From Paenibacillus polygoni (GTDB lineage: Bacteria > Bacillota > Bacilli > Paenibacillales > Paenibacillaceae), in contig NZ_CP127162.1 of NCBI RefSeq assembly GCF_030263935.1, positions 3,357,501-3,421,500 of the forward strand: DNA of 64,000 bases. Direction: 5' to 3'. The position numbers and the translations under genes are program-made. The notes beneath the pieces are model-generated. The model had not been told where the DNA came from. It made no database searches and saw only the letters and a list, made by a program, of their open reading frames with translations. Shown piece after piece: positions 1 to 64,000 of the stretch (position 1 is its first letter; every line of letters starts with the position of its first letter).

Positions 1-100
1 TAAAACCCTTTACCCGGCTCTTATAATAATAATGTCCGAGTCCCGGCACAAAGTTAAGCAAAAAGGCAAGCAGTTTACTTCTGTCCTGCTCCATATTCAT
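1..100 (-). CDS. Partial membrane-protein gene, N-terminal 33 codons only
   Basis: The reading frame starts at ATG (100-98) and stays open to the window edge. The visible protein begins MNMEQDRSKLLAF and continues into a hydrophobic stretch with NFVPGLGHYYY. A good ribosome-binding site (AAGGAAG) lies 8 nt upstream. The LNFVPGLGHYY type of start is common in small multi-pass membrane proteins of sporulating Firmicutes, but the rest lies outside the window, so the family cannot be fixed. It follows the ECF sigma and anti-sigma genes on the same strand, 40 bp after the anti-sigma stop, so it is probably the third gene of that operon. It was too short to be found by a length-limited ORF search. 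Confidence 0.6.
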   Translation of the reverse strand, partial: MNMEQDRSKLLAFLLNFVPGLGHYYYKSRVKGF

Positions 101-140
101 CTCATTGTCTTCCTTTCTTACATCAAATGGAAATCTATTC

Positions 141-632
141 TTATGGTTTAGGCTTTAACGTATCTAACCAGCCTGTAGCCTTTTTCACCAAAACTTCACT
201 ATAAGGTTGTGCTGTCTGGGTCTCGCTCTTGTATACATTGCCGGGGGCTAACCGATCAAATACACCTGTAGAAATAAAAAGGACTGTTATTGAAGCAGCT
301 ACCGTATAGTGAATCATTTTATGACTGAGCAGATGCTGCCACGAAAGTTTGCCTATTCTCTTCTTCCTTCCTTCTCTTCTCACCATAGAATCAACTTGTT
401 TCATGATCCGCTTGGTAAATACCGTTTGACTATGAATCTCAGGGAAAGTAAACGTCTCGTTGTTGTTTTGGTGAGCCAAATCTTCGTTCTGATTCAATAA
501 CTGAAGAGACATCAGATAGGAGGCAAGCGCTTCTTCATCAGTAAGGAGCTGCTCATCTATCTCTTCTCTCTCCGCCTCGGTTAGTGTCCCTTTGATATAA
601 GCCGTAAAGCGGTCCTCATTTCGGTTATTCAC
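141..632 (-). CDS. Probable membrane anti-sigma factor partner of the ECF sigma factor
   Basis: This 163-residue protein has a charged, helical cytoplasmic N-terminus (about residues 1-100), one membrane segment (about 107-125, HYTVAASITVLFISTGVF) and a short C-terminal tail of about 35 residues expected outside the cell. This is the usual build of an anti-sigma factor that holds an ECF sigma factor at the membrane. It lacks the HxxxCxxC zinc motif seen in the other pair in this window (30.1-31.3 kb), so it is not a ZAS-type anti-sigma factor. Its start overlaps the end of the sigma gene by 8 bp, which implies translational coupling. Function is inferred from architecture and gene pairing rather than from a recognised domain. 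Confidence 0.7.
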   Translation of the reverse strand: MNNRNEDRFTAYIKGTLTEAEREEIDEQLLTDEEALASYLMSLQLLNQNEDLAHQNNNETFTFPEIHSQTVFTKRIMKQVDSMVRREGRKKRIGKLSWQHLLSHKMIHYTVAASITVLFISTGVFDRLAPGNVYKSETQTAQPYSEVLVKKATGWLDTLKPKP

Positions 633-1176
633 GCCATTCTTTCTCCTTCCAATGTTGCCTTATCCATATTCTCGCTCGGTATAACCTGGATTCGACGGTT
701 TTCACAGCAATATTGCATTCCTCGGCTATCTGCTCATAATTGTTTTCCTTTAGGTAATAGAGAATGATAATATCACGATACTTGGGAGGAAGCATTCTGA
801 TTTTTTTCAGCAATTCTTGTTTTTTTTCTTTCTTAAGCAATTGATACACCGTATCCGCCTGCCGGTCAGGTATATGTATTACCTCGTTTTCATGTCCTGC
901 TTCGGTTATGACTCTTCGGCTGGCTTTCCTTTTCATATCAATCGCTTTATTCAGTGCAATTCGTGTAATCCAAGTCTTAAACCCTTCCGATCGGTACTGG
1001 GGGAGAGATTTAAAGATTTGAACGAAAGCTTCCTGTGCAGCATCCTCCGCATCCTGAACATGATGAAGAACAGAATACGTAACTTGAAAAATATGTTTAC
1101 TGTATTGATTAATAAGTTCATGGTATTTCGCATGATCTCCTTGCACAATGTCTTCAATCAATCTTGCTTCATCAAT
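625..1176 (-). CDS. ECF-type RNA polymerase sigma factor (sigma-70 family)
   Basis: The protein has sigma region 2 with the core-binding DAEDAAQEAFVQIFK motif and region 4 with a helix-turn-helix near the C-terminus (YEQIAEECNIAVKTVESRL). Length and content fit an ECF sigma factor. The start is a problem. A long version would begin at TTG 1233, but no ribosome-binding site precedes it. A strong AAGGAGG lies 9 nt before an ATT codon at 1176-1174, which gives (M)DEARLIEDIVQGDH, a normal ECF beginning. There is no ATG, GTG or TTG in that frame near the Shine-Dalgarno sequence. I therefore chose the ATT start, with modest confidence in the exact codon. It is followed by an overlapping anti-sigma gene. 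ECF regulons of this kind answer envelope or stress signals, but the signal cannot be read from the sequence. Confidence 0.85.
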   Translation of the reverse strand: MDEARLIEDIVQGDHAKYHELINQYSKHIFQVTYSVLHHVQDAEDAAQEAFVQIFKSLPQYRSEGFKTWITRIALNKAIDMKRKASRRVITEAGHENEVIHIPDRQADTVYQLLKKEKKQELLKKIRMLPPKYRDIIILYYLKENNYEQIAEECNIAVKTVESRLYRARIWIRQHWKEKEWRE

Positions 1177-1301
1177 GGTCTCTCTCCTCCTTCCCCATAT
1201 AAATAGACGTATGAACGAAGCGCACCCCTGCAATTTTCAGATAAAATAAATTATTTTTTTGAATTCGATCCATCTTTCCTTCTTATTATCGCGAAAAGAA
1301 C

Positions 1302-1333
1302 AAAAAAAGGCACCCCTTATAAAGGAGTGCCTT
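1302..1333 (-). terminator. Intrinsic terminator after dnaD
   Basis: On the minus strand AAGGCACTCC is followed by a short loop, the matching GGGGTGCCTT arm and a run of T. It lies 16 bp past the dnaD stop and separates dnaD from the sigma factor gene. Confidence 0.85.
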
Positions 1334-1348
1334 ATATAACCTATATGA

Positions 1349-2056
1349 TTAACGTCCACCACTACGGAAGCGGGCGGCGTATGCTTTTACATCCTCGGTT
1401 GTTTTAACTCTATTGCGGCTCCATTCCAGTAATATACGATCAATATATCTGAAATGTACTTTTCCAGCAAACACAGCTTCTTTCAGAGCAAGCAATATCA
1501 ACTCTTCAGGGTATCGATCCTGATCGATCCAGCCAGAGATCGTTTCATATTCCATAGGAGATAGAGGTCTGCCGAACTCATTCTCAAAAACTCGGAACAT
1601 ATTACGTTCTTCAGCTTCTTCCATCGTTTGTTTTGCCTTCTGCTGATAAGGGTATGCTGCTGATTTTCGAGCAACCGCTGGGGAAGATGATTCTTCTTGA
1701 AGACATTCCGCAAGTTTTACATATAATCCAAGCACATTATAACGCTCATATTGTATGCCGCTCGCTTTATCTAAATCTTCGTCTATACTAACAAAACCAT
1801 CTCTCATCAGCCTCTGCAAGCCACGAGCAACCTGTTCCGGCGGTATGTTCATTCGAACTGCCAATTCCTCAAGCGTCGGAAAATCATTTCCTTCCAGCTG
1901 TTGAAATGATATCAGATGTTGGATTAGAAGCATCTCTCCATCTGACAAACCAAGCCGGGTGTAATAACGGAGCAGTGCATAAGGAAGTTGAACGCTCCCC
2001 ATAGACATCCCGTAAGCAATACCTTTCACCCATGTACCCTCACCTGGTTCGCTCAT
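1349..2056 (-). CDS. dnaD: DnaD-family replication initiation protein
   Basis: In Bacillus, DnaD helps remodel DNA and load the replicative helicase at oriC and at restarted forks. This 235-residue protein has an N-terminal winged-helix oligomerisation domain (about residues 20-125, with GLSDGEMLLIQHLISFQ and a second helix set around PTLEELAVRMN). After a linker comes the C-terminal DnaB/DnaD-like domain (about 150-220) with the conserved FGRPLSPMEYETI and FRYIDRILLEW elements. Length and domain order match B. subtilis DnaD. It starts at ATG with AGGAGG 8 nt upstream. It lies 20 bp after asnS on the same strand, as in B. subtilis (asnS-dnaD). The usual next gene, nth, is not present here. 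A terminator and a sigma-factor operon follow instead. Confidence 0.92.
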   Translation of the reverse strand: MSEPGEGTWVKGIAYGMSMGSVQLPYALLRYYTRLGLSDGEMLLIQHLISFQQLEGNDFPTLEELAVRMNIPPEQVARGLQRLMRDGFVSIDEDLDKASGIQYERYNVLGLYVKLAECLQEESSSPAVARKSAAYPYQQKAKQTMEEAEERNMFRVFENEFGRPLSPMEYETISGWIDQDRYPEELILLALKEAVFAGKVHFRYIDRILLEWSRNRVKTTEDVKAYAARFRSGGR

Positions 2057-2076
2057 TTACATACCTCCTAGGGTCC

Positions 2077-3372
2077 TTACGGATAAAGACGATACAGTGT
2101 GCGTGGGAATGGGATGGTTTCACGTACATGATCAAGTCCGCAAATCCAAGCTACTGTACGTTCAAGTCCAAGACCAAATCCGGAGTGAGGAACAGATCCA
2201 TAGGTGCGAAGATCCAAGTACCACTGATAAGCTTCCCGGGAAAGATTATGTTCTTCAAAACGCTCTTCCATCAGTTTCGGATCGTCAATACGCTGGGAGC
2301 CGCCAATAATTTCGCCGTATCCTTCCGGTGCGATCATGTCTGCACATAATACCACTTCTGGACGGTTCGGATCTGGTTTCATATAGAAAGCTTTAATTCC
2401 TGCTGGATAGTGAGTAATGAATACAGGTTTGTCGTATTTTTCGGCAATCGCTGTTTCATGAGGAGCACCAAAATCTTCACCCCATGGAATATCAAAACCT
2501 TCTCCTTGCAGGAAGGTAATTGCTTCATCATAAGTAATACGCGGGAATGGAGCTTTGATATTCTCGAGTTTAGAGATATCACGGCCAATGCTTTCCAGCT
2601 CTTTACGGCAGTTTTTCACTACCGACTGTACTACGTGTGAAATGAACTCTTCCTGAATACGCAAGCTTTCTTCATGATCCACAAATGCCATTTCCGGTTC
2701 AATCATCCAGAACTCAATCAAGTGACGGCGAGTTTTGGATTTTTCTGCACGGAAAGTAGGACCAAAGGAATACACTTTACCAAGCGCCATGGCAGCTGCT
2801 TCCATATAAAGCTGACCGCTTTGTGTCAGGTATGCATCTTCATCAAAGTATTTGATGTGGAACAGGTTCGTTGTTCCTTCAGCAGAAGAAGGTGTCAGGA
2901 TCGGAGGATCTACAATCGTAAATCCATTGGTATCAAAATACTCCTGAACTGCGCGGATAATTTCCGCACGAATCACCATAATTGCACGCTGTTTGTTCGA
3001 ACGAAGCCACAGGTGGCGATGATCCATCAAGAAATCAACACCGTGTTCTTTCGGCGTAATGGGATAATTTTCAGTTAAATGAATAATTTCAATTCCTGTA
3101 ACTGTAAGTTCATATCCAGACTGGCTGCGCGGCTCTTCACGAACCACCCCTGTTACATAAAGTGAACTTTCTTGGGTGAGGCTTTTCGCGTTGTTCCAAA
3201 TTTCTTCAGAAACTTCACTCTTCACCACGACCCCCTGGATATAGCCTGTACCGTCGCGAAGCTGTAAAAATTGTATTTTACCGCTGGAGCGCTTGTTATT
3301 GACCCAAGCACCGATCGTTACTGTTTCTCCAACGTGCTTGCTGACATTGCGAATGTCACTTTTCGTGCTCAT
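2077..3372 (-). CDS. asnS: Asparagine--tRNA ligase
   Basis: Class IIb aminoacyl-tRNA synthetase that charges tRNA-Asn. The 431-residue protein has an N-terminal OB-fold anticodon-binding domain (about 1-110, [26 protein letters not shown]) and a class II catalytic core. The core contains motif 2 ([19 protein letters not shown]) and motif 3 near the C-terminus ([15 protein letters not shown]). The [13 protein letters not shown] sequence and the length fit AsnRS better than AspRS. It begins at ATG after GGGAG. It is 30 bp downstream of ackA and 20 bp upstream of dnaD, so these may be cotranscribed. In B. subtilis aspB precedes asnS. Here ackA takes that place. Confidence 0.97.
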
Positions 3373-3402
3373 TCTGATCTCTCCCTGCTTATATATTATT
3401 AA

Positions 3403-4608
3403 TTATTGAGTTGCTTCTACAATACGATGTGTATCGCGTGCAATCACAAGTTCTTCATTCGTTGGAATGACGAGAACTTCTACTTTGGAATTTGTTGAAG
3501 AGATACGGCGCGGCTCACCAGAACGGATTTTATTCAGCTCTTCGTCTACTTCAACACCAAGATAAGTAAGCTGCTCAAGAACACGCTGACGAAGCACAAC
3601 AGAATTCTCTCCAACCCCTGCTGTAAAGACGATAACATCCACACCGTTCATCGCTGCAGCATAGGAACCAATGTATTTACGAAGACGGTACTCATACATA
3701 TTGAAAGCAAGTGTAGAGTTTGGCTCACCGTTCTCCATTCCTTCTGTAATCTCACGCATGTCACTGCTGATACCGGAGATGGCAAGCAGTCCACTATGTT
3801 TATTAAGCATCGAATTCACTTCGTTAATCGTAAGCTCTTCTTTGTTCATTACATAAGGTACAATCGCTGGATCGAGATCCCCGCTGCGTGTTCCCATCAT
3901 CAGACCTTCAAGAGGAGTCATACCCATGGAAGTATCAACGGAAACCCCATTTTTCACTGCTGTTAAGCTGCCTCCGTTACCTACGTGACATGTAATGATC
4001 TTCAGGTCTTCGATCGGACGATTAAGGAATTCAGCAGCTGCTTTACTTACAAAATCGTGGGAAGTACCGTGTGCACCATAACGACGTACTTTGTACTTGT
4101 TATAAAGTACACGTGGAATAGCATACAGGTATGCATGTTCAGGCATGGTTTGATGGAACGCAGTATCAAATACGACAACCTGCGGGATCCCCGGCATATT
4201 TAGCTCTGCAGCGTTAATTCCCATCATTGCTGCTGGGTTATGAAGCGGAGCAAGGTCGATCAGACGACGGATCTCAGCTTTTACTTCGTCTGTTACAAGA
4301 GCAGATTCTTTAAAAGCTTCCCCGCCGTGTACTACGCGGTGACCTACTGCTTGAATTTCTGAAATCGAGCTCATTACACCGTGTTCTTCATGAGTCAATT
4401 TGTCGAGCACTTTACGAATAGCAGTATTGTGCTCAAGAATTTCACTAACTTCTGTAATTTCTTCTTTGCCTGTAGGTTTGTGATTCAAAATGGAAGAATC
4501 CATACCAATCCGTTCTACAAGTCCTTTTGCAAGAACAGATTCATTCGTCATGTCATATACTTGATATTTCAGAGAAGAACTCCCTGAATTGATAACTAAA
4601 ATTTTCAT
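3403..4608 (-). CDS. ackA: Acetate kinase
   Basis: Converts acetyl phosphate and ADP to acetate and ATP, the substrate-level phosphorylation step of overflow metabolism. The 401-residue protein has the family signatures at the N-terminus (KILVINSGSSSLKYQVYD) and in the middle (FDTAFHQTMPEHAYLYA). Also present are the RRYGAHGTSHDFVS segment, the phosphate-binding HVGNGGSL and the GTRSGDLDPAIV block. All expected catalytic regions are present and the length is typical. The start ATG overlaps the stop of the preceding dehydrogenase gene (ATGA), so the two are translationally coupled. The usual partner pta is not in the window. Confidence 0.97.
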   Translation of the reverse strand: MKILVINSGSSSLKYQVYDMTNESVLAKGLVERIGMDSSILNHKPTGKEEITEVSEILEHNTAIRKVLDKLTHEEHGVMSSISEIQAVGHRVVHGGEAFKESALVTDEVKAEIRRLIDLAPLHNPAAMMGINAAELNMPGIPQVVVFDTAFHQTMPEHAYLYAIPRVLYNKYKVRRYGAHGTSHDFVSKAAAEFLNRPIEDLKIITCHVGNGGSLTAVKNGVSVDTSMGMTPLEGLMMGTRSGDLDPAIVPYVMNKEELTINEVNSMLNKHSGLLAISGISSDMREITEGMENGEPNSTLAFNMYEYRLRKYIGSYAAAMNGVDVIVFTAGVGENSVVLRQRVLEQLTYLGVEVDEELNKIRSGEPRRISSTNSKVEVLVIPTNEELVIARDTHRIVEATQ

Positions 4609-5477
4609 ACTCGGTCACCATCCTTGTCGTACTTGAAGAAGCCCTCTCCTGTTTTTACGCCGAGTTGTCCAGCGCGAACCATTTTTTTCAAAACAGTAGA
4701 TGGTCTATATTTCAGTTCACCAAATTCGCGGAACATTCCATCCAGCGCTGCATGAACAGAATCAAGTCCGAAACGATCCGCCATTTCAAGCGGTCCATGT
4801 TGGAATTTGTAACCAATACGTACCGCTTCATCGATATCTTCTGCAGAAGCAACTCCCTCTTCAAGCAAATGAAGAGCTTCGTTAATGTGCAGGCAGATTA
4901 GACGAGAAGTAACAAATCCTGGGGACTCATAAACCATGATCCCTTTTTTGCCAAGCACTTCTTCAGCAAATTGTTTTGTTGCGTTGAACGTTTCATCAGA
5001 AGTTTTAAGACCACGAATAATTTCAACCATATCAATGCTGGAAACCGGATGTGTCCAGTGAAGCCCGATCATACGTTCAGGTGAGTTAGTTGCACTTGCA
5101 AGTTCCGTCAAGCTAAGAGTAGAAGTATTACTAGTCAGAATGATATCAGTACCGATTACTTCTTCCAGTTTTCTAAAGAGAACTTTTTTCTCTTCCAAAT
5201 CTTCCGTAATGGTCTCTATGATTAAATCACATACAGAAAGTTCCTCATAACTTGTCGTTTTATGAATTCTGGACAAGATTAATTTTTTCTCTGCTTGAGT
5301 GATAGCCCACTTCTCTAATTTCTTATCAAGTCCTGTTTCAATCATTTCTACTGAATGATCTAATTTCTCAGGGGTTTGTTCTACGAGCAAGACGTCGAGG
5401 CCTTTGGCTGCAAGCATCTCTGCAATACCTTGGCCCATTGTACCTCCGCCGATAACTCCTATTTTTTTAAACAACAT
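4605..5477 (-). CDS. hbd: 3-hydroxyacyl-CoA (3-hydroxybutyryl-CoA) dehydrogenase
   Basis: NAD(P)-dependent dehydrogenase that interconverts 3-hydroxyacyl-CoA and 3-oxoacyl-CoA, with acetoacetyl-CoA the likely substrate. From the chosen start the protein is 290 residues, the usual length for Hbd/PaaH-type single-domain enzymes. It opens with the Rossmann motif IGVIGGGTMGQGIA. The catalytic His-Glu region is visible (GLHWTHPVSSIDMVEIIRG, with the SNTSTLS substrate loop before it). The C-terminal helical domain ends in the family motif LGVKTGEGFFKY. I chose ATG at 5477 because the upstream 21 codons lack family similarity, and a GGAG lies about 9 nt before this ATG. The gene overlaps ackA by 4 bp. 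Which hydroxyacyl-CoA it uses is inferred from family only. Confidence 0.9.
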   Translation of the reverse strand: MLFKKIGVIGGGTMGQGIAEMLAAKGLDVLLVEQTPEKLDHSVEMIETGLDKKLEKWAITQAEKKLILSRIHKTTSYEELSVCDLIIETITEDLEEKKVLFRKLEEVIGTDIILTSNTSTLSLTELASATNSPERMIGLHWTHPVSSIDMVEIIRGLKTSDETFNATKQFAEEVLGKKGIMVYESPGFVTSRLICLHINEALHLLEEGVASAEDIDEAVRIGYKFQHGPLEMADRFGLDSVHAALDGMFREFGELKYRPSTVLKKMVRAGQLGVKTGEGFFKYDKDGDRV

Positions 5478-5594
5478 GGTTACTGCTCCATCCCTTTCTT
5501 GGTCTCTAGTAATATTTTGTATTCTTCTTTGTCGAAACATGAAGAATACATTTTATGACCCAACATCTAATAATATCTTAGCATGAAACAAAAG

Positions 5595-5629
5595 TAAAAA
5601 AAAATAACCAGCATCATAGATTATGCTGG
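5595..5629 (-). terminator. Intrinsic terminator overlapping the end of the FtsH-like gene
   Basis: On the minus strand CCAGCAT and ATGCTGG form a stem, followed by TTATTTTTTTTT. The 5' arm of the stem includes the last codons and the stop of the FtsH-like gene (stop at 5623-5621). Confidence 0.8.
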
Positions 5630-7123
5630 CAATAATGTACTTTCTTTGAATAATTTGCGAAATTCATCACCAGATAACACTTCTTCTTTAAGCAGGATAC
5701 TTAAGGATTGATCAAAGATAGGACCGTGATCAATGAGCAGCTGTTTGGTACGGGAGAAAAGTTCATTTAATATCGCTGCGTTTTCTTTCGACATGTCCGC
5801 TTGAGAGACCATCTCCAGATGCACGATTCCGAGTTCTGTAAGTCCAGAGCTGATCATGGTCTTGACTATATCTAACGCTTGCTCAAAATCATTTCTCGAA
5901 CCCGTACTGCGGCCCCCGTAGTAAATTTCCTCTGCTGCCGCACCGCCAAGCGCAATCATAATTTGAGCTTCTAAAAAGTCTTTGGTGTATAAGTATTGTT
6001 CTACTTGCGGGTTATGTCTTACATAGCCTAACGCTTGTCCACGCGGGCTTAATGCAACTTGTCCCACACTATTTGGACGTACAGCTTCTGCCGCAATGGC
6101 ATGTCCTAATTCGTGTACGGCTACCCGTTTTTTCTCGTCTTCATTTGATTCTCTGTCTGTTTTTTCACCCATCATCACCTTATCAATGGCCATGGATAGA
6201 TGTTTTTGTGTAATGTACTGGCTATCATCCCGCATCGCATAGATCGCTGCTTCGTTCATTAGACTTTCCAGTTGTGCGCCAGAGAAGCCATAGGATTCTT
6301 CTGCAATTTTGTCCATGTTAATGTTTTTATCGAGCGGCTTGTTTTTGGCATGCAGTTCAAGAATGTGTCTGCGTCCTTTTTTATCTGGCAAGTCCACTTG
6401 TATATGTCTATCAAAACGTCCTGGGCGAAGCAAAGCGCTGTCCAGCATTTCTTTACGGTTGGTTGCAGCTATGATTAGAATACGCGGCGCATCTGATGTA
6501 TAAATCCCATCCATTTCCGTCAGAAGCTGGTTCAGGGTCTGATCGTATTCACGTTGTTGCCCGCCTTCTCGCTTACCGCCAATAACATCGATCTCATCAA
6601 TAAAAATAATTGCATTTTCTTTGTTTTCCTTGGCTGCTCGTGTTCTCGCGTCACGGAATAACTCCCGAACACGGCCCGCACCTACACCTACATACATCTC
6701 TACAAATTCACTGCCTGATGTAGCAATAAACACGGAATTCGTGTAATGTGCTGCTGCTTTGGCCATAAGTGTCTTACCTGTTCCCGGAGGTCCGGTTAAC
6801 AAGATTCCTTTTAAGGGACGGATACCAAATTTCTGTATTTCCTCATGTCTGATTAAAAAATCAAGAGCCTCTCTAAGCTCCTGTTTCGCACTATCTTGAC
6901 CGCCTATTTCCTCAAAAGTGAGCTTCGGCGGACCTGCCTTTTTTCGTTTTCTTTCACTGCTTGCACCGACGGTCAGACCGCCGCGCATCTGCATGAGAAG
7001 AAATACACCTCCAACAAGAAGACCCATAAGCAATAAAGGAACTACATTTACCCCGATATAGACGAGAAATAAAATGATGACGGGCGTTGCTCCAATCAAG
7101 ATTTCCTTGGTCCATTTAGGCAT
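5621..7123 (-). CDS. Short FtsH-like membrane AAA+ zinc metalloprotease
   Basis: This 500-residue protein has the complete cytoplasmic machinery of FtsH. The Walker A GPPGTGKT is at 111-118, Walker B IIFIDEID at 172-179, the second region of homology (LLRPGRFDR) at about 231-239, and the zinc-protease motif HELGH at 337-341. A downstream acidic zinc-ligand region (RNDFEQALDI) is also present. The N-terminus has two closely spaced hydrophobic segments (about 8-28 and 29-46) and no roughly 75-residue external domain between them, unlike classical FtsH. It is therefore probably a paralog and not the housekeeping ftsH. It follows a membrane-anchored protein gene with an 8-bp overlap, so the two products probably act together. 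Its ribosome-binding site lies inside the end of that gene. Targets are unknown. Confidence 0.88.
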   Translation of the reverse strand: MPKWTKEILIGATPVIILFLVYIGVNVVPLLLMGLLVGGVFLLMQMRGGLTVGASSERKRKKAGPPKLTFEEIGGQDSAKQELREALDFLIRHEEIQKFGIRPLKGILLTGPPGTGKTLMAKAAAHYTNSVFIATSGSEFVEMYVGVGAGRVRELFRDARTRAAKENKENAIIFIDEIDVIGGKREGGQQREYDQTLNQLLTEMDGIYTSDAPRILIIAATNRKEMLDSALLRPGRFDRHIQVDLPDKKGRRHILELHAKNKPLDKNINMDKIAEESYGFSGAQLESLMNEAAIYAMRDDSQYITQKHLSMAIDKVMMGEKTDRESNEDEKKRVAVHELGHAIAAEAVRPNSVGQVALSPRGQALGYVRHNPQVEQYLYTKDFLEAQIMIALGGAAAEEIYYGGRSTGSRNDFEQALDIVKTMISSGLTELGIVHLEMVSQADMSKENAAILNELFSRTKQLLIDHGPIFDQSLSILLKEEVLSGDEFRKLFKESTLLPA

Positions 7124-7643
7124 TTGGCCATACCCCCATCGTTGCCGACTGCCGCGGCAAAATAATAAACTTGCTAGCTTCTCCGTCAGATAAACTTACA
7201 TACACATTCTGATCATCCATATCGTAATCTACTTGTATGCTGCCGTCGCTCATTTTCTGCAGTTCTTCAGGAATCTGCGTATATTGTCTTGTTTCCATTG
7301 CTTCTGCTACCGTAAATAAGGCACTTGACCAAAATTCGTCGAGTTCCTCTGTAGAATGATTTTTGACGTCAAGTTTAAGTTTCTTTCCCTTTAAATACGG
7401 ATTTCCATCTGTATGAATAAGTTCAACTAGACCCCTAAGATTCGTTTGAGGTTCCAAATCGAGATTCAAAGTCACTTCCTTTGGGTTAATATCTATTTGA
7501 ACATTGTTGACACCCTCGTATGTTGATACCAATTTGTCAATTGGTTTAATCATAGCCACCTGACGGTAGGCAAACCAGCCTCCAAACAACAATGTAGCAG
7601 TAACGAACAAAGATACTGCAATTGGTATAGGACGCAATTTCAA
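7116..7643 (-). CDS. Membrane-anchored protein of unknown function, partner of the FtsH-like protease
   Basis: A 175-residue protein with a hydrophobic N-terminal segment (about 6-27), which may be a membrane anchor or an uncleaved signal. A polar domain with no cysteines and no motif I recognise follows. The domain contains alternating beta-like segments (VQIDINPKEVTLNLDLEP). It begins at TTG with GGGAGG 7 nt upstream. Its 3' end overlaps the FtsH-like gene by 8 bp. The coupled, two-gene layout suggests that it supplies the external domain missing from the protease, or is an adaptor or substrate. That is inference only. No promoter could be fixed in the AT-rich 190 bp upstream. Confidence 0.75.
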   Translation of the reverse strand: MKLRPIPIAVSLFVTATLLFGGWFAYRQVAMIKPIDKLVSTYEGVNNVQIDINPKEVTLNLDLEPQTNLRGLVELIHTDGNPYLKGKKLKLDVKNHSTEELDEFWSSALFTVAEAMETRQYTQIPEELQKMSDGSIQVDYDMDDQNVYVSLSDGEASKFIILPRQSATMGVWPNA

Positions 7644-7765
7644 GTGACAACCTCCCTTGCTTTTTAGTCTTTTTATTGTTTTTACTGTAAATAAAATCTA
7701 TAAATATAGCATAACATATCGTAAGCATGAAATCTAAACTATGAAATATTTTTCTATGTTACCAC

Positions 7766-7810
7766 ATAAAATACCCCCCGAATGATCTATATCGACCATT
7801 TGGGGGGTAT
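7766..7810 (-). terminator. Intrinsic terminator after the tseB-like gene
   Basis: A long inverted repeat (ATACCCCCC ... GGGGGGTAT, with further pairing inside) is followed on the minus strand by TATTTTAT. It lies 22 bp past the tseB-like stop and insulates the downstream protease pair. Confidence 0.85.
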
Positions 7811-7831
7811 TGGTTATATCTATTTTAATCC

Positions 7832-8350
7832 TTAATCGGGAAGTTGATATCCATTCCCTATTTCAGTTCCATCACTAAATTGGTAGAATCGATACACATA
7901 TTTGCCATCTTGCTTATAAAAGAGCTGCCATACATATGTTTTATTGTAGTAGCTTGGATGCAAATGAATAATCTCTATATTGCCTAACTCTGCAGCGATT
8001 TTGGCGTACATTTCATCTTCAGAGAAACTATTCTCAATGAGTTCAGTATGAACACTATTCTTTCCACTTACTGGTTTATGATCCATTCCGAATCGAACCC
8101 AGACCATAATTGGCTTACTCTCGCTGTTCGTGCCTTCAATCGTCCAATAGATCGACTCTTCTCCCCAAACTGATTTCTGCGTTTTTGTAACGGATGTAAG
8201 CTGTGCCTGCTGCTCTGCAATCGATACCGCCAGGTCTCTTTCTGCCCACTGATCTTTCATTACATAAACATAAAATTGATAAATTCCAAATAAAATTAGT
8301 AATACGGTAAGAATACTAATGTATATCCACTTTTTACGATTTCTCCTCAA
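7832..8350 (-). CDS. tseB: TseB/YpmB-like cell-wall elongation regulator
   Basis: A 172-residue protein with one N-terminal membrane helix (about 8-28) and an extracytoplasmic alpha/beta domain. The segments SIYWTIEGTNSESKPIMVWVRF and YVWQLFYKQDGKYVYRFYQF resemble the tandem DUF5590/PepSY-like fold of B. subtilis YpmB (TseB), which modulates the penicillin-binding protein PBP2A. Gene position supports this. In B. subtilis ypmB lies between dinG and asnS, as here, although intervening genes differ. It begins at TTG with AGGGAG 7 nt upstream. Sequence identity to TseB appears low, so the name rests on fold-like motifs plus synteny. Confidence 0.65.
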   Translation of the reverse strand: MRRNRKKWIYISILTVLLILFGIYQFYVYVMKDQWAERDLAVSIAEQQAQLTSVTKTQKSVWGEESIYWTIEGTNSESKPIMVWVRFGMDHKPVSGKNSVHTELIENSFSEDEMYAKIAAELGNIEIIHLHPSYYNKTYVWQLFYKQDGKYVYRFYQFSDGTEIGNGYQLPD

Positions 8351-8380
8351 GGCGGGACTCCCTTCTCACCCTTCGTTCCG

Positions 8381-9682
8381 TTAGCGGGCTTTCAGTCCTT
8401 TAAATGCAGATTCTGCTTCACGCTTAATACGTTCTTCATCTAAAGTAAGAGCTTCACCATCTTTTAACAACTGCTTGCCATCCACCCAAACATGTTTTAC
8501 GTCTTTAGCACTTGCCGAGTATACAACATGGGAGATCAAATCTGAATACGGCAAAAAGTGCGCCTGATCTAAATCAATCGCTATAAAATCTGCTTTTTTA
8601 CCTGCTGCAAGCGTTCCCGTATCTTCAACATAGATCGATTTTGCTCCATATTCTGTTCCCATACGTAGAGCTTCTGTCGCTGGAACCGCCGTTGGGTCAC
8701 CAGAGACTCCTTTATGGATAAGGGCTGCGAGACGCATCTCTTCAAACATGTCCAGATTATTATTGCTTGCAGGTCCATCCGTTGCTAAGGATACAACAAC
8801 CCCCGCTTTTAATAAATCCGGAACTCGAGCTACACCGCTGGCAAGTTTGAGGTTACTTCCTGGATTGTGCGCTACTGCCACATTATATTTAGCAAGAATC
8901 TCAATTTCTTCGTCAGTTAAATGAACCGCATGCGCCACGAGAGATGGACGGGAGAAGAAGCCCAATTTTTCTAAGTGAGCAACCGGACGAAGTCCATAAT
9001 CTTTCACATTCTGCTCTACCTCTGCCTTTGTCTCAGACATGTGCGTATGAAGCGGTAAGTCCAAGTCATGCGCCGCCTGAACAAATTTCTCAATAAACTC
9101 AGGTCCACATGTATACGGTGCATGAGGTGACAACATCGTAGTAATTCTGCCATTCGCCTGCCCGTTCCATTCCTTGGCAAAAGAAGTCGCTTCTGCAAGT
9201 TTAGCAGCTCGCAGTTCATCTGAACCGAATCCAATAACACCGCGCATCAGGCTTGCTCGTATCCCCGACTCCTCTACTACTTTAGCCACTTGATCCATCT
9301 GATCATACATGTCTAGAAAAGCGGTTGTGCCCCCTTTAATCATCTCCAGGATCGACAAGGAAGCTCCCCAGTATACATCGTCTGCCGTGAACTTCTCTTC
9401 CATTGGCCACATTTTTTCTTGAAGCCAGATTTGGAGTGCAAGGTCATCTCCATATCCTCTCAGAAGAGACATAGCAGCGTGACCGTGCGTATTGATTAGA
9501 CCCGGAATAAAGAGTAAATTTTTCCCGTCAAAAACGGTTGTTTCTTCCTCCCCCTCAGGGAGTTTCTCGCCTATGTAGACAATCTTATCATTCTCTACAA
9601 GCATATACCCTTTTACGATTCGCCATTCTGGATCACTAACTGCGAATTGTCCGTTCTTAATAAGCCATTTATGACTATTCAT
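8381..9682 (-). CDS. mtaD: Amidohydrolase, probable 5-methylthioadenosine/S-adenosylhomocysteine deaminase
   Basis: Metal-dependent hydrolase of the TRZ/ATZ family, 433 residues from the chosen start. The metal and active-site motifs are present in order. These are the HGHAAMSLLRG HxH motif after the first strand, HTHMSET with a metal-binding histidine, HAVHLTDEE, HNPGSNLKLASG, and the catalytic Asp in SLATDGPASNN. This set is typical of MTA/SAH deaminases, which recycle methylthioadenosine and adenosylhomocysteine. Related enzymes deaminate guanine or hydrolyse triazines, so exact specificity is not certain. ATG 9682 is preceded by AAGGAAG at 9 nt and overlaps the end of rex by 8 bp. The 15 codons upstream are not family-like. 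Confidence 0.85.
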   Translation of the reverse strand: MNSHKWLIKNGQFAVSDPEWRIVKGYMLVENDKIVYIGEKLPEGEEETTVFDGKNLLFIPGLINTHGHAAMSLLRGYGDDLALQIWLQEKMWPMEEKFTADDVYWGASLSILEMIKGGTTAFLDMYDQMDQVAKVVEESGIRASLMRGVIGFGSDELRAAKLAEATSFAKEWNGQANGRITTMLSPHAPYTCGPEFIEKFVQAAHDLDLPLHTHMSETKAEVEQNVKDYGLRPVAHLEKLGFFSRPSLVAHAVHLTDEEIEILAKYNVAVAHNPGSNLKLASGVARVPDLLKAGVVVSLATDGPASNNNLDMFEEMRLAALIHKGVSGDPTAVPATEALRMGTEYGAKSIYVEDTGTLAAGKKADFIAIDLDQAHFLPYSDLISHVVYSASAKDVKHVWVDGKQLLKDGEALTLDEERIKREAESAFKGLKAR

Positions 9683-10328
9683 CTTCTGTAACTTCCTTTC
9701 CTTCTTCGCTTTCCAGATAATAAGCAAGGCTTAATAGATCTGTTGTGAAATCGGCCGTATGGATCCGAATATGCGGCGGAGCTTTAATAATAATCGGTGC
9801 AAAATTAAGTATGGCCTCTATACCTGCTTCAACCATGCAATCCGCTACACGCTGAGCTTCAAAATCAGGCACCGTAATGATTCCAATTCGGATATTACGT
9901 TCTTTCACTGTATCCTGTAACTCTTCCATTGGCTGCACCGTAAGTGTATTGATCATCGTTCCAATTTTTTTATCATACGAGTCAAACACGGCAACAATCT
10001 TCATATTGTCTTTTACATAGCGGTTATAGTTAGATAAAGCTTGACCGAGGTTCCCTGCTCCAACGAGGGCAACATTGATGACTTGGTCAATTTTGAGGAT
10101 TTGACGAATTTTATCGATAAGATAAGCAACGTCATATCCGATTCCTTTCCGTCCAAAATCGCCAAAATAAGCTAAATCTTTACGGATCTGAGCTGGATTT
10201 AAATCCAGTTTAAGTCCGAGTTCTTGAGAGGATACCGTTGTCACTTCTCTTTTATATAACTCCTGCAGATAACGCAGATATACGGGCAGCCGGCGAACGA
10301 CTGCCTCTGAAATTTTATCCGACTTCAA
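9675..10328 (-). CDS. rex: Redox-sensing transcriptional repressor Rex
   Basis: Rex represses fermentation and respiration genes and is released by NADH. The 217-residue protein has an N-terminal winged helix (about 1-80, with SEAVVRRLPVYLRYLQEL and the recognition region LNPAQIRKDLAYFGDFGRKGIGY). A Rossmann domain follows, with the dinucleotide motif VALVGAGNLGQAL (about residues 91-103). The C-terminal helix that swaps between subunits is present (DLLSLAYYLE). It begins at TTG with GGGGAG 6 nt upstream. It overlaps the deaminase gene and lies 47 bp after dinG. Hbd and acetate kinase genes 5 kb away are the sort of targets Rex controls, but I found no convincing Rex operator at either. Confidence 0.95.
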   Translation of the reverse strand: MKSDKISEAVVRRLPVYLRYLQELYKREVTTVSSQELGLKLDLNPAQIRKDLAYFGDFGRKGIGYDVAYLIDKIRQILKIDQVINVALVGAGNLGQALSNYNRYVKDNMKIVAVFDSYDKKIGTMINTLTVQPMEELQDTVKERNIRIGIITVPDFEAQRVADCMVEAGIEAILNFAPIIIKAPPHIRIHTADFTTDLLSLAYYLESEEGKEVTEDE

Positions 10329-10374
10329 TGTTAACTCCCCCTTACATCAAAACACAAATTACTTATGTTCCGTC

Positions 10375-13242
10375 TTATTCTTTATTCGTTTCATGTTCCA
10401 TCAGCCATTCACTAATCCTTGGAACCATTTTTTCCGTAACCATGTGTTCCATTTTGGGACCTGGCAGGGAGTACAAAAAGTACTTTCCATAATAGGATTC
10501 AATAACCCTTGTATCATAAACGATAACGATACCTCTGTCCTGTGCTGTACGAACGAGCCGGCCAAAACCTTGTTTGAACCGGATCACTGCCTGTGGAACA
10601 GAAAGTTTCATGAAAGGGTTTTTCTTTTCTTTTTCCAAAAGTTCACTTTTTGCTTCCACCACCGGATGGCTGGGCGGCTGGAAAGGCAGCCGCACGATTG
10701 CAAGGCAAGTTAAAGCTTCTCCTGGAATATCTACACCTTCCCAGAAGCTGCTTGTTCCAAGCAAGACAGAAGCCTTAGCCTCTTGGAACCGACGTGTAAG
10801 TTTGGTCCGGCTGCCTGTATCTACCCCTTGTCCAAGCACCGTGATGTCACTAGCTGCAAGTGCTTCTTTTAGTGGCTCATGCACTTGTCTCAGCATACGG
10901 TAGGATGTAAACAACACTAACATTCTGCCTTTGGTTGCCTTCGCTGTCTCTGCAAGTGAAGTCACCAGCATACTTACAAAGTGATCATCCCCTACACTTC
11001 CTTTTACGCTTGGAAAATCGCGGGGAATGACAAGAAGTGCCTGATCCCTATAATTAAATGGCGATGGCAGCAAGGACGTCAAAAGCCTGCCTTTTTCCTG
11101 TGCCTCTGATAGTCCGAGCTGATCGATCATAAACTGAAATGACTTGTCTACAGATAACGTAGCAGAGGTCAGGATCACACTGTGTTTTTTATCAAAAAAC
11201 AGTTCCTTCAAATGTGAACTTACATCGACAGGAACTGCGTATAGCTGCAGAGACTTACTTCTAAACTGACCGCTTGCTTCAAGCCAGTATACGGTACCTG
11301 TATCGTCAAGCCGCATAAAGAGTCTCAGATTATCCCTAAGTTCTGCTAAGTCTCTGACAAGACCTGTGATATCCGTAATGAGACTATCTGACGCATAATC
11401 ATCTAGCTCTTCTCTCACTTCTCCAAGCAGCTTATCTGCTTTGCGAACCATTTCGCCTACTGTGACATAAAACTGATTTTCATGTTTTGAGATTTTGTCC
11501 CATGCTTTTGGCTTTGATTGCGGCTTCAGTCTAAGTGAAAACTGTCCCGAATCTCCTGGCGCAGCATCCATTCTCTCTGGTAACAGCTTAAACAGCATAT
11601 CACTCAGTGTATCCCATTCTTCCTTCGCTTCTAGAGCAAATGGGAACAATTCGTCAATAGCTGAAGTCCATTCCACGTATTTCTCATGTCCTGACTGATC
11701 AATTTGCTGACGAAGTGCAGGAAATTGACCGTTACGACTATCTTTAAACAGTCTTGTTAGCGTATGGACCACTGAGAAATATTTCATGTGCATCCCAAGA
11801 TGTTTACCCGCTACGTCTTCTAGATGATGAGCTTCATCTATCACTAAATAGTCATAACTTGGAAGCAGTTGATGGCTGGCTTTCACATCTGTAAACAGTT
11901 TCGAGTGATTGGTAATTACAACATCTGCAATTCCTGCTTCATGACGTGCACGATGATAAAAACATTTTTTAAACCAAGGGCAGCTCCGTCCTAAACAGGA
12001 TTCAGACTCGCTTTGTACGGTTTCCCAGAAATCTGTTCCCCGGTGGCTTAAGTTTAGTTCTTCATCATCTCCGGTTTCTGTTTGCGTGAGCCAGACGAGC
12101 ATCTGAGCCGCTGTAAACACATCTTCTTTGGGTGTAGCAAATTCTTTATTATTCAGCTTCTGTTCAAACTTACGCAGACAAAGATAATGTCCACGACCTT
12201 TGAAGATCGCTGCTTTAAAAGGAAAAGGAACGACTTTGGTTAACAAAGGAAGATCACGTTCACGCAGTTGTTCCTGCAGGTTTATCGTGTGTGTACTTAC
12301 CGTAACCTTCGTCTCCTGCTTAACACTTTGGTAAATTGAAGGCAACAAATATCCAAGGGATTTACCTGTTCCTGTTCCTGCCTCAATTAGTAAATGCTTG
12401 TCCTCATATAGAGCTTTATTCACTTCGTCAAACATCATGTTTTGCGCTTCCCGTTGTTCATAGTTGGGAAGTTTATCTTTTAAGTTCTGTTGAACCTTCT
12501 CCATATACGCGCTGAACGATTCATTCTCCAAAGGGTTCGGTGCATGTTCGTCCCGCGGCGGAGCAATCGTAGACCAATCATCAATGGCGAGCGCAAGTTG
12601 TCTGTAATATTTCTGACCGTCCAGATCCTGAATCGGCTCGCTTTCCTTCTCTGTCAGCAGTCCATCCAAAAACCAGCCGAAATCACTTTCCTCTGCAGGA
12701 AAGAGATCCGAGAGACGCTGCAGTGTAATCAAAGGTAAACCTCTCAGTTCGTCTATACTTTTAAGAAATACATGAGCGGTTGCGAGTGCATCGCTATCCG
12801 CTTGGTGCGGTCTGTCATGTTCAAATCCAAATTCAGTTGAAACATAACCCAGCTGGTAAGAGGAAAGCGAAGGAAAACAAATTTTTAAAAAGTCCATCGT
12901 ATCCAAAATACGGCCTGTAAACGGCAGGTATCCGCATCGATCTAATGCATTTTGCAAAAAGTAAAAGTCAAAAGCTACATTATGGCCAACAAGTACAACA
13001 TCATCCAGCAATGGAACAAGTTCCATCATCATTTCTTCAAGATGAGGTGCATCTTTGACATCGTCGTCCGAAATTCCAGTAAGTCCAGTAATAAAAGGTG
13101 GAATGGGAACGCCGGGATTGACATAAGAGCTGTATGTCTCTTTTATACTTAAATCATGATCTATTATGGTAAGTCCAACCTGGGTAATTTCACCATCAGA
13201 CTGAGTACCTGTTGTTTCAAAATCAAGCACGGCAAATTTCAT
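10375..13242 (-). CDS. dinG: DinG-type helicase fused to a DEDDh 3'-5' exonuclease
   Basis: A 955-residue fusion. The N-terminal nuclease (about 1-165) has all DEDDh residues: D7 and E9 in DFETTG, D92 in HNVAFD, and H146 and D151 in HQADSD. The C-terminal XPD/DinG superfamily 2 helicase has Walker A AGTGTGKS (288-295), the DEAH box VIDEAHH (467-473), and late motifs near the C-terminus (FWEGVDIPGE and QGFGRLVRT). Four cysteines (C355, then C416-x4-C421-x5-C427) have the spacing of the Fe-S domain of E. coli DinG. The domain order is as in other Bacilli, but the S. aureus enzyme is reported to lack the Fe-S domain. The start is ATG 13242, with no strong ribosome-binding site. Confidence 0.93.
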   Translation of the reverse strand: MKFAVLDFETTGTQSDGEITQVGLTIIDHDLSIKETYSSYVNPGVPIPPFITGLTGISDDDVKDAPHLEEMMMELVPLLDDVVLVGHNVAFDFYFLQNALDRCGYLPFTGRILDTMDFLKICFPSLSSYQLGYVSTEFGFEHDRPHQADSDALATAHVFLKSIDELRGLPLITLQRLSDLFPAEESDFGWFLDGLLTEKESEPIQDLDGQKYYRQLALAIDDWSTIAPPRDEHAPNPLENESFSAYMEKVQQNLKDKLPNYEQREAQNMMFDEVNKALYEDKHLLIEAGTGTGKSLGYLLPSIYQSVKQETKVTVSTHTINLQEQLRERDLPLLTKVVPFPFKAAIFKGRGHYLCLRKFEQKLNNKEFATPKEDVFTAAQMLVWLTQTETGDDEELNLSHRGTDFWETVQSESESCLGRSCPWFKKCFYHRARHEAGIADVVITNHSKLFTDVKASHQLLPSYDYLVIDEAHHLEDVAGKHLGMHMKYFSVVHTLTRLFKDSRNGQFPALRQQIDQSGHEKYVEWTSAIDELFPFALEAKEEWDTLSDMLFKLLPERMDAAPGDSGQFSLRLKPQSKPKAWDKISKHENQFYVTVGEMVRKADKLLGEVREELDDYASDSLITDITGLVRDLAELRDNLRLFMRLDDTGTVYWLEASGQFRSKSLQLYAVPVDVSSHLKELFFDKKHSVILTSATLSVDKSFQFMIDQLGLSEAQEKGRLLTSLLPSPFNYRDQALLVIPRDFPSVKGSVGDDHFVSMLVTSLAETAKATKGRMLVLFTSYRMLRQVHEPLKEALAASDITVLGQGVDTGSRTKLTRRFQEAKASVLLGTSSFWEGVDIPGEALTCLAIVRLPFQPPSHPVVEAKSELLEKEKKNPFMKLSVPQAVIRFKQGFGRLVRTAQDRGIVIVYDTRVIESYYGKYFLYSLPGPKMEHMVTEKMVPRISEWLMEHETNKE

Positions 13243-13312
13243 TACAATTAAACGTTCCCTTCATCCAGTCTCTTTAGTAGCATAGCAAAAAAAAAGACTT
13301 TTGAACATTAGA

Positions 13313-13354
13313 GCACAAAAAAAGGACGATGCCAAATGAAGAGACATCGCCTTT
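13313..13354 (-). terminator. Terminator after the TPR gene
   Basis: Minus strand: AGGCGATGTC, a 9-nt loop, GGCATCGTCCT, then TTTTTTT. The A/T runs on both sides could let it work in both directions. It lies between the TPR protein gene and dinG. Confidence 0.8.
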
Positions 13355-13385
13355 TTGATGCACTGCACTGCCTTTTAATGCATCT

Positions 13386-14024
13386 CTAGGAGAGAGCAAG
13401 CAACTGAGTTCCATAATGGAGTTTTCCGCTATTGGATCTGCATGCTTCCAGATTATACAGCGGCTCTTGCAAACTGGGATCAAGCTTTAGAGAAAGGGCA
13501 AAACAGGAAAGTGCTTTCTCGAGATCCGTATGTTTGGCATGGATACAGCCAAGTGCATTATAAGCCAGCGCTTTAAGTCTAGGCTGATCGCTGTTCAGCA
13601 AAATTCGATTCAGTTCCTTTGCAGCGACATGTGTTTCTTCTAAATGAAGATACGACACAGCTAAATACAGACGGGACATTAAACTTTCCGGGTACAATTC
13701 AACGACTTTGTTAAATTCTTCAGCCGCATGTTTATACATAAGAAGCTTAAAATACCCCTGTCCTTTGACAAAAGATTGAAGCTTGAGTTCTGGAATCATG
13801 GTAAAGGGATCCGTTCCGCGGAACAAACCGCTTTCCCGTATCCGAGCCATTTTTTCTTCAAATGACATCCACTCATCCATGATTCCATCGCTCATCTGTT
13901 TTAGCAAATTCCACTTTCGTAACATCTCTTGTTTCTTAACGGCAGGTGCAGCAGAATAATACTTTTCAATCTCGTCAAGCGCATCATTCATTTCGGCGAA
14001 TAAATATTGAAACATGGCTTGCAT
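13386..14024 (-). CDS. Tetratricopeptide-repeat protein of unknown function
   Basis: A 212-residue soluble protein. The N-terminal third is helical and charged (SDGIMDEWMSFEEKMARIRE). From about residue 95 it has repeated TPR-like helix pairs, for example GYFKLLMYKHAAEEFNKVVELYP, PESLMSRLYLAVSYLHLEE and LKALAYNALGCIHAKHTDLEKALSCF. These end with LDPSLQEPLYNLEACR. TPR arrays mediate protein contacts, and no catalytic motif is present. Either ATG 14024 or ATG 14015 could be used, since GAGGGTGGG lies just upstream. It sits between panD and dinG with its own terminator. A similar position next to dinG in Paenibacillus suggests a conserved but uncharacterised gene. Confidence 0.8.
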   Translation of the reverse strand: MQAMFQYLFAEMNDALDEIEKYYSAAPAVKKQEMLRKWNLLKQMSDGIMDEWMSFEEKMARIRESGLFRGTDPFTMIPELKLQSFVKGQGYFKLLMYKHAAEEFNKVVELYPESLMSRLYLAVSYLHLEETHVAAKELNRILLNSDQPRLKALAYNALGCIHAKHTDLEKALSCFALSLKLDPSLQEPLYNLEACRSNSGKLHYGTQLLALS

Positions 14025-14108
14025 CCCACCCTCGGTAAAATGGATTAGTGCAGTAACCTAATCACATTTTCTGCGTAATGGGCAGTTTTCATTCCTTATT
14101 CCCATGGA

Positions 14109-14492
14109 TTACATGATCGTAGCGTGAACTTCCTGTTGAACCGTTTGAACCGGTTTGTTCGCATCATTAACAAATACGACAGTTGGCTTATGACTTGCCA
14201 TCTCTGCTGCATCCATCATCGCATAAGAGATAATAATAACCGTATCTCCCGGCTGAACAAGACGAGCTGCAGCACCATTCAGACAAATCGTTCCAGAGCC
14301 GCGCGGGCCGGGAATAACATAAGTCTCTAGTCTGGCTCCATTATTGTTATTCACAATCTGAACTTTCTCGTTCTCGAAAATATCCGCTGCTTCCATTAGA
14401 TCGCGATCAATGGTAATACTTCCTACATAATTTAAATTTGCCTCTGTTACCGTTGCACGATGTATTTTTGATTTCATTAAAGTTCTAAACAT
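14109..14492 (-). CDS. panD: Aspartate 1-decarboxylase
   Basis: Makes beta-alanine from aspartate for pantothenate synthesis. The 127-residue proenzyme contains the self-cleavage site Y22-V-G24-S25, where cleavage before Ser25 produces the pyruvoyl group. The [14 protein letters not shown] start and the [17 protein letters not shown] block are also family-typical. The length is standard. It is the last gene of panB-panC-panD and overlaps the end of panC by 8 bp, which implies translational coupling. About 85 bp without a gene or clear terminator follow before the TPR gene. Confidence 0.97.
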
Positions 14493-15381
14493 GTGAGACC
14501 ACCTTCACTTTCTGTAAACGATGATTATCGATCAGACGAGTTTTGCCGAATTTAACGGCTAAAGCCACAATCACATCTTCTAGATCGGTAAGTTTCTGTT
14601 CTTCATGTACCGGCTGCAAGCCGGGGAATGTCAAAATTTCCACATAGTCAATTACGGCAACAGGTGATTTCTTGATCTCTGCAGTAACCAGACTGCGAAG
14701 CTCACCAATAGTGATATCCGGACGTTCTTTACTTGCTTTCTCAGCAAGTGAAAGAGAACGTGATAAGCAGAGTGCCTGCGAACGTTCCTCACTGCTCAGA
14801 TAGACGTTACGAGAGCTCAAAGCGAGCCCGTCGTCCTCTCTCATGATCGGGCAGGGAACAATGGTTACAGGCATATTTAAATCCGCAACCATTTGCGACA
14901 GCACTGCCACTTGCTGCGCATCTTTCATACCAAAAAATGCGAAATCAGGCTGTACGATATTGAACAGTTTGGCAACCACCGTAGTTACCCCGTCAAAGTG
15001 ACCTGGACGAGAAGCACCGCATAGGCGTTCTGTCAGACCAGCGACCTTAATCGTTGTCTTCGTAGGCTGTGGATACATTTCTTTAACCGAAGGAATAAAT
15101 ACAATATCTACTCCTTCTTTTTCCGCTACCGCAAGATCTCTCTTCTCATCACGCGGGTAACTTTCGAAATCCTCATTTGGACCAAACTGGATCGGGTTCA
15201 CAAAAATACTAAGAACAACAATATCTGTTTTGTTTCTTGCTTGTTTCATCAAACTGGCATGACCTTCATGCAGGTAACCCATTGTCGGCACAAAACCAAC
15301 CGTTACTTCGGGTTTAGAAATCTGCTTTTTCATTCCTGCAATTTGTGATCTTAGCTCCTGAATAGTACGAACGGTAATCAT
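14485..15381 (-). CDS. panC: Pantothenate synthetase
   Basis: ATP-dependent condensation of pantoate and beta-alanine. From ATG 15381 the protein is 298 residues. It has the nucleotidyltransferase signatures [18 protein letters not shown] (HxGH), [13 protein letters not shown], the FFGMKDAQQ block and the KMSKS-like [10 protein letters not shown] preferred this ATG over an in-frame start 24 codons upstream because AGGTGG precedes it and the longer version would run far into panB. With this choice panC begins one base after the panB stop. It is the middle gene of the pan operon. Confidence 0.96.
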
Positions 15382-15382
15382 C

Positions 15383-16255
15383 TTAATTGTCCACCTCTGC
15401 TTTACGATTTCCGTACAGCGATTCAACGACACCGTCTTCTGCCGTAAATACATGTTCCTGTGCTGGGAAAGATCTTTCTTTTACTTCTTTCACGTAGTTT
15501 GCAATGCTCTCACGAACGAGGGAACCTACATCACTGTACGTTTTCACAAAGCGCTTCGGAATATAAGGGGAAGCATACTGAACAATATCATGGAACACAA
15601 GAACTTGCCCATCGCATCCACGCCCTGCACCAATACCAATTGTCGGTATGCTAAGCTCACGAGAGATTGCTTCCGCTACTTCTTCAGTTACGAGCTCCAG
15701 TACTACTGCAAAAGCACCTGCTTTTTCTAGAGCCTTAGCGTCTTCAAGCAGACGTTTTGCATCTTGCGCGTCTTTTCCTTGTACTCGGAATCCACCAATT
15801 TGATTCACAGACTGAGGCGTTAGTCCAATGTGTCCGAGAACAGGAACACCTGCAGAAACAATGGTACGAACGGTATCTGCAATCTCAGCTCCGCCCTCCA
15901 GTTTTACGGCATGGGCATGCCCTTCTTGCATTAATCTGCGAACACCGCGCAAACTTTCGTCAATGCTGCCGTGATACGTCATAAAAGGCATATCTGCAAC
16001 AATAAATGTATGCTCCGCCCCGCGTGCAACCGAGCGGCTGTGGTAAACCATATCATCGAGTGTTACAGGAATTGTAGAGTTATATCCAAGCACGACGTTA
16101 CCAAGTGAATCTCCTACAAGAATCATATCTACTCCCGCTTCCTCAGCAAGTAACGCGGAAGGATAGTCGTAAGCAGTCACCATTGTGATCGGCTCTTTAT
16201 TTTCTTTCATTTTTTTCATTTTTACGATATTAAGTGGTTTTTTCACTGCAGCCAT
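15383..16255 (-). CDS. panB: 3-methyl-2-oxobutanoate hydroxymethyltransferase
   Basis: Transfers a hydroxymethyl group from 5,10-methylene-tetrahydrofolate to alpha-ketoisovalerate, the first committed step to pantothenate. The 290-residue TIM-barrel protein shows the metal-binding MILVGDSLGNVVLGY, the DMPFMTYHGS loop and VKLEGGAEIA. The late GIGAGRGCDGQVLVFHDI block is also present. Start ATG 16255 is preceded by GGGAG. It is the first gene of panB-panC-panD and is preceded by a 430-bp leader region with a possible conditional terminator, which suggests control of the operon at the RNA level. Confidence 0.97.
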   Translation of the reverse strand: MAAVKKPLNIVKMKKMKENKEPITMVTAYDYPSALLAEEAGVDMILVGDSLGNVVLGYNSTIPVTLDDMVYHSRSVARGAEHTFIVADMPFMTYHGSIDESLRGVRRLMQEGHAHAVKLEGGAEIADTVRTIVSAGVPVLGHIGLTPQSVNQIGGFRVQGKDAQDAKRLLEDAKALEKAGAFAVVLELVTEEVAEAISRELSIPTIGIGAGRGCDGQVLVFHDIVQYASPYIPKRFVKTYSDVGSLVRESIANYVKEVKERSFPAQEHVFTAEDGVVESLYGNRKAEVDN

Positions 16256-16369
16256 TTGGTGTGGCTCCCTTCTGTTCTGATATTGACCGTAAGTCTTTAG
16301 ATGTTAAAAAGCGTAATGTCCTACGGATTCTCATCAGCTGGGCCCTGGAGGTTTAGATATTGAACACAC

Positions 16370-16400
16370 AAAAAAACCTTTTAGTTGTCACTAAAAAGGT
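16370..16400 (-). terminator. Leader terminator upstream of panB
   Basis: Minus strand: ACCTTTTTAGT, a GACA loop, ACTAAAAGGT, then TTTTTT. It lies about 115 nt before the panB start and after a structured region, so it looks like a premature (attenuator) terminator in the pan leader. Simple readthrough control of birA transcripts is the alternative, but birA has its own terminator at 16629-16654. Confidence 0.7.
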
Positions 16401-16480
16401 CCCAAAAGTCAAAAAAGAGTCACTTAACGATCGTCCCTTCTGTCTCGGTCCTCTTCGGCTCAGAGCAGAATCCAACAAAC
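16401..16480 (-). promoter_or_regulatory. Structured leader RNA candidate of the panBCD operon
   Basis: Just upstream of the leader terminator, the minus-strand RNA can fold into nested hairpins. TTCTG pairs with CAGAA, and inside it CTCT and AGAG close a GAGCCGA loop, with GACCGAGA on the 3' side. A downstream GATCGTTAAGTGACTC segment shares AGTGAC with the terminator hairpin. A stem-loop followed by a terminator upstream of pantothenate genes recalls the described pan RNA motif, but I cannot confirm its consensus here. No T-box signature (GGGTGGNACCGCG) is present. The whole 16256-16685 gap otherwise holds only terminators and AT-rich sequence. Confidence 0.45.
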
Positions 16481-16628
16481 CTATAAAATATAGATTACAA
16501 AGAAACTAACTTATTGAGTGCAGTTCAAATGGTGATCATTTAATACCGCCTCAAGAAGAAAGTATACCAAAAAAAGATCAAATGTCTATGCCTCGGAATA
16601 ATTAATCTAAAGCATACAGGATGAACCA

Positions 16629-16654
16629 TAAAAAGATGGATGGAGAAGCCATCC
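16629..16654 (-). terminator. Intrinsic terminator after birA
   Basis: Minus strand: GGATGG, loop CTTCT, CCATCC, then ATCTTTTTAT. It lies about 30 bp past the birA stop. Confidence 0.7.
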
Positions 16655-16685
16655 TGTTATCGAATATGTTTACAGATTGCTGCCC

Positions 16686-17660
16686 TTATTGTATTATCTC
16701 CACTTCACCGGAAAAAATAGTAGAATTCATTCCTTCTTCTGTCAGAACCATAAGGCCTCCGCTGTCGGATAAACCAATTGCCGTTCCTTCGATCACCTGG
16801 TTGAGCGCTACCGAGCGCACTTGTTTCCCTATAGAGGCCGATAAAGCTTCCCACTCTTTCAAGATCGGAGCAAATCCTTCCTTCTCATACTGCAAATATC
16901 TTGCTTCGAGTTCATTCATCACCGCGCCGATCAGTTTGGACCTAGACACAGAAGTTCCCGCTTCCATTCTCAGAGAAGTAGCTATACTTCGCAGTTCTTC
17001 TGGATAATCCTGTTCTGACAAATTAACATCAATGCCAATCCCTGCAATACAATACCTAACCTTGTTATCTTCGGTAGCTGCTTCAAGAAGAATACCGCAC
17101 ACTTTACGGCCGCCAATTAAAATATCATTTGGCCACTTGAGTCCTGCTTCCACTCCTGTAACTGTTCGAATTGCACTGCAGACAGCTACGCCTGTTAACA
17201 ACGTTAACTGAGGCATAAATCTAACCGGCAGTTCCGGGCGTAATACCAGACTCATCCAGATCCCTTTTCCAGCAGGAGAGAACCAGCTGCGTCCAAGACG
17301 CCCTCGCCCGCTCGTCTGCATATCCGAGATCACCAGCGTCCCTGCTTCGGCTCCTTCTTCTGCAAGTTTGATTGCTTCGATCTGCGTAGAGGTTGTTGAT
17401 TCCAGTATATGAAGCCTGCTTCCAAAAACGGCTGTGTTTATATGTTGCATAAGATCCTTATGCTCATACTCATCAGGTTTGTAGAGTAAACGATATCCTT
17501 TACGGGACACCGCTTCGAATTCATAACCGAGCTCACGCAATTGGTTAATTTGCTTCCATACCGCAGCTCTGCTGATGGATAATCGGTTACTGATTTCTTC
17601 TCCGGAAAGAAATCCATTTGACTTTTCATCAAATAGATCGAGCAACATTTTATACTTCAT
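16686..17660 (-). CDS. birA: Biotin operon repressor / biotin-[acetyl-CoA-carboxylase] ligase
   Basis: Bifunctional BirA, 324 residues. The N-terminal winged helix (about 1-65; LSGEEISNRLSISRAAVWKQINQLRELGYEFEA) should bind biotin-operon DNA. The central ligase domain has the biotin/AMP loop TSGRGRLGRSWFSPAGKGIWMS (about 113-134) and LKWPNDILIGGRKVCGILLE. The C-terminal SH3-like domain is present. Both parts appear complete, so it should make biotinyl-AMP, biotinylate carrier proteins and act as repressor. The start overlaps the cca end by 11 bp. Its position between cca and panB matches B. subtilis. Confidence 0.96.
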   Translation of the reverse strand: MKYKMLLDLFDEKSNGFLSGEEISNRLSISRAAVWKQINQLRELGYEFEAVSRKGYRLLYKPDEYEHKDLMQHINTAVFGSRLHILESTTSTQIEAIKLAEEGAEAGTLVISDMQTSGRGRLGRSWFSPAGKGIWMSLVLRPELPVRFMPQLTLLTGVAVCSAIRTVTGVEAGLKWPNDILIGGRKVCGILLEAATEDNKVRYCIAGIGIDVNLSEQDYPEELRSIATSLRMEAGTSVSRSKLIGAVMNELEARYLQYEKEGFAPILKEWEALSASIGKQVRSVALNQVIEGTAIGLSDSGGLMVLTEEGMNSTIFSGEVEIIQ

Positions 17661-18972
17661 CTTCTATCACCTTCTTCGCTAAATCTAATAGAGAATCGTG
17701 ATCATTAGGGATCTGTCCCAGTGCTACGATATGTAAAAGTCTCTTCATGGTTAAACCGAGCCAAGGCCCGCCCTTGCGCCCTGTGACTCTCATCAAGTCC
17801 GCCCCTCCGAGCGCCAGATCTTTTACGTGATATACATTCATTTCAGCAGTCCAATCTTCCGCTTTAAGAAGCAGCAAGGGACAAAGGTTGCGATATGCAG
17901 GAGAAAAGATATCCTCTTCCACTGCTATTTCTCTATTGATCTGTATCCAGTCTTGAGCCGCTTCTCTTCCAAACCGAAGAACTAGGGGGATCCAGTCTGT
18001 ACGCAGCAAATGAAAAAGTTCTGTTTTCTCAAGCCGCTCCATGTGTAAGGCGAGTTTTTCAAACAAACTCATAATATGCTCATGAAAGGCTAACATATTT
18101 GTTATTCGATCACGTGATTCGCCTGAAAATGTCCATTCCCGAAGTAAGGTACCCGCATCCGATGAACCCATCTCAAGTAACAACAACAACAATTCATATC
18201 GATAAATTGCTTGCTGCGGAAGTTTATCTAGATATCCAGTAAGATTGCGGTCCAATGAAGCAAGGCGAACGGGAGACTTCACATATTCTAGTATGCGGCT
18301 GTCCATTAGAAGCTGAACACCTTTAGAAGGAAAAGGACCCGCCATCATTTTATCCATCTCCGTACGAACTCGTTCCATCGCTATGTAAGCGAGTTTATCA
18401 CGCTGAAGAATCATTCCTGACCAGGTATCTGACTCCAGTCCAAAATTGAAAACCGAAGCAAAACGAACGCCTCTCATGATGCGAAGGGCGTCTTCTTCAA
18501 ATCTTTCTTCTGGGGTCCCGACACACTTTACAGTACCTTGTTTAATATCCTCTTGACCGGAAAAAGGATCCAGCAAATCGCCGTTTACATTACGGGCAAT
18601 CGCATTCATCGTAAAGTCTCTTCGTTTTAAATCATCTTCTACTCGATCCACAAAGTGAACTTCGGTCGGGCGGCGAAAATCTTCATAACCGCTCTCCGTA
18701 CGAAAAGTCGTAACTTCATAATGATGTCCGTTACTTCGCACCGTAACTGTCCCATGCTGAAGCCCGGTAGGAATGGAGTCCGGAAAAAGAGCAATAACCT
18801 GTTCAGGCGTTGCCGAAGTGGTGATGTCCATGTCCGTAACCGTTCTATGCATAAGCTCGTCCCGCACACATCCACCAACAAAAAAGGCATCGTAACCATG
18901 GTCGTTTAGTTTTTGCAGCACTTGTTCTCCTCCAGCGGCCATTGCTGGAAGCGTATAATTCCACTTCTTCAT
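17650..18972 (-). CDS. cca: CCA tRNA nucleotidyltransferase
   Basis: Adds or repairs the 3'-CCA of tRNAs. From ATG 18972 the protein is 440 residues. The class II nucleotidyltransferase head has GYDAFFVGGCVRDELM, the metal-binding carboxylates in TDMDITTSA, and the RRDFTMNAIARN motif. The template-binding EDALRIMRGVRFASVF follows, then a helical neck and body with ERVRTEMDKMM. I chose this ATG because AAGGAG lies 8 nt upstream; the 11 codons before it are not family-like. It is followed by birA with overlap and preceded by bshA at 41 bp. Confidence 0.95.
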   Translation of the reverse strand: MKKWNYTLPAMAAGGEQVLQKLNDHGYDAFFVGGCVRDELMHRTVTDMDITTSATPEQVIALFPDSIPTGLQHGTVTVRSNGHHYEVTTFRTESGYEDFRRPTEVHFVDRVEDDLKRRDFTMNAIARNVNGDLLDPFSGQEDIKQGTVKCVGTPEERFEEDALRIMRGVRFASVFNFGLESDTWSGMILQRDKLAYIAMERVRTEMDKMMAGPFPSKGVQLLMDSRILEYVKSPVRLASLDRNLTGYLDKLPQQAIYRYELLLLLLEMGSSDAGTLLREWTFSGESRDRITNMLAFHEHIMSLFEKLALHMERLEKTELFHLLRTDWIPLVLRFGREAAQDWIQINREIAVEEDIFSPAYRNLCPLLLLKAEDWTAEMNVYHVKDLALGGADLMRVTGRKGGPWLGLTMKRLLHIVALGQIPNDHDSLLDLAKKVIEDEV

Positions 18973-19013
18973 TCCACTTACTCCTTTACCGAACCTCATC
19001 CACACAGGATTTT

Positions 19014-20171
19014 TTATAAAATTGATGCCGATTTTTGTGTTAATACCCGTTCATAAATACGTTCATACTGTTCCGTTATTTTATCAATATTAAAGTTTAC
19101 ACTTGCTCTTTCAAGACAAGCTTTTTTGAATTTGTTCATCAGTTCATCATCCGTTAGCAAGCGGACAGCATCTTTTGCCATTTGTTCCGTATCTCCAATC
19201 GGGGATAACATCCCTGTTTGACCGTGTAATACGAGTTCCGGAATTCCGCCTGCCGTAGATCCGATCGTGGGTACACCGCAAGCCATTGCTTCAAGAGCAA
19301 CAAGACCAAAGCTTTCTTTTTCAGATGGAAGTAATAATAGATCAGCCATTGAAATTACCTGGGCCACATCATCTTGCTTTCCGAGAAAGAGAACTTTTTC
19401 AGATAGACCAAGCTCCTGGATTTTACACTGAATTTTAGGTAAATCTGGTCCTTCACCAACAAGTATCAGCTTTGCGGGAAGCTCACGCTGAACTTTTGCA
19501 AACACATTAATCACATCCAGGGTTCGCTTCACTGGACGGAAATTAGAAATATGCATAAGCACTTTCTCTTGATCACTTACATAATCTCTCCGCAAAGATG
19601 AAACTTCTCTTGGATAATACACTCTCTCATCCACAAAATTATACGTAAGATCAATATCTCGCGTAATATCAAGCAGTTCATGCGTCTCGCGAATCAAATC
19701 ATTTGAGACCGCTGTGACCGCATCGCTTTTATTAATAGCCAGCTGTATCAAGTCTTTGAGTGATTCATCCTGTGCAAGTACCGTAATATCCGTCCCATGC
19801 AGAGTGGTCACGACTTTCAATTCATCTGGCACCATTTGTTTGGCCAAATAGGCACATACCGCATGAGGTACCGCATAATGCACATGAAGCAAGTCGAGCT
19901 GCTGTGCTTTGGCTACTTGAGCCATTTTTGTAGCTAATGACAAATCATAAGGAGGATAGCGAAAGACGTAATAATCGTTCACTTCCACCTCGTGATAAAA
20001 TACGTTTTTATGGAATTGTCCAAGTCGAAAAGGTATACTGTTCGCAATAAAATGAACCTGATGCCCTCTTTCGGCGAGCCTTTTTCCAAGCTCAGTTGCT
20101 ACGACACCCGAACCGCCTAAAGACGGATAACAGGTAATCCCGATTTTTAAGTGTTTACCCGCTTGACTCAA
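19014..20171 (-). CDS. bshA: N-acetyl-alpha-D-glucosaminyl L-malate synthase (bacillithiol step 1)
   Basis: GT4-family glycosyltransferase that joins UDP-GlcNAc and malate in bacillithiol synthesis. The 385-residue protein has the BshA-type N-terminus (KIGITCYPSLGGSGVVATELG), the HVHYAVPHAVCAYLA and TTLHGTDITVLAQD segments of the first domain, and the GT-B nucleotide-binding region in the second (PSEKESFGLVALEAMACGVPTIG). Start TTG 20171 has AGGAGG 7 nt upstream. In B. subtilis bshB1 (deacetylase) precedes bshA. Here bshA follows mgsA directly with a 42-bp gap, so the deacetylase must be encoded elsewhere. Confidence 0.95.
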   Translation of the reverse strand: MSQAGKHLKIGITCYPSLGGSGVVATELGKRLAERGHQVHFIANSIPFRLGQFHKNVFYHEVEVNDYYVFRYPPYDLSLATKMAQVAKAQQLDLLHVHYAVPHAVCAYLAKQMVPDELKVVTTLHGTDITVLAQDESLKDLIQLAINKSDAVTAVSNDLIRETHELLDITRDIDLTYNFVDERVYYPREVSSLRRDYVSDQEKVLMHISNFRPVKRTLDVINVFAKVQRELPAKLILVGEGPDLPKIQCKIQELGLSEKVLFLGKQDDVAQVISMADLLLLPSEKESFGLVALEAMACGVPTIGSTAGGIPELVLHGQTGMLSPIGDTEQMAKDAVRLLTDDELMNKFKKACLERASVNFNIDKITEQYERIYERVLTQKSASIL

Positions 20172-20213
20172 AGAAGGGCCTCCTTTTACTTAAGAATAAT
20201 GTATGATCCGAGC

Positions 20214-20651
20214 TTACGATTCGGAATCTGTACCGTCGGTACCTGGTTTGTATTTATGTACAAGCTGACGCCATGCGAAATCTCCACGATCCAGCGCCTT
20301 TACCAAAATTTCAGCCGTAGCTACATTGGTGGCAAGCGGAATTCCTTGGACATCACATAGACGAAGTAATGCATTGATATCCGGTTCATGGGGCTGTGCC
20401 ATTAATGGATCGCGCAGGAAAATGATTAAGTCCATCTCATTTTGAGCAACAAGTGCACCAATCTGCTGGTCGCCGCCAAGCGGGCCTGACATAAAGCGAT
20501 GAATTTCCAAATTTGTACCTGCCATGATACGCTGCCCGGTTGTCCCCGTTGAATAAAGCTTATGTCCAACAAATACGTGTTCATATGCTGTTACAAAGTT
20601 AACCATTTCATCTTTTTTACGGTCATGTGCTATGAAAGCGATTTTCAACAT
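20214..20651 (-). CDS. mgsA: Methylglyoxal synthase
   Basis: Converts dihydroxyacetone phosphate to methylglyoxal and phosphate, a bypass of lower glycolysis. The 145-residue protein has the [17 protein letters not shown] start, the TGTTGQRI phosphate loop, the [15 protein letters not shown] block, and the catalytic Asp region [10 protein letters not shown] with the [15 protein letters not shown] segment. It is the standard length with a standard ATG start. It lies directly after dapB and before bshA, as in B. subtilis except for the missing bshB1. Confidence 0.97.
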
Positions 20652-20695
20652 ATCTGTTCTCTCCCTATGTCTATAAATTGAGGCTTTTTAAACAA

Positions 20696-21499
20696 CTAGT
20701 CTATAAAATGATCGAATCCATAAACCATTCCGGTATATTCCATTACTTTTTGAATTCCGATCTTAACGCCTGGCATATAACCGGCACGCTCATAGGAGTC
20801 GTGTCTAATCTTCAGCGTTTGTCCGAAGTCACCAAAAATAACTTCTTGCTGTGCAAATACGCCTGGAAGTCTGACACTATGAATACGGAAACCGTTGTAG
20901 TACCCGCCGCGTGATCCTTCTATGGTTTCTTCTTCTTTTGGATTACCTTGGCGGATTTCTTTGCGATTCTCTGCGATCATCTCAGCTGTTTTTACAGCCG
21001 TTCCTGATGGTGCATCGAGCTTCTGATCTCCGTGATATTCAATAATTTCGAGGTTTGGCAAATATTTCGCCGCTTGTGCAGCAAATTTCATCATCAGGAT
21101 CGCTCCAATTGAGAAATTTGGTGCGATTAGGCCGCCAATCCCTTGTTTTTGACATTGCTTGTCCAGTTCCGTAATCTGTTCGGTCGTAAAACCGGTTGTC
21201 CCCATGACAGGTCTAACCCCATGAGAAATGGCCAGGGAGGTATGCTCATAAGCATATTGAGGTGTTGTGAAATCAACCATGACATCAGCATCGGTCTGAC
21301 TCAGCGCTTTTTCAAGCTGATCCATAACGAGAATTCCGCAAGGTTCAAGTCCTACCAGTTTGCCGGCATCCGTACCTGCTTCGGAACGGTTCACTGCAGC
21401 AACAAGTTCTAATTCCTCATCCTGAAGCACAAGTTTAACAACCTCGCGCCCCATGCGCCCCCCTGCACCTACAACAATAACTTTAATTTTATCAGCCAA
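20696..21499 (-). CDS. dapB: 4-hydroxy-tetrahydrodipicolinate reductase
   Basis: NAD(P)H-dependent step of lysine and diaminopimelate synthesis, which also feeds spore dipicolinate. The protein has the nucleotide-binding VIVVGAGGRMGREVVKLV, the PVMGTTGFT loop, and the catalytic EIIEYHGDQKLDAPSGTA block (EYHH type in most homologs; here EYHGDQK). It ends in the usual GLYGFDHFI-like sequence (MVYGFDHFID). I chose TTG 21499 because AAGGAG lies 8 nt upstream. The alternative GTG 21508 abuts the Shine-Dalgarno sequence. It follows a TPR gene at 21 bp. Confidence 0.95.
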   Translation of the reverse strand: MADKIKVIVVGAGGRMGREVVKLVLQDEELELVAAVNRSEAGTDAGKLVGLEPCGILVMDQLEKALSQTDADVMVDFTTPQYAYEHTSLAISHGVRPVMGTTGFTTEQITELDKQCQKQGIGGLIAPNFSIGAILMMKFAAQAAKYLPNLEIIEYHGDQKLDAPSGTAVKTAEMIAENRKEIRQGNPKEEETIEGSRGGYYNGFRIHSVRLPGVFAQQEVIFGDFGQTLKIRHDSYERAGYMPGVKIGIQKVMEYTGMVYGFDHFID

Positions 21500-21520
21500 A
21501 ACGAACACTCCTTAGATAAA

Positions 21521-22057
21521 CTAGGTTGATGGTTTCTGGAAATATGTTCTCATCCGTTTATTAAAATCATGCAATAGATCTGTTAATTGTTCATTTTGCG
21601 GTTCCATCGCGATTGCTTCCTTTAATACAGCAATAGCGAGGATATATTCATTCATCTCGGCATATGCGATGGCGAGCCATACATACGCTTCTGTATAGAG
21701 CGGATCCAGCGTAATCGCCTGTTTCAATTGCTCCAGTGCCTTATCATAGTTCCTCTTTGGATCTGCATTTGACGACTCAATGAGAACACGAGACATGGCA
21801 GTCAGCTTTTTGGACTGGAGACGATTGATGTGGATGAGATATTCAATATGCCCTGGTGCGATCTCAGTTGCTTTGTTTGCGTGAACAAAAGCCTGATCAA
21901 GCTTTCCATTACGAGCATACGTAATCGAACAGCGATAATGGATTTCTGGATTATTTGGTTCCTCTGCTAATGCCGTTTCAAACCAGTAGACAGCCCGTTC
22001 AAAGTCATTATGAAAAATGGCTTTATACGCTTCTTGAATGTAGTCGTCAGCCTTCAC
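21521..22057 (-). CDS. Tetratricopeptide-repeat protein
   Basis: A soluble protein of about 178 residues built from four to five TPR-like helix pairs. Visible units are YIQEAYKAIFHNDFERAVYW, PEIHYRCSITYARNGKLDQA and YTEAYVWLAIAYAEMNEYIL, followed by VLKEAIAMEPQNEQL. No catalytic motif was seen. GTG 22057 has GGAGGT about 10 nt upstream. A GTG four codons earlier overlaps the Shine-Dalgarno sequence and is less likely. It sits between the MazG-like gene and dapB, where Paenibacillus genomes often carry a TPR gene. The role is unknown, probably scaffolding. Confidence 0.8.
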   Translation of the reverse strand: MKADDYIQEAYKAIFHNDFERAVYWFETALAEEPNNPEIHYRCSITYARNGKLDQAFVHANKATEIAPGHIEYLIHINRLQSKKLTAMSRVLIESSNADPKRNYDKALEQLKQAITLDPLYTEAYVWLAIAYAEMNEYILAIAVLKEAIAMEPQNEQLTDLLHDFNKRMRTYFQKPST

Positions 22058-22109
22058 GTTAGCTTGCACCTCCCGTATCGTCGGTCAGTACAGCATATGT
22101 AAGAATGGC

Positions 22110-22439
22110 CTAATCGGTGTCCTTTTTCGTCCAGCGATCCTTATCTCGCGTATTAAATTTGTGCATCACTTTATCATGAGCTTCGGTTAGATCAATTCCG
22201 AGCGAATTGGCAAAACAAATGGTTATAAACAAAATGTCACCAAGCTCCAGTTCTATGGAATTGTCCGCTTCCGTTGCTTTTTTAGGTTTTTCTCCGTACT
22301 CGTGATTGACTTCACGTGCCAGTTCTCCGACTTCTTCCGTCATTCGAGCGAGCATCGTCAGCGGGCTGAAATAACCTTCTTTAAACTGGGAAATGTAATC
22401 GTCCACTTCTTTTTGCATTTCTAATAAAGTTTTTTCCAT
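22110..22439 (-). CDS. ypjD: MazG-like nucleotide pyrophosphohydrolase (YpjD family)
   Basis: A 109-residue all-helical protein with the MazG signature: EEVGELAREVNHEYG (metal-binding EExxE) and ELGDILFITICFANSLGID (second acidic motif ExxD). Such enzymes hydrolyse (d)NTPs to monophosphates and pyrophosphate. Its position before dapB matches B. subtilis ypjD. ATG 22439 is preceded by AAGGAG at 9 nt. It is divergent from the YitT-family gene, and the roughly 160-bp gap must hold promoters for both directions. Confidence 0.9.
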   Translation of the reverse strand: MEKTLLEMQKEVDDYISQFKEGYFSPLTMLARMTEEVGELAREVNHEYGEKPKKATEADNSIELELGDILFITICFANSLGIDLTEAHDKVMHKFNTRDKDRWTKKDTD

Positions 22440-22597
22440 GTGAGCATACTCCTTACTGACCAATGTTTATAACTCACTTCATCCATATGTTAACGTATTG
22501 AGAAAGTGAAAACAAATCATTTTTTAAACTTCCCATGAAAAAGGCATACTACATTTGAGCATTAGGCAAATCTAATACTAGTGAGGGATTCATTCAA

Positions 22598-23467
22598 ATG
22601 AATAAGATTACAGCGCAGTTAAAGATCATTATACCAATCCTCCTCGGCACCGCCATTTTTGCGTTCGGTCTCCTGTATTTCATTATTCCGAATCAGTTGA
22701 TGGAAGGTGGCGTCACGGGTATTACCGTGCTTCTTAATTATGCTTTTGGTATATCTCCTTCCCTATCTACGCTCATCATTAATATCCCGCTGTTTCTGCT
22801 GGGATGGAAAGTTTTTGGCGGAAGACAAATTATTTATACCGGTGTCGGAATCATCGGTCTTACCATTTTCCTTGGTTTATTTGAACGTTTAATAGACGCA
22901 GGATATATCGTTCCTTTGCAAACAGAGCATGATCTACTGCTTGCTGCACTTTATGCCGGTGTTACCATTGGTCTTGGTTTAGGGATTGTATTTCGTGCAG
23001 GGGGGACAACCGGGGGTTCTGATATCATTGCAAGAATTCTGTCCAAAAAAACGGGGCTCAGTATCGGACGAGTTATGCTCGCCATTGATATTGTTATTAT
23101 TGGGTCTTCCCTTATTTACATACCTATTGAAAAAGTCCTGTATACGCTTATTGCCGTATTTATCGGATCCAAGGTTATTGACTTCATTCAAGAAGGGGCA
23201 TATGCTGCCAAAGCATTTACGATCATTAGTGATCATGGCCCTGAAATTGCGGATAAAATAACCAATGAGATGGAACGCGGGGTTACGCTGATTCCAGCGG
23301 TTGGAGCCTACTCTAAAAAAGCAAAACATGTTGTTTACTCTGTCGTTTCTAGACAAGAAATGAGAGAACTTCATCAAATTGTAAGATCCATTGATCCAAA
23401 AGCATTTCTCATTATTAATGAGGTGCATGATGTCCATGGAGAAGGTTTCAAAGAAGCAGAAAAATAG
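22598..23467 (+). CDS. ypjC: YitT-family membrane protein (YpjC-like)
   Basis: A 289-residue protein with five to six membrane helices in its first roughly 195 residues (for example IIPILLGTAIFAFGLLYFII) and the family loop NQLMEGGVTGITVLLNY. A conserved FRAGGTTGGSDIIARIL segment precedes the last helices. A cytoplasmic C-terminal DUF2179 domain follows (about 205-285; AFTIISDHGPEIADKITNEMERGVTLI). It is probably a transporter or sensor of unknown substrate. It is the only clear plus-strand gene in the window and is divergent from ypjD. The position equals that of ypjC in B. subtilis. Confidence 0.88.
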   Translation: MNKITAQLKIIIPILLGTAIFAFGLLYFIIPNQLMEGGVTGITVLLNYAFGISPSLSTLIINIPLFLLGWKVFGGRQIIYTGVGIIGLTIFLGLFERLIDAGYIVPLQTEHDLLLAALYAGVTIGLGLGIVFRAGGTTGGSDIIARILSKKTGLSIGRVMLAIDIVIIGSSLIYIPIEKVLYTLIAVFIGSKVIDFIQEGAYAAKAFTIISDHGPEIADKITNEMERGVTLIPAVGAYSKKAKHVVYSVVSRQEMRELHQIVRSIDPKAFLIINEVHDVHGEGFKEAEK

Positions 23468-23503
23468 CCCGGACATCCGGACTATTTTCTCTTTTTTCTT
23501 TTT
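23466..23503 (+). terminator. Intrinsic terminator after ypjC
   Basis: ATAG-CCCGG and CCGG-ACTAT pair around a short loop just after the stop, followed by TTTTCTCTTTTTTC. It lies between convergent ypjC and ypjB. Confidence 0.7.
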
Positions 23504-23514
23504 ATTATATCTGG

Positions 23515-24357
23515 CTAAAAATAGGATTGATGATTCCCTTTGTACTTACGGTAACCGACGTATGCCAGCACTGCCACAATCGCAGAACCAAGGAATAAAT
23601 TAGCTGCCCATGGTTCGGGTCCTGCTGCAAAGGGAACAAAAGCGGTTGCATCCTTCTCCCTGCCAAATAGAGCATTCGCAAATTCATCCCCCTGCTTTAA
23701 CGTATCGAGAATGTCTTGTTCTTTTGCTCCATTACTCATAGTAAGTCCCTTTAGATAAGACATCCAGGAATCAAATCTTTCAATCTCATAAGGTTGTCTC
23801 CGAATGATCGCTGCAGGACGAATTGTTTCATAATGACTTTCCAGTTCCATATAATTTGCAGTGATATCGGTTCCTGGTTCATTCTTTACTCTTTGTTCAA
23901 TAGAGGATAAGTCTTCTTTCATAATCTTGTAGTATTGAAGCCACAGCGGCTTATCCGGATGAGCCAAGCTATCCACGGCAAGTCTGAGTTTGGCAGACGC
24001 ATGCTGTAATGAGTCCGATGCAGCCTGCACACTGGCAGCAGCTTCTTTCACTTCGACAATCGTCTCCGTGAGAGCATGCATCCCTTCTACTGTAGTTAAC
24101 CCATCGAATGAGAACCGCTCTACTTGACTCGTTAAATCCTCTACATCTTTCCGTACCGCAGATAGATTATAATCGAGCGCATTCCGGTATAAGGAGGTTG
24201 CGATCTGATTGAGTTGTTCAGCACCGCTTACAAGGCTTGGACTCGCTTCCTCCGAACTTTCCGCATATGCCGTGTTCAGCAAGAAATTCTGACTCAGTAG
24301 TGTACAACATAGTAGACCAACCATTAATAAGGAAGAACGTTTTATTCGAAAAAACAA
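23515..24357 (-). CDS. ypjB: Sporulation protein YpjB family
   Basis: About 280 residues with an N-terminal signal or membrane segment (about 9-30, SSLLMVGLLCCTLLSQNFLL, possible cleavage after AYA). A long helical extracytoplasmic region follows, rich in Ala, Ser, Glu and Leu (GAEQLNQIATSLYRNALDYNLSAVRKDVEDL). There is a C-terminal membrane helix (NLFLGSAIVAVLAYVGYRKYKG). This layout and the ypjA-ypjB-ypjC neighbourhood match YpjB, a poorly understood sporulation-associated protein. I chose TTG 24357 (AGGAGG at 8 nt) over ATG 24363, which is only 2 nt from the Shine-Dalgarno sequence. Confidence 0.8.
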   Translation of the reverse strand: MFFRIKRSSLLMVGLLCCTLLSQNFLLNTAYAESSEEASPSLVSGAEQLNQIATSLYRNALDYNLSAVRKDVEDLTSQVERFSFDGLTTVEGMHALTETIVEVKEAAASVQAASDSLQHASAKLRLAVDSLAHPDKPLWLQYYKIMKEDLSSIEQRVKNEPGTDITANYMELESHYETIRPAAIIRRQPYEIERFDSWMSYLKGLTMSNGAKEQDILDTLKQGDEFANALFGREKDATAFVPFAAGPEPWAANLFLGSAIVAVLAYVGYRKYKGNHQSYF

Positions 24358-24405
24358 GGACATCCCCTCCTACTGTATCGTATGAAGAGAGATGTCCACC
24401 TAGAA

Positions 24406-25035
24406 CTATAACCGTTTCGCCTTCTTTAAGGCGACCCAGCCTGCTATAAAACTAAGAATCGTCAGTGTGAAGGTAAAGGTTCGTACTTCACTCACGTAAT
24501 TATGAAGCTCATAAGGAAGATACGGATAAATCCCAAATGTGTAATCCATGACATCATTTAAGAGGGTCCACCCTCCTGCTACAATCAGACTAACCATTCC
24601 AAATCCAAAGAACCGAACATAGAGAAGTGCCTCTACTGCCATCGCTAAGTGAGAAGCGATCAGCATAAAATCCTGCCAGATCATATCTCCTCCGAAGGAC
24701 CATCCTGCTACAATCATGCTCACTGCCCATACCCCATATTTGACAGATGTCACAACAGCAAGGCCCTGAATTACATGACCAACCCCTTGCAGCCCGCGTT
24801 TCTGAGGAGGGTATAACAGAAATAAAAGGGATAGCGTAAAAAATAAACTAGCAGTAGGGCTATCCGGTACAAAAACAAGAAGTGCTGCCGGATAATTTTG
24901 AAAAGTGTATAGAAGCTGATTATCATACCATATGTATCCATATACTGTACCTAGTAAATTACACCAAAATAAGAGCCATAAAAATCCGCGGTTCATCAGC
25001 ACAGAGCGGCTCCAAAAAAAAGATAGGGATAACAC
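24406..25035 (-). CDS. ypjA: DUF1405 membrane protein YpjA
   Basis: A 209-residue integral membrane protein with six or so hydrophobic helices. Visible elements are FLWLLFWCNLLGTVYGYIWYDNQL, VPDSPTASLFFTLSLLFLL and SVKYGVWAVSMIVAG. Late helices with the DVMDYTFGIYPYLP loop and a final FTFTLTILSFIAG segment follow. The FVPDSPTA and YGxW motifs are typical of the DUF1405/YpjA family. It begins at GTG with AGGAGG 11 nt upstream. No function is known for the family. It lies after the qcr genes and before ypjB as in B. subtilis. Confidence 0.88.
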   Translation of the reverse strand: MLSLSFFWSRSVLMNRGFLWLLFWCNLLGTVYGYIWYDNQLLYTFQNYPAALLVFVPDSPTASLFFTLSLLFLLYPPQKRGLQGVGHVIQGLAVVTSVKYGVWAVSMIVAGWSFGGDMIWQDFMLIASHLAMAVEALLYVRFFGFGMVSLIVAGGWTLLNDVMDYTFGIYPYLPYELHNYVSEVRTFTFTLTILSFIAGWVALKKAKRL

Positions 25036-25102
25036 GTGCCGTACATCCTCCTTTTATAATCTGATCTTCATTTCGAAGAATGATGGTGAATGAGTTCTCT
25101 CT

Positions 25103-25143
25103 AAAAAGGGCCTGACTGCTCATAGATGCAGTCAGGCCCTTTT
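25103..25143. terminator. Strong bidirectional terminator between qcrC and ypjA
   Basis: A perfect 15-16 bp inverted repeat, AAAGGGCCTGACTGC and GCAGTCAGGCCCTTT around an 8-nt loop, with A/T runs on both sides. It ends the qcrA-qcrB-qcrC transcript. Confidence 0.92.
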
Positions 25144-25163
25144 CGGTAACCTGTATTCTAATA

Positions 25164-26036
25164 TTACTCTGCCGTTTTCTGGGAAGCAAGCCAGTCTGCA
25201 AGAGTGTCAATATCTTTGTCTGTTAAACCTTTGGCGATATTGTCCTCATATTGAGGTTGCATACCACCAATACCGTCATGAATGATACCAAGAATCTCTT
25301 CTTTGCTGTGTGCATCACCGATTCCACGAAGTGAAGGTCCCGCTTGACCTTTCAAGTCGGCGGCATGACAAGTGACACAAGTTGCTTTTTTGTAAATCTC
25401 AGCACCCGCTCCGTCCTTGTCTACAATGGCAACTTCTTCTGTAGAAGGTGCCATTGAAGTCGGAAGACCCGCATTATGCTTCTCAAGAGCTTCTTCCTCA
25501 CGTGCAATATGTTCTGGAACTTGCCCCGACTTATCAAGCTCATGTTGATAATGAGTCCATGCTACATTAGTCAGATAGAAGACCGAAGCAATGGATAACA
25601 GCATAAGCGTTGATGCAATAGGTCTCTTATAGAAACGGCGTTCTTTCCCCGTATCTAAAAAAGGTGCAAGAAGTAAAGCTCCAAATGCTACACCTGAAAC
25701 ACCGAGTGTACCAAGTACAACATAATCACCAGAAGCATAAGGATATTTCAAGTATTGATATAAGAATAAAAAGTACCAGTCAGGCATCGGTATTACCGAT
25801 GCACCAGGGTCAGCTGGATATCCAAGCGGTGCTGGTTCTGAAATCGTAAGTACCAGAAAGCCAACAAGAACAACGACCCCTACCATCCATTCTTTTAACA
25901 GAAAGTTTGGTATAAAAGCCTCTGATTTTCCCGGATAAGAAGTATAGTCAGGCGGTGTAATAAATCCCATACCTTTACGTACCCTGGAATCTCCAACAAA
26001 AACAACTTTTTCGTCTGATTTTTTCCCGTGTGCCAT
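25164..26036 (-). CDS. qcrC: Menaquinol:cytochrome c reductase cytochrome b/c subunit
   Basis: Fusion of a cytochrome b subunit IV-like part and a c-type cytochrome, 290 residues. The N-terminal half has three to four membrane helices, including EWMVGVVVLVGFLVLTI, and the subunit IV motif DPGASVIPMPDWYFLFLYQYLKY. The C-terminal domain outside the membrane has one haem c site, CVTCH, with an axial methionine candidate in GGMQPQYED. This composition is the Bacillus-type bc complex. It is last in qcrA-qcrB-qcrC and is followed by a strong terminator. Confidence 0.96.
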   Translation of the reverse strand: MAHGKKSDEKVVFVGDSRVRKGMGFITPPDYTSYPGKSEAFIPNFLLKEWMVGVVVLVGFLVLTISEPAPLGYPADPGASVIPMPDWYFLFLYQYLKYPYASGDYVVLGTLGVSGVAFGALLLAPFLDTGKERRFYKRPIASTLMLLSIASVFYLTNVAWTHYQHELDKSGQVPEHIAREEEALEKHNAGLPTSMAPSTEEVAIVDKDGAGAEIYKKATCVTCHAADLKGQAGPSLRGIGDAHSKEEILGIIHDGIGGMQPQYEDNIAKGLTDKDIDTLADWLASQKTAE

Positions 26037-26055
26037 AGGCGTTTCCCCCCTTCTA

Positions 26056-26727
26056 TTATAGTGGTCCGGAGATACCTTGTCGGCGGATCATAATAAAATG
26101 GCCTACAAGTAAAATAAGCAGAACAGCAGGAAGGAAGAACACGTGAAGGGCAAAGAATCTTGTTAATGTCTCAGCTCCAACAATCGTACCGCCTTGTAAT
26201 AGTTCTTTGATAACAGGTCCCAGATAAGGAACCGTATTCGCGATCTCGAGCGTTACTTTGGTTGCAAAGTAAGCTTTGTTATCCCAAGGCAGCAGATAAC
26301 CTGTTAATCCAAGTCCAAGCATAACGAAAAAGATTAACATCCCTACAACCCAGTTCATCTCACGTGGGGCTTTATAGGATCCTGTGAAAAACACCCGCAT
26401 CGTATGTAAAAACATCATCACTATGACCAAACTGGCACCCCAGTGGTGCATTCCTCGAACAATCTGACCAAAAGCGACTTGGGTTTGCAAAAACTCTACA
26501 CTAGCATACGCATTAATAATATCGGGTACGTAATACATCGTAAGAAACATTCCTGATAGAATCTGAATAACCGTGATGAAGAACGTAAGTCCGCCAAAGC
26601 AATATACAAACGCTGAAAAGTGATGGGCTGGATTTACGTGTTCAGGAACTTCATGGTCAGCAACGTCACGCCAAATAGGAGTGATATCCAGACGCTCGTC
26701 GACCCAGTTGTAAATATTTTTAAACAT
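26056..26727 (-). CDS. qcrB: Menaquinol:cytochrome c reductase cytochrome b subunit
   Basis: A 223-residue cytochrome b6-type protein with four membrane helices carrying the paired haem-ligand histidines: RGMHHWGASLVIVMMFLHTMRV and the later FFALHVFFLPAVLLILLVGHF. The cytochrome b6 N-terminal Cys (VYCFGGLTFF) is also visible and may bind the additional haem c. It receives electrons from menaquinol and works with the Rieske protein and QcrC. The start is ATG after a short spacer behind qcrA. Confidence 0.97.
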   Translation of the reverse strand: MFKNIYNWVDERLDITPIWRDVADHEVPEHVNPAHHFSAFVYCFGGLTFFITVIQILSGMFLTMYYVPDIINAYASVEFLQTQVAFGQIVRGMHHWGASLVIVMMFLHTMRVFFTGSYKAPREMNWVVGMLIFFVMLGLGLTGYLLPWDNKAYFATKVTLEIANTVPYLGPVIKELLQGGTIVGAETLTRFFALHVFFLPAVLLILLVGHFIMIRRQGISGPL

Positions 26728-26741
26728 CTACTCACGCCTTC

Positions 26742-27284
26742 CTATTGGACTCTCTGATTCGGAATGATCTCCCCAAGATAAACCCATCCCTCTTCTTCCT
26801 TAACGGTGTACTCATCAAGCGGCTTGGAAGCAACTGCTAACTGTTTCCCCTCTTGAGTATAGTGCGCACCATGGCAAGGGCAGAAATATTGATTTGGCAG
26901 CTCAGGATTGTTATTGTAACCAACCGTACATCCAAGATGTTTACATATCGGTGACAATGCATAAATGGAGCCGTCTTCCCCTCTGCGAACCCACGCAATG
27001 AGTGAAGAATTGCTTGTGTACCAACCATCTTGCTGTTTCAGTTCAAAATGAACTTCCAAAGGCTCCGAAGTTACTTTACTCACTTCCACTGTCTTTACAA
27101 AAGCGCCTTCATCTTTCTTTTGCAATATTGGATCCACACCAAATCGAACCATAGGCAATACGACACCTGCAGCCATATATGCGGTAGCTCCGCCCAAAGT
27201 GTACGTCAGAAACTGTCTGCGTGACATCTCTTTCCGCTTGGGTGGCTTAGGCACATTATGCTCACTATCATTGTGATTGCTCAT
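26742..27284 (-). CDS. qcrA: Menaquinol:cytochrome c reductase Rieske iron-sulfur subunit
   Basis: 180 residues from ATG 27284. The N-terminus carries a twin-arginine-like motif (MSRRQFLTYTL) followed by a hydrophobic segment, which targets the folded 2Fe-2S protein across the membrane. The cluster-binding boxes are CKHLGC and CPCHGAHY, each giving one Cys and one His. Two further cysteines form the stabilising disulfide. I preferred this ATG because the 19 codons before it are unlike the family and a purine-rich GGGGG lies upstream. It is the first gene of qcrABC. Confidence 0.95.
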   Translation of the reverse strand: MSNHNDSEHNVPKPPKRKEMSRRQFLTYTLGGATAYMAAGVVLPMVRFGVDPILQKKDEGAFVKTVEVSKVTSEPLEVHFELKQQDGWYTSNSSLIAWVRRGEDGSIYALSPICKHLGCTVGYNNNPELPNQYFCPCHGAHYTQEGKQLAVASKPLDEYTVKEEEGWVYLGEIIPNQRVQ

Positions 27285-27361
27285 CCTCTTCCGACCCCCT
27301 TTTTCATCCAAATATTTCATTCTTCTCTTAAAAAATTCCACAAATTACTATGACATACATT

Positions 27362-27390
27362 ATCATATAGTAGCCTACAAGGACCGTCAA
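27362..27390 (-). promoter_or_regulatory. Sigma-A-type promoter of qcrABC
   Basis: Minus strand: TTGACG (27390-27385), 17-bp spacer, TATGAT (27367-27362). Each hexamer matches consensus at 5 of 6 positions. It places transcription start about 70 nt before qcrA. Confidence 0.75.
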
Positions 27391-27474
27391 GAATTTGTCA
27401 CAACTTTTCAAACAGGGAATGGAAGCGTTACAATGAAAATGTTGGTAATTTGTCACATATCCCTACGAAATGGA

Positions 27475-27912
27475 TTAATTCCACATTTGATAGATTTGAC
27501 TTTGGATATCCCTTTTTAATTCGTTTTCAGTAGTGTGTTCCGATTCTTTCTTCCCAATAGAAAATGCAGCTAAAGATAAGACTAGATCTGCCTCAAAAAG
27601 ATCAGCTTGAACCAATGCTTCGTCAGCCGTCATCACAATGACATACTTGAATCCGCCTGCTTTTAGATGTGAGCACAGCTCATTTAAATGCTGTAATTGC
27701 GAAGCTTGGCTATAATGAACGGCAGGATAGGTAACTACTCGGCCCTTGAAAGGGATTTCAACATAATCCAAAAAATCTCTTAGCCTTTCAAGTGCAATCA
27801 CCGCCTCGTAAGGGGATTCCCGTCCCGTAAGTGCGGTGTAGGGTATGAGACATGTATCTAGGTAAGGCTGCAATTCTACCCAATCATCTGATGTAATCTC
27901 GCTGAATTTCAA
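27475..27912 (-). CDS. ypiF: DUF2487 protein YpiF
   Basis: A 145-residue soluble protein beginning MKFSEITSDDWVELQPYLDTCLIPY. The GRESPYEAVIALERLRDFLDYVEIPF, VTYPAVHY and KYVIVMTADE segments are typical of DUF2487. In B. subtilis ypiF is just upstream of qcrA, as here. Function is unknown. The gene is separated from qcrA by a 190-bp gap that contains the qcr promoter. Confidence 0.85.
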   Translation of the reverse strand: MKFSEITSDDWVELQPYLDTCLIPYTALTGRESPYEAVIALERLRDFLDYVEIPFKGRVVTYPAVHYSQASQLQHLNELCSHLKAGGFKYVIVMTADEALVQADLFEADLVLSLAAFSIGKKESEHTTENELKRDIQSQIYQMWN

Positions 27913-27988
27913 GAGTCTGCCTCCTCTTTATGTATTACTTCTATTATAAGGTTCGAAACCATAACTGGAAAGACCTTCTATAGATTCA

Positions 27989-28027
27989 CAAAAAACCCTT
28001 CTCATTTGTCAGAGAAGGGTTCTTTTT
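27989..28027. terminator. Bidirectional terminator after the IDEAL-domain gene
   Basis: AACCCTTCTC and GAGAAGGGTT pair around an 8-nt loop, with a run of A on the left and a run of T on the right, so it can end transcription in either direction. Confidence 0.85.
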
Positions 28028-28039
28028 TTAAGGGTTGTC

Positions 28040-28222
28040 TTACGAAATAATTAATCTCAGTTCATCCGTCAGGCTGCGGAAAGCCACTTCATCCCCCGAT
28101 GCCAGTGCTTTGTCAATTTCATCATATAATTGTTCACTCCGATGTTTGCGTAATGCCGCGTCCCAGACCATTTCTGCAGCCAGTCCTAACATGACCTCGT
28201 AAGTAACTTTCATTTTATCCAT
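28040..28222 (-). CDS. Small IDEAL-domain protein
   Basis: A 60-residue protein. The C-terminal half, LYDEIDKALASGDEVAFRSLTDELRLI, is a good match to the IDEAL domain, a short helical module found at the C-terminus of B. subtilis YpiB, ComK-binding-like and phage-related proteins. The N-terminal half, MKVTYEVMLGLAAEMVWDAALRKHRSE, is helical. ATG 28222 is preceded by GGAGGTG. B. subtilis has ypiB (larger, UPF0302 plus IDEAL) next to ypiF, so this may be a reduced counterpart containing only the IDEAL module. Its role is unknown and probably protein binding. Confidence 0.75.
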   Translation of the reverse strand: MDKMKVTYEVMLGLAAEMVWDAALRKHRSEQLYDEIDKALASGDEVAFRSLTDELRLIIS

Positions 28223-28295
28223 AGGATGCACCTCCAACCAATTGTTATATTTTCAGGCTAAGCTAAATTATTATCACGGGTTAACGGGATGTATA

Positions 28296-29384
28296 CTAAA
28301 CCGCATTGCAGGTTACCGTTAACCGGTTCCCCCAAGGTGTCATTCGAACAACCTGTCCCTTCTCCTCATGTTCTCCGATCCGAACCATTCCTAGATGCAT
28401 CATCATTTGAAGTATTCGCTGTTTCAGAACAGCTTCATTCGTATCGTAATAGAAGGGATGAATGATCTCACCCATGCTTTCCAGTAAAGAGGAAACCGTA
28501 GTCCATTCCTTCGCACACTCCCCAATCCAATACACCACAGAAGCAAGACTCGGAATGGCTCCTTTATAAAGTCTTAACCAATAGCGAAAAATCTGCATCA
28601 ACTCTTCGTCTGATGATTTCTCAAAAACATGAGCGCCTTCATCGGTAATTGCAAGAATTCCATTGTTTTCTGCTATATACCGCTGATGAATCGCATAATC
28701 ATACAGTAGAGCTAACCTATCAGGGTATTCTTTATAGCTTCTCCCATATCCGAAACGCCATCCTGTTTTTCCTACCAATGGTTCTTTTACATGTAGAAAA
28801 TCCAGCAACTGCTGCTGCGTCCTCTTATACATAAATCCTTCCTGATTCAGAGGTATTTCATACTGATCAGTGAATGTAAGCAGCAATTTCATATCCTCGA
28901 ACAGTAAATGGTGTTCTTCACGATAGACAGAAGGTTCAGGGACAACTTCAGCAAGCTGTATAAATTTTGAACGTATTACGCCCATAAATTTCTTCTTTAA
29001 ATCTTGGGGAACACGATACAAATATTTCGTTTGCTGTGTTGAACCGTTAAATAACCAGCCGCGTTTCGTAAACTGAACAACAACATCGCGAAAATAAGCA
29101 GCAGGACGTTCGCCTTTGGGTTCCATTGCTTGTTTTGCAAGGGCCGTAAGTTCTTCTATGCTGTAATTTACCCTTCCATCAAACAATAGTGCATTTAGAA
29201 AACTAAGCTGACCCTTTGGCAGATCATATACCAGTTCTTCAATAAAGGAAGAATTACCAAGCGTCACTAAAATACTCTGAATTAATTCATGTTTGGAATG
29301 GGTGTTGCTGCTGCATTCATAATGGTTTGCAATGCGGTTCAGCTGACCAATGTCAGCATACGTAAGTAGATCCGCTAAATTCAT
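28296..29384 (-). CDS. Conserved protein of unknown function
   Basis: 362 residues from ATG 29384. I do not recognise the family. The N-terminus (LLTYADIGQLNRIANHYECSSNTHSKHELIQSIL) looks like a short SAP-like or helicase-associated helical module. The rest alternates helical segments that resemble winged helices, including FIEELVYDLPKGQLSFLNALLF and IHPFYYDTNEAVLKQRILQMMMHLGMVRIG near the C-terminus. This suggests nucleic-acid binding rather than catalysis. The 98 codons upstream in the same frame are low-complexity and overlap the phosphatase gene, so they are unlikely to be coding. GAGG lies 10 nt before the chosen ATG. The gene lies between the phosphatase and the IDEAL gene, separated by terminators. 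Confidence 0.75.
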   Translation of the reverse strand: MNLADLLTYADIGQLNRIANHYECSSNTHSKHELIQSILVTLGNSSFIEELVYDLPKGQLSFLNALLFDGRVNYSIEELTALAKQAMEPKGERPAAYFRDVVVQFTKRGWLFNGSTQQTKYLYRVPQDLKKKFMGVIRSKFIQLAEVVPEPSVYREEHHLLFEDMKLLLTFTDQYEIPLNQEGFMYKRTQQQLLDFLHVKEPLVGKTGWRFGYGRSYKEYPDRLALLYDYAIHQRYIAENNGILAITDEGAHVFEKSSDEELMQIFRYWLRLYKGAIPSLASVVYWIGECAKEWTTVSSLLESMGEIIHPFYYDTNEAVLKQRILQMMMHLGMVRIGEHEEKGQVVRMTPWGNRLTVTCNAV

Positions 29385-29449
29385 TGTCCCATCGCCTCGC
29401 CGTTTTACTACCATTATGGGAATTATTGCAACATTTATTCCTTTACGGC

Positions 29450-29485
29450 AAAAAAAATAACCCGAATCTGCATTCGAGTTATTTA
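29450..29485 (-). terminator. Intrinsic terminator after the histidine phosphatase gene
   Basis: Minus strand: AATAACTCGAAT, short loop, ATTCGGGTTATT, then TTTTTTTT. It starts 8 bp past the phosphatase stop. Confidence 0.85.
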
Positions 29486-29493
29486 CACATCGA

Positions 29494-30096
29494 TTATTTT
29501 TTTGATTTTTCAAATGAACATTCCTGTAAATGCTTCGTACAGTTATAAAGCAACGGATTCCATTTTTCTTCTTCGTTCTCAAGTATGGTAAGAGACAAAT
29601 TTCCAATTCTCTCGTTATATCGATCTTCGTAAAGTGCTTTATATAACTGAGCAAGCAAAGCTCCGTGAGAAACGACAAGAATATGCTGATGAGGATGCGT
29701 CTGGGCTAACTCATTAATAAAGGTTAGGGCCCTTACCCGCATATCAGGTTCTTTTTCCTGCCCTAAATCTAATGAATTCCAATCCACTCCCCATTTCGCT
29801 TCTCGTTCTTCTTGCGTGAGACCTTCGGCTTGTCCAAAAGATCTTTCTTGAAGTCGCTCATCAGGCGGCAGCATAGGAACATTAATAATACGGCTTATAA
29901 TTTCTCCGGTTTCCTGTGCACGAGACAATCCGCTCGTGATAATATAGTCCCATTCATAGGGTTCAGTAAGAAGACGTTCTCCAAGCAGCTTGGCCTGCTG
30001 TCTGCCTTCATCATTCAGAGGAATGTCGCTGCGACCTTGTATTCGTCCAGCTACGTTCCAATCGGTAAGTCCATGACGTATTAACCCAATTCTCAT
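29494..30096 (-). CDS. Histidine phosphatase family protein
   Basis: A 200-residue protein of the phosphoglycerate-mutase-like branch. It opens with the catalytic RHG motif (GLIRHGLTDWNVAGRIQGRSDIPLN). It also has the second arginine region SGLSRAQETGE and the C-terminal catalytic His in VVSHGALLAQLY. Family members dephosphorylate sugar phosphates, alpha-ribazole phosphate or other metabolites, and the substrate here cannot be assigned. It follows the anti-sigma gene at 27 bp and could be cotranscribed with the sigma/anti-sigma pair. Confidence 0.88.
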   Translation of the reverse strand: MRIGLIRHGLTDWNVAGRIQGRSDIPLNDEGRQQAKLLGERLLTEPYEWDYIITSGLSRAQETGEIISRIINVPMLPPDERLQERSFGQAEGLTQEEREAKWGVDWNSLDLGQEKEPDMRVRALTFINELAQTHPHQHILVVSHGALLAQLYKALYEDRYNERIGNLSLTILENEEEKWNPLLYNCTKHLQECSFEKSKK

Positions 30097-30123
30097 TTCA
30101 AGATATGCCTCCTTCTCTTTTTG

Positions 30124-30717
30124 TTATTTTGTTATATGATGCATTCTGCGTAAAGAGAATAAAGCCATCCCCAAGGCTAGCAGAGATATGAACATCCAGT
30201 ACTCAGGGTAAGCTGGAATTCCTGCTACAAAAGGTTCAATAATTCCAGAAGCACCCTTTGGATCATGATAAGGCAAGCTGAAAGCCGGTGCACTACTCGC
30301 TATTCCGGTAGGAACAATCCCCGCATCGTTGTTTATGCCTGTAGCGTCATTCATACTTATCTTCCATACCATCAGTACAATACTGCACAACAACACGGCT
30401 AAACAGGCAGAAATCCAGATAGAAAAACGATTCACCGTGGTTTCCATCCATTTGTAGGGTTTGATATCTGTTCTTTGAATATGCGGATGGTCGCTGTATA
30501 TCTTGTCCATTACCTTACTGTGCATGGATTGAAGCGACTTCTCAGGAACAGGATCTGAAGTCTCGGGGATCAGATCATATAATTCCTCCCACCTGCTATA
30601 TTCAAAGGCACAATCAGGGCATTCTTCTATATGTTTATTCAGTTCAACTCGTACCGGATGATGTGCGGACAAATCCCAAACCTGTGCCATGCACTCCTGG
30701 GCTTCGTTGCAATTCAT
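30124..30717 (-). CDS. Zinc-finger (ZAS-like) membrane anti-sigma factor
   Basis: A 197-residue protein. The N-terminal cytoplasmic domain has the zinc-binding pattern HIEECPDC (HxxxCxxC) and an upstream Cys (MNCNEAQECM), as in ZAS-type anti-sigma factors. A membrane helix is at about 95-115 (FSIWISACLAVLLCSIVLMVWKI). A second hydrophobic helix lies near the C-terminus (WMFISLLALGMALFSLRR), so the domain between them may face outside. The gene overlaps the sigma gene stop by 4 bp. ZAS proteins often answer thiol or envelope stress, but the signal here is unknown. Confidence 0.82.
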   Translation of the reverse strand: MNCNEAQECMAQVWDLSAHHPVRVELNKHIEECPDCAFEYSRWEELYDLIPETSDPVPEKSLQSMHSKVMDKIYSDHPHIQRTDIKPYKWMETTVNRFSIWISACLAVLLCSIVLMVWKISMNDATGINNDAGIVPTGIASSAPAFSLPYHDPKGASGIIEPFVAGIPAYPEYWMFISLLALGMALFSLRRMHHITK

Positions 30718-31307
30718 TGACTTTTCATCCCTTCATACTCCTCATAGATCGGTTCAAAGAAATACGAATGCAATTGATTCTTGACGCTCATCCGTGCACG
30801 AAACAATAAAGATTTGACGGAACTCACCGTCTGCCCTAAAATATCCGAAATTTCCTGATATTCAAGCTGATCATATTCACGGAGTATGAGAGCCGTTCGC
30901 TGCTTATCAGGCAAATTATTAATTGCTTCACGCACTTTAATGACACGTTCATTCCTCAGCATCGCTTGTTCAGGAGCTGTATCCAAAGACGCAACAGGAG
31001 TAACTCCACTTTCTTCAAGCGGAATGTTACCTCCTCGATGTTTTCGCAGTTCGCTAAGAACCGTATTTCTAGCAATAGTATACACCCAGGTGGAGAAAGA
31101 TGCATCAATCTCGCGGAAGGTATTTAGACTTTTATAAGCTTTATAAAATGTTTCTGATACTAAATCTTCTGACATATGTTCAAGTCCAGAACTGCGAAGC
31201 ATGTGGTAGACAAAAGCATACATTTTTCTTTCATATCGTCCCATGAGCTCAGAATACAGCTCGACATTTCCTGCTTTTATTTCTTTAATCAACTCTGAAT
31301 CATCCAT
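30714..31307 (-). CDS. ECF-type RNA polymerase sigma factor
   Basis: 197 residues from ATG 31307. Region 2 contains LYSELMGRYERKMYAFVYHML and the core-binding SEDLVSETFYKAYKSL. Region 4 has the helix-turn-helix YQEISDILGQTVSSVKSLLFRAR. I chose this ATG because AAGGAGG lies upstream (about 12 nt) and the preceding 28 codons are not sigma-like. A perfect 7-bp inverted repeat (31343-31362) lies shortly before the ribosome-binding site. The gene is translationally coupled to the zinc-finger anti-sigma gene. Confidence 0.9.
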   Translation of the reverse strand: MDDSELIKEIKAGNVELYSELMGRYERKMYAFVYHMLRSSGLEHMSEDLVSETFYKAYKSLNTFREIDASFSTWVYTIARNTVLSELRKHRGGNIPLEESGVTPVASLDTAPEQAMLRNERVIKVREAINNLPDKQRTALILREYDQLEYQEISDILGQTVSSVKSLLFRARMSVKNQLHSYFFEPIYEEYEGMKSQ

Positions 31308-31342
31308 TAGGTCTAAGCTCCTCCTTGCAGTTCCATAGTGCC

Positions 31343-31362
31343 CAGGTATATAAAAATACCTG
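31343..31362. promoter_or_regulatory. Perfect palindrome upstream of the ECF sigma gene
   Basis: CAGGTAT and ATACCTG flank a 6-nt AT spacer, 36 nt before the sigma start. It could be an operator or an mRNA hairpin. A second palindrome, ATTACA and TGTAAT with a 4-nt spacer, lies at 31409-31424. Confidence 0.45.
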
Positions 31363-31641
31363 TAACAACACTTTTTAGAGCGGGAACCCACGTTTATGAT
31401 TGAATATAATTACAGAAATGTAATTTTTATTATTAGGTTGTAAATAGATTGCTAGTTCTTACTCTCTTGCTTCTAAATCCTTATGTAGTAACACTTTCCT
31501 AAACATTCCTGTAATTCCAAGGAACATTATACCATATAAACAACCAAAGTTTCCCTTTTAATTTATGAAAAATTTGTTATTTATTTAATGTCTATCATAC
31601 TTTAAGACTAAAGTAGACTTATATGATCTAGTCATGTAAGC

Positions 31642-31671
31642 AAAAAAATAGGCCGCGAATTTATCGCAGCA
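31642..31671. repeat. Imperfect GGCCGCGA terminator-like repeat, copy 1
   Basis: AAAAAAATAGGCCGCGAATTT is followed by ATCGCAGC. It is a degraded relative of the perfect hairpin at 32109-32137. The mismatches weaken the stem, so termination here is doubtful. Confidence 0.55.
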
Positions 31672-32108
31672 CATTGTTTAAAAGCTATGTTATTTAAATT
31701 TTTTGATTGAAAATTATTGATTCTTATTAGAAAAAATATAGACAGTCATTGCTACAAATGAAATACAGAATAATATTTAAATTTTCTCAAAAATCGAGGA
31801 TACACTGAAAACGAAAATGGAAACAAATACAATATCGTTATTCCTACACCTTCTCTTTTGTGAATGATCTTGATGACTGATGTTCTTTTTAACCAATATG
31901 TAGAACAAAATCAATCTTATGTGACATTGTAGATTTTATACAGTTAATTAATAATAGCCACTTTTTCGTTTGATTCATATGATCCTATCTAAGACAGAAT
32001 TGATTGATAAATTTGACACAAGAGAAGTAACAATTATTAAGCCTAGATGAGGGTTGAGATATTTTTCTAAAAAGTCTCCTCTACTTACAAAAGCAAGTCT
32101 TTCTCTTC

Positions 32109-32137
32109 AAAAAAAAGAGGCCGCGAATCATCGCGGC
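32109..32137 (-). terminator. Strong intrinsic terminator about 180 bp past tyrA
   Basis: Minus strand: GGCCGCGA, 4-nt loop, TCGCGGCC, then TCTTTTTTTT. It is a backup to the terminator at 32290-32318 for the long trp-hisC-tyrA transcript. Confidence 0.85.
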
Positions 32138-32289
32138 CCGCTGTTCATTTTTCAGAACAACCAGTTATTGGATAGGAGTGGAGAGAAACCATACTGTACT
32201 TTTATTATATGTATCCGTTTTCATTCTGTCAACCATAATTATACATTTATTTAGGATCTTGCATATTCGCATAAATAAAGCGGTTTTAT

Positions 32290-32318
32290 AAACAAAGAGA
32301 GAGGGCTTCCCCTCTCTT
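32290..32318 (-). terminator. Intrinsic terminator at the end of tyrA
   Basis: Minus strand: GAGAGGGG, short loop, CCCTCTC, then TCTTTGTTT. The stem begins at the tyrA stop codon. Confidence 0.7.
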
Positions 32319-33426
32319 AGCTTCGTACGGTATAACCGAGATTAGTAAGAAGTTCAATTGCTCTCTCCATATCCTCTTCTTGCCGAAAAGACAATCTGAG
32401 AATGCCGGGTACATCTTCTCTGCTCTCAATGATCTGCATATTGCTCAGATTGATCCGAGCCGTCCCGAGTTCCGTAGCAATCCGGCCAATAATCCCCGGG
32501 GTATCCGGAACATCAATATATATGTCAAATAAAGCATTGATGATTCCTTTCCTTCTCTCTGGTAATTGATCTCGAAAAGAACCTGCTTCACGAAAAGCAG
32601 CTTCGATTGCTTCTCCATTACTATCTTCCAGAACCTGAGTAAACTGGCCTACTTGCTTATTCCAGTCCCTGAGAAGCCGCAGTAACACATCACGGTTGCT
32701 AAGTAGAATATCACGCCATACTACCGGGTCGCTCGACGCAATCCGGGTAATATCACGGAATCCTCCGGCGGCAAGCAGCTGATATAAGGGTTCATTTTGG
32801 TTGTAGCTGCTGATCTGATTAACTAATGCTACTGCAATAATATGAGGCAAATGACTAATAGCGCCCACGATATCATCGTGATGCTCAGGTTCTACCCGAA
32901 TGACTTGTGCTCTAGTATAAGACAGCAGATGATGGAGCTTATTATAGACGTCTTCCTTGATCTCTGGCTGAGGTGTAAGAACATAATATGCATTTTCAAA
33001 TAGCAGCGGTGAAGCCGCCTCTACCCCAGACCGCTCAGAACCTGCCATCGGATGCCCGCCTATAAAATACACATCTTGAAAATCGAGTGTCTTCGCAGCT
33101 GCTGTAATCGAGGCTTTCGTGCTGCCTACATCCGTAATAATACAGCCTTTCTTTAGCGGGAGCTTATTTAGTTCCAGAAGATAATAATTCAGCATGCCAA
33201 CCGGTACACTTAAAAAAATGAAATCCGCATCCACTGCTGCCTCTTCAATGGATAAGGTCACATGATCAAGTACGCCGCTCTTTAGGTATCTTTCTTGAAT
33301 CTTCGGTTCATGCGCATAACCGACTACTTCTATTCCCGGCTTCCCTTTAAAACAAAGGGCGAGAGACCCTCCGATGAGTCCCACGCCAAAGATTGCAATT
33401 TTGCAGTTTATTCCTTCTGTTCTCAT
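32317..33426 (-). CDS. tyrA: Prephenate dehydrogenase with ACT domain
   Basis: NAD-dependent oxidative decarboxylation of prephenate to 4-hydroxyphenylpyruvate for tyrosine. 369 residues from ATG 33426. The protein has the Rossmann motif AIFGVGLIGGSLALCFK, the catalytic histidine region IGGHPMAGSERSG, and the SHLPHIIAVALVNQ helix. A C-terminal ACT domain (about 295-369; YIDVPDTPGIIGRIATELGTARINLSNMQII) is probably a tyrosine-sensing regulatory part. The 14 codons before this ATG overlap hisC and look non-coding. It is the last gene of the aromatic supraoperon. aroE, which follows tyrA in B. subtilis, is absent here. Confidence 0.95.
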   Translation of the reverse strand: MRTEGINCKIAIFGVGLIGGSLALCFKGKPGIEVVGYAHEPKIQERYLKSGVLDHVTLSIEEAAVDADFIFLSVPVGMLNYYLLELNKLPLKKGCIITDVGSTKASITAAAKTLDFQDVYFIGGHPMAGSERSGVEAASPLLFENAYYVLTPQPEIKEDVYNKLHHLLSYTRAQVIRVEPEHHDDIVGAISHLPHIIAVALVNQISSYNQNEPLYQLLAAGGFRDITRIASSDPVVWRDILLSNRDVLLRLLRDWNKQVGQFTQVLEDSNGEAIEAAFREAGSFRDQLPERRKGIINALFDIYIDVPDTPGIIGRIATELGTARINLSNMQIIESREDVPGILRLSFRQEEDMERAIELLTNLGYTVRS

Positions 33427-33436
33427 TCCGAGTCCA

Positions 33437-34534
33437 CTATACTTCCGAGCGTTCAGGGGTAAGCGCATGCTCTAGAGCTTTGATGAACGCTTGATTCTGT
33501 TCGGGTGTACCTACAGATACCCGGATGTAGTCAGGATAAACCTGGAACCCAGAACGGATAATGATCCCTTGTCGCAGTAAGATATCAAACATTTCGGCAG
33601 CCGGTCTGCCAATTTGTACAAGTATAAAATTACCTTGTGAAGGGAAGTAGTGAAGTCCTAAACGATCAAATTCGCTTTGCAAATAAGTAACACCTTGACG
33701 ATTCTTATCACGGCAATCTTTTACAAAGTCTTGATCTTGCAAAGCCGCACGAGCAGCAACCTGACCAAATCTTGTCGTGTTAAACGGTTCTCTGACTTGA
33801 TTAATTAAAGAGATTACTTCGGAACTCGCGATCCCATAGCCGATCCGTAAAGACGCAAGTCCATAAATCTTGGAGAATGTCCGCAGTATGACAAGGTTAC
33901 TGTATTTCTCCAGCATTGGAATTGTTTCTGGATAGGATTCATCTGTAACAAATTCATAATAAGCTTCATCAAGAACGACCATTACATGGGAAGGAACACG
34001 TTCCATAAAGGAAACAAGCTCTTTCTCGGTGATAATGGTGCCTGTTGGATTATTCGGATTACATACCCAGATTATTTTTGTTTTGGAAGATACTTTTGAT
34101 AACATACCTTCTAAATCATGCGTACCGTCCACAAGTGGAACCTCAATACTTGCTGCTCCTTCAATATCTGCATTACTCTTATATACTGAAAACGTTTGAT
34201 CCGCCATGATCGTCTCGTCACCGGAAACAAAAAAAGCTCTAGCGATCAAAGCAATGATTTCATCCGAACCTGCGCCAAAAATAATCTGATCCTTTTGCAC
34301 ACCTAAATGTACGGCCAGATCGGCTGTAAGTTCTCCTGCTGAACCATCTGGATAGATGCTCAGATTTGCAAGTTCTGCCTGAATTGCATCCTTCACAAGC
34401 GCTGAACTGCCATAAGGATTCTCATTTGATGCAAGCTTAATCACTTCACTGAGTCCTAACTCTTTTTTCACTTCTTCAACGGGCTTTCCTGGTTTATATA
34501 CGGGTAAATTGCCAATAGTAGACTTATGTTTCAT
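33437..34534 (-). CDS. hisC: Histidinol-phosphate aminotransferase
   Basis: PLP enzyme of 365 residues. In the trp operon of Bacillus it also serves as aromatic aminotransferase for tyrosine and phenylalanine. Visible are the fold-type I motifs LASNENPYGSS, WVCNPNNPTGT, VVLDEAYYEF and the PLP lysine region RTFSKIYGLASLRIGYG. I chose ATG 34534 because GGAGGGC lies 6-7 nt upstream. An in-frame TTG two codons earlier is possible. It sits between trpA and tyrA as in B. subtilis. Confidence 0.95.
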   Translation of the reverse strand: MKHKSTIGNLPVYKPGKPVEEVKKELGLSEVIKLASNENPYGSSALVKDAIQAELANLSIYPDGSAGELTADLAVHLGVQKDQIIFGAGSDEIIALIARAFFVSGDETIMADQTFSVYKSNADIEGAASIEVPLVDGTHDLEGMLSKVSSKTKIIWVCNPNNPTGTIITEKELVSFMERVPSHVMVVLDEAYYEFVTDESYPETIPMLEKYSNLVILRTFSKIYGLASLRIGYGIASSEVISLINQVREPFNTTRFGQVAARAALQDQDFVKDCRDKNRQGVTYLQSEFDRLGLHYFPSQGNFILVQIGRPAAEMFDILLRQGIIIRSGFQVYPDYIRVSVGTPEQNQAFIKALEHALTPERSEV

Positions 34535-34575
34535 AAACAAGCCCTCCCTCGTGGATTATAAAAAAATATCCAAAA

Positions 34576-35394
34576 TTATACTTTTAATTGTGCCACAAAC
34601 TGGCGTATTTGCAAAAGTCCTTTTTCCTTCGTATCTGGATTTGATAACAAAGGAATCGTATTTTCGATCTCTCTCACAATGGCACTGCCTACGATAACTC
34701 CATCACAAATTTCAGAAAAATGTTCTACCTGCTCACGGCTGGATATCCCAAAGCCAACAGCAACGGGAAGCGTTGTATATGATTTTACTGTTGTAATAAA
34801 TTCATCTACTTTCTGGTGGAACGCAGCTCTCTCTCCTGTTACACCTAGTGATGATACACAGTAAATAAATCCTCTAGCGCTCGAGACAATTTTCTTTATT
34901 CTTTCCTTTGATGTCGGTGCAACTAAGGGTATGAGGTGAATATTAGCACGATCCGCATACTCACGAATCTGTGCAGATTCTTCAATCGGAAGATCCGGAA
35001 TAATCATACCGCTAATATCATGCTCTACTAGCAAGTCAAAGAAAGTTTCCAGACCTGTCTGAAGTACAGGATTGTAATATGTAAAGAGTACAAATGGCAG
35101 CTTCACTCCCGCCTCACGTGCACGCTTAGCTGTCTCCAAACAGGTACGAATTGTAACCTGCTGTTTTAGTGCTCTTTCAGAAGCACGCTGGATAACAGGT
35201 CCATCTGCAAGCGGGTCAGAATATGGAACCCCTAGTTCAATCACATCAGCTCCTGCCTTCTCGAGTTCAATAATGACCTCAACAGTCGTGCTCAGATCTG
35301 GATCTCCCACTGTTATAAAAGGAATAAGTGCTGTTTTGCCGCTCATCTGCAGCGTTTGGAAGGCCTCATCCATCCGGTTTAATCGGATACTCAT
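34576..35394 (-). CDS. trpA: Tryptophan synthase alpha chain
   Basis: Cleaves indole-3-glycerol phosphate to indole and glyceraldehyde-3-phosphate. The 272-residue TIM barrel has [12 protein letters not shown] and the catalytic Glu region [18 protein letters not shown]. It also has the catalytic Asp in [12 protein letters not shown], the [10 protein letters not shown] phosphate loop and VGFGIS. The start overlaps the trpB stop by 4 bp, consistent with equal production of the two subunits. Confidence 0.97.
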
Positions 35395-36587
35395 GCGAGT
35401 CCACCTCCCGTATATTTCATAATCGATTCCACATCTTTGTCTCCTCTGCCTGATAAACAGATGACAATGATCTGATCTTTCTTCATGGTTGGAGCTAGTT
35501 TCACAACTTCTGCAACCGCATGTGCGGATTCAAGTGCAGGAATAATCCCTTCAATTCTGCTTAGCAGCTGCAAAGCATCAAGCGCTTCTTGATCTGTTAT
35601 AGGCACATACTGTGCACGTTTGATATCCTTCAAATAAGAATGTTCTGGACCAACACCCGGATAATCTAGGCCAGCCGAAATTGAGTGAGCCTCTTGGACT
35701 TGCCCATATTCATCTTGAAGCAGATAACTCATTGAACCTTGGAACACCCCTTGGGTCCCCTTGCTCATCGTTGCGGCATGAAATTCTGTATCTACTCCTT
35801 TGCCAGCAGCCTCACAGCCAATTAGCTGCACCTCTTCATCTTCAATAAAAGGATAAAACATACCGATCGCATTACTTCCACCGCCAACAGGTGCAACCAC
35901 CACGTCCGGAAGTCTGCCTTCGGTATCCAAAATTTGACGACGGGTCTCATCACCAATCACACGCTGAAAGTTACGGACCATGAGCGGATATGGGTGAGGT
36001 CCAACTGCAGAACCTAATATATAGAACGTATCTTCCACGTTACTCACCCAGTATCTTAAGGCCTCGTTGCCCGCATCTTTCAGCGTGCGAGAACCTGACG
36101 TAACCGGAATGACTTCCGCTCCGAGTAAGTTCATACGGAACACATTCAGCTGCTGCCGTTTTGTATCTTCTTCACCCATGAATACTTTACATTCCAGACC
36201 TAACAGCGCTGCAACGGTAGCCGTAGCTACTCCGTGCTGTCCAGCCCCTGTTTCTGCGATGACCTTCTTTTTGCCCATCCGTTTTGCAAGAAGCCCCTGC
36301 GCGAGCGCATTATTAATTTTATGAGCGCCTGTGTGATTCAAATCTTCTCGCTTCAAATAAATTTTTGGACCGCCTAACTGATGACTAAGGCGTTCAGCGT
36401 AATAAAGAGGGGTTTCTCTGCCTGAATATTGTTTTAACAAATAACGGAGTTCCTCATTAAATTCATCATCTTCGGAAAAACGTTTAAATTCCTCTTCCAG
36501 TTCAATCAAAGCATTCATTAATGTCTCAGGTACATAACGTCCTCCAAAAGGTCCAAAACGACCGTATACATCCGGTACCAGTGTCAT
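35391..36587 (-). CDS. trpB: Tryptophan synthase beta chain
   Basis: PLP enzyme joining indole and serine. The 398-residue protein has the family start [14 protein letters not shown], the PLP lysine motif [36 protein letters not shown], the phosphate-binding GGGSNAIG and the [11 protein letters not shown] segment. It overlaps trpF by 4 bp and trpA by 4 bp. It is a TrpB1-type (operonic) enzyme of normal length. Confidence 0.98.
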
Positions 36588-37282
36588 GCCTTCTTCACCC
36601 TTTCCACAAAAGCTGTCATTTTAATCATATCTTTGATTCCATTTGTCTCTACACCGCTGGATATATCAACACCATCCGGTGCATACCCATTCACAAGTTC
36701 ATGTACGTTATCAGGATCTAACCCTCCCGCTATAAAGAGCGGAATCTGCATTTTCCTTGCCCATATCTGGTAGGGAATGCTGCGTTCCCAGGAAAAAGTA
36801 CGGCCAGAACCGCCTCCGTATACAGGATCAAAGGTATCTATAAGAACGGCATCTATTACTCCTTCATAGGGAGCGAGAGTTAAGTCTATATCTTCAGCCG
36901 CCTGGTTAGGATCGTTATTCAAAGAAAACACTTTGAATACATCCACACCAAACTTAGCTCTTAGTTCTCGGCATAAGGCTGGAGATTCGTCACCATGCAG
37001 CTGAATTACATCCAGCGATACTTGACGAAGAATTTCTTCAATTTCCTCTACTGAGGGATTTACGAATACCCCAACAGATCTGGGTAAAGGACGCACTTGC
37101 CATTCTGACAATACTTTCACTAGGTCTGCTGCTTGTGCTGCAATCACCTGACGCTTTGATCTTGCAAAAACGAATCCAATAAAATCGACAGTTAAGTGTT
37201 TCATAGATTTTAGCACTTCAACGTCCTGAAGTCCACATATTTTTACAAGCGGCTTCTCGTTCACTTTAGAAATAGACATCAT
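36584..37282 (-). CDS. trpF: Phosphoribosylanthranilate isomerase
   Basis: Amadori rearrangement of phosphoribosylanthranilate. The 232-residue barrel has the catalytic Cys at VKICGLQD, the FVNPSVEEI segment, [10 protein letters not shown] and the catalytic Asp in [18 protein letters not shown]. The C-terminal phosphate site [11 protein letters not shown] is also present. Either of two adjacent ATG codons may start it (37282 or 37279). AGGA lies 5 or 8 nt upstream. The first ATG directly follows the trpC stop. Confidence 0.95.
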
Positions 37283-38080
37283 TTAGTTCCTCGTTCCCAT
37301 CATCTCATGGACGGCTTCACTCACATTTTCGTTACGCATAAACTGTTCTCCGACCAAAATTCCTTTTGCCCCTGTTGTTTTTAAAAACTCAACATCCGCC
37401 TTTGTTCTTATCCCGCTTTCACTTATTAACGTGATGCCCGCAGGAACCCGCTGTGATAGAAGTGCGGTTGTATTCAAATCCGTTTCAAAGCTTTTCAGAT
37501 TCCGATTATTAATTCCAATAAGGGTGGCAACATTCAGATCAAGTACCTGTGTAAGTTCATGCTCATCATGCACTTCGACGAGCACATCAAGACCAAGGTC
37601 TTTAGCGTACTGATGATAGGCTCCCATCTGTTCTTGTGTCAGTATGCTGGCAATAAGTAAGACTGCATCTGCACCGATTAGGCGTGCTTCCGCAATCTGA
37701 AGCTCACTAATAATAAAATCTTTACGTAGTAAAGGAACATTTACTGCATTTCTAATCTCCGTTAAATAGGCTGCCTGACCCTGAAAATATAATTCGTCTG
37801 TCAAAACAGATATACAATCCGTTCCTGCCTCTTCATAGGCCTTAGCAATCCGCACGGGATCAAAATCAGGGCGAATCAGCCCTTTAGAAGGGGATGCTTT
37901 TTTTACTTCGGCAATAAGTCCCATCCCGCAACTGTGCGATCTCGATAAAGCCTGCTCAAATCCTTTCGTATTCGGCATTTGTGCAATCTTTCTCTCTGCT
38001 GCAGTAAGGTCAAAGCTTTGCTTAAGTTTTGCTACTTCATCAATTTTGGTAGCTACAATGCGATCAAGATACGTACTCAT
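37283..38080 (-). CDS. trpC: Indole-3-glycerol-phosphate synthase
   Basis: Ring closure to indole-3-glycerol phosphate. 265 residues from ATG 38080. The N-terminal helix region is MSTYLDRIVATKIDEVAKLK. The catalytic Lys and Glu segments are GLIAEVKKASPSKGLIRPDF, LLRKDFIISELQI and DVLVEVHDEHEL. The phosphate-binding LISESGIRTKADV is also present. This ATG is 8 nt after GGGGAG and the start overlaps the trpD end by 17 bp. Longer versions run into trpD and lack family similarity. Confidence 0.96.
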   Translation of the reverse strand: MSTYLDRIVATKIDEVAKLKQSFDLTAAERKIAQMPNTKGFEQALSRSHSCGMGLIAEVKKASPSKGLIRPDFDPVRIAKAYEEAGTDCISVLTDELYFQGQAAYLTEIRNAVNVPLLRKDFIISELQIAEARLIGADAVLLIASILTQEQMGAYHQYAKDLGLDVLVEVHDEHELTQVLDLNVATLIGINNRNLKSFETDLNTTALLSQRVPAGITLISESGIRTKADVEFLKTTGAKGILVGEQFMRNENVSEAVHEMMGTRN

Positions 38081-39119
38081 GGTCATACTCCCCCGTTTTC
38101 TGAATAAGTTGTGTGAGCTTTGCATAGGCTTTGCCGGAATCAATAGCACCCTTCGCCATATGAACACCTTCGGCCAAACTTCCTGCAAGGCCCGTTACAT
38201 AGATTGAAGCACCGCTGTTTGCAAGTACGATATCACGATAAGGGCTCATTTCACCCGATAAGACACCTTTTATAATCTCCGCATTTTCAGCCGCATTGCC
38301 GCCAAGCACACTAGTCAGCGGATGTACACGGAGACCAAGGTCGCTTGGATGAATATCATACGTATGAACTATTCCATCCTTAAGTTCCGACACCTTTGTT
38401 TTGTCTGAAATACTGATCTCATCAAGCCCGTCATAACTTGCTACTACGAGTGCTCTTTTGAGACCAAGTCTTCCTAGTACCTCAGCAATAATCTCAGTCT
38501 TGTTGATATCATATAGTCCTAATACCTGCCGATCTGCTCCAGCTGGATTGGTAAGCGGACCAAGCATATTAAATACGGTGCGAAAACCGAGTTCTTTACG
38601 CGGTGCTGCGGCATACTTCATCGAAGGATGATACAGCTGAGCAAATAAAAAACAAATATTAATTTCATCTAAACAAGCCTTAGCTTGCGTGTTATTCAGG
38701 TGAATATTTACGCCTAATGCTTCGAGTACATCCGCACTTCCAGCTTTACTGCTTGCGGAACGATTGCCGTGTTTAGCTACCCGTACCGATACGGAGGAGG
38801 CAATGATTGCTGAAGCTGTGGATATATTAAACTTACTAATACCAGAGCCTCCGGTACCGCATGTATCCAGTAAATTTTCTTGATCCGTTATCATTTTATT
38901 AGCAGAACTTCGCATCGCCTGAGCAAAACCTGTAATCTCATCCACCGTTTCGCCCTTCATGCGAAGTGCTGTTAACAATCCGCCAATCTGCGAGGATGTT
39001 GCTTCCCCGTTCATGATACTGGACATCACAAGCCTTGCCTCTTCCTGCGACAGATGGTTTCCACCTAATATCTTATTTAGACCCTGCTGGATGGCAGTTA
39101 CGCTGCTTAGCATATTCAT
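38064..39119 (-). CDS. trpD: Anthranilate phosphoribosyltransferase
   Basis: Transfers phosphoribose from PRPP to anthranilate. The 351-residue protein has the N-terminal helical bundle with LSQEEARLVMSSIMNGEA. It also has the PRPP-binding DTCGTGGSGISKFNISTASA, the KHGNRSASSKAGSADVLEALG block and the metal-binding DE (GLDEISISD). GGAGGAGG precedes the start. It is not fused to trpG, and no trpG is in the operon, as in B. subtilis, where the glutaminase subunit is shared with folate synthesis. Confidence 0.97.
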   Translation of the reverse strand: MNMLSSVTAIQQGLNKILGGNHLSQEEARLVMSSIMNGEATSSQIGGLLTALRMKGETVDEITGFAQAMRSSANKMITDQENLLDTCGTGGSGISKFNISTASAIIASSVSVRVAKHGNRSASSKAGSADVLEALGVNIHLNNTQAKACLDEINICFLFAQLYHPSMKYAAAPRKELGFRTVFNMLGPLTNPAGADRQVLGLYDINKTEIIAEVLGRLGLKRALVVASYDGLDEISISDKTKVSELKDGIVHTYDIHPSDLGLRVHPLTSVLGGNAAENAEIIKGVLSGEMSPYRDIVLANSGASIYVTGLAGSLAEGVHMAKGAIDSGKAYAKLTQLIQKTGEYDHEYVS

Positions 39120-39134
39120 GTTTTCTCCTCCTCC

Positions 39135-40697
39135 TTATCCTTTTTGATTGGATGACATACAAATATAGTCTTGGTTAGCATACGCTGGAGCTGATGGCTC
39201 TACAGGAAACATCGCTTCTGCGTAGCGAATGGCGGTCAGCAGAGCTTTTGCCTTATTTACAGTTTCCTCGTATTCTTTTTCGGATACCGAGTCCCATACA
39301 ATTCCTGCCCCTGCTTGCACGTAAGCTTTACCTTCTTTAAAAATAATGGTACGGATCGTGATGCAAGTATCCATATTGCCAGTAAAACCGAGATACCCGA
39401 TTGCGCCAGCATAGGCCCCTCTCGCTTCACGTTCCAGTTCAGCAATGATCTCCATTGCTCTCAGTTTAGGAGCCCCCGATACCGTACCTGCTGGCAGACA
39501 TGACAGAAATGCGTCAAAGAAATCACGATCATCACGAAGTGTACCGGAGACATTGGATACCATGTGCATGACATGTGAATATTTCTCGATTTCCATATAG
39601 GAATCGCACTTCACGCTGCCAAACTCACTGACTCTCCCAATATCGTTCCGACCAAGATCCACTAACATGAGATGTTCTGAACGTTCTTTCTCATCCGTAA
39701 GTAAATCTTGTGCTAATTCAGCATCCTGTGCTTCTGTCTTGCCTCGTGGCCTGGTTCCGGCAATGGGTCTCGTCTGCACGCGACCTCCGTCCACTTTTAC
39801 AAGCGGTTCAGGTGAAGTGCCGACGATGATTTCTGCCTCCATTTTTAGATAATACATATAAGGGGAAGGATTAAGTGTTCGAAGTACACGGTATACTTGA
39901 AGCGGCGATACTTCCGTTTCGATATGAAAACGCTGAGATAATACGACTTGAAAAATATCTCCCGCCCGAATATATTCCTTAGCCTTTTCCGTATTTGCGA
40001 GAAATTTTTCTTTCGTCAGATTTGAGTGTACCTTCCCCAGATCCACAGCATCTGGAATCGATCGACGATTCACATTTTCCGCAGGTCCTTCTTCTGCCAG
40101 CTGACTTGCGAGCTGTTCAAGCCGATCTGTCACTCTTTGATAAGTTTCAAGAATATCTTGATCCAGATCTCCCGGGTTCACATGTACATTGCCAACAAGC
40201 AGGATCTGCTGCTTCACATGATCGAAGACGATAATTTCATCACAGAACATAAACTGAATATCTTCCATTTGAAGATCATCCACCTCATGTTTCGGAAGTT
40301 TTTCATAATATTGAAGCAAGTCATATCCGAAGAATCCAATAGCTCCGCCTGTAAAAGGAGGCAAATCTTTTATTTTGGGACTGCGATATTGTCTCAGCAG
40401 TGCTTTCAATTCTTCAATCGGTTTTGCTTTCATTTGTGATTTTTCGCCTTTATGTGTGAGTGTTAACACACCATTCTTCCCTGCTATCGATAAAAAAGGA
40501 GCGGTACCAATAAAAGAATATCTAGCCCACTGGCTGCCTCCTTCTACACTTTCCAGTAAAAAAGCATATTCCTCATTTGCAAATCGGCTAAATAATCGAA
40601 TGGGCGTCTCCATATCGGCCAAAATCCGCTTTACCACAGGAATGAGATTATATTCTGTTGCTAATTTTAATACTTGCTGTGCTTCGCTATTCATCAT
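39135..40697 (-). CDS. trpE: Anthranilate synthase component I
   Basis: Chorismate to anthranilate, feedback-inhibited by tryptophan. About 520 residues from ATG 40697. The inhibitor-binding N-terminal part contains LLESVEGGSQWARYSFIG. The catalytic region has GDIFQVVLSQRF, PSPYMYYLKM, the chorismate-site TRPIAGTRPRGKT and LVDLGRNDIGRVS. The late motifs GTVSGAPKLRAMEII and GAGIVWDSVSEKEYEET are present. AAGGAGAG lies just upstream, and ATG 40694 is an equally good choice. It is the first trp gene and sits about 500 nt downstream of its own promoter behind a TRAP-type leader with a terminator. Confidence 0.96.
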   Translation of the reverse strand: MMNSEAQQVLKLATEYNLIPVVKRILADMETPIRLFSRFANEEYAFLLESVEGGSQWARYSFIGTAPFLSIAGKNGVLTLTHKGEKSQMKAKPIEELKALLRQYRSPKIKDLPPFTGGAIGFFGYDLLQYYEKLPKHEVDDLQMEDIQFMFCDEIIVFDHVKQQILLVGNVHVNPGDLDQDILETYQRVTDRLEQLASQLAEEGPAENVNRRSIPDAVDLGKVHSNLTKEKFLANTEKAKEYIRAGDIFQVVLSQRFHIETEVSPLQVYRVLRTLNPSPYMYYLKMEAEIIVGTSPEPLVKVDGGRVQTRPIAGTRPRGKTEAQDAELAQDLLTDEKERSEHLMLVDLGRNDIGRVSEFGSVKCDSYMEIEKYSHVMHMVSNVSGTLRDDRDFFDAFLSCLPAGTVSGAPKLRAMEIIAELEREARGAYAGAIGYLGFTGNMDTCITIRTIIFKEGKAYVQAGAGIVWDSVSEKEYEETVNKAKALLTAIRYAEAMFPVEPSAPAYANQDYICMSSNQKG

Positions 40698-40761
40698 AAA
40701 ACTCTCCTTTTTCATTGAGATAGGCAGAGTGTAGATGGATGGAAGTAGGATATGCTTACGC

Positions 40762-40791
40762 AAAAAAACCTCTACGAGAACGTAGAGGTTT
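40762..40791 (-). terminator. Leader terminator (attenuator) upstream of trpE
   Basis: Minus strand: AAACCTCTACG, short loop, CGTAGAGGTTT, then TTTTTT. It sits about 65 nt before the trpE start, downstream of the TRAP-type triplets. The arm CTCTAC can instead pair with GTAGAG inside the triplet region or with ACGTAG at 40897-40892, so it could be a conditional terminator. Confidence 0.88.
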
Positions 40792-40925
40792 ATAAAAACA
40801 ATAATAAAGTTAAGTGTATACAGCATGATCCGATCATGGAGGTTTATCTATCTATGTACAAAGAAAGAGTCTTATCCGATGATACGTAATCCTACGTAAT
40901 CAAAAGAAGCCTATGAACTCTTATC

Positions 40926-40964
40926 CACAGCATCCATATTTCTATAAACATGGCCCATGCTGTG
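40926..40964 (-). promoter_or_regulatory. Large hairpin in the trp leader RNA
   Basis: Minus strand: CACAGCAT, bulge GGG, CCATGTTT, loop ATAG, AAATATGG, ATGCTGTG. This is a 16-bp stem with one bulge and one G-U pair. It lies between the TRAP-type triplets and the terminator and has no U-run, so it is not itself a terminator. It may organise or pause the leader RNA. Confidence 0.6.
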
Positions 40965-40998
40965 ATTCATATGTACAAGATATTGCTAAAATCCATGT

Positions 40999-41100
40999 TC
41001 ATCTCTCCCTATTGGTCCATACACCAAAGTATGAATCAATGGGTTGTTCCTCACTCTTTATGCTACCTATATGCGCTACCGCACATAAGCCATAAATCAT
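40999..41100 (-). CDS. Candidate 33-residue leader ORF in the trp leader
   Basis: ATG 41100 opens a 33-codon frame ending TGA at 40999, with one Trp codon near its end (FGVWTNRER). The position expected for its ribosome-binding site is occupied by the last two GAG triplets of the TRAP-type site (GAG-AC-GAG, then 5 nt, then ATG). The Shine-Dalgarno match is weak. No homolog is known to me. Bound TRAP would cover the start region, so translation could respond to tryptophan. It may equally be a chance ORF, and conservation is untested. Confidence 0.3.
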   Translation of the reverse strand: MIYGLCAVAHIGSIKSEEQPIDSYFGVWTNRER

Positions 41101-41105
41101 AGGAA

Positions 41106-41177
41106 CTCGTCTCAGCTCTGCTATACTCTACTCAATTAAAGTTTTATCTAAACTCTAAACTCTTCTCATCTCTGCTA
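41106..41177 (-). promoter_or_regulatory. TRAP (MtrB) binding site: 11-12 GAG/UAG triplets
   Basis: Read on the minus strand, triplets start at 41177 (UAG), 41172 (GAG), 41167 (GAG), 41162 (GAG), 41157 (UAG) and 41150 (UAG). After a 14-nt gap they continue at 41133 (GAG), 41128 (GAG), 41123 (UAG), 41118 (GAG), 41113 (GAG) and 41108 (GAG). Within each cluster the period is almost always 5 nt (2-nt spacers), which is the spacing TRAP needs to wrap RNA around its ring. The site begins at the predicted transcription start. The matching regulator mtrB is encoded at 51340-51567. Confidence 0.9.
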
Positions 41178-41183
41178 ACAATC

Positions 41184-41213
41184 ACTATACATTACATCTA
41201 CAGGTTTTGGCAA
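41184..41213 (-). promoter_or_regulatory. Promoter of the trp leader and trpE operon
   Basis: Minus strand: TTGCCA (41213-41208), 18-bp spacer, TATAGT (41189-41184). Both hexamers match the sigma-A consensus at 5 of 6 positions. Start is expected near 41177, exactly where the triplet array begins. It overlaps the region just after the aroH stop, as the trp promoter does in B. subtilis. Confidence 0.85.
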
Positions 41214-41227
41214 GAAGCCATTTTCAC

Positions 41228-41605
41228 CTATGTATTCGATGGTTCTGCTAAATCCGGCCTCAAAGCCTTAGCTCCATTCAGATATACGTGAACCATTTCC
41301 TTTTGCGTTTTGTCTGTATTCACATGAATCATGAACCGAATACATTTCTCCAGTGACCCTTTGACAGGTACCTCCTGCGAACACATGAGGGGAACAAGCT
41401 CCCATCCCTGTAATTCACGAATGGACTTGGCAGGAAATGCTGCATCCAGATCTTTCGTCAGCGTAATCCATACGCTGCATATCGCCTCAGGATCGAGCGA
41501 ATTCTTCTGGACAATTTCTCTGAGAAGCTTGCTTGTTTCACTCACAATATCTGCTTCCGTATTGCTCGCAACCGTTGTTGCACCGCGAATTCCTCTTGTG
41601 TACAT
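41228..41605 (-). CDS. aroH: Chorismate mutase (AroH class)
   Basis: Converts chorismate to prephenate. A 125-residue protein of the compact trimeric AroH class: MYTRGIRGATTVASNTEADI, CSVWITLTKDLDAAFPA, MCSQEVPVKGSLEKCIRFM and HVYLNGAKALRPDL. The active-site arginines (R7 and the LRPDL arginine) are visible. It is 6 bp after aroB. The trp promoter lies just past its stop. Confidence 0.97.
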   Translation of the reverse strand: MYTRGIRGATTVASNTEADIVSETSKLLREIVQKNSLDPEAICSVWITLTKDLDAAFPAKSIRELQGWELVPLMCSQEVPVKGSLEKCIRFMIHVNTDKTQKEMVHVYLNGAKALRPDLAEPSNT

Positions 41606-41611
41606 CCGATC

Positions 41612-42709
41612 TTACACCTCCTTCTTCAGTTCCTCAAGCACTAGGCGAACATCTTCGGTCCGCACATCTTTGGCAATCGTGACCTCACCAATCGCTGTTG
41701 GAATAATAAAGACCATATGACCTTCTCTGAATTTCTTGTCATGCATCATCGCAGACATAATATCTTCACTACTTAGATGCCCCGGGAGAGCTGTCGGCAG
41801 TCCAATTGCCTTAAGCATCCGTTTGGTGTCTTCATATAGAGAAACATCTGCTCCCCTCATGACACCAAGTTTAGCGGATCCAACCATTCCGATGGAGATG
41901 GCTTCTCCATGAAGGAACTCTCCATAACCAGCAATGGCTTCAATCGCGTGACCAATGGTATGACCCAGGTTCAAGATGGCGCGAATTCCGTTTTCTTGCT
42001 CGTCTTGAGAAACAATCTCTGCTTTGATCGCACAACCTTTGAGTAGTCCATACGCTAAAATATCCTTATCCAGAGCTAATAACTGATCTGCATTCTCCTC
42101 GCACCAATGTGCAAATTCTGCATCCCTAATCAGTCCGTGCTTAACCATTTCGGCAAGTCCGGCGGATACCTCACGGCGCGGTAGTGTGAGCAGCGTGTTT
42201 ACATCATATAAAACAAGCTCTGGCTGATGAAAAGCACCGATCATATTTTTGGCAAGTGGATGGTTAATCGCTACTTTTCCGCCTACACTGCTGTCATGAG
42301 CAAGGATCGTAGTCGGAATTTGCACAAATTTGATGCCTCGCATATAAGTAGCAGCTACAAATCCAGCTAAGTCTCCAACCACACCGCCTCCAAGCGCAAG
42401 AATAGCCGAGCTGCGATCCAGCTTCGCTTCAATTGCACTTGTCATCATCTCTTCATAAACCTTTAGTGACTTCGAGGTTTCACCGCTTGGTACCACCGCA
42501 GAGGCTACAGTATACCCTGCAGTTTTCAGAGAAGTGAGGAGTGTATCAAGATAATGAGGAGCAACCTTCTCATCCGTAATAACAAGCAAAGAACTTTTTA
42601 CGCTAATTCCATGCTTCTGAATATAATCTCCTGCTTCTTCAAGAAGTCCACTTCCAATATAGATTGGATACGATCGTTCGCCGAGGTCAACCTTTAACTC
42701 CCTCATCAC
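41612..42709 (-). CDS. aroB: 3-dehydroquinate synthase
   Basis: NAD- and metal-dependent cyclisation of DAHP, the second shikimate step. The 365-residue protein has the nucleotide-binding GGGVVGDLAGFVAATYMRG and the PTTILAHDSSVGGKVAINHP block. The metal ligands lie in LNLGHTIGHAIEA and GEFLHGEAISIGM. The start is GTG 42709 with GGAG 8 nt upstream. The next codon is ATG and is an alternative. It overlaps the aroC stop. Confidence 0.97.
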   Translation of the reverse strand: MMRELKVDLGERSYPIYIGSGLLEEAGDYIQKHGISVKSSLLVITDEKVAPHYLDTLLTSLKTAGYTVASAVVPSGETSKSLKVYEEMMTSAIEAKLDRSSAILALGGGVVGDLAGFVAATYMRGIKFVQIPTTILAHDSSVGGKVAINHPLAKNMIGAFHQPELVLYDVNTLLTLPRREVSAGLAEMVKHGLIRDAEFAHWCEENADQLLALDKDILAYGLLKGCAIKAEIVSQDEQENGIRAILNLGHTIGHAIEAIAGYGEFLHGEAISIGMVGSAKLGVMRGADVSLYEDTKRMLKAIGLPTALPGHLSSEDIMSAMMHDKKFREGHMVFIIPTAIGEVTIAKDVRTEDVRLVLEELKKEV

Positions 42710-43878
42710 TAGTAACGCTCCAATTGCGCATTATAGTTATCGAGGTTGGCCCGGATCTCCTCTATAGAATCCCCGCCGAATTTCTCCAAGAATGCTTTAG
42801 CTACTTCAAAAGCAACTACATGCTCCATTACCACACTCGCAGCAGGTACAGCACAAGCATCCGAACGTTCTACCTGAGCGGTAAACGGCTCTTTTGTATC
42901 AATGTCTACACTTTGCAGCGGTTTATAGAGCGTCGGAATGGGCTTCATAACGCCGCGTACTTTTATTGGCATACCATTCGTTACTCCGCCTTCAAATCCG
43001 CCAAGGCGATTCGTAGCACGGTGGTATCCTTTCTCTTCCGTATACAGAATTTCATCATGAACCTGGGAACCACGAATCGTGCCCGCTTCGAACCCAATTC
43101 CAATCTCTACACCTTTAAATGCATTAATGGACATGACCCCTTGAGCAATACGACCATCAAGCTTCCGGTCATATTGAACATAGCTTCCAAGACCAACAGG
43201 AACACCTTCCACAATACACTCTACGATCCCGCCGATTGAATCGCCTTCTTGCTTAATCTGATCAATATAAGCTTCCATTTTCTTCTCTGTTTCTTCATCT
43301 GTAACGCGAACCGATGAGGCTTCTGTACGAGCACGAAGTTCTTCAAGCGGAAGGTCTTCATAAGGAGCTTCAATCTCCCCAATCCGAAGCACTCTGCCGG
43401 CAACCTCTATTCCAAACTCGGAGAGTAGTTGACGTGCAAGCGCGCCTACAGCAACACGTACCGTTGTTTCTCTTGCACTAGAACGTTCCAGCACATTACG
43501 AAGATCTTTCAAATTATATTTAAGTCCGCCGTTCAAATCTGCGTGACCTGGACGCGGGCGATGTATCCGGCGTTTCTCTTCATCATTGCCTTCGATCGGT
43601 TCAATGTTCATAATATTACGCCAATGCGTCCAGTCTTTATTCTCAACTACGAGCGCCACTGGTGCACCGGTTGTATATCCGTGACGAATTCCACCCACAA
43701 ATTCAGCGGTATCTTTCTCAATTTGCATACGACGTCCTCGGCCATATCCTTTTTGACGGCGATGGAGCTGGAAATTCAGTTCCTCAAAATCCACCTTCAT
43801 ATTGCTCGGAAGACCTTCAACGATTGCGGTTAATTGGGGTCCGTGCGTTTCCCCTGCGGTTAAATAACGAAGACTCAT
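42709..43878 (-). CDS. aroC: Chorismate synthase
   Basis: FMN-dependent last step to chorismate. The 389-residue protein has the signature regions [48 protein letters not shown] and [21 protein letters not shown]. The C-terminal [22 protein letters not shown] is also family-typical. It is the first gene of aroC-aroB-aroH and starts at ATG behind GGGGGAA, with a near-consensus promoter 60 nt upstream. The gene is called aroF in older B. subtilis nomenclature. Confidence 0.97.
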
Positions 43879-43937
43879 AATACGTTCCCCCTTTTTACTG
43901 TTAAGCTTTAAACTGCTAAAATCCTTAATCTTTGATC

Positions 43938-43966
43938 ATTATAGTATAGCATGTTATCTTTGACAA
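43938..43966 (-). promoter_or_regulatory. Near-consensus sigma-A promoter of aroC-aroB-aroH
   Basis: Minus strand: TTGTCA (43966-43961), 17-bp spacer, TATAAT (43943-43938). It lies 60 nt before aroC. No GAG/UAG triplet array follows it, so unlike the trp promoter it is probably not TRAP-controlled. Confidence 0.88.
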
Positions 43967-43982
43967 GAAATGTTCTCATTCA

Positions 43983-44023
43983 TAAAAAAACACGCAGATT
44001 CAAATGGACGAATCTGCGTGTTC
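43983..44023 (-). terminator. Intrinsic terminator after the small gene upstream of aroC
   Basis: Minus strand: ACACGCAGATTC, 8-nt loop, GAATCTGCGTGT, then TTTTTT. A perfect 12-bp stem separates the cheR block from aroC. Confidence 0.92.
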
Positions 44024-44037
44024 TCTATTGCGTAAGT

Positions 44038-44217
44038 TTACTTGCTTCCCAACAGACTGGTCTGCCTGGATCTATTGCTGTTCTGTAGACTACTATCGGG
44101 CTTTATACTGCCAAGTACCTGTCTCATTTGAGAAGGATCGAGTCCAAGAATCTGAGCACATTCCAAAATACTAATCGTTCCCTGCCGGTAGGCAGTGATT
44201 ACAACTCGCTTATCCAT
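44038..44217 (-). CDS. Small protein with a helix-turn-helix-like segment
   Basis: A 59-residue protein, MDKRVVITAYRQGTISILECAQILGLDPSQMRQVL followed by a polar Ser/Arg-rich tail. The first 37 residues resemble a minimal helix-turn-helix that opens with a YRxGxIS-type helix. I do not recognise a family. GGAGG lies 8 nt before ATG 44217. A GTG one codon earlier is possible. It lies between cheR and aroC and ends in a strong terminator. It may bind DNA or be an anti-sigma-like adaptor, but neither can be shown. Confidence 0.6.
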   Translation of the reverse strand: MDKRVVITAYRQGTISILECAQILGLDPSQMRQVLGSIKPDSSLQNSNRSRQTSLLGSK

Positions 44218-44290
44218 CACTTTCGCCTCCAGATCTATCCATCCTATCTGATTGCTACAGTATGAGACATTCTAGCTGTTTTTTATGCAT

Positions 44291-45076
44291 CTATTTTTTA
44301 CGATAAAAAAAAGTCTCTGCTCCTTCAAGGCCGTACTCTCCCGGTGAGAAAATTTGTTCTGTACTTCCCACAAATAAAATACCGCCAGGACGAAGTGCAT
44401 TTGCAAATTTCTGATAAAGTACATGCTTTGCTTCTTCTGTAAAATAGATCATCACATTTCGGCACACAATCAAGTCAAACCCATCCTCAAAGGGGTCCAT
44501 AAGTAAGTTTTGTTTACTAAAATGGACAGCTTCCGCAAGTTTAGGATCAATTCTATAATGCATTCCCTCAGGTATAAAGTATTTTTGGACTGCCTGCTCA
44601 GGAACTTCTTTTAAAGAGCGTTCCAAATATGTACCTTGCTTTGCCTTTGCCAAGGCACCATCATCAATGTCTGTAGCCATAATTCTGCTGTTTGAGAGTA
44701 AACCAGCCATGTCAAGAATCATTGCGATTGTATAGGGCTCTTCTCCCGTAGAACAGGCGGCACTCCATACTTTAAGCGGAAGATGGGAAGTAAGGGAAGG
44801 AAGCAATGTGTTTTGCAGTACTTCCCACCGATTCCGGTTCCTCCAAAATTCAGACACATTAATTGTCATTCGATCTAGAAAATCTAGAAAAAGTGCTTTA
44901 TTCTGTTCCATCCCTTCAAAAAAAGCGGCAAAAGAATCGTACCCATGTCTTAACCTAAGGGTAGTCAACCGCCGCTTCATTTGAGTTTCTTTATACTGGG
45001 CAAGATCAATTCCAGTAGCTGCCTTGATCTTATGAATAAACAGGACATAGTCATCCTGTTCAGAAACTTTTTTCAA
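44291..45076 (-). CDS. cheR: Chemotaxis protein methyltransferase CheR
   Basis: SAM-dependent glutamate methylation of chemoreceptors. The roughly 261-residue protein has the N-terminal helical domain with YKETQMKRRLTTLRLRHGY and the FLDRMTINVSEFWRNRNRW segment. The SAM-binding VWSAACSTGEEPYTIAMIL and DLIVCRNVMIYF blocks follow. The start is odd. The in-frame TTG at 45076 has no well-placed ribosome-binding site. An ATG ten nt upstream has a good one but is in another frame that meets a stop after eight codons. The two frames join at an A6 run if one A is skipped. Position between ndk and aroC matches B. subtilis. Confidence 0.88.
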   Translation of the reverse strand: MKKVSEQDDYVLFIHKIKAATGIDLAQYKETQMKRRLTTLRLRHGYDSFAAFFEGMEQNKALFLDFLDRMTINVSEFWRNRNRWEVLQNTLLPSLTSHLPLKVWSAACSTGEEPYTIAMILDMAGLLSNSRIMATDIDDGALAKAKQGTYLERSLKEVPEQAVQKYFIPEGMHYRIDPKLAEAVHFSKQNLLMDPFEDGFDLIVCRNVMIYFTEEAKHVLYQKFANALRPGGILFVGSTEQIFSPGEYGLEGAETFFYRKK

Positions 45077-45120
45077 GCAGTGACATTTGATTCCTTCCTT
45101 CTTACGGAAAGATCACTCGT

Positions 45121-45564
45121 TTATGTCCAGGCAGCAATCGTTTTACTGTAAGATACCAGTTCAGCCTCATTAAAAAAGTTAGCAAGCTCACGAGCTGCAC
45201 TTTCAGGAGAATCAGCACCATGAATGAGATTATGCGGAGTAACTGCCGCAAAATCTCCGCGAATCGTTCCAGGGAGCGCCTCTTTCACTTTGGTTTTCCC
45301 CATGATCACCCGAGCAAGTTCAATTACATCTTCGCCTTCCCATACCATAGCAAAGACCGGCCCAGAAGTAATGAAAGACACGAGCTCATCAAAGAAAGGC
45401 TTACCTTCATGTTCCGCATAATGACGTTTTGCTTGCTCGTCAGTCATCTGTACGAATTTACCTGCGACCAGTTTAAACCCCTTATCTTCAAACCGACTAA
45501 CAATTCGTCCAATGAGTCCACGTTGTACGCCATCTGGTTTCACCATCAAAAAAGTACGTTCCAT
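45121..45564 (-). CDS. ndk: Nucleoside diphosphate kinase
   Basis: Transfers gamma-phosphate between nucleoside di- and triphosphates through a phosphohistidine. The 147-residue protein has the [18 protein letters not shown] start and the [19 protein letters not shown] segment. The active-site histidine lies in [20 protein letters not shown]. Standard length. It lies between hepT and cheR as in B. subtilis. Confidence 0.98.
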
Positions 45565-45643
45565 GTGTATTCCCCTCCAGGCTTAGTTATGAATGCGCTG
45601 CTTTCGTAAGCTTTCGACTTCGTGAGAACATCTTCCTGCCTGA

Positions 45644-46618
45644 TTAATATGAACGTTTTACGACAAAATGAGCGATATCCCGCAAATTTTTCTTTGTCTT
45701 GATGTCAGGAAGTCCATTCAAGGCATCAAGAGCTTTATTCATATATCGGTCAGCAAGCTCCTCTGCTTTAGTCATTCCCGCACTCTCTTTAATCATACCC
45801 ACTGCAGCACGAACGCTACCCATATCATTCTGATCACGAATGTTAGAGATCAGCTGCAACAAATCAGGTCTAATCTTCTCATCCTGTAACGCATAAATGA
45901 CAGGGATTGTAATATTGCCTTGAAGCATATCACTTCCCGGCGGTTTACCAAGCTGCTTCTCTGTTCCTCTAAGGTCCAGCAGGTCATCCTGAATTTGGAA
46001 AGCCATCCCTACATTGTATCCGTAGCTGTATAAGCGTCTACAAATGTCACTGGAAGCTCCCGCAGCCACGGCTCCTAGCTGGCAACTGATCGCAATCAGC
46101 AGAGCCGTCTTCCGGCGGATACGAAGTAAGTAATTCCGAATACTCTGATCCGTATTGAAGAAATCCCGGATTTGTTCCATTTCACCAATAGTCATCTGAA
46201 CCATCGCTTTTGCCATGGTCTGATGAATCAGCGGATTAGGGAGTTCCGTAATCATGAGCATTGCTCTGGCATAAATGTAATCTCCTGTGTACATGGCAAT
46301 CCGGTTATCCCATTTGGATTTCACTGTGAGTTGTCCGCGGCGTGTCTTCGCGTTATCAATCACATCATCATGAACAAGAGAAGAAGAGTGAATGAGTTCT
46401 AACGGAACAGCGATATGTTTCAGCACTTCAATATCATAGGTTCCAAATTTACCGCCCAGCAAAACAAAGACGGGACGCAGCCTTTTACCGCCTGCCTTCA
46501 GCAAGTGTAAAGAAGTCTCAGCAAGCAGCTTCTGATCCGTTTCCACACTCTTATACAATTCTTTCTCAATGTACTTCATATCTTTTTTAAGTTCAGTCAA
46601 TATATCCAGTAGTTTCAT
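45644..46618 (-). CDS. hepT: Heptaprenyl diphosphate synthase component 2
   Basis: Catalytic subunit that makes the menaquinone side chain. The 324-residue all-helical prenyltransferase has the first Asp-rich motif SSLVHDDVIDNAKTRRG (DDxxD) and the second FQIQDDLLDLRG, plus the GGKRLRPVFVLLGGKF start region. It works with HepS (49712-50563). The stop of mqnA overlaps its start (ATGA), so menaquinone nucleus and tail genes are translationally coupled. Confidence 0.95.
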   Translation of the reverse strand: MKLLDILTELKKDMKYIEKELYKSVETDQKLLAETSLHLLKAGGKRLRPVFVLLGGKFGTYDIEVLKHIAVPLELIHSSSLVHDDVIDNAKTRRGQLTVKSKWDNRIAMYTGDYIYARAMLMITELPNPLIHQTMAKAMVQMTIGEMEQIRDFFNTDQSIRNYLLRIRRKTALLIAISCQLGAVAAGASSDICRRLYSYGYNVGMAFQIQDDLLDLRGTEKQLGKPPGSDMLQGNITIPVIYALQDEKIRPDLLQLISNIRDQNDMGSVRAAVGMIKESAGMTKAEELADRYMNKALDALNGLPDIKTKKNLRDIAHFVVKRSY

Positions 46619-47475
46619 TCCGTCACCCGTATCAGCTTATTCTCATTCCAGAGATCCAGCCGGACCTCATGCTCCATGAGACCGAGCTCATGTGCATAAC
46701 GGAAATACAGTTGCAGTCCCTGCAACTCATTTTCACCAAAATCGTAACATAAATTCGTAAAATAATCATACCAATAAGATTTTGTTCCGCCGATTTTTTG
46801 TATCGCTTCATTTATAACCGGAGTAAGGTCTTGCATAATCTTTTCTTTACTTGATATAAAAGCATCTGTGATCTCATGAATCACTTCACTATGACATTTC
46901 GCATACTCGGATGAAACAGCCCATACCGCAAAAGTCATACTATGATTTGTGAAATCGTGCCATCTCTCACCCAAATCATATACATAGTAGCCGTGATTTG
47001 TCCAAGATGCCTGTATCGCAGAATCACCGATTAGTAAAGCTGCATCTGCATGTTCCATCATAGAAGTCAGATCCGGTTCTTGCGTAATGTACGCCGGGTT
47101 CAATTTATAGAACTTTGTCATTAGTATTTTCAACAAATTCACAGAAGTAGCTGACGTATTCGTCAAAGCAATTGTTCCGCCGCCCAGATCTTCGATCTTC
47201 TTTTTACTGAAAAGCAGAATCGATTTCACTTCACCCTTACTGCTAACTGATATATCTGGTAGAACCATCAGGCGTTTTGATTCCATTCCATAAGCAAAAG
47301 AAGACATGGCACTCAGATCAAGTGAGCCGTCATGTATTCTTTGATTCAGTACAGCGGGAACTTCTGTAACCATCTCGACCGGATGGGTAAGTTTCCTCGG
47401 ATCGAAATAATGAAAGATAGGCCAGGCATTGGTATAACTAATCTTACCGAGAACGGTTTTACTGTGAGTATTCAT
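46615..47475 (-). CDS. mqnA: Chorismate dehydratase MqnA (futalosine-type menaquinone synthesis)
   Basis: Periplasmic-binding-protein-like enzyme of the MqnA/MqnD family, 286 residues. It converts chorismate to 3-enolpyruvylbenzoate, the first step of the futalosine route. Visible family segments are GKISYTNAWPIFHYFD, LDLSAMSSFAYGM, DISVSSKGEVKSILLFSK and LTNTSATSVNLLKILM, followed by ADAALLIGDSAIQA. ATG 47475 has GGGGGGAG 5 nt upstream. It overlaps ubiX and hepT by 4 bp each. Adjacent ubiX and ubiA genes fit this pathway. Other mqn genes are not in the window. Confidence 0.9.
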   Translation of the reverse strand: MNTHSKTVLGKISYTNAWPIFHYFDPRKLTHPVEMVTEVPAVLNQRIHDGSLDLSAMSSFAYGMESKRLMVLPDISVSSKGEVKSILLFSKKKIEDLGGGTIALTNTSATSVNLLKILMTKFYKLNPAYITQEPDLTSMMEHADAALLIGDSAIQASWTNHGYYVYDLGERWHDFTNHSMTFAVWAVSSEYAKCHSEVIHEITDAFISSKEKIMQDLTPVINEAIQKIGGTKSYWYDYFTNLCYDFGENELQGLQLYFRYAHELGLMEHEVRLDLWNENKLIRVTE

Positions 47476-48080
47476 GTTGTCTCCCCCCATCTCGTAAACA
47501 GATCATGCTCAATATGAAGAGTATCAAGTACTTTACCAACAAGGAAATTAATTAAATCATCCATCGTTTTGGGATGGTAATAAAACGCCGGCATCGCAGG
47601 AATCATTTTGACACCAAGGCGCGACAGCTTCAACATATTTTCGAGATGTATCGCATGAAGCGGCGTCTCTCTCGGAACCAAAACTAAGGAGCGCCCCTCT
47701 TTCATCATCACATCTGCTGCGCGTGCCATCAGATTATCTGAGGCTCCATGAGCAATAGCTGATAAAGTCCCCATGGAACATGGCATGATAATCATCCCTT
47801 CCATTAAAAAGGACCCGCTTGCGATCGAAGCCCCGATGTCATTTACGGGATGATAAACAAGAGAACCGGGACGGCTCCCGAACTTCTCGTTCAAAATCCC
47901 TTCCCGGTCCGTAACGTTCCAGCCTAGTTCTTCTTTTATGACACGCCAGCCTGCATTTGATACGACAAGGTGCACTTCATAGGCTTGATCAAGTAAAGTT
48001 TCAATCAGTCGTATTCCGTATATACTGCCGCTTGCCCCTGTAATACCAACGGCAAGTCTTTTCAACCGGTTTGCTGTCAA
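47472..48080 (-). CDS. ubiX: UbiX-type flavin prenyltransferase
   Basis: About 200 residues. It makes the prenylated FMN used by UbiD-type decarboxylases. It has the N-terminal flavin-binding AVGITGASGSIYGIRLIE and the GSFLMEGMIIMPCSMGTLSAIAHG block. The LVLVPRETPLHAIHLENML segment and PAFYYHPKTMDDLINFLVGK are also typical. The exact start is uncertain: TTG 48080 just after the ubiA stop, or an upstream ATG at 48098, each with a weak ribosome-binding site. Grouping with mqnA and ubiA supports a role in menaquinone synthesis. Confidence 0.9.
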   Translation of the reverse strand: MTANRLKRLAVGITGASGSIYGIRLIETLLDQAYEVHLVVSNAGWRVIKEELGWNVTDREGILNEKFGSRPGSLVYHPVNDIGASIASGSFLMEGMIIMPCSMGTLSAIAHGASDNLMARAADVMMKEGRSLVLVPRETPLHAIHLENMLKLSRLGVKMIPAMPAFYYHPKTMDDLINFLVGKVLDTLHIEHDLFTRWGETT

Positions 48081-48081
48081 G

Positions 48082-48948
48082 TTAAAACACCACCACATCA
48101 ATCAAAGTAAAGACAAAGATTACGATGCTGACTACACTGTTCAGAGTAAAGAAAGCCGTCTGTAAACGACTTAGATCACTCGGTGTCACAATGTAATGCT
48201 CATAAATAAGCAGCGCACAAGAGATCAAAATTCCTACTGCATAGATCCAGCTGAGGCCTGTAATAAAGAGTAAGGCAATAAAGCCAGCCGCAGTAATGAG
48301 GTGAAATACTTTTGCAATAGTCAATGCTCCAGCAACACCAAAACGCGAAGGAATGGAGTACACGCCTTCTTCTCTATCAAATTCAATATCCTGGCACGCA
48401 TAAATAATATCAAAACCAGCTGTCCAAAAAGCGGCCGCAACATACAGTACAAGACTGCTCAGGTTAATTTCTCCTGTCACTGCGACCCATCCGCCAAGCG
48501 GAGCGAGGGCAATCGTAAAACCTAATACGATATGGCAAGCCCATGTAAATCGTTTCGTATAAGAATAAATAACGAGCATGAATACAGCAATTGGAAGAAG
48601 TTTTACTGACAGCGGATTAAGCTGTGATGCCGCCCAAAATAATAAAAGAAAAGAAATAATTACAAAAACAACAACTTCACTGATTTTGAGAAGTCCTGCT
48701 GGTATGGCTCGTCCAGCCGTTCTAGGATTCTTGGCATCAATCACACGGTCGATCATTCGATTGAGTCCAAAGGCAGCGCTTCGCGCACCGATCATAGCGA
48801 GCAGTACCCAGCCAATCTGAGCCCAACTTGGTAAATGGCCCGTTATTTCTGTTGATCCCAGCACAGCACCCATAAATGCAAATGGCAACGCAAACAGCGT
48901 ATGCTCAATTTTAATCATTTCTAGAAATATACCAATTTTCTTAAACAT
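48082..48948 (-). CDS. ubiA: UbiA-family prenyltransferase (menaquinone pathway)
   Basis: An integral membrane prenyltransferase of 288 residues with eight to nine helices. It has the first Asp-rich motif in AAFGLNRMIDRVIDAKNPRTAGRAIPAG (NxxxD) and the second in GFDIIYACQDIEFDREEGVYSIPSRFG (DxxxD). In futalosine-type organisms this enzyme (also called MqnP) attaches the polyprenyl chain. It overlaps menG by 8 bp and is followed directly by ubiX. Classical MenA is a different family branch, so the operon context decides the call. Confidence 0.92.
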   Translation of the reverse strand: MFKKIGIFLEMIKIEHTLFALPFAFMGAVLGSTEITGHLPSWAQIGWVLLAMIGARSAAFGLNRMIDRVIDAKNPRTAGRAIPAGLLKISEVVVFVIISFLLLFWAASQLNPLSVKLLPIAVFMLVIYSYTKRFTWACHIVLGFTIALAPLGGWVAVTGEINLSSLVLYVAAAFWTAGFDIIYACQDIEFDREEGVYSIPSRFGVAGALTIAKVFHLITAAGFIALLFITGLSWIYAVGILISCALLIYEHYIVTPSDLSRLQTAFFTLNSVVSIVIFVFTLIDVVVF

Positions 48949-49669
48949 GCTGACTCTCCTTGGTCCCGATATGTAATGCTGCTATTCCGCCCGTCAAGGC
49001 AAAGGAAGTGACGTTTTGTAAGCCGGTCTCTTTGAAAATCTGTTCGAGTTCCGCTCTTCCAGGAAACATCATAAGGGAGTCAGGTAACCATTTGTACTGT
49101 TCGTAACGCTTTGCTAACAGCTTGGCAATGAAAGGAAGCATATTTCTAAAATAAAAATAATACAAACCTTTAAACGGCTGCCAGGTAGGTTTAGAGAGTT
49201 CCAGACAGACGACCTTCCCTCCTGGTTTTACTACCCGCTTCATTTCGTTTAATACTTGTTTGATATCCGGCACATTACGAAGACCAAAGCCGATCGTTAC
49301 GTAATCAAAGCTGTTATCTTCATAAGGCAAACTCATCGCATTTCCCTGAATAAGCGTGATCTGCTGTTTGCGGCCTAATTTTTCAACTTTACGCTGACCT
49401 ACTTCCAGCATATTGCTGCTAAAATCAAGTCCTTCGATGTGACCCGTTTCACTTGCCTCTGCAAGTGCGAGCGTCCAGTCACAAGTACCGCAGCAGACAT
49501 CTAGTGCCGTTTGTCCAGGCTGTACATTCATTTTTTTCATTGTGAATTTACGCCAGGCCTTATGCCTCCTAAAGCTAAGCGTGTCATTCATTACATCATA
49601 CTTACCAGCAATACTCTGAAAAACCGAATGGACGTACTGTTCCTTCGGCTTGTTCCCCCCATGCTGCAT
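48941..49669 (-). CDS. menG: Demethylmenaquinone methyltransferase
   Basis: SAM-dependent C-methylation that finishes menaquinone. The 242-residue protein has the UbiE/MenG start VHSVFQSIAGKYDVMND, the SAM-binding ALDVCCGTCDWTLALAE, and the FDYVTIGFGLRNVPDIKQVLNEM block. It also has KPGGKVVCLELSKP and the late YKWLPDSLMMFPGRAEL. In B. subtilis the gene (menH or ubiE in older names) lies between hepS and hepT. Here ubiA, ubiX and mqnA are inserted between it and hepT. Confidence 0.95.
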   Translation of the reverse strand: MQHGGNKPKEQYVHSVFQSIAGKYDVMNDTLSFRRHKAWRKFTMKKMNVQPGQTALDVCCGTCDWTLALAEASETGHIEGLDFSSNMLEVGQRKVEKLGRKQQITLIQGNAMSLPYEDNSFDYVTIGFGLRNVPDIKQVLNEMKRVVKPGGKVVCLELSKPTWQPFKGLYYFYFRNMLPFIAKLLAKRYEQYKWLPDSLMMFPGRAELEQIFKETGLQNVTSFALTGGIAALHIGTKESQHV

Positions 49670-49711
49670 GTATAAATACCACCTTTATTTACTTTTCATC
49701 AAACCATAAAC

Positions 49712-50563
49712 TTATGCACTTGCCCTATGTATGAAATAGGGTTCTATGAGGGTCTTGAGTTCTTCACAAAGTACATGATCTTGCACTTGACTCTCTAATA
49801 AACCTTGAACCAAAAGAACGGACTGGTCTATCTTCTTCGTCAGTACTTCAATTGTTTTATGCTTGTTAATCAGTTCATTCCATTCGGAAGGAGTAACCTT
49901 CCCTTTTGCCAAGGCAGAGCGTACATCTGAACTTTCATTCTCATAGACATGTAAATAAGCAAATCTTGATTTTGAACGTTCCACATCGCTAGCAGCTTCC
50001 CGTTCTTCAACAAGCAGATCCAAAAGACTAACTGAGGTTAGAAACTGGTCATAAAGCTCTGCTTGCTGCTCCGCAATCATGTTTTGAAAAGAAAGAAACA
50101 GCTGCTTCTTCAGCTGTACCGATTCCTGCACATATTCTTCCGAGGAAAGCTTGTGTTTCTTCATACGGTCATAAAGGCTCATCTTCCGTTCATTTAATCG
50201 GCAGATCCCATCACTGAGCAAAGCAATAACCGATATATGACCAGACTGGGCCAGCAATTGATAAAACCGCGAACTAAAAAAATCGCCTCCGAGCACCTTT
50301 AACTGACGAGAACGCATATCCTGCTCTCCAAGATCTTCTTCCTGAACATCAATCATTTCATGCGTATCTAGTCCCATCTGTACAAGTGCTGTAACTAAGG
50401 AAAAGAGTTCGCTGTCCTCAACTGAATGTCTCTGCCCTTGGTTCAAAAACGTGTAAAGCAATTGTACACGGCCATTAGGAAACGTCGGCAATTCCGTATG
50501 CCGCTGTATCATATCGTAATCCGTATATTTTTTTGCAAGATTTGCTACGCGGTATGAAATCAT
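49712..50563 (-). CDS. hepS: Heptaprenyl diphosphate synthase component 1
   Basis: Non-catalytic regulatory subunit that pairs with HepT. The 283-residue helical protein has YTDYDMIQRHTELPTFPNGRVQLLYTFL and ALVQMGLDTHE. It also has VLGGDFFSSRFYQLLAQSGHI, the typical segment of the HEPPP_synt_1 family. There is no DDxxD motif, as expected. It precedes menG by 43 bp. Sequence divergence in the C-terminal half is common in this family. Confidence 0.88.
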   Translation of the reverse strand: MISYRVANLAKKYTDYDMIQRHTELPTFPNGRVQLLYTFLNQGQRHSVEDSELFSLVTALVQMGLDTHEMIDVQEEDLGEQDMRSRQLKVLGGDFFSSRFYQLLAQSGHISVIALLSDGICRLNERKMSLYDRMKKHKLSSEEYVQESVQLKKQLFLSFQNMIAEQQAELYDQFLTSVSLLDLLVEEREAASDVERSKSRFAYLHVYENESSDVRSALAKGKVTPSEWNELINKHKTIEVLTKKIDQSVLLVQGLLESQVQDHVLCEELKTLIEPYFIHRASA

Positions 50564-50657
50564 TATAAATCCTCCGAGCGTTCATTCAAAAGTAATCAAT
50601 CATCTTCGTCACAATCTTATCTATTATAACATATGTTTCTTATACCCGCACAGGGCA

Positions 50658-51212
50658 TCAATAACCGTTTTCAGAGGAAATAAACTGCTCACGCCATAGA
50701 TTTGTCTCTGTCATATGGAACCTTTGGATCAGTTCGTCAGGTAACACCGAATTTTTCCATTCCCTTAATTTCATCCATGCTTCTCTGTCCCATTCCGTGC
50801 GTTTTATATCTGCAGAGAGAAGTAAATGCCTCTTCCCTGCCCATTCATCTTCCGCAAGCACGCGAAGCATAAGCTGATTTACATTATTCGTTCGTTCCAT
50901 CGAAAAGGACGCAAGACTCGCAATATCTATATAAATTTCGGAAGGTATGATGGAGTTCCTTGTCACTTTGAGATCTAAGGTCAGCACATTTTTACTCCAT
51001 TTCACTTTACTGATCGGTGTATTTAGAGAAAGATCATGCAGAGCGTCAACCAAATTTTTATCCGTTAGCGTTACTTGTTCATTTGCCGAAAGCACTTCTT
51101 TCGATTCTTCTGCTATCCACATTTTACTTTGTCCCGTAACAAACGTTGACAAAAGTACCGCCGCACCAAGAGACATGACGAGAACAAGGGATAATATTCT
51201 ACGCTTTTTCAA
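50658..51212 (-). CDS. Exported or membrane-anchored protein of unknown function
   Basis: A 184-residue protein with an N-terminal signal-like segment (about residues 6-27, ILSLVLVMSLGAAVLLSTFV). A polar, mostly beta-strand domain with no cysteines follows (VKWSKNVLTLDLKVTRNSIIPSEIYIDIASL), then a helical C-terminus. No family recognised. It lies between mtrB and hepS, where B. subtilis has no gene. It is probably transcribed with hepS, since the mtrB terminator separates it from mtrB. Confidence 0.7.
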   Translation of the reverse strand: MKKRRILSLVLVMSLGAAVLLSTFVTGQSKMWIAEESKEVLSANEQVTLTDKNLVDALHDLSLNTPISKVKWSKNVLTLDLKVTRNSIIPSEIYIDIASLASFSMERTNNVNQLMLRVLAEDEWAGKRHLLLSADIKRTEWDREAWMKLREWKNSVLPDELIQRFHMTETNLWREQFISSENGY

Positions 51213-51280
51213 TAGATAGACCTCCTGTCCTTCTTATTGTAAGCATCAAACAGAAGGCCCATACTCTATTGTACAACGAA

Positions 51281-51303
51281 AAAAACAGGCTATGCCTGCT
51301 TTT
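51281..51303 (-). terminator. Intrinsic terminator after mtrB
   Basis: Minus strand: GCAGGC, ATA loop, GCCTG, then TTTTTTT. It lies 37-59 bp past the mtrB stop. Confidence 0.8.
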
Positions 51304-51339
51304 TAAAATGAAAAGACGGTTTCTAGTTTCCCGCTCTTT

Positions 51340-51567
51340 TTATTGATCTGATTCAATAACACCGTGTTTTGTCATGACTTCTGCTTTGCCGCGAATTTTA
51401 ATAGCAGAGGTATGATCTGTAAATTGTGCGATGAGAACCTCACCCTTATCAAGCTTCTCCGTATGGTGGAACCGGGTATCATGACCTCGTGTCAAACCAA
51501 TGACATGAACACCGTTCTCTTTTGCCTTGATTACGATATAATCCCCGTTGTTGATTGGACCTTCCAT
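51340..51567 (-). CDS. mtrB: Tryptophan RNA-binding attenuation protein TRAP
   Basis: Ring-forming regulator that binds GAG/UAG repeats when loaded with tryptophan. 75 residues from ATG 51567. It has [20 protein letters not shown] and [20 protein letters not shown], then TSAIKIRG. The RNA-contacting Lys-Lys-Arg set of B. subtilis TRAP (K37, K56, R58) is conserved in EKLDKGEV and IKIRG. The tryptophan-binding [12 protein letters not shown] and AQFTDHTSA segments are also present. AAGGGG lies 8 nt upstream. It lies after the HU gene as in Bacillus, but folE, which separates them there, is missing. Its likely target is the trp leader at 41.1 kb. Confidence 0.95.
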
Positions 51568-51587
51568 GAACTTCACCCCTTCCTGCT

Positions 51588-51620
51588 AAAAAGAAAAAAG
51601 CCGTGAACGAATTCACGGAC
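51588..51620 (-). terminator. Intrinsic terminator after the HU gene
   Basis: Minus strand: CCGTGAA, 4-nt loop, TTCACGG, then CTTTTTTC. It separates hup from mtrB, which begins 21 bp later. Confidence 0.8.
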
Positions 51621-51650
51621 TTTTCGATTACATAAAAGTATGTAGAAATC

Positions 51651-51923
51651 TTATTTGATTCCGTCTTTGAGCGCTTTACCTGGTTTAAAAGCAGGAATTT
51701 TGCTCGCTGGAATTTCGATTTCCTCACCTGTTTGCGGGTTACGTCCTTTACGTGCAGAACGCTCGCGTACTTCAAAGTTACCAAAACCAACGAGTTGTAC
51801 TTTGTCACCTTTTTGCAACGCTTCAGAAATAGCTTCGAATACGGCATCAACCGCTTTCGTTACATCTTTCTTAGGCAGTTCAGTAGATTCAGCTACTTGT
51901 GTGATCAGATCCGATTTATTCAA
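51651..51923 (-). CDS. hup: DNA-binding protein HU
   Basis: Nucleoid-associated homodimer that bends DNA. The 90-residue protein has [20 protein letters not shown] and the [23 protein letters not shown] arm with the conserved RNPQTG tip. Length and sequence are standard. The start is TTG with AGGAGG 9 nt upstream. It is equivalent to B. subtilis hbs. A good promoter lies at 51956-51983, which would give a long leader of about 25 nt. Confidence 0.97.
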
Positions 51924-51955
51924 GTCAATTCACCTCCTGATAATATTATCTAAGT

Positions 51956-51983
51956 GTTATACTTTGTTCCCGTTTCATCACAA
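51956..51983 (-). promoter_or_regulatory. Sigma-A-type promoter of hup
   Basis: Minus strand: TTGTGA (51983-51978), 16-bp spacer, TATAAC (51961-51956). It is the best promoter match in the 51924-52290 gap. The rest of that gap is AT-rich sequence and the spoIVA terminator. Confidence 0.6.
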
Positions 51984-52224
51984 AATATACATAAGATATA
52001 CCTATTCCCAAGTAATATTGTTCATAGGTTCATACTTTCTCCGCATGAGACTAGGTTCATATGGTTACTTCAAGTGAATCTCTATCCCTCAAGCGGAACA
52101 AGGTTTATAGTAATACAGTCAGAACACAATTTCAAGTAGAATCACTGTTCTCGGGACAAAATTGATAAAAAGACATACTTCTAATAGATTATTTCCCCTA
52201 TTTTGTCAGAGAACGAAGATACAC

Positions 52225-52261
52225 AAAATAACCGAAAGGGAGAAACCCCTACGGTTATTTT
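52225..52261 (-). terminator. Intrinsic terminator after spoIVA
   Basis: AAAATAACCG and CGGTTATTTT pair around a 17-nt loop whose AGGGG and CCCTT can pair further. T-runs lie at both ends. Confidence 0.85.
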
Positions 52262-52290
52262 GGCGGTAAATCTATGGGCCAGGCCATGAA

Positions 52291-53769
52291 TTACAATATG
52301 ATTGCTATCAGTCCGCCGGAACCTTCGTTAATGATCCGTCCGAGCGTCTCTTGGAGTTTATATCTTGCATTATCCGGCATCATGGCAATTTTACCTTGGA
52401 TTCCTTCCCTTACAATGGAATGCAGGGAACGACCAAACATATCTGAATCCCATACCTTAATTGGATCATTTTCGAAATCCTGCATGAGATATCGGACTAG
52501 TTCCTCACTCTGTTTCTCGGTACCAATAATCGGTGCAAATTCAGACTCTACATCGACACGGATCATGTGGATCGATGGTGCTGTTGCTTTCAGCCTAACC
52601 CCAAATCTAGTTCCTTGACGGATAAGTTCGGGTTCATCCAAAGCCATCTCAGCAAGCGATGGAGCAGCAATTCCGTACCCCGTTGTTTTGACCATTTCCA
52701 GTGCTTCTGCGAAACGGTCATACTCCTTTTTGGCGTGGGAGAAGTCCTGCATCAGTTGCAAGAGGTGATCCTTACCTCTAATCTCAATTCCCACTACCTC
52801 ATATAAAATCTGATCATAAAGCTCATCTGGCGCATAGAGATCAATCTCTGCAACCCCTTGCCCCATATTCATTCCACTGAGTCCTGCCCGGTCAATAAAT
52901 TCATATTCCATAAACTGAGATACTACATGATCCACATCTCTTAGTCTGCGAATATCCTTTACTGTATCCCGAACGGAGTTCTCATAACTTGCACGCAGCC
53001 AGTGATTTTCATTCAGTACCATAACCCAGCTTGGTAAATTTACATTCACCTCGTGAACCGGGAATTCATACAGTACTTCTCGAAGCACACCGGTAACATC
53101 CTCTTCTGTCATCGTTGCAGCACTTAATGTCATAACAGGGACATCATATTTTTCAGCAAGTTCAGCACGAAGTTGTAAGGCTTCTTCGCCCTTAGGTTTC
53201 GTTGAGTTTATGATGAGAACAAAAGGTTTACCTACTTCTTTCAGTTCAGCGATGACTCTTTCTTCGGATTCCACATAGGATTCACGTGCAATCTCCGCAA
53301 TCGTGCCATCAGTTGTGACCACGACACCAAGTGTGGAATGTTCCTGAATGACCTTTCGTGTCCCAATCTCTGCTGCTTCCTGAAAAGGAATCGGTTCTTC
53401 AAACCAAGGTGTAGAAATCATGCGGGGGCCATTTTCATCTTCATACCCTTTGGCTCCCTCTACCGCATATCCTACACAATCCACAAGACGGACATTAACA
53501 TCAAGGCCATCTGCTACTTTAATCTGTACGGCACTGTTAGGTACAAATTTAGGTTCAGTGGTCATTATTGTTTTTCCAGCTGCACTTTGCGGAAGTTCAT
53601 CAATCGCCCTTACTCTGTCTGCTTCATTCGTAATGTTAGGTAAAACAATTGTTTCCATGAATCGTTTGATGAATGTTGATTTCCCTGTGCGAACTGCACC
53701 GACTACTCCGAGATAAATGTCTCCACCGGTTCGCTCAGCAATGTCTTTGAAAATGTCTACTTTTTCCAA
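52291..53769 (-). CDS. spoIVA: Stage IV sporulation protein A (spore coat ATPase)
   Basis: Morphogenetic ATPase that polymerises on the forespore surface as the base of the coat. About 492 residues from TTG 53769. It begins EKVDIFKDIAERTGGDIYLGVVGAVRTGKST, with the Walker A loop GAVRTGKS. The threonine-rich sensor and Walker B-like region is NVRLVDCVGYAVEGA, and VLIINSTKPKGEEALQ gives the base-specificity segment. The C-terminus keeps the GRIINEGSGGLIAIIL tail that contacts SpoVM or membrane. AGGAGGGG lies 9 nt before the TTG. A sigma-E promoter match lies at 53966-53995. Confidence 0.97.
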   Translation of the reverse strand: MEKVDIFKDIAERTGGDIYLGVVGAVRTGKSTFIKRFMETIVLPNITNEADRVRAIDELPQSAAGKTIMTTEPKFVPNSAVQIKVADGLDVNVRLVDCVGYAVEGAKGYEDENGPRMISTPWFEEPIPFQEAAEIGTRKVIQEHSTLGVVVTTDGTIAEIARESYVESEERVIAELKEVGKPFVLIINSTKPKGEEALQLRAELAEKYDVPVMTLSAATMTEEDVTGVLREVLYEFPVHEVNVNLPSWVMVLNENHWLRASYENSVRDTVKDIRRLRDVDHVVSQFMEYEFIDRAGLSGMNMGQGVAEIDLYAPDELYDQILYEVVGIEIRGKDHLLQLMQDFSHAKKEYDRFAEALEMVKTTGYGIAAPSLAEMALDEPELIRQGTRFGVRLKATAPSIHMIRVDVESEFAPIIGTEKQSEELVRYLMQDFENDPIKVWDSDMFGRSLHSIVREGIQGKIAMMPDNARYKLQETLGRIINEGSGGLIAIIL

Positions 53770-53965
53770 GTGAAATCCCCTCCTAAACATACTCCGAAGG
53801 AAAAATGCTAAAGAGCATCCGCTTCGTTTTCAATCAGAAGACGTTAATCCCTGCAACGGTAGAGCAGTTATAACGATTGCCCGGAAGTCGTCCGCCGCCG
53901 ACATATCACATTCTGATGAAAGAAAGATGAGCGGCGTAACTCGTACATGCTTTTGGACTAGTATC

Positions 53966-53995
53966 ATAGTATGTACATGACCTTTGCAGTATGAC
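53966..53995 (-). promoter_or_regulatory. Sigma-E-type promoter upstream of spoIVA
   Basis: Minus strand: GTCATACT (53995-53988), 14-bp spacer, CATACTAT (53973-53966). This fits the sigma-E pattern (ATATT-like -35, 14 bp, CATACAxT -10) at nearly all positions. It implies a leader of about 190 nt. The rest of the 53770-54125 gap holds no gene that I can support. Confidence 0.7.
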
Positions 53996-54125
53996 GTCTT
54001 TTCTATTTTTTTTGGTTGGTTATTCTCGAAGCACTCTCTTTTTAAGAAGATTCATGATCTCCCGAAGACCATCCACGCTAAATATATGAATGCTAGCTAT
54101 CAATTATGACGAATGGCACTTTAAT

Positions 54126-55207
54126 ATATGACGGATTGTCAATCCAAGTGCGACACTTCTTCTTCAAATGATTCGTGAGCAGTTTTCCATCCCAAACATT
54201 TCCTTGGTCTGTTGTTAATAAGTTGGAGGGCGTGTTCTAATTCTTCCTCGGTCACCTTTGCAAAGTCCTTTCCTTTTGGGAAGAACTCTCGAAGGAGCCC
54301 GTTTCCATTCTCATTGGAGCCTCGTTGCCATGAGGAATAAGGATCTGCAAAATATACCGTCATACCGTGTGACTCTTCCAATTCACGAAAGCACGCGAAC
54401 TCTTTACCACGGTCTACGGTAGCTGTCTGGAAGGTTTGGGCAGGGTACTGTGCAGCAACTACACCAATAGCAATTTCCATTGATAATGAAGTGCGATCTG
54501 GCATTTTAATAGCAGTGTATAGCCTTGTTTTTCGCTCGATACATGTAGCGACACAAGCCTTACTTTTTCCTCGGCTGGAGACGACCGTGTCCAGTTCCCA
54601 GTGTCCAAAGGTTTCACGGGAACGAATCTCTTTAGGCCGTTGTTTGATAGAAGTGCCTACGAGGAAGCGACCTCGTTTTTCTTGGGGTTTTTGTCTTTTT
54701 CCTTTGTGTCTTAACTGCTGAACGGTGTTACGAATCATACGTCCTTGATAAAGCCAGCAATAGATCGTTTTGAACGAAACCATGGGCTCTCCTTTCAGTC
54801 TATAACGCATAGAGATTTGCTCAGGAGACCAGGTTTCGTGAAGTCGCTGTTCAATTTCTTTTCCGAGTGTCTCCGTCCATTTTTCTCTAGGTTTCTGAGC
54901 TTGGCGAAGATGCTTATAACGATGCTCTGATGCTACCGCTTGATAACCATTTAGGCTTTGATTTTTCCTCAGTTCCCGGCTGATCGTGGAATGATGACGA
55001 TCCAATTCGCGAGCAATGGCTCGGGCGGACAGCCCCAGTTGATGTAATACTTCTAGTTTACTGCGTTCAATTATGCTAAGATGTGTGTAGCTCATGGCGG
55101 ATTCTCCTTGTAGGTGTTGTGTGGTAACTCCATTCTACACGAATCCGGCCATGGGCCATTTTTAATTTTGAACTAGGTGTCGCACTTCATATTACAATCC
55201 GTCATAT
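54126..55207 (-). mobile_element. Intact IS30-family insertion sequence
   Basis: About 1082 bp bounded by imperfect inverted repeats. The left end is ATATGACGGATTGT then AAGTGCGACAC. The right end carries the same two blocks in inverse order and complement, with 6 unmatched bases between them. Both ends are flanked by TATA, which may be a short target duplication. It carries one transposase gene. It sits between spoIVA and the YphF-like gene, directly against the terminator of the latter, and does not cut any gene. Confidence 0.85.
54139..55095 (-). CDS. IS30-family transposase
   Basis: A 318-residue DDE transposase. The N-terminal helix-turn-helix is YTHLSIIERSKLEVLHQLGL followed by SARAIARELDRHHSTISREL, typical of IS30. 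The catalytic residues lie in FGHWELDTVVSSRG (Asp), TATVDRGKEFA (Asp) and RGSNENGNGLLREFFPKG (Glu). The frame is intact and ends close to the left inverted repeat. A good ribosome-binding site (AAGGAGAA) precedes ATG 55095. The element may be active. Confidence 0.95.
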   Translation of the reverse strand: MSYTHLSIIERSKLEVLHQLGLSARAIARELDRHHSTISRELRKNQSLNGYQAVASEHRYKHLRQAQKPREKWTETLGKEIEQRLHETWSPEQISMRYRLKGEPMVSFKTIYCWLYQGRMIRNTVQQLRHKGKRQKPQEKRGRFLVGTSIKQRPKEIRSRETFGHWELDTVVSSRGKSKACVATCIERKTRLYTAIKMPDRTSLSMEIAIGVVAAQYPAQTFQTATVDRGKEFACFRELEESHGMTVYFADPYSSWQRGSNENGNGLLREFFPKGKDFAKVTEEELEHALQLINNRPRKCLGWKTAHESFEEEVSHLD

Positions 55208-55236
55208 AAAAACACCGCCCCTCAGTGGGACGGTGT
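55206..55236 (-). terminator. Intrinsic terminator after the YphF-like lipoprotein gene
   Basis: Minus strand: ACACCG-TCCC, loop, GGGG-CGGTGT, then TTTTTATAT. The T-run abuts the right end of the IS30 element. Confidence 0.75.
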
Positions 55237-55264
55237 AATGGATGTTGTTCATGCTAGACCATGA

Positions 55265-56026
55265 TTATGAAAGAGACGGGACAGCAATAGGCTGACCGCC
55301 ATCCCATGTATAAGGGAGTGATTTTACAGGCACAAAATGAGATTCTTCCGTCAGGTATTTCCTTACGTCTTCCGAGCTTTTGGGACTAATTTTCTTTCGA
55401 TCAATAAGCTGCATAATGTCAAAAGCATAATCTGCATACACTGTTCCTTCAGGATCTATGATGTAAGGAAGTATTTCACCAGAATAGACACTTGCCAGAT
55501 CTTCAACCCGGTTTCCCGAATTTTGAATGGCTTCTATGTCCACTAGATGAATGTTTGGATAAATCTCTTCCTTCACTGGCCAGGTTCCATGAGAGGCATA
55601 ATAAGAATCAACTAGACGCTGAACTAGAGTTACTTTTTGAACAGTTATAAGATCCATTACTTTTATAACCGGATCGACTTCTTCATTTTGAACGAGGAAA
55701 TACGCACTTCCGCCTTTTTCAAAAGCCGTCTTTGGAATATCGTCAATATATCCCTCCCGTTCAAGCTTGCTCATATCAACACGAAATTTCTCGTATATAG
55801 GGACTTCAGCCCCAGCCGTAACAATCGGCAAAACACCCTTCGAGTCCTGAAAGGCATCTATGGCATTCTGAACCCTTGAGACACTCCCGTCATAATTTGT
55901 GGCCCACGCTTCTTTGTTACTACTCCCTGAAGATTGCATACAGCCCGACAGCAACAACATGAACGCAGCTATAACAGCACATAGGAAAACACGCTGTTTT
56001 CTTATGTTTCCGTATATTTCCCTCAT
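55265..56026 (-). CDS. Lipoprotein, probable YphF-like (DUF3939)
   Basis: A 253-residue protein with a type II signal: the lipobox LLLSGC places the modified cysteine at about residue 29. The mature part has two related segments, VSRVQNAIDAFQDSKGVLPIVT and LVQRLVDSYYASHGTWPVKEE, each a helix followed by a short turn, which suggests an internal duplication. The B. subtilis gene between spoIVA and yphE is yphF, a lipoprotein, so position supports the call. Function is unknown. It may act at the cell surface during sporulation. Confidence 0.65.
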   Translation of the reverse strand: MREIYGNIRKQRVFLCAVIAAFMLLLSGCMQSSGSSNKEAWATNYDGSVSRVQNAIDAFQDSKGVLPIVTAGAEVPIYEKFRVDMSKLEREGYIDDIPKTAFEKGGSAYFLVQNEEVDPVIKVMDLITVQKVTLVQRLVDSYYASHGTWPVKEEIYPNIHLVDIEAIQNSGNRVEDLASVYSGEILPYIIDPEGTVYADYAFDIMQLIDRKKISPKSSEDVRKYLTEESHFVPVKSLPYTWDGGQPIAVPSLS

Positions 56027-56074
56027 TAATTAAGCCCATCCTTTATTAGAATCTAGCTATCTTTTTTCGGAATC

Positions 56075-56419
56075 TTACCAAAGCGTATCTTCTTCAGCTT
56101 GTCTTTCGAGCTGTTTACGAATCGCTGCTTTCAGCTTATCCTCAGGTACTTGAACGGTAACTGAGTCCTGAACAGCAGCCTGACAAGCTAAACGTGTCCC
56201 ATGATCGATCCATGTGCCGAGCTTGTTACGTTCAGCTCTTCCTGGTTTACTCAGATGACCTTCTTCTCCTTCAGGAACATTCACTTTGCACATCATACAT
56301 CCAGCCTTGCCTCCGCACCTTGTAGGGATCGTAATCCCTGCTAAACGACTTGCTTGAAGTAAAGTAACTCCCTGCTTCACTTCAACCTGTTTGCCACTTG
56401 GTAAAAAGGTTACCTTCAT
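56075..56419 (-). CDS. 2Fe-2S ferredoxin-type protein
   Basis: A 114-residue plant-type ferredoxin domain: PTRCGGKAGCMMCKV gives CxxxxCxxC and RLACQAAV gives the fourth cysteine. It starts MKVTFLPSGKQVEV with a long charged C-terminal tail (DKLKAAIRKQLERQAEED). This is the adrenodoxin/ferredoxin fold of electron carriers. The partner is unknown. ATG 56419 has GGGGG 6 nt upstream, and an adjacent GTG is possible. It lies between the nucleotidyltransferase-like gene and the lipoprotein gene. Confidence 0.85.
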   Translation of the reverse strand: MKVTFLPSGKQVEVKQGVTLLQASRLAGITIPTRCGGKAGCMMCKVNVPEGEEGHLSKPGRAERNKLGTWIDHGTRLACQAAVQDSVTVQVPEDKLKAAIRKQLERQAEEDTLW

Positions 56420-56457
56420 CACTTACCCCCTGCTTGTCCGTGCTCAGTATAGCTGTA

Positions 56458-57057
56458 TCAGAGCCGCCCTTGTTCTCGTAATACATTTCCATCTATCCCC
56501 AGTACATCCTCCAACTGTTTCAGATGTGCTGGTGACCATACATTACGGCAAATGAGATCTTTTACTAAAGGGGTATGAGCTTCTATATTTTCTTTCATTT
56601 TCTTTGCTATAAGCTCATATCGATCTGCCCGCTCACGAAGGATGTTAAACATGAGCTCATGACTTAGCGGTGTCATAGATATGGAAAGATGCGTACCCGG
56701 AATATTATATTTCTTTGCATGAGGTATCAAAAAAGCAATATCTGTTCGATAAAGGGAGTCCGATGTACAAATTTCAAACCCTCCGGATAATTCGATAGAT
56801 GCTTCACCGATCTGATAATGACTAAGCAGAGAAGTATAGGTACCGCTACGATCAAGACGCTGCTCATCGACTGAATAGGAACTAATCTCTTTATGTAAGG
56901 GTCTCGCGGTTTCAAAATCAGCATATACATCAATATCATTCGGCGGGTCTGCTAGTTCTACACCCTGCAGCAGAAGGCTGCAGCTTCCTCCTAACAGCCA
57001 GTTGTATTGCTTTGGGTTCCAAGCCTTACCTAAGACGTTTAAAGCTGTATCAAGCAC
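56458..57057 (-). CDS. Nucleotidyltransferase-fold protein of unknown function
   Basis: A 199-residue protein with the NTase-fold signature GGSCSLLLQGVELADPPNDIDVYAD (GGS helix, then DxD in NDIDVY). Downstream there is an ASIELSGGFEICT strand with a possible third carboxylate. This pattern resembles small nucleotidyltransferases and toxin-like MNT proteins, but no antitoxin-like partner (HEPN) is adjacent. Start GTG 57057 has GGAG at 9 nt. Substrate unknown. Confidence 0.72.
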   Translation of the reverse strand: MLDTALNVLGKAWNPKQYNWLLGGSCSLLLQGVELADPPNDIDVYADFETARPLHKEISSYSVDEQRLDRSGTYTSLLSHYQIGEASIELSGGFEICTSDSLYRTDIAFLIPHAKKYNIPGTHLSISMTPLSHELMFNILRERADRYELIAKKMKENIEAHTPLVKDLICRNVWSPAHLKQLEDVLGIDGNVLREQGRL

Positions 57058-57105
57058 TTATCATGACTCCAATCGTTTAATGAATTCAGTCTTCCTTGAT
57101 TTTAA

Positions 57106-57285
57106 TTACATAATGGATACCAGACCACTAAGAAGTCCGAGCAGCATAATTATAAAAGCAAGGAAAGATAAAACTCCTTTTATTATACCCTTTGTCTTCG
57201 CACGTGCAAAAGTAATCAGGAAGACAGACAATCCCATAATTAGCACAGCGATAATCGAAAGCCACATCTTGTCCATTGCATCCAT
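57106..57285 (-). CDS. yphE: DUF2768 small membrane protein YphE
   Basis: A 59-residue protein, MDAMDKMWLSIIAVLIM and onward, with two hydrophobic helices separated by a charged ARAKTKG turn. It ends LLSGLVSIM before TAA. GGAGG lies 7 nt upstream of ATG 57285. B. subtilis yphE (DUF2768), next to gpsA and yphF, has the same size and two-helix build. Shortness makes it easy to miss. Function is unknown; family members are tied to spore formers. Confidence 0.8.
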   Translation of the reverse strand: MDAMDKMWLSIIAVLIMGLSVFLITFARAKTKGIIKGVLSFLAFIIMLLGLLSGLVSIM

Positions 57286-57388
57286 GTTTCATCCTCCAAT
57301 ACATCTATTGATCCCAGAAAACAAGGTATTACCCATCTTTTTTCAGATAAGGTGATTATAACATGAAAACTTAACCATTCCTCCTTGT

Positions 57389-57433
57389 AAAAAGAAAAAG
57401 AACAAAGATAATAGGCAGGGGCCCATCTTTGTT
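57389..57433 (-). terminator. Intrinsic terminator after the spoVIF-like gene
   Basis: Minus strand: AACAAAGAT, 15-nt loop, ATCTTTGTT, then CTTTTTCTTTTT. A second perfect inverted repeat (57441-57470, GTAAGAAAGAG and CTCTTTCTTAC with an 8-nt loop) lies just before it, next to the stop of the gene. Confidence 0.8.
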
Positions 57434-57479
57434 CTTCGTAGTAAGAAAGAGGTGAATATCTCTTTCTTACCTGGATCTA

Positions 57480-57758
57480 TTATTTCTTTTTCATCATCAT
57501 TTTCATGATTGCTTCCATGTTACTCGGATTCATACCGCTTTTCTTGATCGCATTCACGATTTCTTGAATCGTTTCTTCACTGACAGGTACTTTCGCCATT
57601 GCAGAAACTTGTTTGATGAGCGTTCTAAGCTGATCCTCATTTTGTAGAGTAGAAGGTTTCACCGTACTAGCGAGCTTTTTCACTGCACCTTCCGTGATCT
57701 TCTTCCCTGTCTTTTTATTTATTGCATTTAGAGCATCTTTAGAAATATTGTCTGCCAT
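57480..57758 (-). CDS. spoVIF: Stage VI sporulation protein F-like (SpoVIF/YjcC)
   Basis: A 92-residue basic helical protein: NISKDALNAINKKTGKKITEGAVKKLAS followed by QLRTLIKQVSAMAKVPVSEETIQEIVNAIKKSGMNPSNMEAIMKMMMKKK. This matches the SpoVIF family. In B. subtilis SpoVIF is made late in the mother cell and promotes coat gene expression with GerE. A sigma-K-type promoter match lies upstream, which supports the role. GAGGAGGGG precedes ATG 57758. Confidence 0.85.
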   Translation of the reverse strand: MADNISKDALNAINKKTGKKITEGAVKKLASTVKPSTLQNEDQLRTLIKQVSAMAKVPVSEETIQEIVNAIKKSGMNPSNMEAIMKMMMKKK

Positions 57759-57789
57759 TTATTCCCCTCCTCAAGACAAAAACTCAACA

Positions 57790-57818
57790 TATTATATGAG
57801 CTGTCTTATCGAAGGGTG
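57790..57818 (-). promoter_or_regulatory. Sigma-K-type promoter of the spoVIF-like gene
   Basis: Minus strand: CACC (57818-57815), 16-bp spacer, CATATAATA (57798-57790). The -10 fits CATAnnnTA exactly and the -35 fits the short MACM pattern. Start would be about 25-30 nt before the ATG. Confidence 0.6.
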
Positions 57819-57854
57819 AAGGGTAATGGAGAAATGAGAAAAGAACCCAGAAGC

Positions 57855-58895
57855 CTAAGTATGCCACTGCTCCCATGTTTCGAGTCTCATGACTTCCATC
57901 TCAGTCTTCGGATCGCGGCCCATCAGCGCTTCTACCGCAGTACGGCTGTCTTTGCCTGTGAAAAGCACTTTATAGAGCTGATCAGCGATCGGCATTTGGA
58001 CATTATACTTTTGTGATATCGCATGAGCTGCTTCTGTAGTACGAATTCCTTCCACAACCATGCCCATGGCATCTAGTACTTCTTGCAGCGGTTTGCCTTG
58101 TCCAAGCGAATATCCAGCACGCCAGTTACGGCTATGCTTGCTTGTTGCGGTCACGACTAAATCCCCTACGCCAGCGAGTCCCGAAAAGGTAAGCGGGTTA
58201 GCCCCCATCTCTACACCTATTCGAGCAATCTCCGCAAGGCCGCGGGTTATGATCGCTGCTTTGGCATTATCACCAAATCCAAGACCGTCTGACATTCCTG
58301 CACCTAAAGCAATGATATTCTTAAACGCACCTGCTAGTTCAACACCAAGCAAATCTCGATTGGTGTATACTCGAAAGTTCACATTCATGAACAAATCTCG
58401 AGCACGATTAGCAAGCTCATCATTTAAGGACGCCACCACAGTTGTGGTCGGTTTTTTCTGAACGACTTCTTCCGCATGACTCGGACCTGAAAGCACAACA
58501 ATATCTCCCTCAGGACAGCCGAGTTCCTCCGAAATGACAACAGACATTCTCTTTAAAGTTGCCGTTTCAAAGCCTTTCGTTGCATGTACAATCAGTGTGC
58601 CTTTTTTGTAAAAAGGCTGCAGCTGTTGTACTACGGAACGCATCGCTGAAGAAGGAGCTACAATAATAATAGCCTGACTGCCTTCTACCGCTTCTTCCAT
58701 ATCATTTGTAGCCCTAATCCGTTCTGATAAAATAATGCCGGGTAAGTACCGAGCATTCGTATGCTGCTCGTTGATCTCAGCAGCTTGCTCGTTACTTCGT
58801 GTCCACATGTATACATCATGGCCATTGTCTGCAAGAACACTTGCCAGTGCAGTTCCCCAGCTTCCAGCTACCAGTAACGTTACTTTGTTAGACAA
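57855..58895 (-). CDS. gpsA: Glycerol-3-phosphate dehydrogenase [NAD(P)+]
   Basis: Makes sn-glycerol-3-phosphate for phospholipids. The 346-residue protein has LVAGSWGTALASVLADNGHDVYMWTR at the nucleotide-binding start and HATKGFE. The SGPSHAEEVVQKKPTTVV-like block and the catalytic Lys region LAGAFKNIIALGAGM are present. Substrate binding lies in GLAGVGDLVVTATSKHSRNWRAG. Start TTG 58895 with GGGGG 8 nt upstream. It overlaps plsY by 8 bp. Confidence 0.97.
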   Translation of the reverse strand: MSNKVTLLVAGSWGTALASVLADNGHDVYMWTRSNEQAAEINEQHTNARYLPGIILSERIRATNDMEEAVEGSQAIIIVAPSSAMRSVVQQLQPFYKKGTLIVHATKGFETATLKRMSVVISEELGCPEGDIVVLSGPSHAEEVVQKKPTTTVVASLNDELANRARDLFMNVNFRVYTNRDLLGVELAGAFKNIIALGAGMSDGLGFGDNAKAAIITRGLAEIARIGVEMGANPLTFSGLAGVGDLVVTATSKHSRNWRAGYSLGQGKPLQEVLDAMGMVVEGIRTTEAAHAISQKYNVQMPIADQLYKVLFTGKDSRTAVEALMGRDPKTEMEVMRLETWEQWHT

Positions 58896-59508
58896 CCCGT
58901 TTACCCCCTTTTGATGAACGAGATCCCAGCTTATTTTCTTCCCCGCGTATCAGTTTTCTGATATTCGTCCGATGCCTCCAGAAGGCTAGTATACAAATCA
59001 CGAGACTACACCAAAATATCGGCCATGGATAAAGAAGGATAAATAAGAACACTGGTGTTAGAAATACGAAAATTAAAGAACCTAAGGATACGTATCTAGT
59101 AATTACAATACACATAATCGCTATAATTCCTGCATATAAAGCGGGTAACAAACAAAGGGTTGCAAGCACGCCAATGGCGGTTGCAATCCCTTTCCCTCCA
59201 CGAAAACGGAAAAATACGGGCCAGTTATGACCAACAATAGCAGCGACTCCGCACAGCGCTGGAACCCACTGTGAATCACCGCCAAGCCATTTGCCGATCC
59301 ATACCGCTGCGATCCCTTTTGCAACGTCAAGTACAAGCACAAGAATAGCCGGTCCTTTACCAAGAACACGTAACGTATTCGTTGCGCCTGCATTGCCGCT
59401 TCCATGATCCCGTATATCTATGCCTTTTGTTAGTTTACCAAGCAAAAAGCTAAAGCTTACGGAACCTAGAAGATAGCTGATGATTATAGCCATGATAGCA
59501 TAAATCAC
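58888..59508 (-). CDS. plsY: Acyl-phosphate:glycerol-3-phosphate acyltransferase
   Basis: Integral membrane enzyme that acylates glycerol-3-phosphate from acyl-phosphate. The 206-residue protein has five membrane helices, the SGNAGATNTLRVLGK glycerophosphate loop, GHNWPVFFRFRGGKGIATAIG and the later RHRTNIRKLIRGEE. It begins at GTG with GGGGAG 7 nt upstream. It lies upstream of gpsA, the supplier of its substrate, with coupled translation. Confidence 0.97.
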   Translation of the reverse strand: MIYAIMAIIISYLLGSVSFSFLLGKLTKGIDIRDHGSGNAGATNTLRVLGKGPAILVLVLDVAKGIAAVWIGKWLGGDSQWVPALCGVAAIVGHNWPVFFRFRGGKGIATAIGVLATLCLLPALYAGIIAIMCIVITRYVSLGSLIFVFLTPVFLFILLYPWPIFWCSLVICILAFWRHRTNIRKLIRGEENKLGSRSSKGGKRVV

Positions 59509-59520
59509 ATTGTTTCTCCC

Positions 59521-60843
59521 CTAACCTTCGTCGGACTTACGCCGAGTAAATATACGAATAGGTGTACCTTCAAAATTGAAAGCAGCACGTATTTTATTCT
59601 CAAGATAACGCTCGTAAGAGAAGTGCATCAGTTCCGGATCATTTACAAACACAACTATGGTAGGAGGCTTCACTGCTACTTGTGTTACATAATTAATGCG
59701 CAGTCGTCTTCCTTTGTCTGTTGGCGGCGGGTTAATCGCCACTGCATCAGATACTACATCGTTAAGTAAATGAGTCTGAACACGCATGACATGCTGCTGT
59801 GATACATGTTGTACTACAGGAAGCAATTTTTGTAAGCGCTGTTTAGTTTTTGCAGATAGGAATACGATCGGTGCATAGGTCATGAACAAGAAATGATCCC
59901 GAATATTCTTTTCGAATTCACGCATGGTTTTGTCGTCTTTATCTACAACATCCCATTTGTTCACGACGAATAAAGAAGCTTTACCTGCTTCATAAGCATA
60001 ACCAGCAATATGCTTGTCCTGATCAATGATTCCCTCTTCGCCGTTAATTACAACCAGTACAACATCTGCACGTTCAATCGCACGCATGGCACGCATTACA
60101 CTGTATTTCTCAGTAGTTTCATATACCTTACCGCGTTTTCTCATACCTGCCGTGTCAATAAGGACATAGCGCTGACCATCTTTTTCGAATGGAGTATCAA
60201 TTGCATCCCTTGTTGTTCCGGCAATATCACTTACGATAACGCGTTCTTCCCCAAGAATTGCATTGACTAGCGATGATTTTCCTACATTTGGCCGTCCGAT
60301 GAGAGCGACTCTAATTACATCCTCATCATACCCATCTTCCTCAAGCTCAGGGAGGTTACTAGCAATCGCATCAAGCAAGTCACCAATGCCCGTACCATGA
60401 CTTCCGGAGATACCAATCGGATCACCAAAACCAAAAGAATAGAATTCATAAATGAGGTCGCTTCGACCCATATTGTCTACTTTATTAACTGCAACGATGA
60501 TCGGTTTACCGGATCGATACAGGATTTGAGCCACTTCTTCATCAGCTTGCGTAACGCCTGTCTTCGCATCACACATAAATACGATGACATCAGCTTCTTC
60601 AATAGCGAGTTCTGCTTGCATACGGATGGATCTCAGAATGATATCTTCACCATCAATTTCGATTCCTCCCGTATCAATAATACTGAAAGGTTTGCCGTTC
60701 CATTCCGCCACACCATACAAACGGTCACGCGTAATTCCCGGTTTATCCTCCACAATGGCCAACCGATCGCCGATGATCCGGTTAAAAATTGTTGATTTTC
60801 CTACATTCGGACGTCCGACTATAGCCACAACGGGTCTTGCCAT
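59521..60843 (-). CDS. der: GTPase Der (EngA), ribosome assembly
   Basis: Essential double GTPase for 50S subunit maturation. 440 residues from ATG 60843. It has two G domains (first P-loop [12 protein letters not shown], second [12 protein letters not shown]), with switch II DTGGIE and DTAGMR, and NKVD and NKWD base motifs. The C-terminal KH-like domain contains [28 protein letters not shown] chose this ATG over an upstream one because family start is [19 protein letters not shown] lies 10 nt upstream. Confidence 0.98.
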
Positions 60844-60920
60844 AAAATACACTCCTCCTGTCACTTCTTACGCTTCATCATAGCAAAAAAAAGATAATTA
60901 AGCTAATGCTTTCCTTATCC

Positions 60921-60988
60921 AAAAAACAGGTTCTAACAACAATCGGCGAACCCCGAAGGATCCGCCAATCGTGATTAGCAACCTGTTA
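60921..60988 (-). terminator. Very long terminator hairpin after the S1-domain gene
   Basis: Minus strand: about 27 imperfect base pairs from ACAGGTT through CGATTGGCG to a TTCG tetraloop and back through CGCCGATTG to AACCTGT, then TTTTTT. G-U pairs and small bulges occur. It is much longer than a normal terminator stem. Confidence 0.85.
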
Positions 60989-61025
60989 GTGTTGCCTGTA
61001 TGAAGATAAGCTTAACGCGACTTCA

Positions 61026-62255
61026 TTATTTAAATTTACTTAATTTATCACCGAAAAGGTCGCCCAGTGTAACGCTGAGTCCTTCGTTGCTCAAAGAAAC
61101 GTTAGGGTTGTTAACCACTTCACGTGGAGCATTTGATTTTCTGGATTTTTCAGCACGCGGCGCTGCATCAGCAGGAGCTTCTTCTGTTTCTTTGATGCTC
61201 AGGCTTGCACGTTGCTCAGCAGGGTTCAGTTCCAGAACTTTCACTTGAACTTCTTGTCCTTCTTTCAGAACTTCATGCGGAGTACCGATGTGTTTGTGAG
61301 AAATCTGGGAAATATGAACCAAACCTTCTACACCTGGTGCGATTTCTACGAAAGCACCAAACTGAACCAGACGTTTTACAGTACCTGTTACGATATCGCC
61401 TGTTTTGAACTGATCTGCAGCCGTTTCCCAAGGACCTGGTTGTGCTGCTTTGATACTGAGGCTGATTTTACCTTTTTCAGGGTCAACTTTCAGTACTTTC
61501 ACATTCACTTTTTCGCCTTCGGAAAGAACGTCAGCTGGTTTATCCACATGGCTCCAAGCAATCTCGGATACGTGAACAAGACCGTCAACGCCGCCTACAT
61601 CTACGAAAGCTCCAAATTGAGTCAGGCGCTGTACAGTACCTTCAATTTGTTGTCCTTCAGTAAGTTCAGCAATCACTTTTTGTTTGTTAACTTCGTGTTC
61701 TGCATCTAGAACATCTTTTTGGGAAAGGATTACTTTGTTAGCTTCACGATCAAGTTCTTTTACTACAACGCGAAGTGTTTTTCCTTTGTAATCACTGAAA
61801 TCTTCCACAAAATGACGCTCAACCATAGAAGCAGGGATGAATCCGCGTACGCCAACGTCAGCAACTACGCCGCCTTTAACGACATCGGATACAACAACTT
61901 CAAATACTTCACCAGACTCTTGTTTTTTAGCAAGATCTTCCCAAGCATTTTCGCTATCGATTGCACGTTTGGAAAGAACGAGTTTTTCTTTCTCGTCATC
62001 GATGCTGACTACTTTGCATTCCACTTCTTGGCCAACTTCTACTGCTTCGCTGATATTATCCACTTGTACAGAGGAAAGTTCGCGAACTGGAATCACACCG
62101 TCATATTTATATCCAATACTTACATAAGCTTGGTTATCTTCCAATTTGACAATGGTTCCTTTTACAGTATCGCCTTTTTTTAATGATACGAATGAATCCA
62201 ATTCATCTTGGGTTGCTGCTTCTGTTACTTCTTGATTTTTAGTTTCTTCCGACAT
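61026..62255 (-). CDS. rpsA: Ribosomal protein S1-like protein with four S1 domains
   Basis: 409 residues from ATG 62255. Four S1 RNA-binding domains are visible. They start near KGDTVKGTIVKLEDNQAYVSIG, SGEVFEVVVSDVVKGG, EGQQIEGTVQRLTQFGAFVDVG and TGDIVTGTVKRLVQFGAFVEI. A charged tail rich in Ala, Glu and Arg follows. Low-GC Gram-positives carry a four-domain S1 homolog (B. subtilis YpfD) rather than the six-domain E. coli form, so its role in translation initiation is likely weaker. GGAGGG lies 8 nt upstream. It sits between plsC and der as in B. subtilis. Confidence 0.93.
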   Translation of the reverse strand: MSEETKNQEVTEAATQDELDSFVSLKKGDTVKGTIVKLEDNQAYVSIGYKYDGVIPVRELSSVQVDNISEAVEVGQEVECKVVSIDDEKEKLVLSKRAIDSENAWEDLAKKQESGEVFEVVVSDVVKGGVVADVGVRGFIPASMVERHFVEDFSDYKGKTLRVVVKELDREANKVILSQKDVLDAEHEVNKQKVIAELTEGQQIEGTVQRLTQFGAFVDVGGVDGLVHVSEIAWSHVDKPADVLSEGEKVNVKVLKVDPEKGKISLSIKAAQPGPWETAADQFKTGDIVTGTVKRLVQFGAFVEIAPGVEGLVHISQISHKHIGTPHEVLKEGQEVQVKVLELNPAEQRASLSIKETEEAPADAAPRAEKSRKSNAPREVVNNPNVSLSNEGLSVTLGDLFGDKLSKFK

Positions 62256-62372
62256 AATCAATACCCTCCTCAATTCAAAAACCCCATTTATTTAAACCTG
62301 CCGTAGCAGAGTTCAAAACATAACCTGGTAATGCTTAGCTTACCATAAAATATGATGTGTCATTCATTGGCT

Positions 62373-62963
62373 TTACGGCTTCGATGGTACACCCGTTTTC
62401 GCCATTTCATCAATTTTAGACATAATTTTTTCCGTTGCCCGTTCAAGTGACTCTCCTGTAGGATCATCTCTGAACTCATCTAGATCAACGGGTTCACCGT
62501 AAACAATTTTCATTTTTCTGAAAGGTTTGTATTCACCGATTACAGCAGCAGGTACTACAGCAGCTCCGCTTCGCAGTGCGAAACTAGCAGCTCCCTTTTT
62601 TCCCATACCGCCATCATTATGCCGACTGCCTTGCGGGAAAATCCCCAAGACTTCTCCACCCCGAAGGATGTTAAGCGCTGTTTTAATGGAATCCTTACTC
62701 ACACCGCCCCGTTTCACAGGGAATGCTCCGAGTTCTTTCAAGATCGGACCGAGTACCGGAACTTCAAACAATTCACTTTTTGCCATAAATCGGATCTTGC
62801 GGTGAATCTTAATTCCAAGAGTTGGCGGGTCAAAGTTACTAATGTGATTACAACACAATACCACGCCGCCTTCGCGGGGAATATTCTCTCTCCCGGTGGC
62901 CTCTAAACGAAATAGAACAGTGTAAATTACGTTTAACAGAAACCGACCAATTGAATAAATCAT
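62373..62963 (-). CDS. plsC: 1-acyl-sn-glycerol-3-phosphate acyltransferase
   Basis: Second acylation in phospholipid synthesis. The 196-residue protein has a hydrophobic N-terminus, the catalytic CNHISNFDPPTLG motif (HxxxxD), IRFMAKSELFEVPVLGP, the acyl-acceptor FPQGSRHNDG segment, and the late VVPAAVIGEY. It overlaps cmk by 4 bp (ATGA). Standard length. Confidence 0.95.
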   Translation of the reverse strand: MIYSIGRFLLNVIYTVLFRLEATGRENIPREGGVVLCCNHISNFDPPTLGIKIHRKIRFMAKSELFEVPVLGPILKELGAFPVKRGGVSKDSIKTALNILRGGEVLGIFPQGSRHNDGGMGKKGAASFALRSGAAVVPAAVIGEYKPFRKMKIVYGEPVDLDEFRDDPTGESLERATEKIMSKIDEMAKTGVPSKP

Positions 62964-63664
62964 AATCCAACCTCTCCCCTGACTTCCATACAGCGCGTTA
63001 CAATGTGTTCAACAACCTCATCAATACTCATTGATGTGGTATCAAGAACGAAGGCATCTTCTGCTTGACGCAGCGGCGAAACTTCACGTTCCTGATCCAG
63101 CTTGTCCCGAGCCGCAATCTCTCTCTCGAGCTGGTCAAGTGTTACCTCTTCCGTCTTATCGAGTTCCTTGAACCTACGAAGTGCACGTTCCCTAACGCTT
63201 GCGGTCATAAAAATTTTCACTTCTGCATCGGGTAAAACCGTCGTTCCGATGTCCCTTCCATCCATAACAACGCCCTTGCGAAGTGCCATTTTTCTCTGCA
63301 TCTCAACAAGGTGATGACGCAAATCTTCGATTTGCGAATATAAGGATACAACTCCAGTAACTTCTCTCGAACGGATCGGCCCTGATACTTCTTCCCCATT
63401 AAGGAATACCTTCTGCCCGCCTTCCGCTGGTATAAGTTCAATATCCAGTTTTCTAACGTGTGCAAGTACGGTATCTACCTCTTCTGGTTTAATCTCATGG
63501 CGAAGCATATAATAGGTTACAGCACGATACATAGCGCCTGTATCCACGTACACATAAGACAGTTTGCTCGCCACGCGTCTAGCAACGGTACTTTTCCCAG
63601 CTCCTGCGGGACCGTCAATAGCCACGTTCAGTTTCCCGTTCTCTGCTGTATTCTGGCTTGTCAA
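62960..63664 (-). CDS. cmk: Cytidylate kinase
   Basis: Phosphorylates CMP and dCMP. About 234 residues from TTG 63664. It has the P-loop VAIDGPAGAGKSTVARRVA and the YVDTGAMYRAVTYY substrate region. MDGRDIGTTVLPDAEVKIFMTASV and the lid segment with RAxRRFKELD are present. I chose TTG 63664 because AGGAGG lies 9 nt upstream. A TTG six codons earlier overlaps that Shine-Dalgarno sequence. It is followed by plsC and the S1 gene as in B. subtilis. Confidence 0.95.
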   Translation of the reverse strand: MTSQNTAENGKLNVAIDGPAGAGKSTVARRVASKLSYVYVDTGAMYRAVTYYMLRHEIKPEEVDTVLAHVRKLDIELIPAEGGQKVFLNGEEVSGPIRSREVTGVVSLYSQIEDLRHHLVEMQRKMALRKGVVMDGRDIGTTVLPDAEVKIFMTASVRERALRRFKELDKTEEVTLDQLEREIAARDKLDQEREVSPLRQAEDAFVLDTTSMSIDEVVEHIVTRCMEVRGEVGL

Positions 63665-63694
63665 CGGGGCATTCCTCCTCAAACTTAAGCCTCA

Positions 63695-63717
63695 AGAAAA
63701 AAGCAGGCATTGCCTGC
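63695..63717 (-). terminator. Intrinsic terminator upstream of cmk
   Basis: Minus strand: GCAGGC, AAT loop, GCCTGC, then TTTTTTC. It ends the transcript of the small upstream gene. Confidence 0.82.
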
Positions 63718-63761
63718 GACGAGAAAATTATACCACACAACCAACAGTGATGCAAAAATGG

Positions 63762-63995
63762 TCACTCTTTATTCAGTATATTGGGTAGTTGGAATGAAGC
63801 AGGCAAGGGGGTTCCCTCAAGCCGAAATACTGCTGACATATAGGGTGCTGTGAATCTATTATGCAGCAAAATTTGAAAAACGATCAGTAACAGAAGAAGA
63901 CAGAGCAGCAGTGTCTTTAACTTACGCTCAACCTGCGTACTGAATTTGATAAATAAAGCTTCATAGCTGCGGGCTTCTTCACCAGGCTGCTTCAT
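63762..63995 (-). CDS. ypfB: Small membrane protein, YpfB-like (DUF5359)
   Basis: A 77-residue protein. A charged N-terminus (MKQPGEEARSYEALFIKFSTQVERKLKT) precedes one hydrophobic helix (LLLCLLLLLIVFQILL) and a polar tail with HNRFTAPYMSAVFRLEG. B. subtilis ypfB (DUF5359), a similar small one-helix protein, lies just upstream of cmk. The start ATG at 63995 is 5 bp from the window end, so its ribosome-binding site cannot be checked. Function unknown. Confidence 0.6.
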   Translation of the reverse strand: MKQPGEEARSYEALFIKFSTQVERKLKTLLLCLLLLLIVFQILLHNRFTAPYMSAVFRLEGTPLPASFQLPNILNKE

Positions 63996-64000
63996 TCTCA

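Follow-up and report, generated by a model that had tools for sequence, protein, structure and literature searches.

A conserved GAG/UAG triplet array and a distal terminator suggest long-range TRAP attenuation of the trp operon in Paenibacillus

What controls the trp operon of Paenibacillus polygoni? In our window, the 64,000-nucleotide stretch of its genome that we analyzed, aroH, aroB and a chorismate synthase gene precede the operon trpEDCFBA-hisC-tyrA, and the leader between aroH and trpE carries 12 KAG (GAG or UAG) triplets at 41177-41106 of the minus strand (Table 1). TRAP attenuation is textbook knowledge. We give a probability of roughly 60% to a reading in which tryptophan-loaded TRAP sits on this array and attenuates trpEDCFBA about 310 nucleotides downstream by way of a long-range antiterminator. 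When tryptophan is low, the free nascent array would pair with the stretch before and within the 5' arm of the terminator; this long-range antiterminator would close off the entire leader, and polymerase would enter trpE. With enough tryptophan, TRAP would wrap the array as it emerges and the partner block would stay free; the terminator would then form and transcription would end before trpE.

Table 1. Features of the trp leader region and mtrB, in window positions
Feature	Position	Strand	Remarks
aroH (chorismate mutase)	41228..41605	-	upstream neighbour of the trp leader
Predicted sigma-A-type promoter	41184..41213	-	-35 TTGCCA 41213-41208, 18 nt, -10 TATAGT 41189-41184
Array cluster 1	41148..41177	-	TAG GAG GAG GAG TAG (+ overlapping GAG) TAG; starts 41177 TAG, 41172 GAG, 41167 GAG, 41162 GAG, 41157 TAG (GAG 41155 overlaps), 41150 TAG; largely invariant in 8 window-clade leaders
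Gap between array clusters	41134..41147	-	14 nt; length varies among relatives
Array cluster 2	41106..41133	-	GAG GAG TAG GAG GAG GAG, period 5; starts 41133 and 41128 GAG, 41123 TAG, 41118, 41113 and 41108 GAG
Middle domain of leader	40817..41105	-	long, mostly variable, predicted local hairpins; contains conserved GGTAGCAT element
3' block	40782..40816	-	takes in most of the 5' arm of the terminator; proposed array partner (antiterminator 3' strand); partly conserved
Intrinsic terminator	40762..40791	-	AAACCTCTACG-TTCT-CGTAGAGGTTT; stem 40791-40766, seven T at 40768-40762
trpE ribosome-binding site	40701..40710	-	AAAGGAGAGT; inside predicted hairpin
trpE	39135..40697	-	followed by trpDCFBA-hisC-tyrA
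mtrB (encodes TRAP)	51340..51576	-	GTG start as listed; Pfam TrpBP 141.1 bits; NCBIfam MtrB equivalog 144.8 bits (cut-off 117)

Is the array more than a purine-rich stretch? Its triplets follow one another in steps of 5 nucleotides save a single step of 7 (one 4-nucleotide spacer), as a run of five plus one in the first cluster and an unbroken six in the second. The original prediction had described 11-12 GAG/UAG triplets from the predicted transcription start, in clusters of 5+1 and 6 with a mostly 5-nucleotide period and 14 nucleotides between them; the triplet coordinates agree on each point, with 12 triplets found where about 11, 2-3 nucleotides apart, would be expected of a TRAP site in a trp leader. 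None of 3000 Markov controls of leader composition reached the 12 non-overlapping triplets per 75 nucleotides, the highest count being 10, in three controls. The maximum per 75 nucleotides was 9 in 60 simulated 64-kb sequences, and outside the array the window does not exceed 6 on the plus strand and 7 on the minus strand. Across 75 leaders of the genus, the sense strand has a median of 11 triplets (8-13) and the antisense strand a median of 3 (maximum 6).

The pattern (KAGNN)x4-KAG occurs at three places in the whole 4.94-Mb genome: the trp leader, a TAGAT microsatellite resembling such an array (G000:C1:1188229-1188261), and the start of a methyltransferase-like gene. Read backwards, the pattern gives five matches; GAG is palindromic in this reading, which makes it a poor control and means that single matches say little, and for triplet runs we replaced the reversed sequence by the antisense and Markov controls. 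At the methyltransferase-like gene, six GAG triplets with 2-nucleotide spacers (G000:C1:2138792-2138819; L005 1501-1528) lie over the start of the reading frame, which has an SD-like sequence, an ATG at 1514 of L005 and only a weak NCBIfam hit. This could be a further TRAP target or chance.

Just past aroH, where a sigma-A-like promoter had been claimed, we find a minus-strand site that matches the consensus at 10 of 12 positions; promoter-like sites are not rarer here than by chance (2 found, 2.9 expected from shuffles of the same region, both strands). Of the 75 genus leaders, 74 have the motif TATA[GT]TG, followed at a median of 11 nucleotides (range 0-28) by the first triplet pair. Judged from the position of the -10 box, the first triplet would lie at about +1 of the predicted transcription start, with the trpE ATG (40697) some 480 nucleotides farther on. 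The aroH gene is present in all 75 genus genomes; its closest named relatives are those of Paenibacillus sp. J45TS6 (98%), An7 and P. gallinarum (97%).

The window genome has one mtrB, about 10 kb upstream of the trp leader and beside an HU gene. By eye, the spacing between mtrB and aroH is 9-10 kb in the genus genomes compared, and in one (G008) the two genes are on separate contigs. The original prediction had mtrB at 51.3 kb encode a TRAP with its RNA-contact residues, and this holds: the Pfam and NCBIfam matches are joined by F32, E36, K37, D39, K56 and R58, all kept at positions that we placed by what we take to be the B. subtilis TRAP sequence. The list of contact positions is that given in PMC3184956. 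In the alignment, the window MtrB has Lys15 and Ser72; this differs from the Paenibacillus TRAP with Lys15 and Thr72 for which Chen and colleagues suggested 12-mers (PMC3184956). Residue 60 (B. subtilis numbering) is Lys in the window MtrB and also in every one of the 26 TRAPs that could be matched in 30 Bacilli loci, a biased sample made up of the best-scoring loci. We had considered Lys60 as a Paenibacillus peculiarity and rejected this on those counts. The residue is Glu in B. subtilis, where it is implicated in polymerase contact (PMC3913778, PMC4027176), and the Glu60 studied there may be the exception among TRAPs of Bacilli. One query for anti-TRAP found none; its one weak hit (E 0.04) is a GC-rich sequence with an internal stop.

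Do the array and the protein occur together? All 75 genus leaders, each of them distinct in sequence, contain eight or more triplets per 75 nucleotides, as do 47 of the 51 leaders taken from 18 further genera of the family. These 51 were kept from 60 genomes, hand-picked for genus spread out of 148; the nine dropped gave no trpE hit, one of them being cut by a contig end. Outside the family, the same density is reached by 29 of 35 mtrB-positive leaders compared to 0 of 16 mtrB-negative leaders, with the reservation that some of the TrpE matches in both sets may be pabB instead of trpE. The 35 leaders come from an outgroup in which 46 of 49 genomes had a TrpE match, and the 16 from a set in which 17 of 20 had one. 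The original prediction had named triplets missing from strains with mtrB as the finding that would speak against it, and these counts show them kept there. We conclude that the array is very likely a binding site for TRAP, and the inference that the trp genes are TRAP-controlled appears well supported by the array, mtrB, the conservation and the co-occurrence.

The mtrB gene was found in all 75 genus genomes, in all 197 sampled family genomes and, across the class, in 272 of 398 genomes and 118 of the 145 genera sampled. The breadth of this distribution makes TRAP control of trp look general in Bacilli and not a Bacillus speciality. The original prediction had set the locus outside the well-studied Bacillus examples, which is correct as to genus, but the setting is not a rare one. 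In one genome (G060:C1:3274986-3275190), mtrB is matched by two overlapping segments that differ in reading frame, possibly a natural loss or a sequencing error, and the array is still in its trp leader (L082). Two leaders of 714-715 nucleotides (L062 and L063, from G023 and G017) have two separate triplet clusters, at about leader positions 67-157 and 290-312.

What would TRAP do on this array? The locus resembles the B. subtilis trp leader in having an mtrB-encoded TRAP with the contact residues, about 11 (G/U)AG triplets with 2-3-nucleotide spacers, a terminator before trpE, and an array proposed as the 5' strand of an antiterminator. The differences are in the layout. The B. subtilis leader is reported as 203 nucleotides long with a weak attenuator at +108 to +133 (PMC3913778); here the array would lie at about +1, the ATG is about 480 nucleotides on, and the terminator, with an 11-bp stem and seven T, begins 314 nucleotides past the last array triplet. 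Having more than 11 triplets is shared with the TRAP leader of Bacillus halodurans, for which 19 NAG triplets are given (PMC3184956), compared to 12 here.

The distant terminator recurs in the relatives. Our scan found one between the array and trpE in 125 of 126 leaders of the family, always 83-458 nucleotides behind the array; the only other leader (L069), which is absent from the 125-leader set, ends by eye in a hairpin of the GGTAGAGGC type. The distance from the array end to the terminator arm has a median of 321 nucleotides in the genus (148-458; n = 74) and 140 in the family's other genera (83-430; n = 51). Outside the family the median is 26 nucleotides (9-215; n = 22), where 28 of 35 leaders were examined, a terminator was found behind the array in 22 under a laxer rule than for the family, and the values of 215, 117 and 70 are probably wrong terminator picks. 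Both comparisons give p < 1E-8 (Mann-Whitney, kinship uncorrected). L259, the only one of the 22 that belongs to another family in the same order, has the same terminator type at 114 nucleotides. Median hairpin energies are -16.7 kcal/mol in the genus, -16.4 in the other genera and -13.4 outside the family. Together the distance and energy medians indicate that a long leader ending in a strong, far-off terminator is characteristic of this lineage. Of the B. subtilis-type arrangement, the terminator between array and first gene is present and the array directly beside the attenuator is not, at 314 nucleotides here against the median of 26 outside the family. Attenuation is what the distal terminator and the conservation of a long leader suggest, and for the trp operon we consider it likely at this terminator. 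The original prediction did not mention the terminator and spoke of a TRAP-controlled trp promoter, a misleading term, since no sign of regulated initiation turned up.

Could the array reach a terminator so far away? In RNAalifold consensus structures without the terminator 3' arm, the array GUAGAG pairs with the arm CUCUAC in clade A2 (15 of its 16 leaders) and clade A3 (23 leaders hand-picked from 48). Further array:block helices are GUUGAGAU:AUUUCAAU and AAGAGUGC:GCAUUCUU in A2 and, with bulges, AUAUAGCAGAGUCC:GGGACUUGUUAUUUAU in A3. When the 3' arm is included, both consensus structures have the terminator formed and GUAGAG released. In these helices 96-99% of cells pair, compared with 34-47% after sliding by 1-3 columns, a control that favours structures derived from the same alignment, as the tool warns. 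Shuffled columns of the 3' block are as low in energy as the real ones in 1-2 of 200 cases for A2 and 0-4 of 200 for A3, and shuffled array columns in 0-2 of 200 for both. Both strands of the long-range helices are nearly invariant while the leader middle varies, so that covariation is sparse, with few compensatory changes.

Tests on single leaders give a more mixed picture. The best partner of the arm lies inside the array in 63 of 125 leaders, against 26% expected by length. In the 68 of these 125 used for shuffling, pairing between arm and array falls when the array (p = 1.7E-6) or the spacers (p = 7E-4) are shuffled. Folded up to the terminator 5' arm, the arm pairs with the array at a mean probability of 0.62 out of 0.64 paired, a value that is mostly generic, given that shuffled arms reach 0.617 (p = 0.41) and swapped arms 0.57-0.60 (p = 0.036-0.048). 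A test across genera, on 66 of the 68 leaders, gave no significant preference of arrays for their own arm (p = 0.24 and 0.08). Single sequences from other genera lend modest support: over 51 leaders z averages -0.68 and -0.78, and 9 and 11 leaders pass the 5% level. In the clade of the window itself (A1, 8 leaders), the array:block pairing is predicted, but 200 of 200 shuffled blocks are as low in the alignment fold, and 25-138 of 200 shuffles are as low in single sequences. We had also considered that the array mimics the terminator 3' arm in every genus, with co-evolution; arm swaps between terminator classes cost little, the best partner of the arm fell inside the array in no more than the 63 of 125 leaders given above, and we rejected this as a general claim. 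Four leaders of one genus (L102, L106, L109 and L110; g5) share, with small differences, an element ATGTCCGGCGGCAAGAGGGC..GGAGTG.CGGGGAG just before the array, which is complementary, by eye, to the GCTCCCGC arm of their own terminators.

The two states were compared in a set of 67 folded leaders, 16 hand-picked from the genus and 51 from other genera. When the array is barred from pairing, all 67 form the terminator, and 61 also contain it in their unconstrained MFE structure. In full-length leaders the terminator state has the lower energy, by a median of 11.1 kcal/mol in the 16 genus leaders and 10.2 in the 51 family leaders; thus antitermination would have to be kinetic. By judgement, we moderately favour a long-range array:block antiterminator in P. 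polygoni itself.

It is tempting to go further and hypothesize that the TRAP of Paenibacillaceae works as a pure long-range RNA switch over 200-320 nucleotides, in which capture of the very 5' end of the RNA decides, through pairing, whether the terminator forms. We regard this as tentative, with the balance slightly against it. If true, TRAP could do without contacting or pushing polymerase, opposite to B. subtilis, where a direct role has been proposed and TRAP is argued to drive polymerase to terminate besides rearranging the RNA (PMC3913778). The two roles are hard to separate in B. subtilis because TRAP sits beside a weak attenuator. Paenibacillus would offer a natural separation of them, with the array at about +1, a strong terminator some 300 nucleotides on, and a Lys60 that fits a TRAP without polymerase contact. 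The antiterminator would also be a long one for a protein-controlled leader, and the system may provide a handle on tryptophan control in a biotechnologically used genus.

Might TRAP on the array instead act directly on RNA polymerase, near the array or at the terminator brought close by folding? In B. subtilis, termination by TRAP in vivo is reported not to depend on the attenuator hairpin and to require only A+U-rich sequence behind the binding site (PMC3913778); a moderately A+U-rich stretch, judged by eye, follows the array here, and the failure of array:block pairing to exceed shuffled controls in the window clade would fit such action as well. We nevertheless consider it unlikely. A strong terminator kept 83-458 nucleotides away in 125 family leaders would be superfluous, and residue 60 is Lys, the substitution (E60K) that impairs termination by B. 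subtilis TRAP according to unpublished observations mentioned in PMC3913778 and PMC4027176.

Slightly less likely still is control exerted mainly on translation or mRNA stability, by a hairpin that hides the trpE ribosome-binding site or by a 5' end that is shielded or exposed. Translation of trpE is reported as TRAP-controlled in B. subtilis (PMC7430163). In five of eight window-clade leaders, a predicted hairpin pairs the SD with an upstream CACUCU-like sequence, the SD being otherwise paired in the remaining three, and in all eight genomes of this clade 4-5 triplets run into the trpG SD. However, SD pairing is close to that of shuffled sequences, both in the genus (0.77 vs 0.72; higher in 34 of 52) and in other genera (0.60 vs 0.62; higher in 21 of 37), and the conserved terminator would be left unexplained. 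It is very improbable that the array is a vestige or a chance purine-rich stretch and that a T-box, leader peptide or riboswitch controls the operon: the leader is long and largely unexplained, and by eye a short ORF with an SD-like sequence begins near 40996, but this ORF reads without a Trp codon, the array is conserved and tracks mtrB, and no T-box or riboswitch was found in the trp leader at gathering score, with only weak, implausible matches below it.

Attenuation by TRAP through the distal terminator thus remains the reading that we prefer. The T-box trp leaders of other Firmicutes also make a choice between terminator and antiterminator in a long leader ahead of the trp genes; the leader here shares the length and would share the terminator choice with them, and has no T-box match. 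We consider the novelty to be the lineage-specific long-range layout, as a variant of TRAP attenuation. Our search of the open-licence literature found no description of a Paenibacillus trp leader, and a subscription paper may have priority. A Paenibacillus TRAP protein is mentioned in PMC3184956, and mtrB of P. polymyxa is listed in PMC7773762.

Several minor observations concern this genome and its relatives. Many genus members (L020, L032, L046, L048 and others) have some 190-230 extra bases of similar sequence between terminator and trpE, which resemble an inserted mobile repeat and give leaders of about 690-735 nucleotides compared to about 500. At the trpG/pabA start (G000:C1 about 79353-79371; L255 1473-1491), the triplets GAG, GAG, TAG and GAG run into the trpG ribosome-binding site. 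Control of trpG translation is known in B. subtilis, and the window-clade triplets resemble that case. In other clades, no four-triplet run was seen by eye at the trpG start in 28 readable loci of 29 (L307 excluded). The loci came from 30 of the 75 genus genomes, one of them of the window clade, and a role for trpG as a genus-wide TRAP target is not supported. Elsewhere in the window, a pan motif (Rfam RF01749) is matched at 16436-16552 with 46.1 bits.
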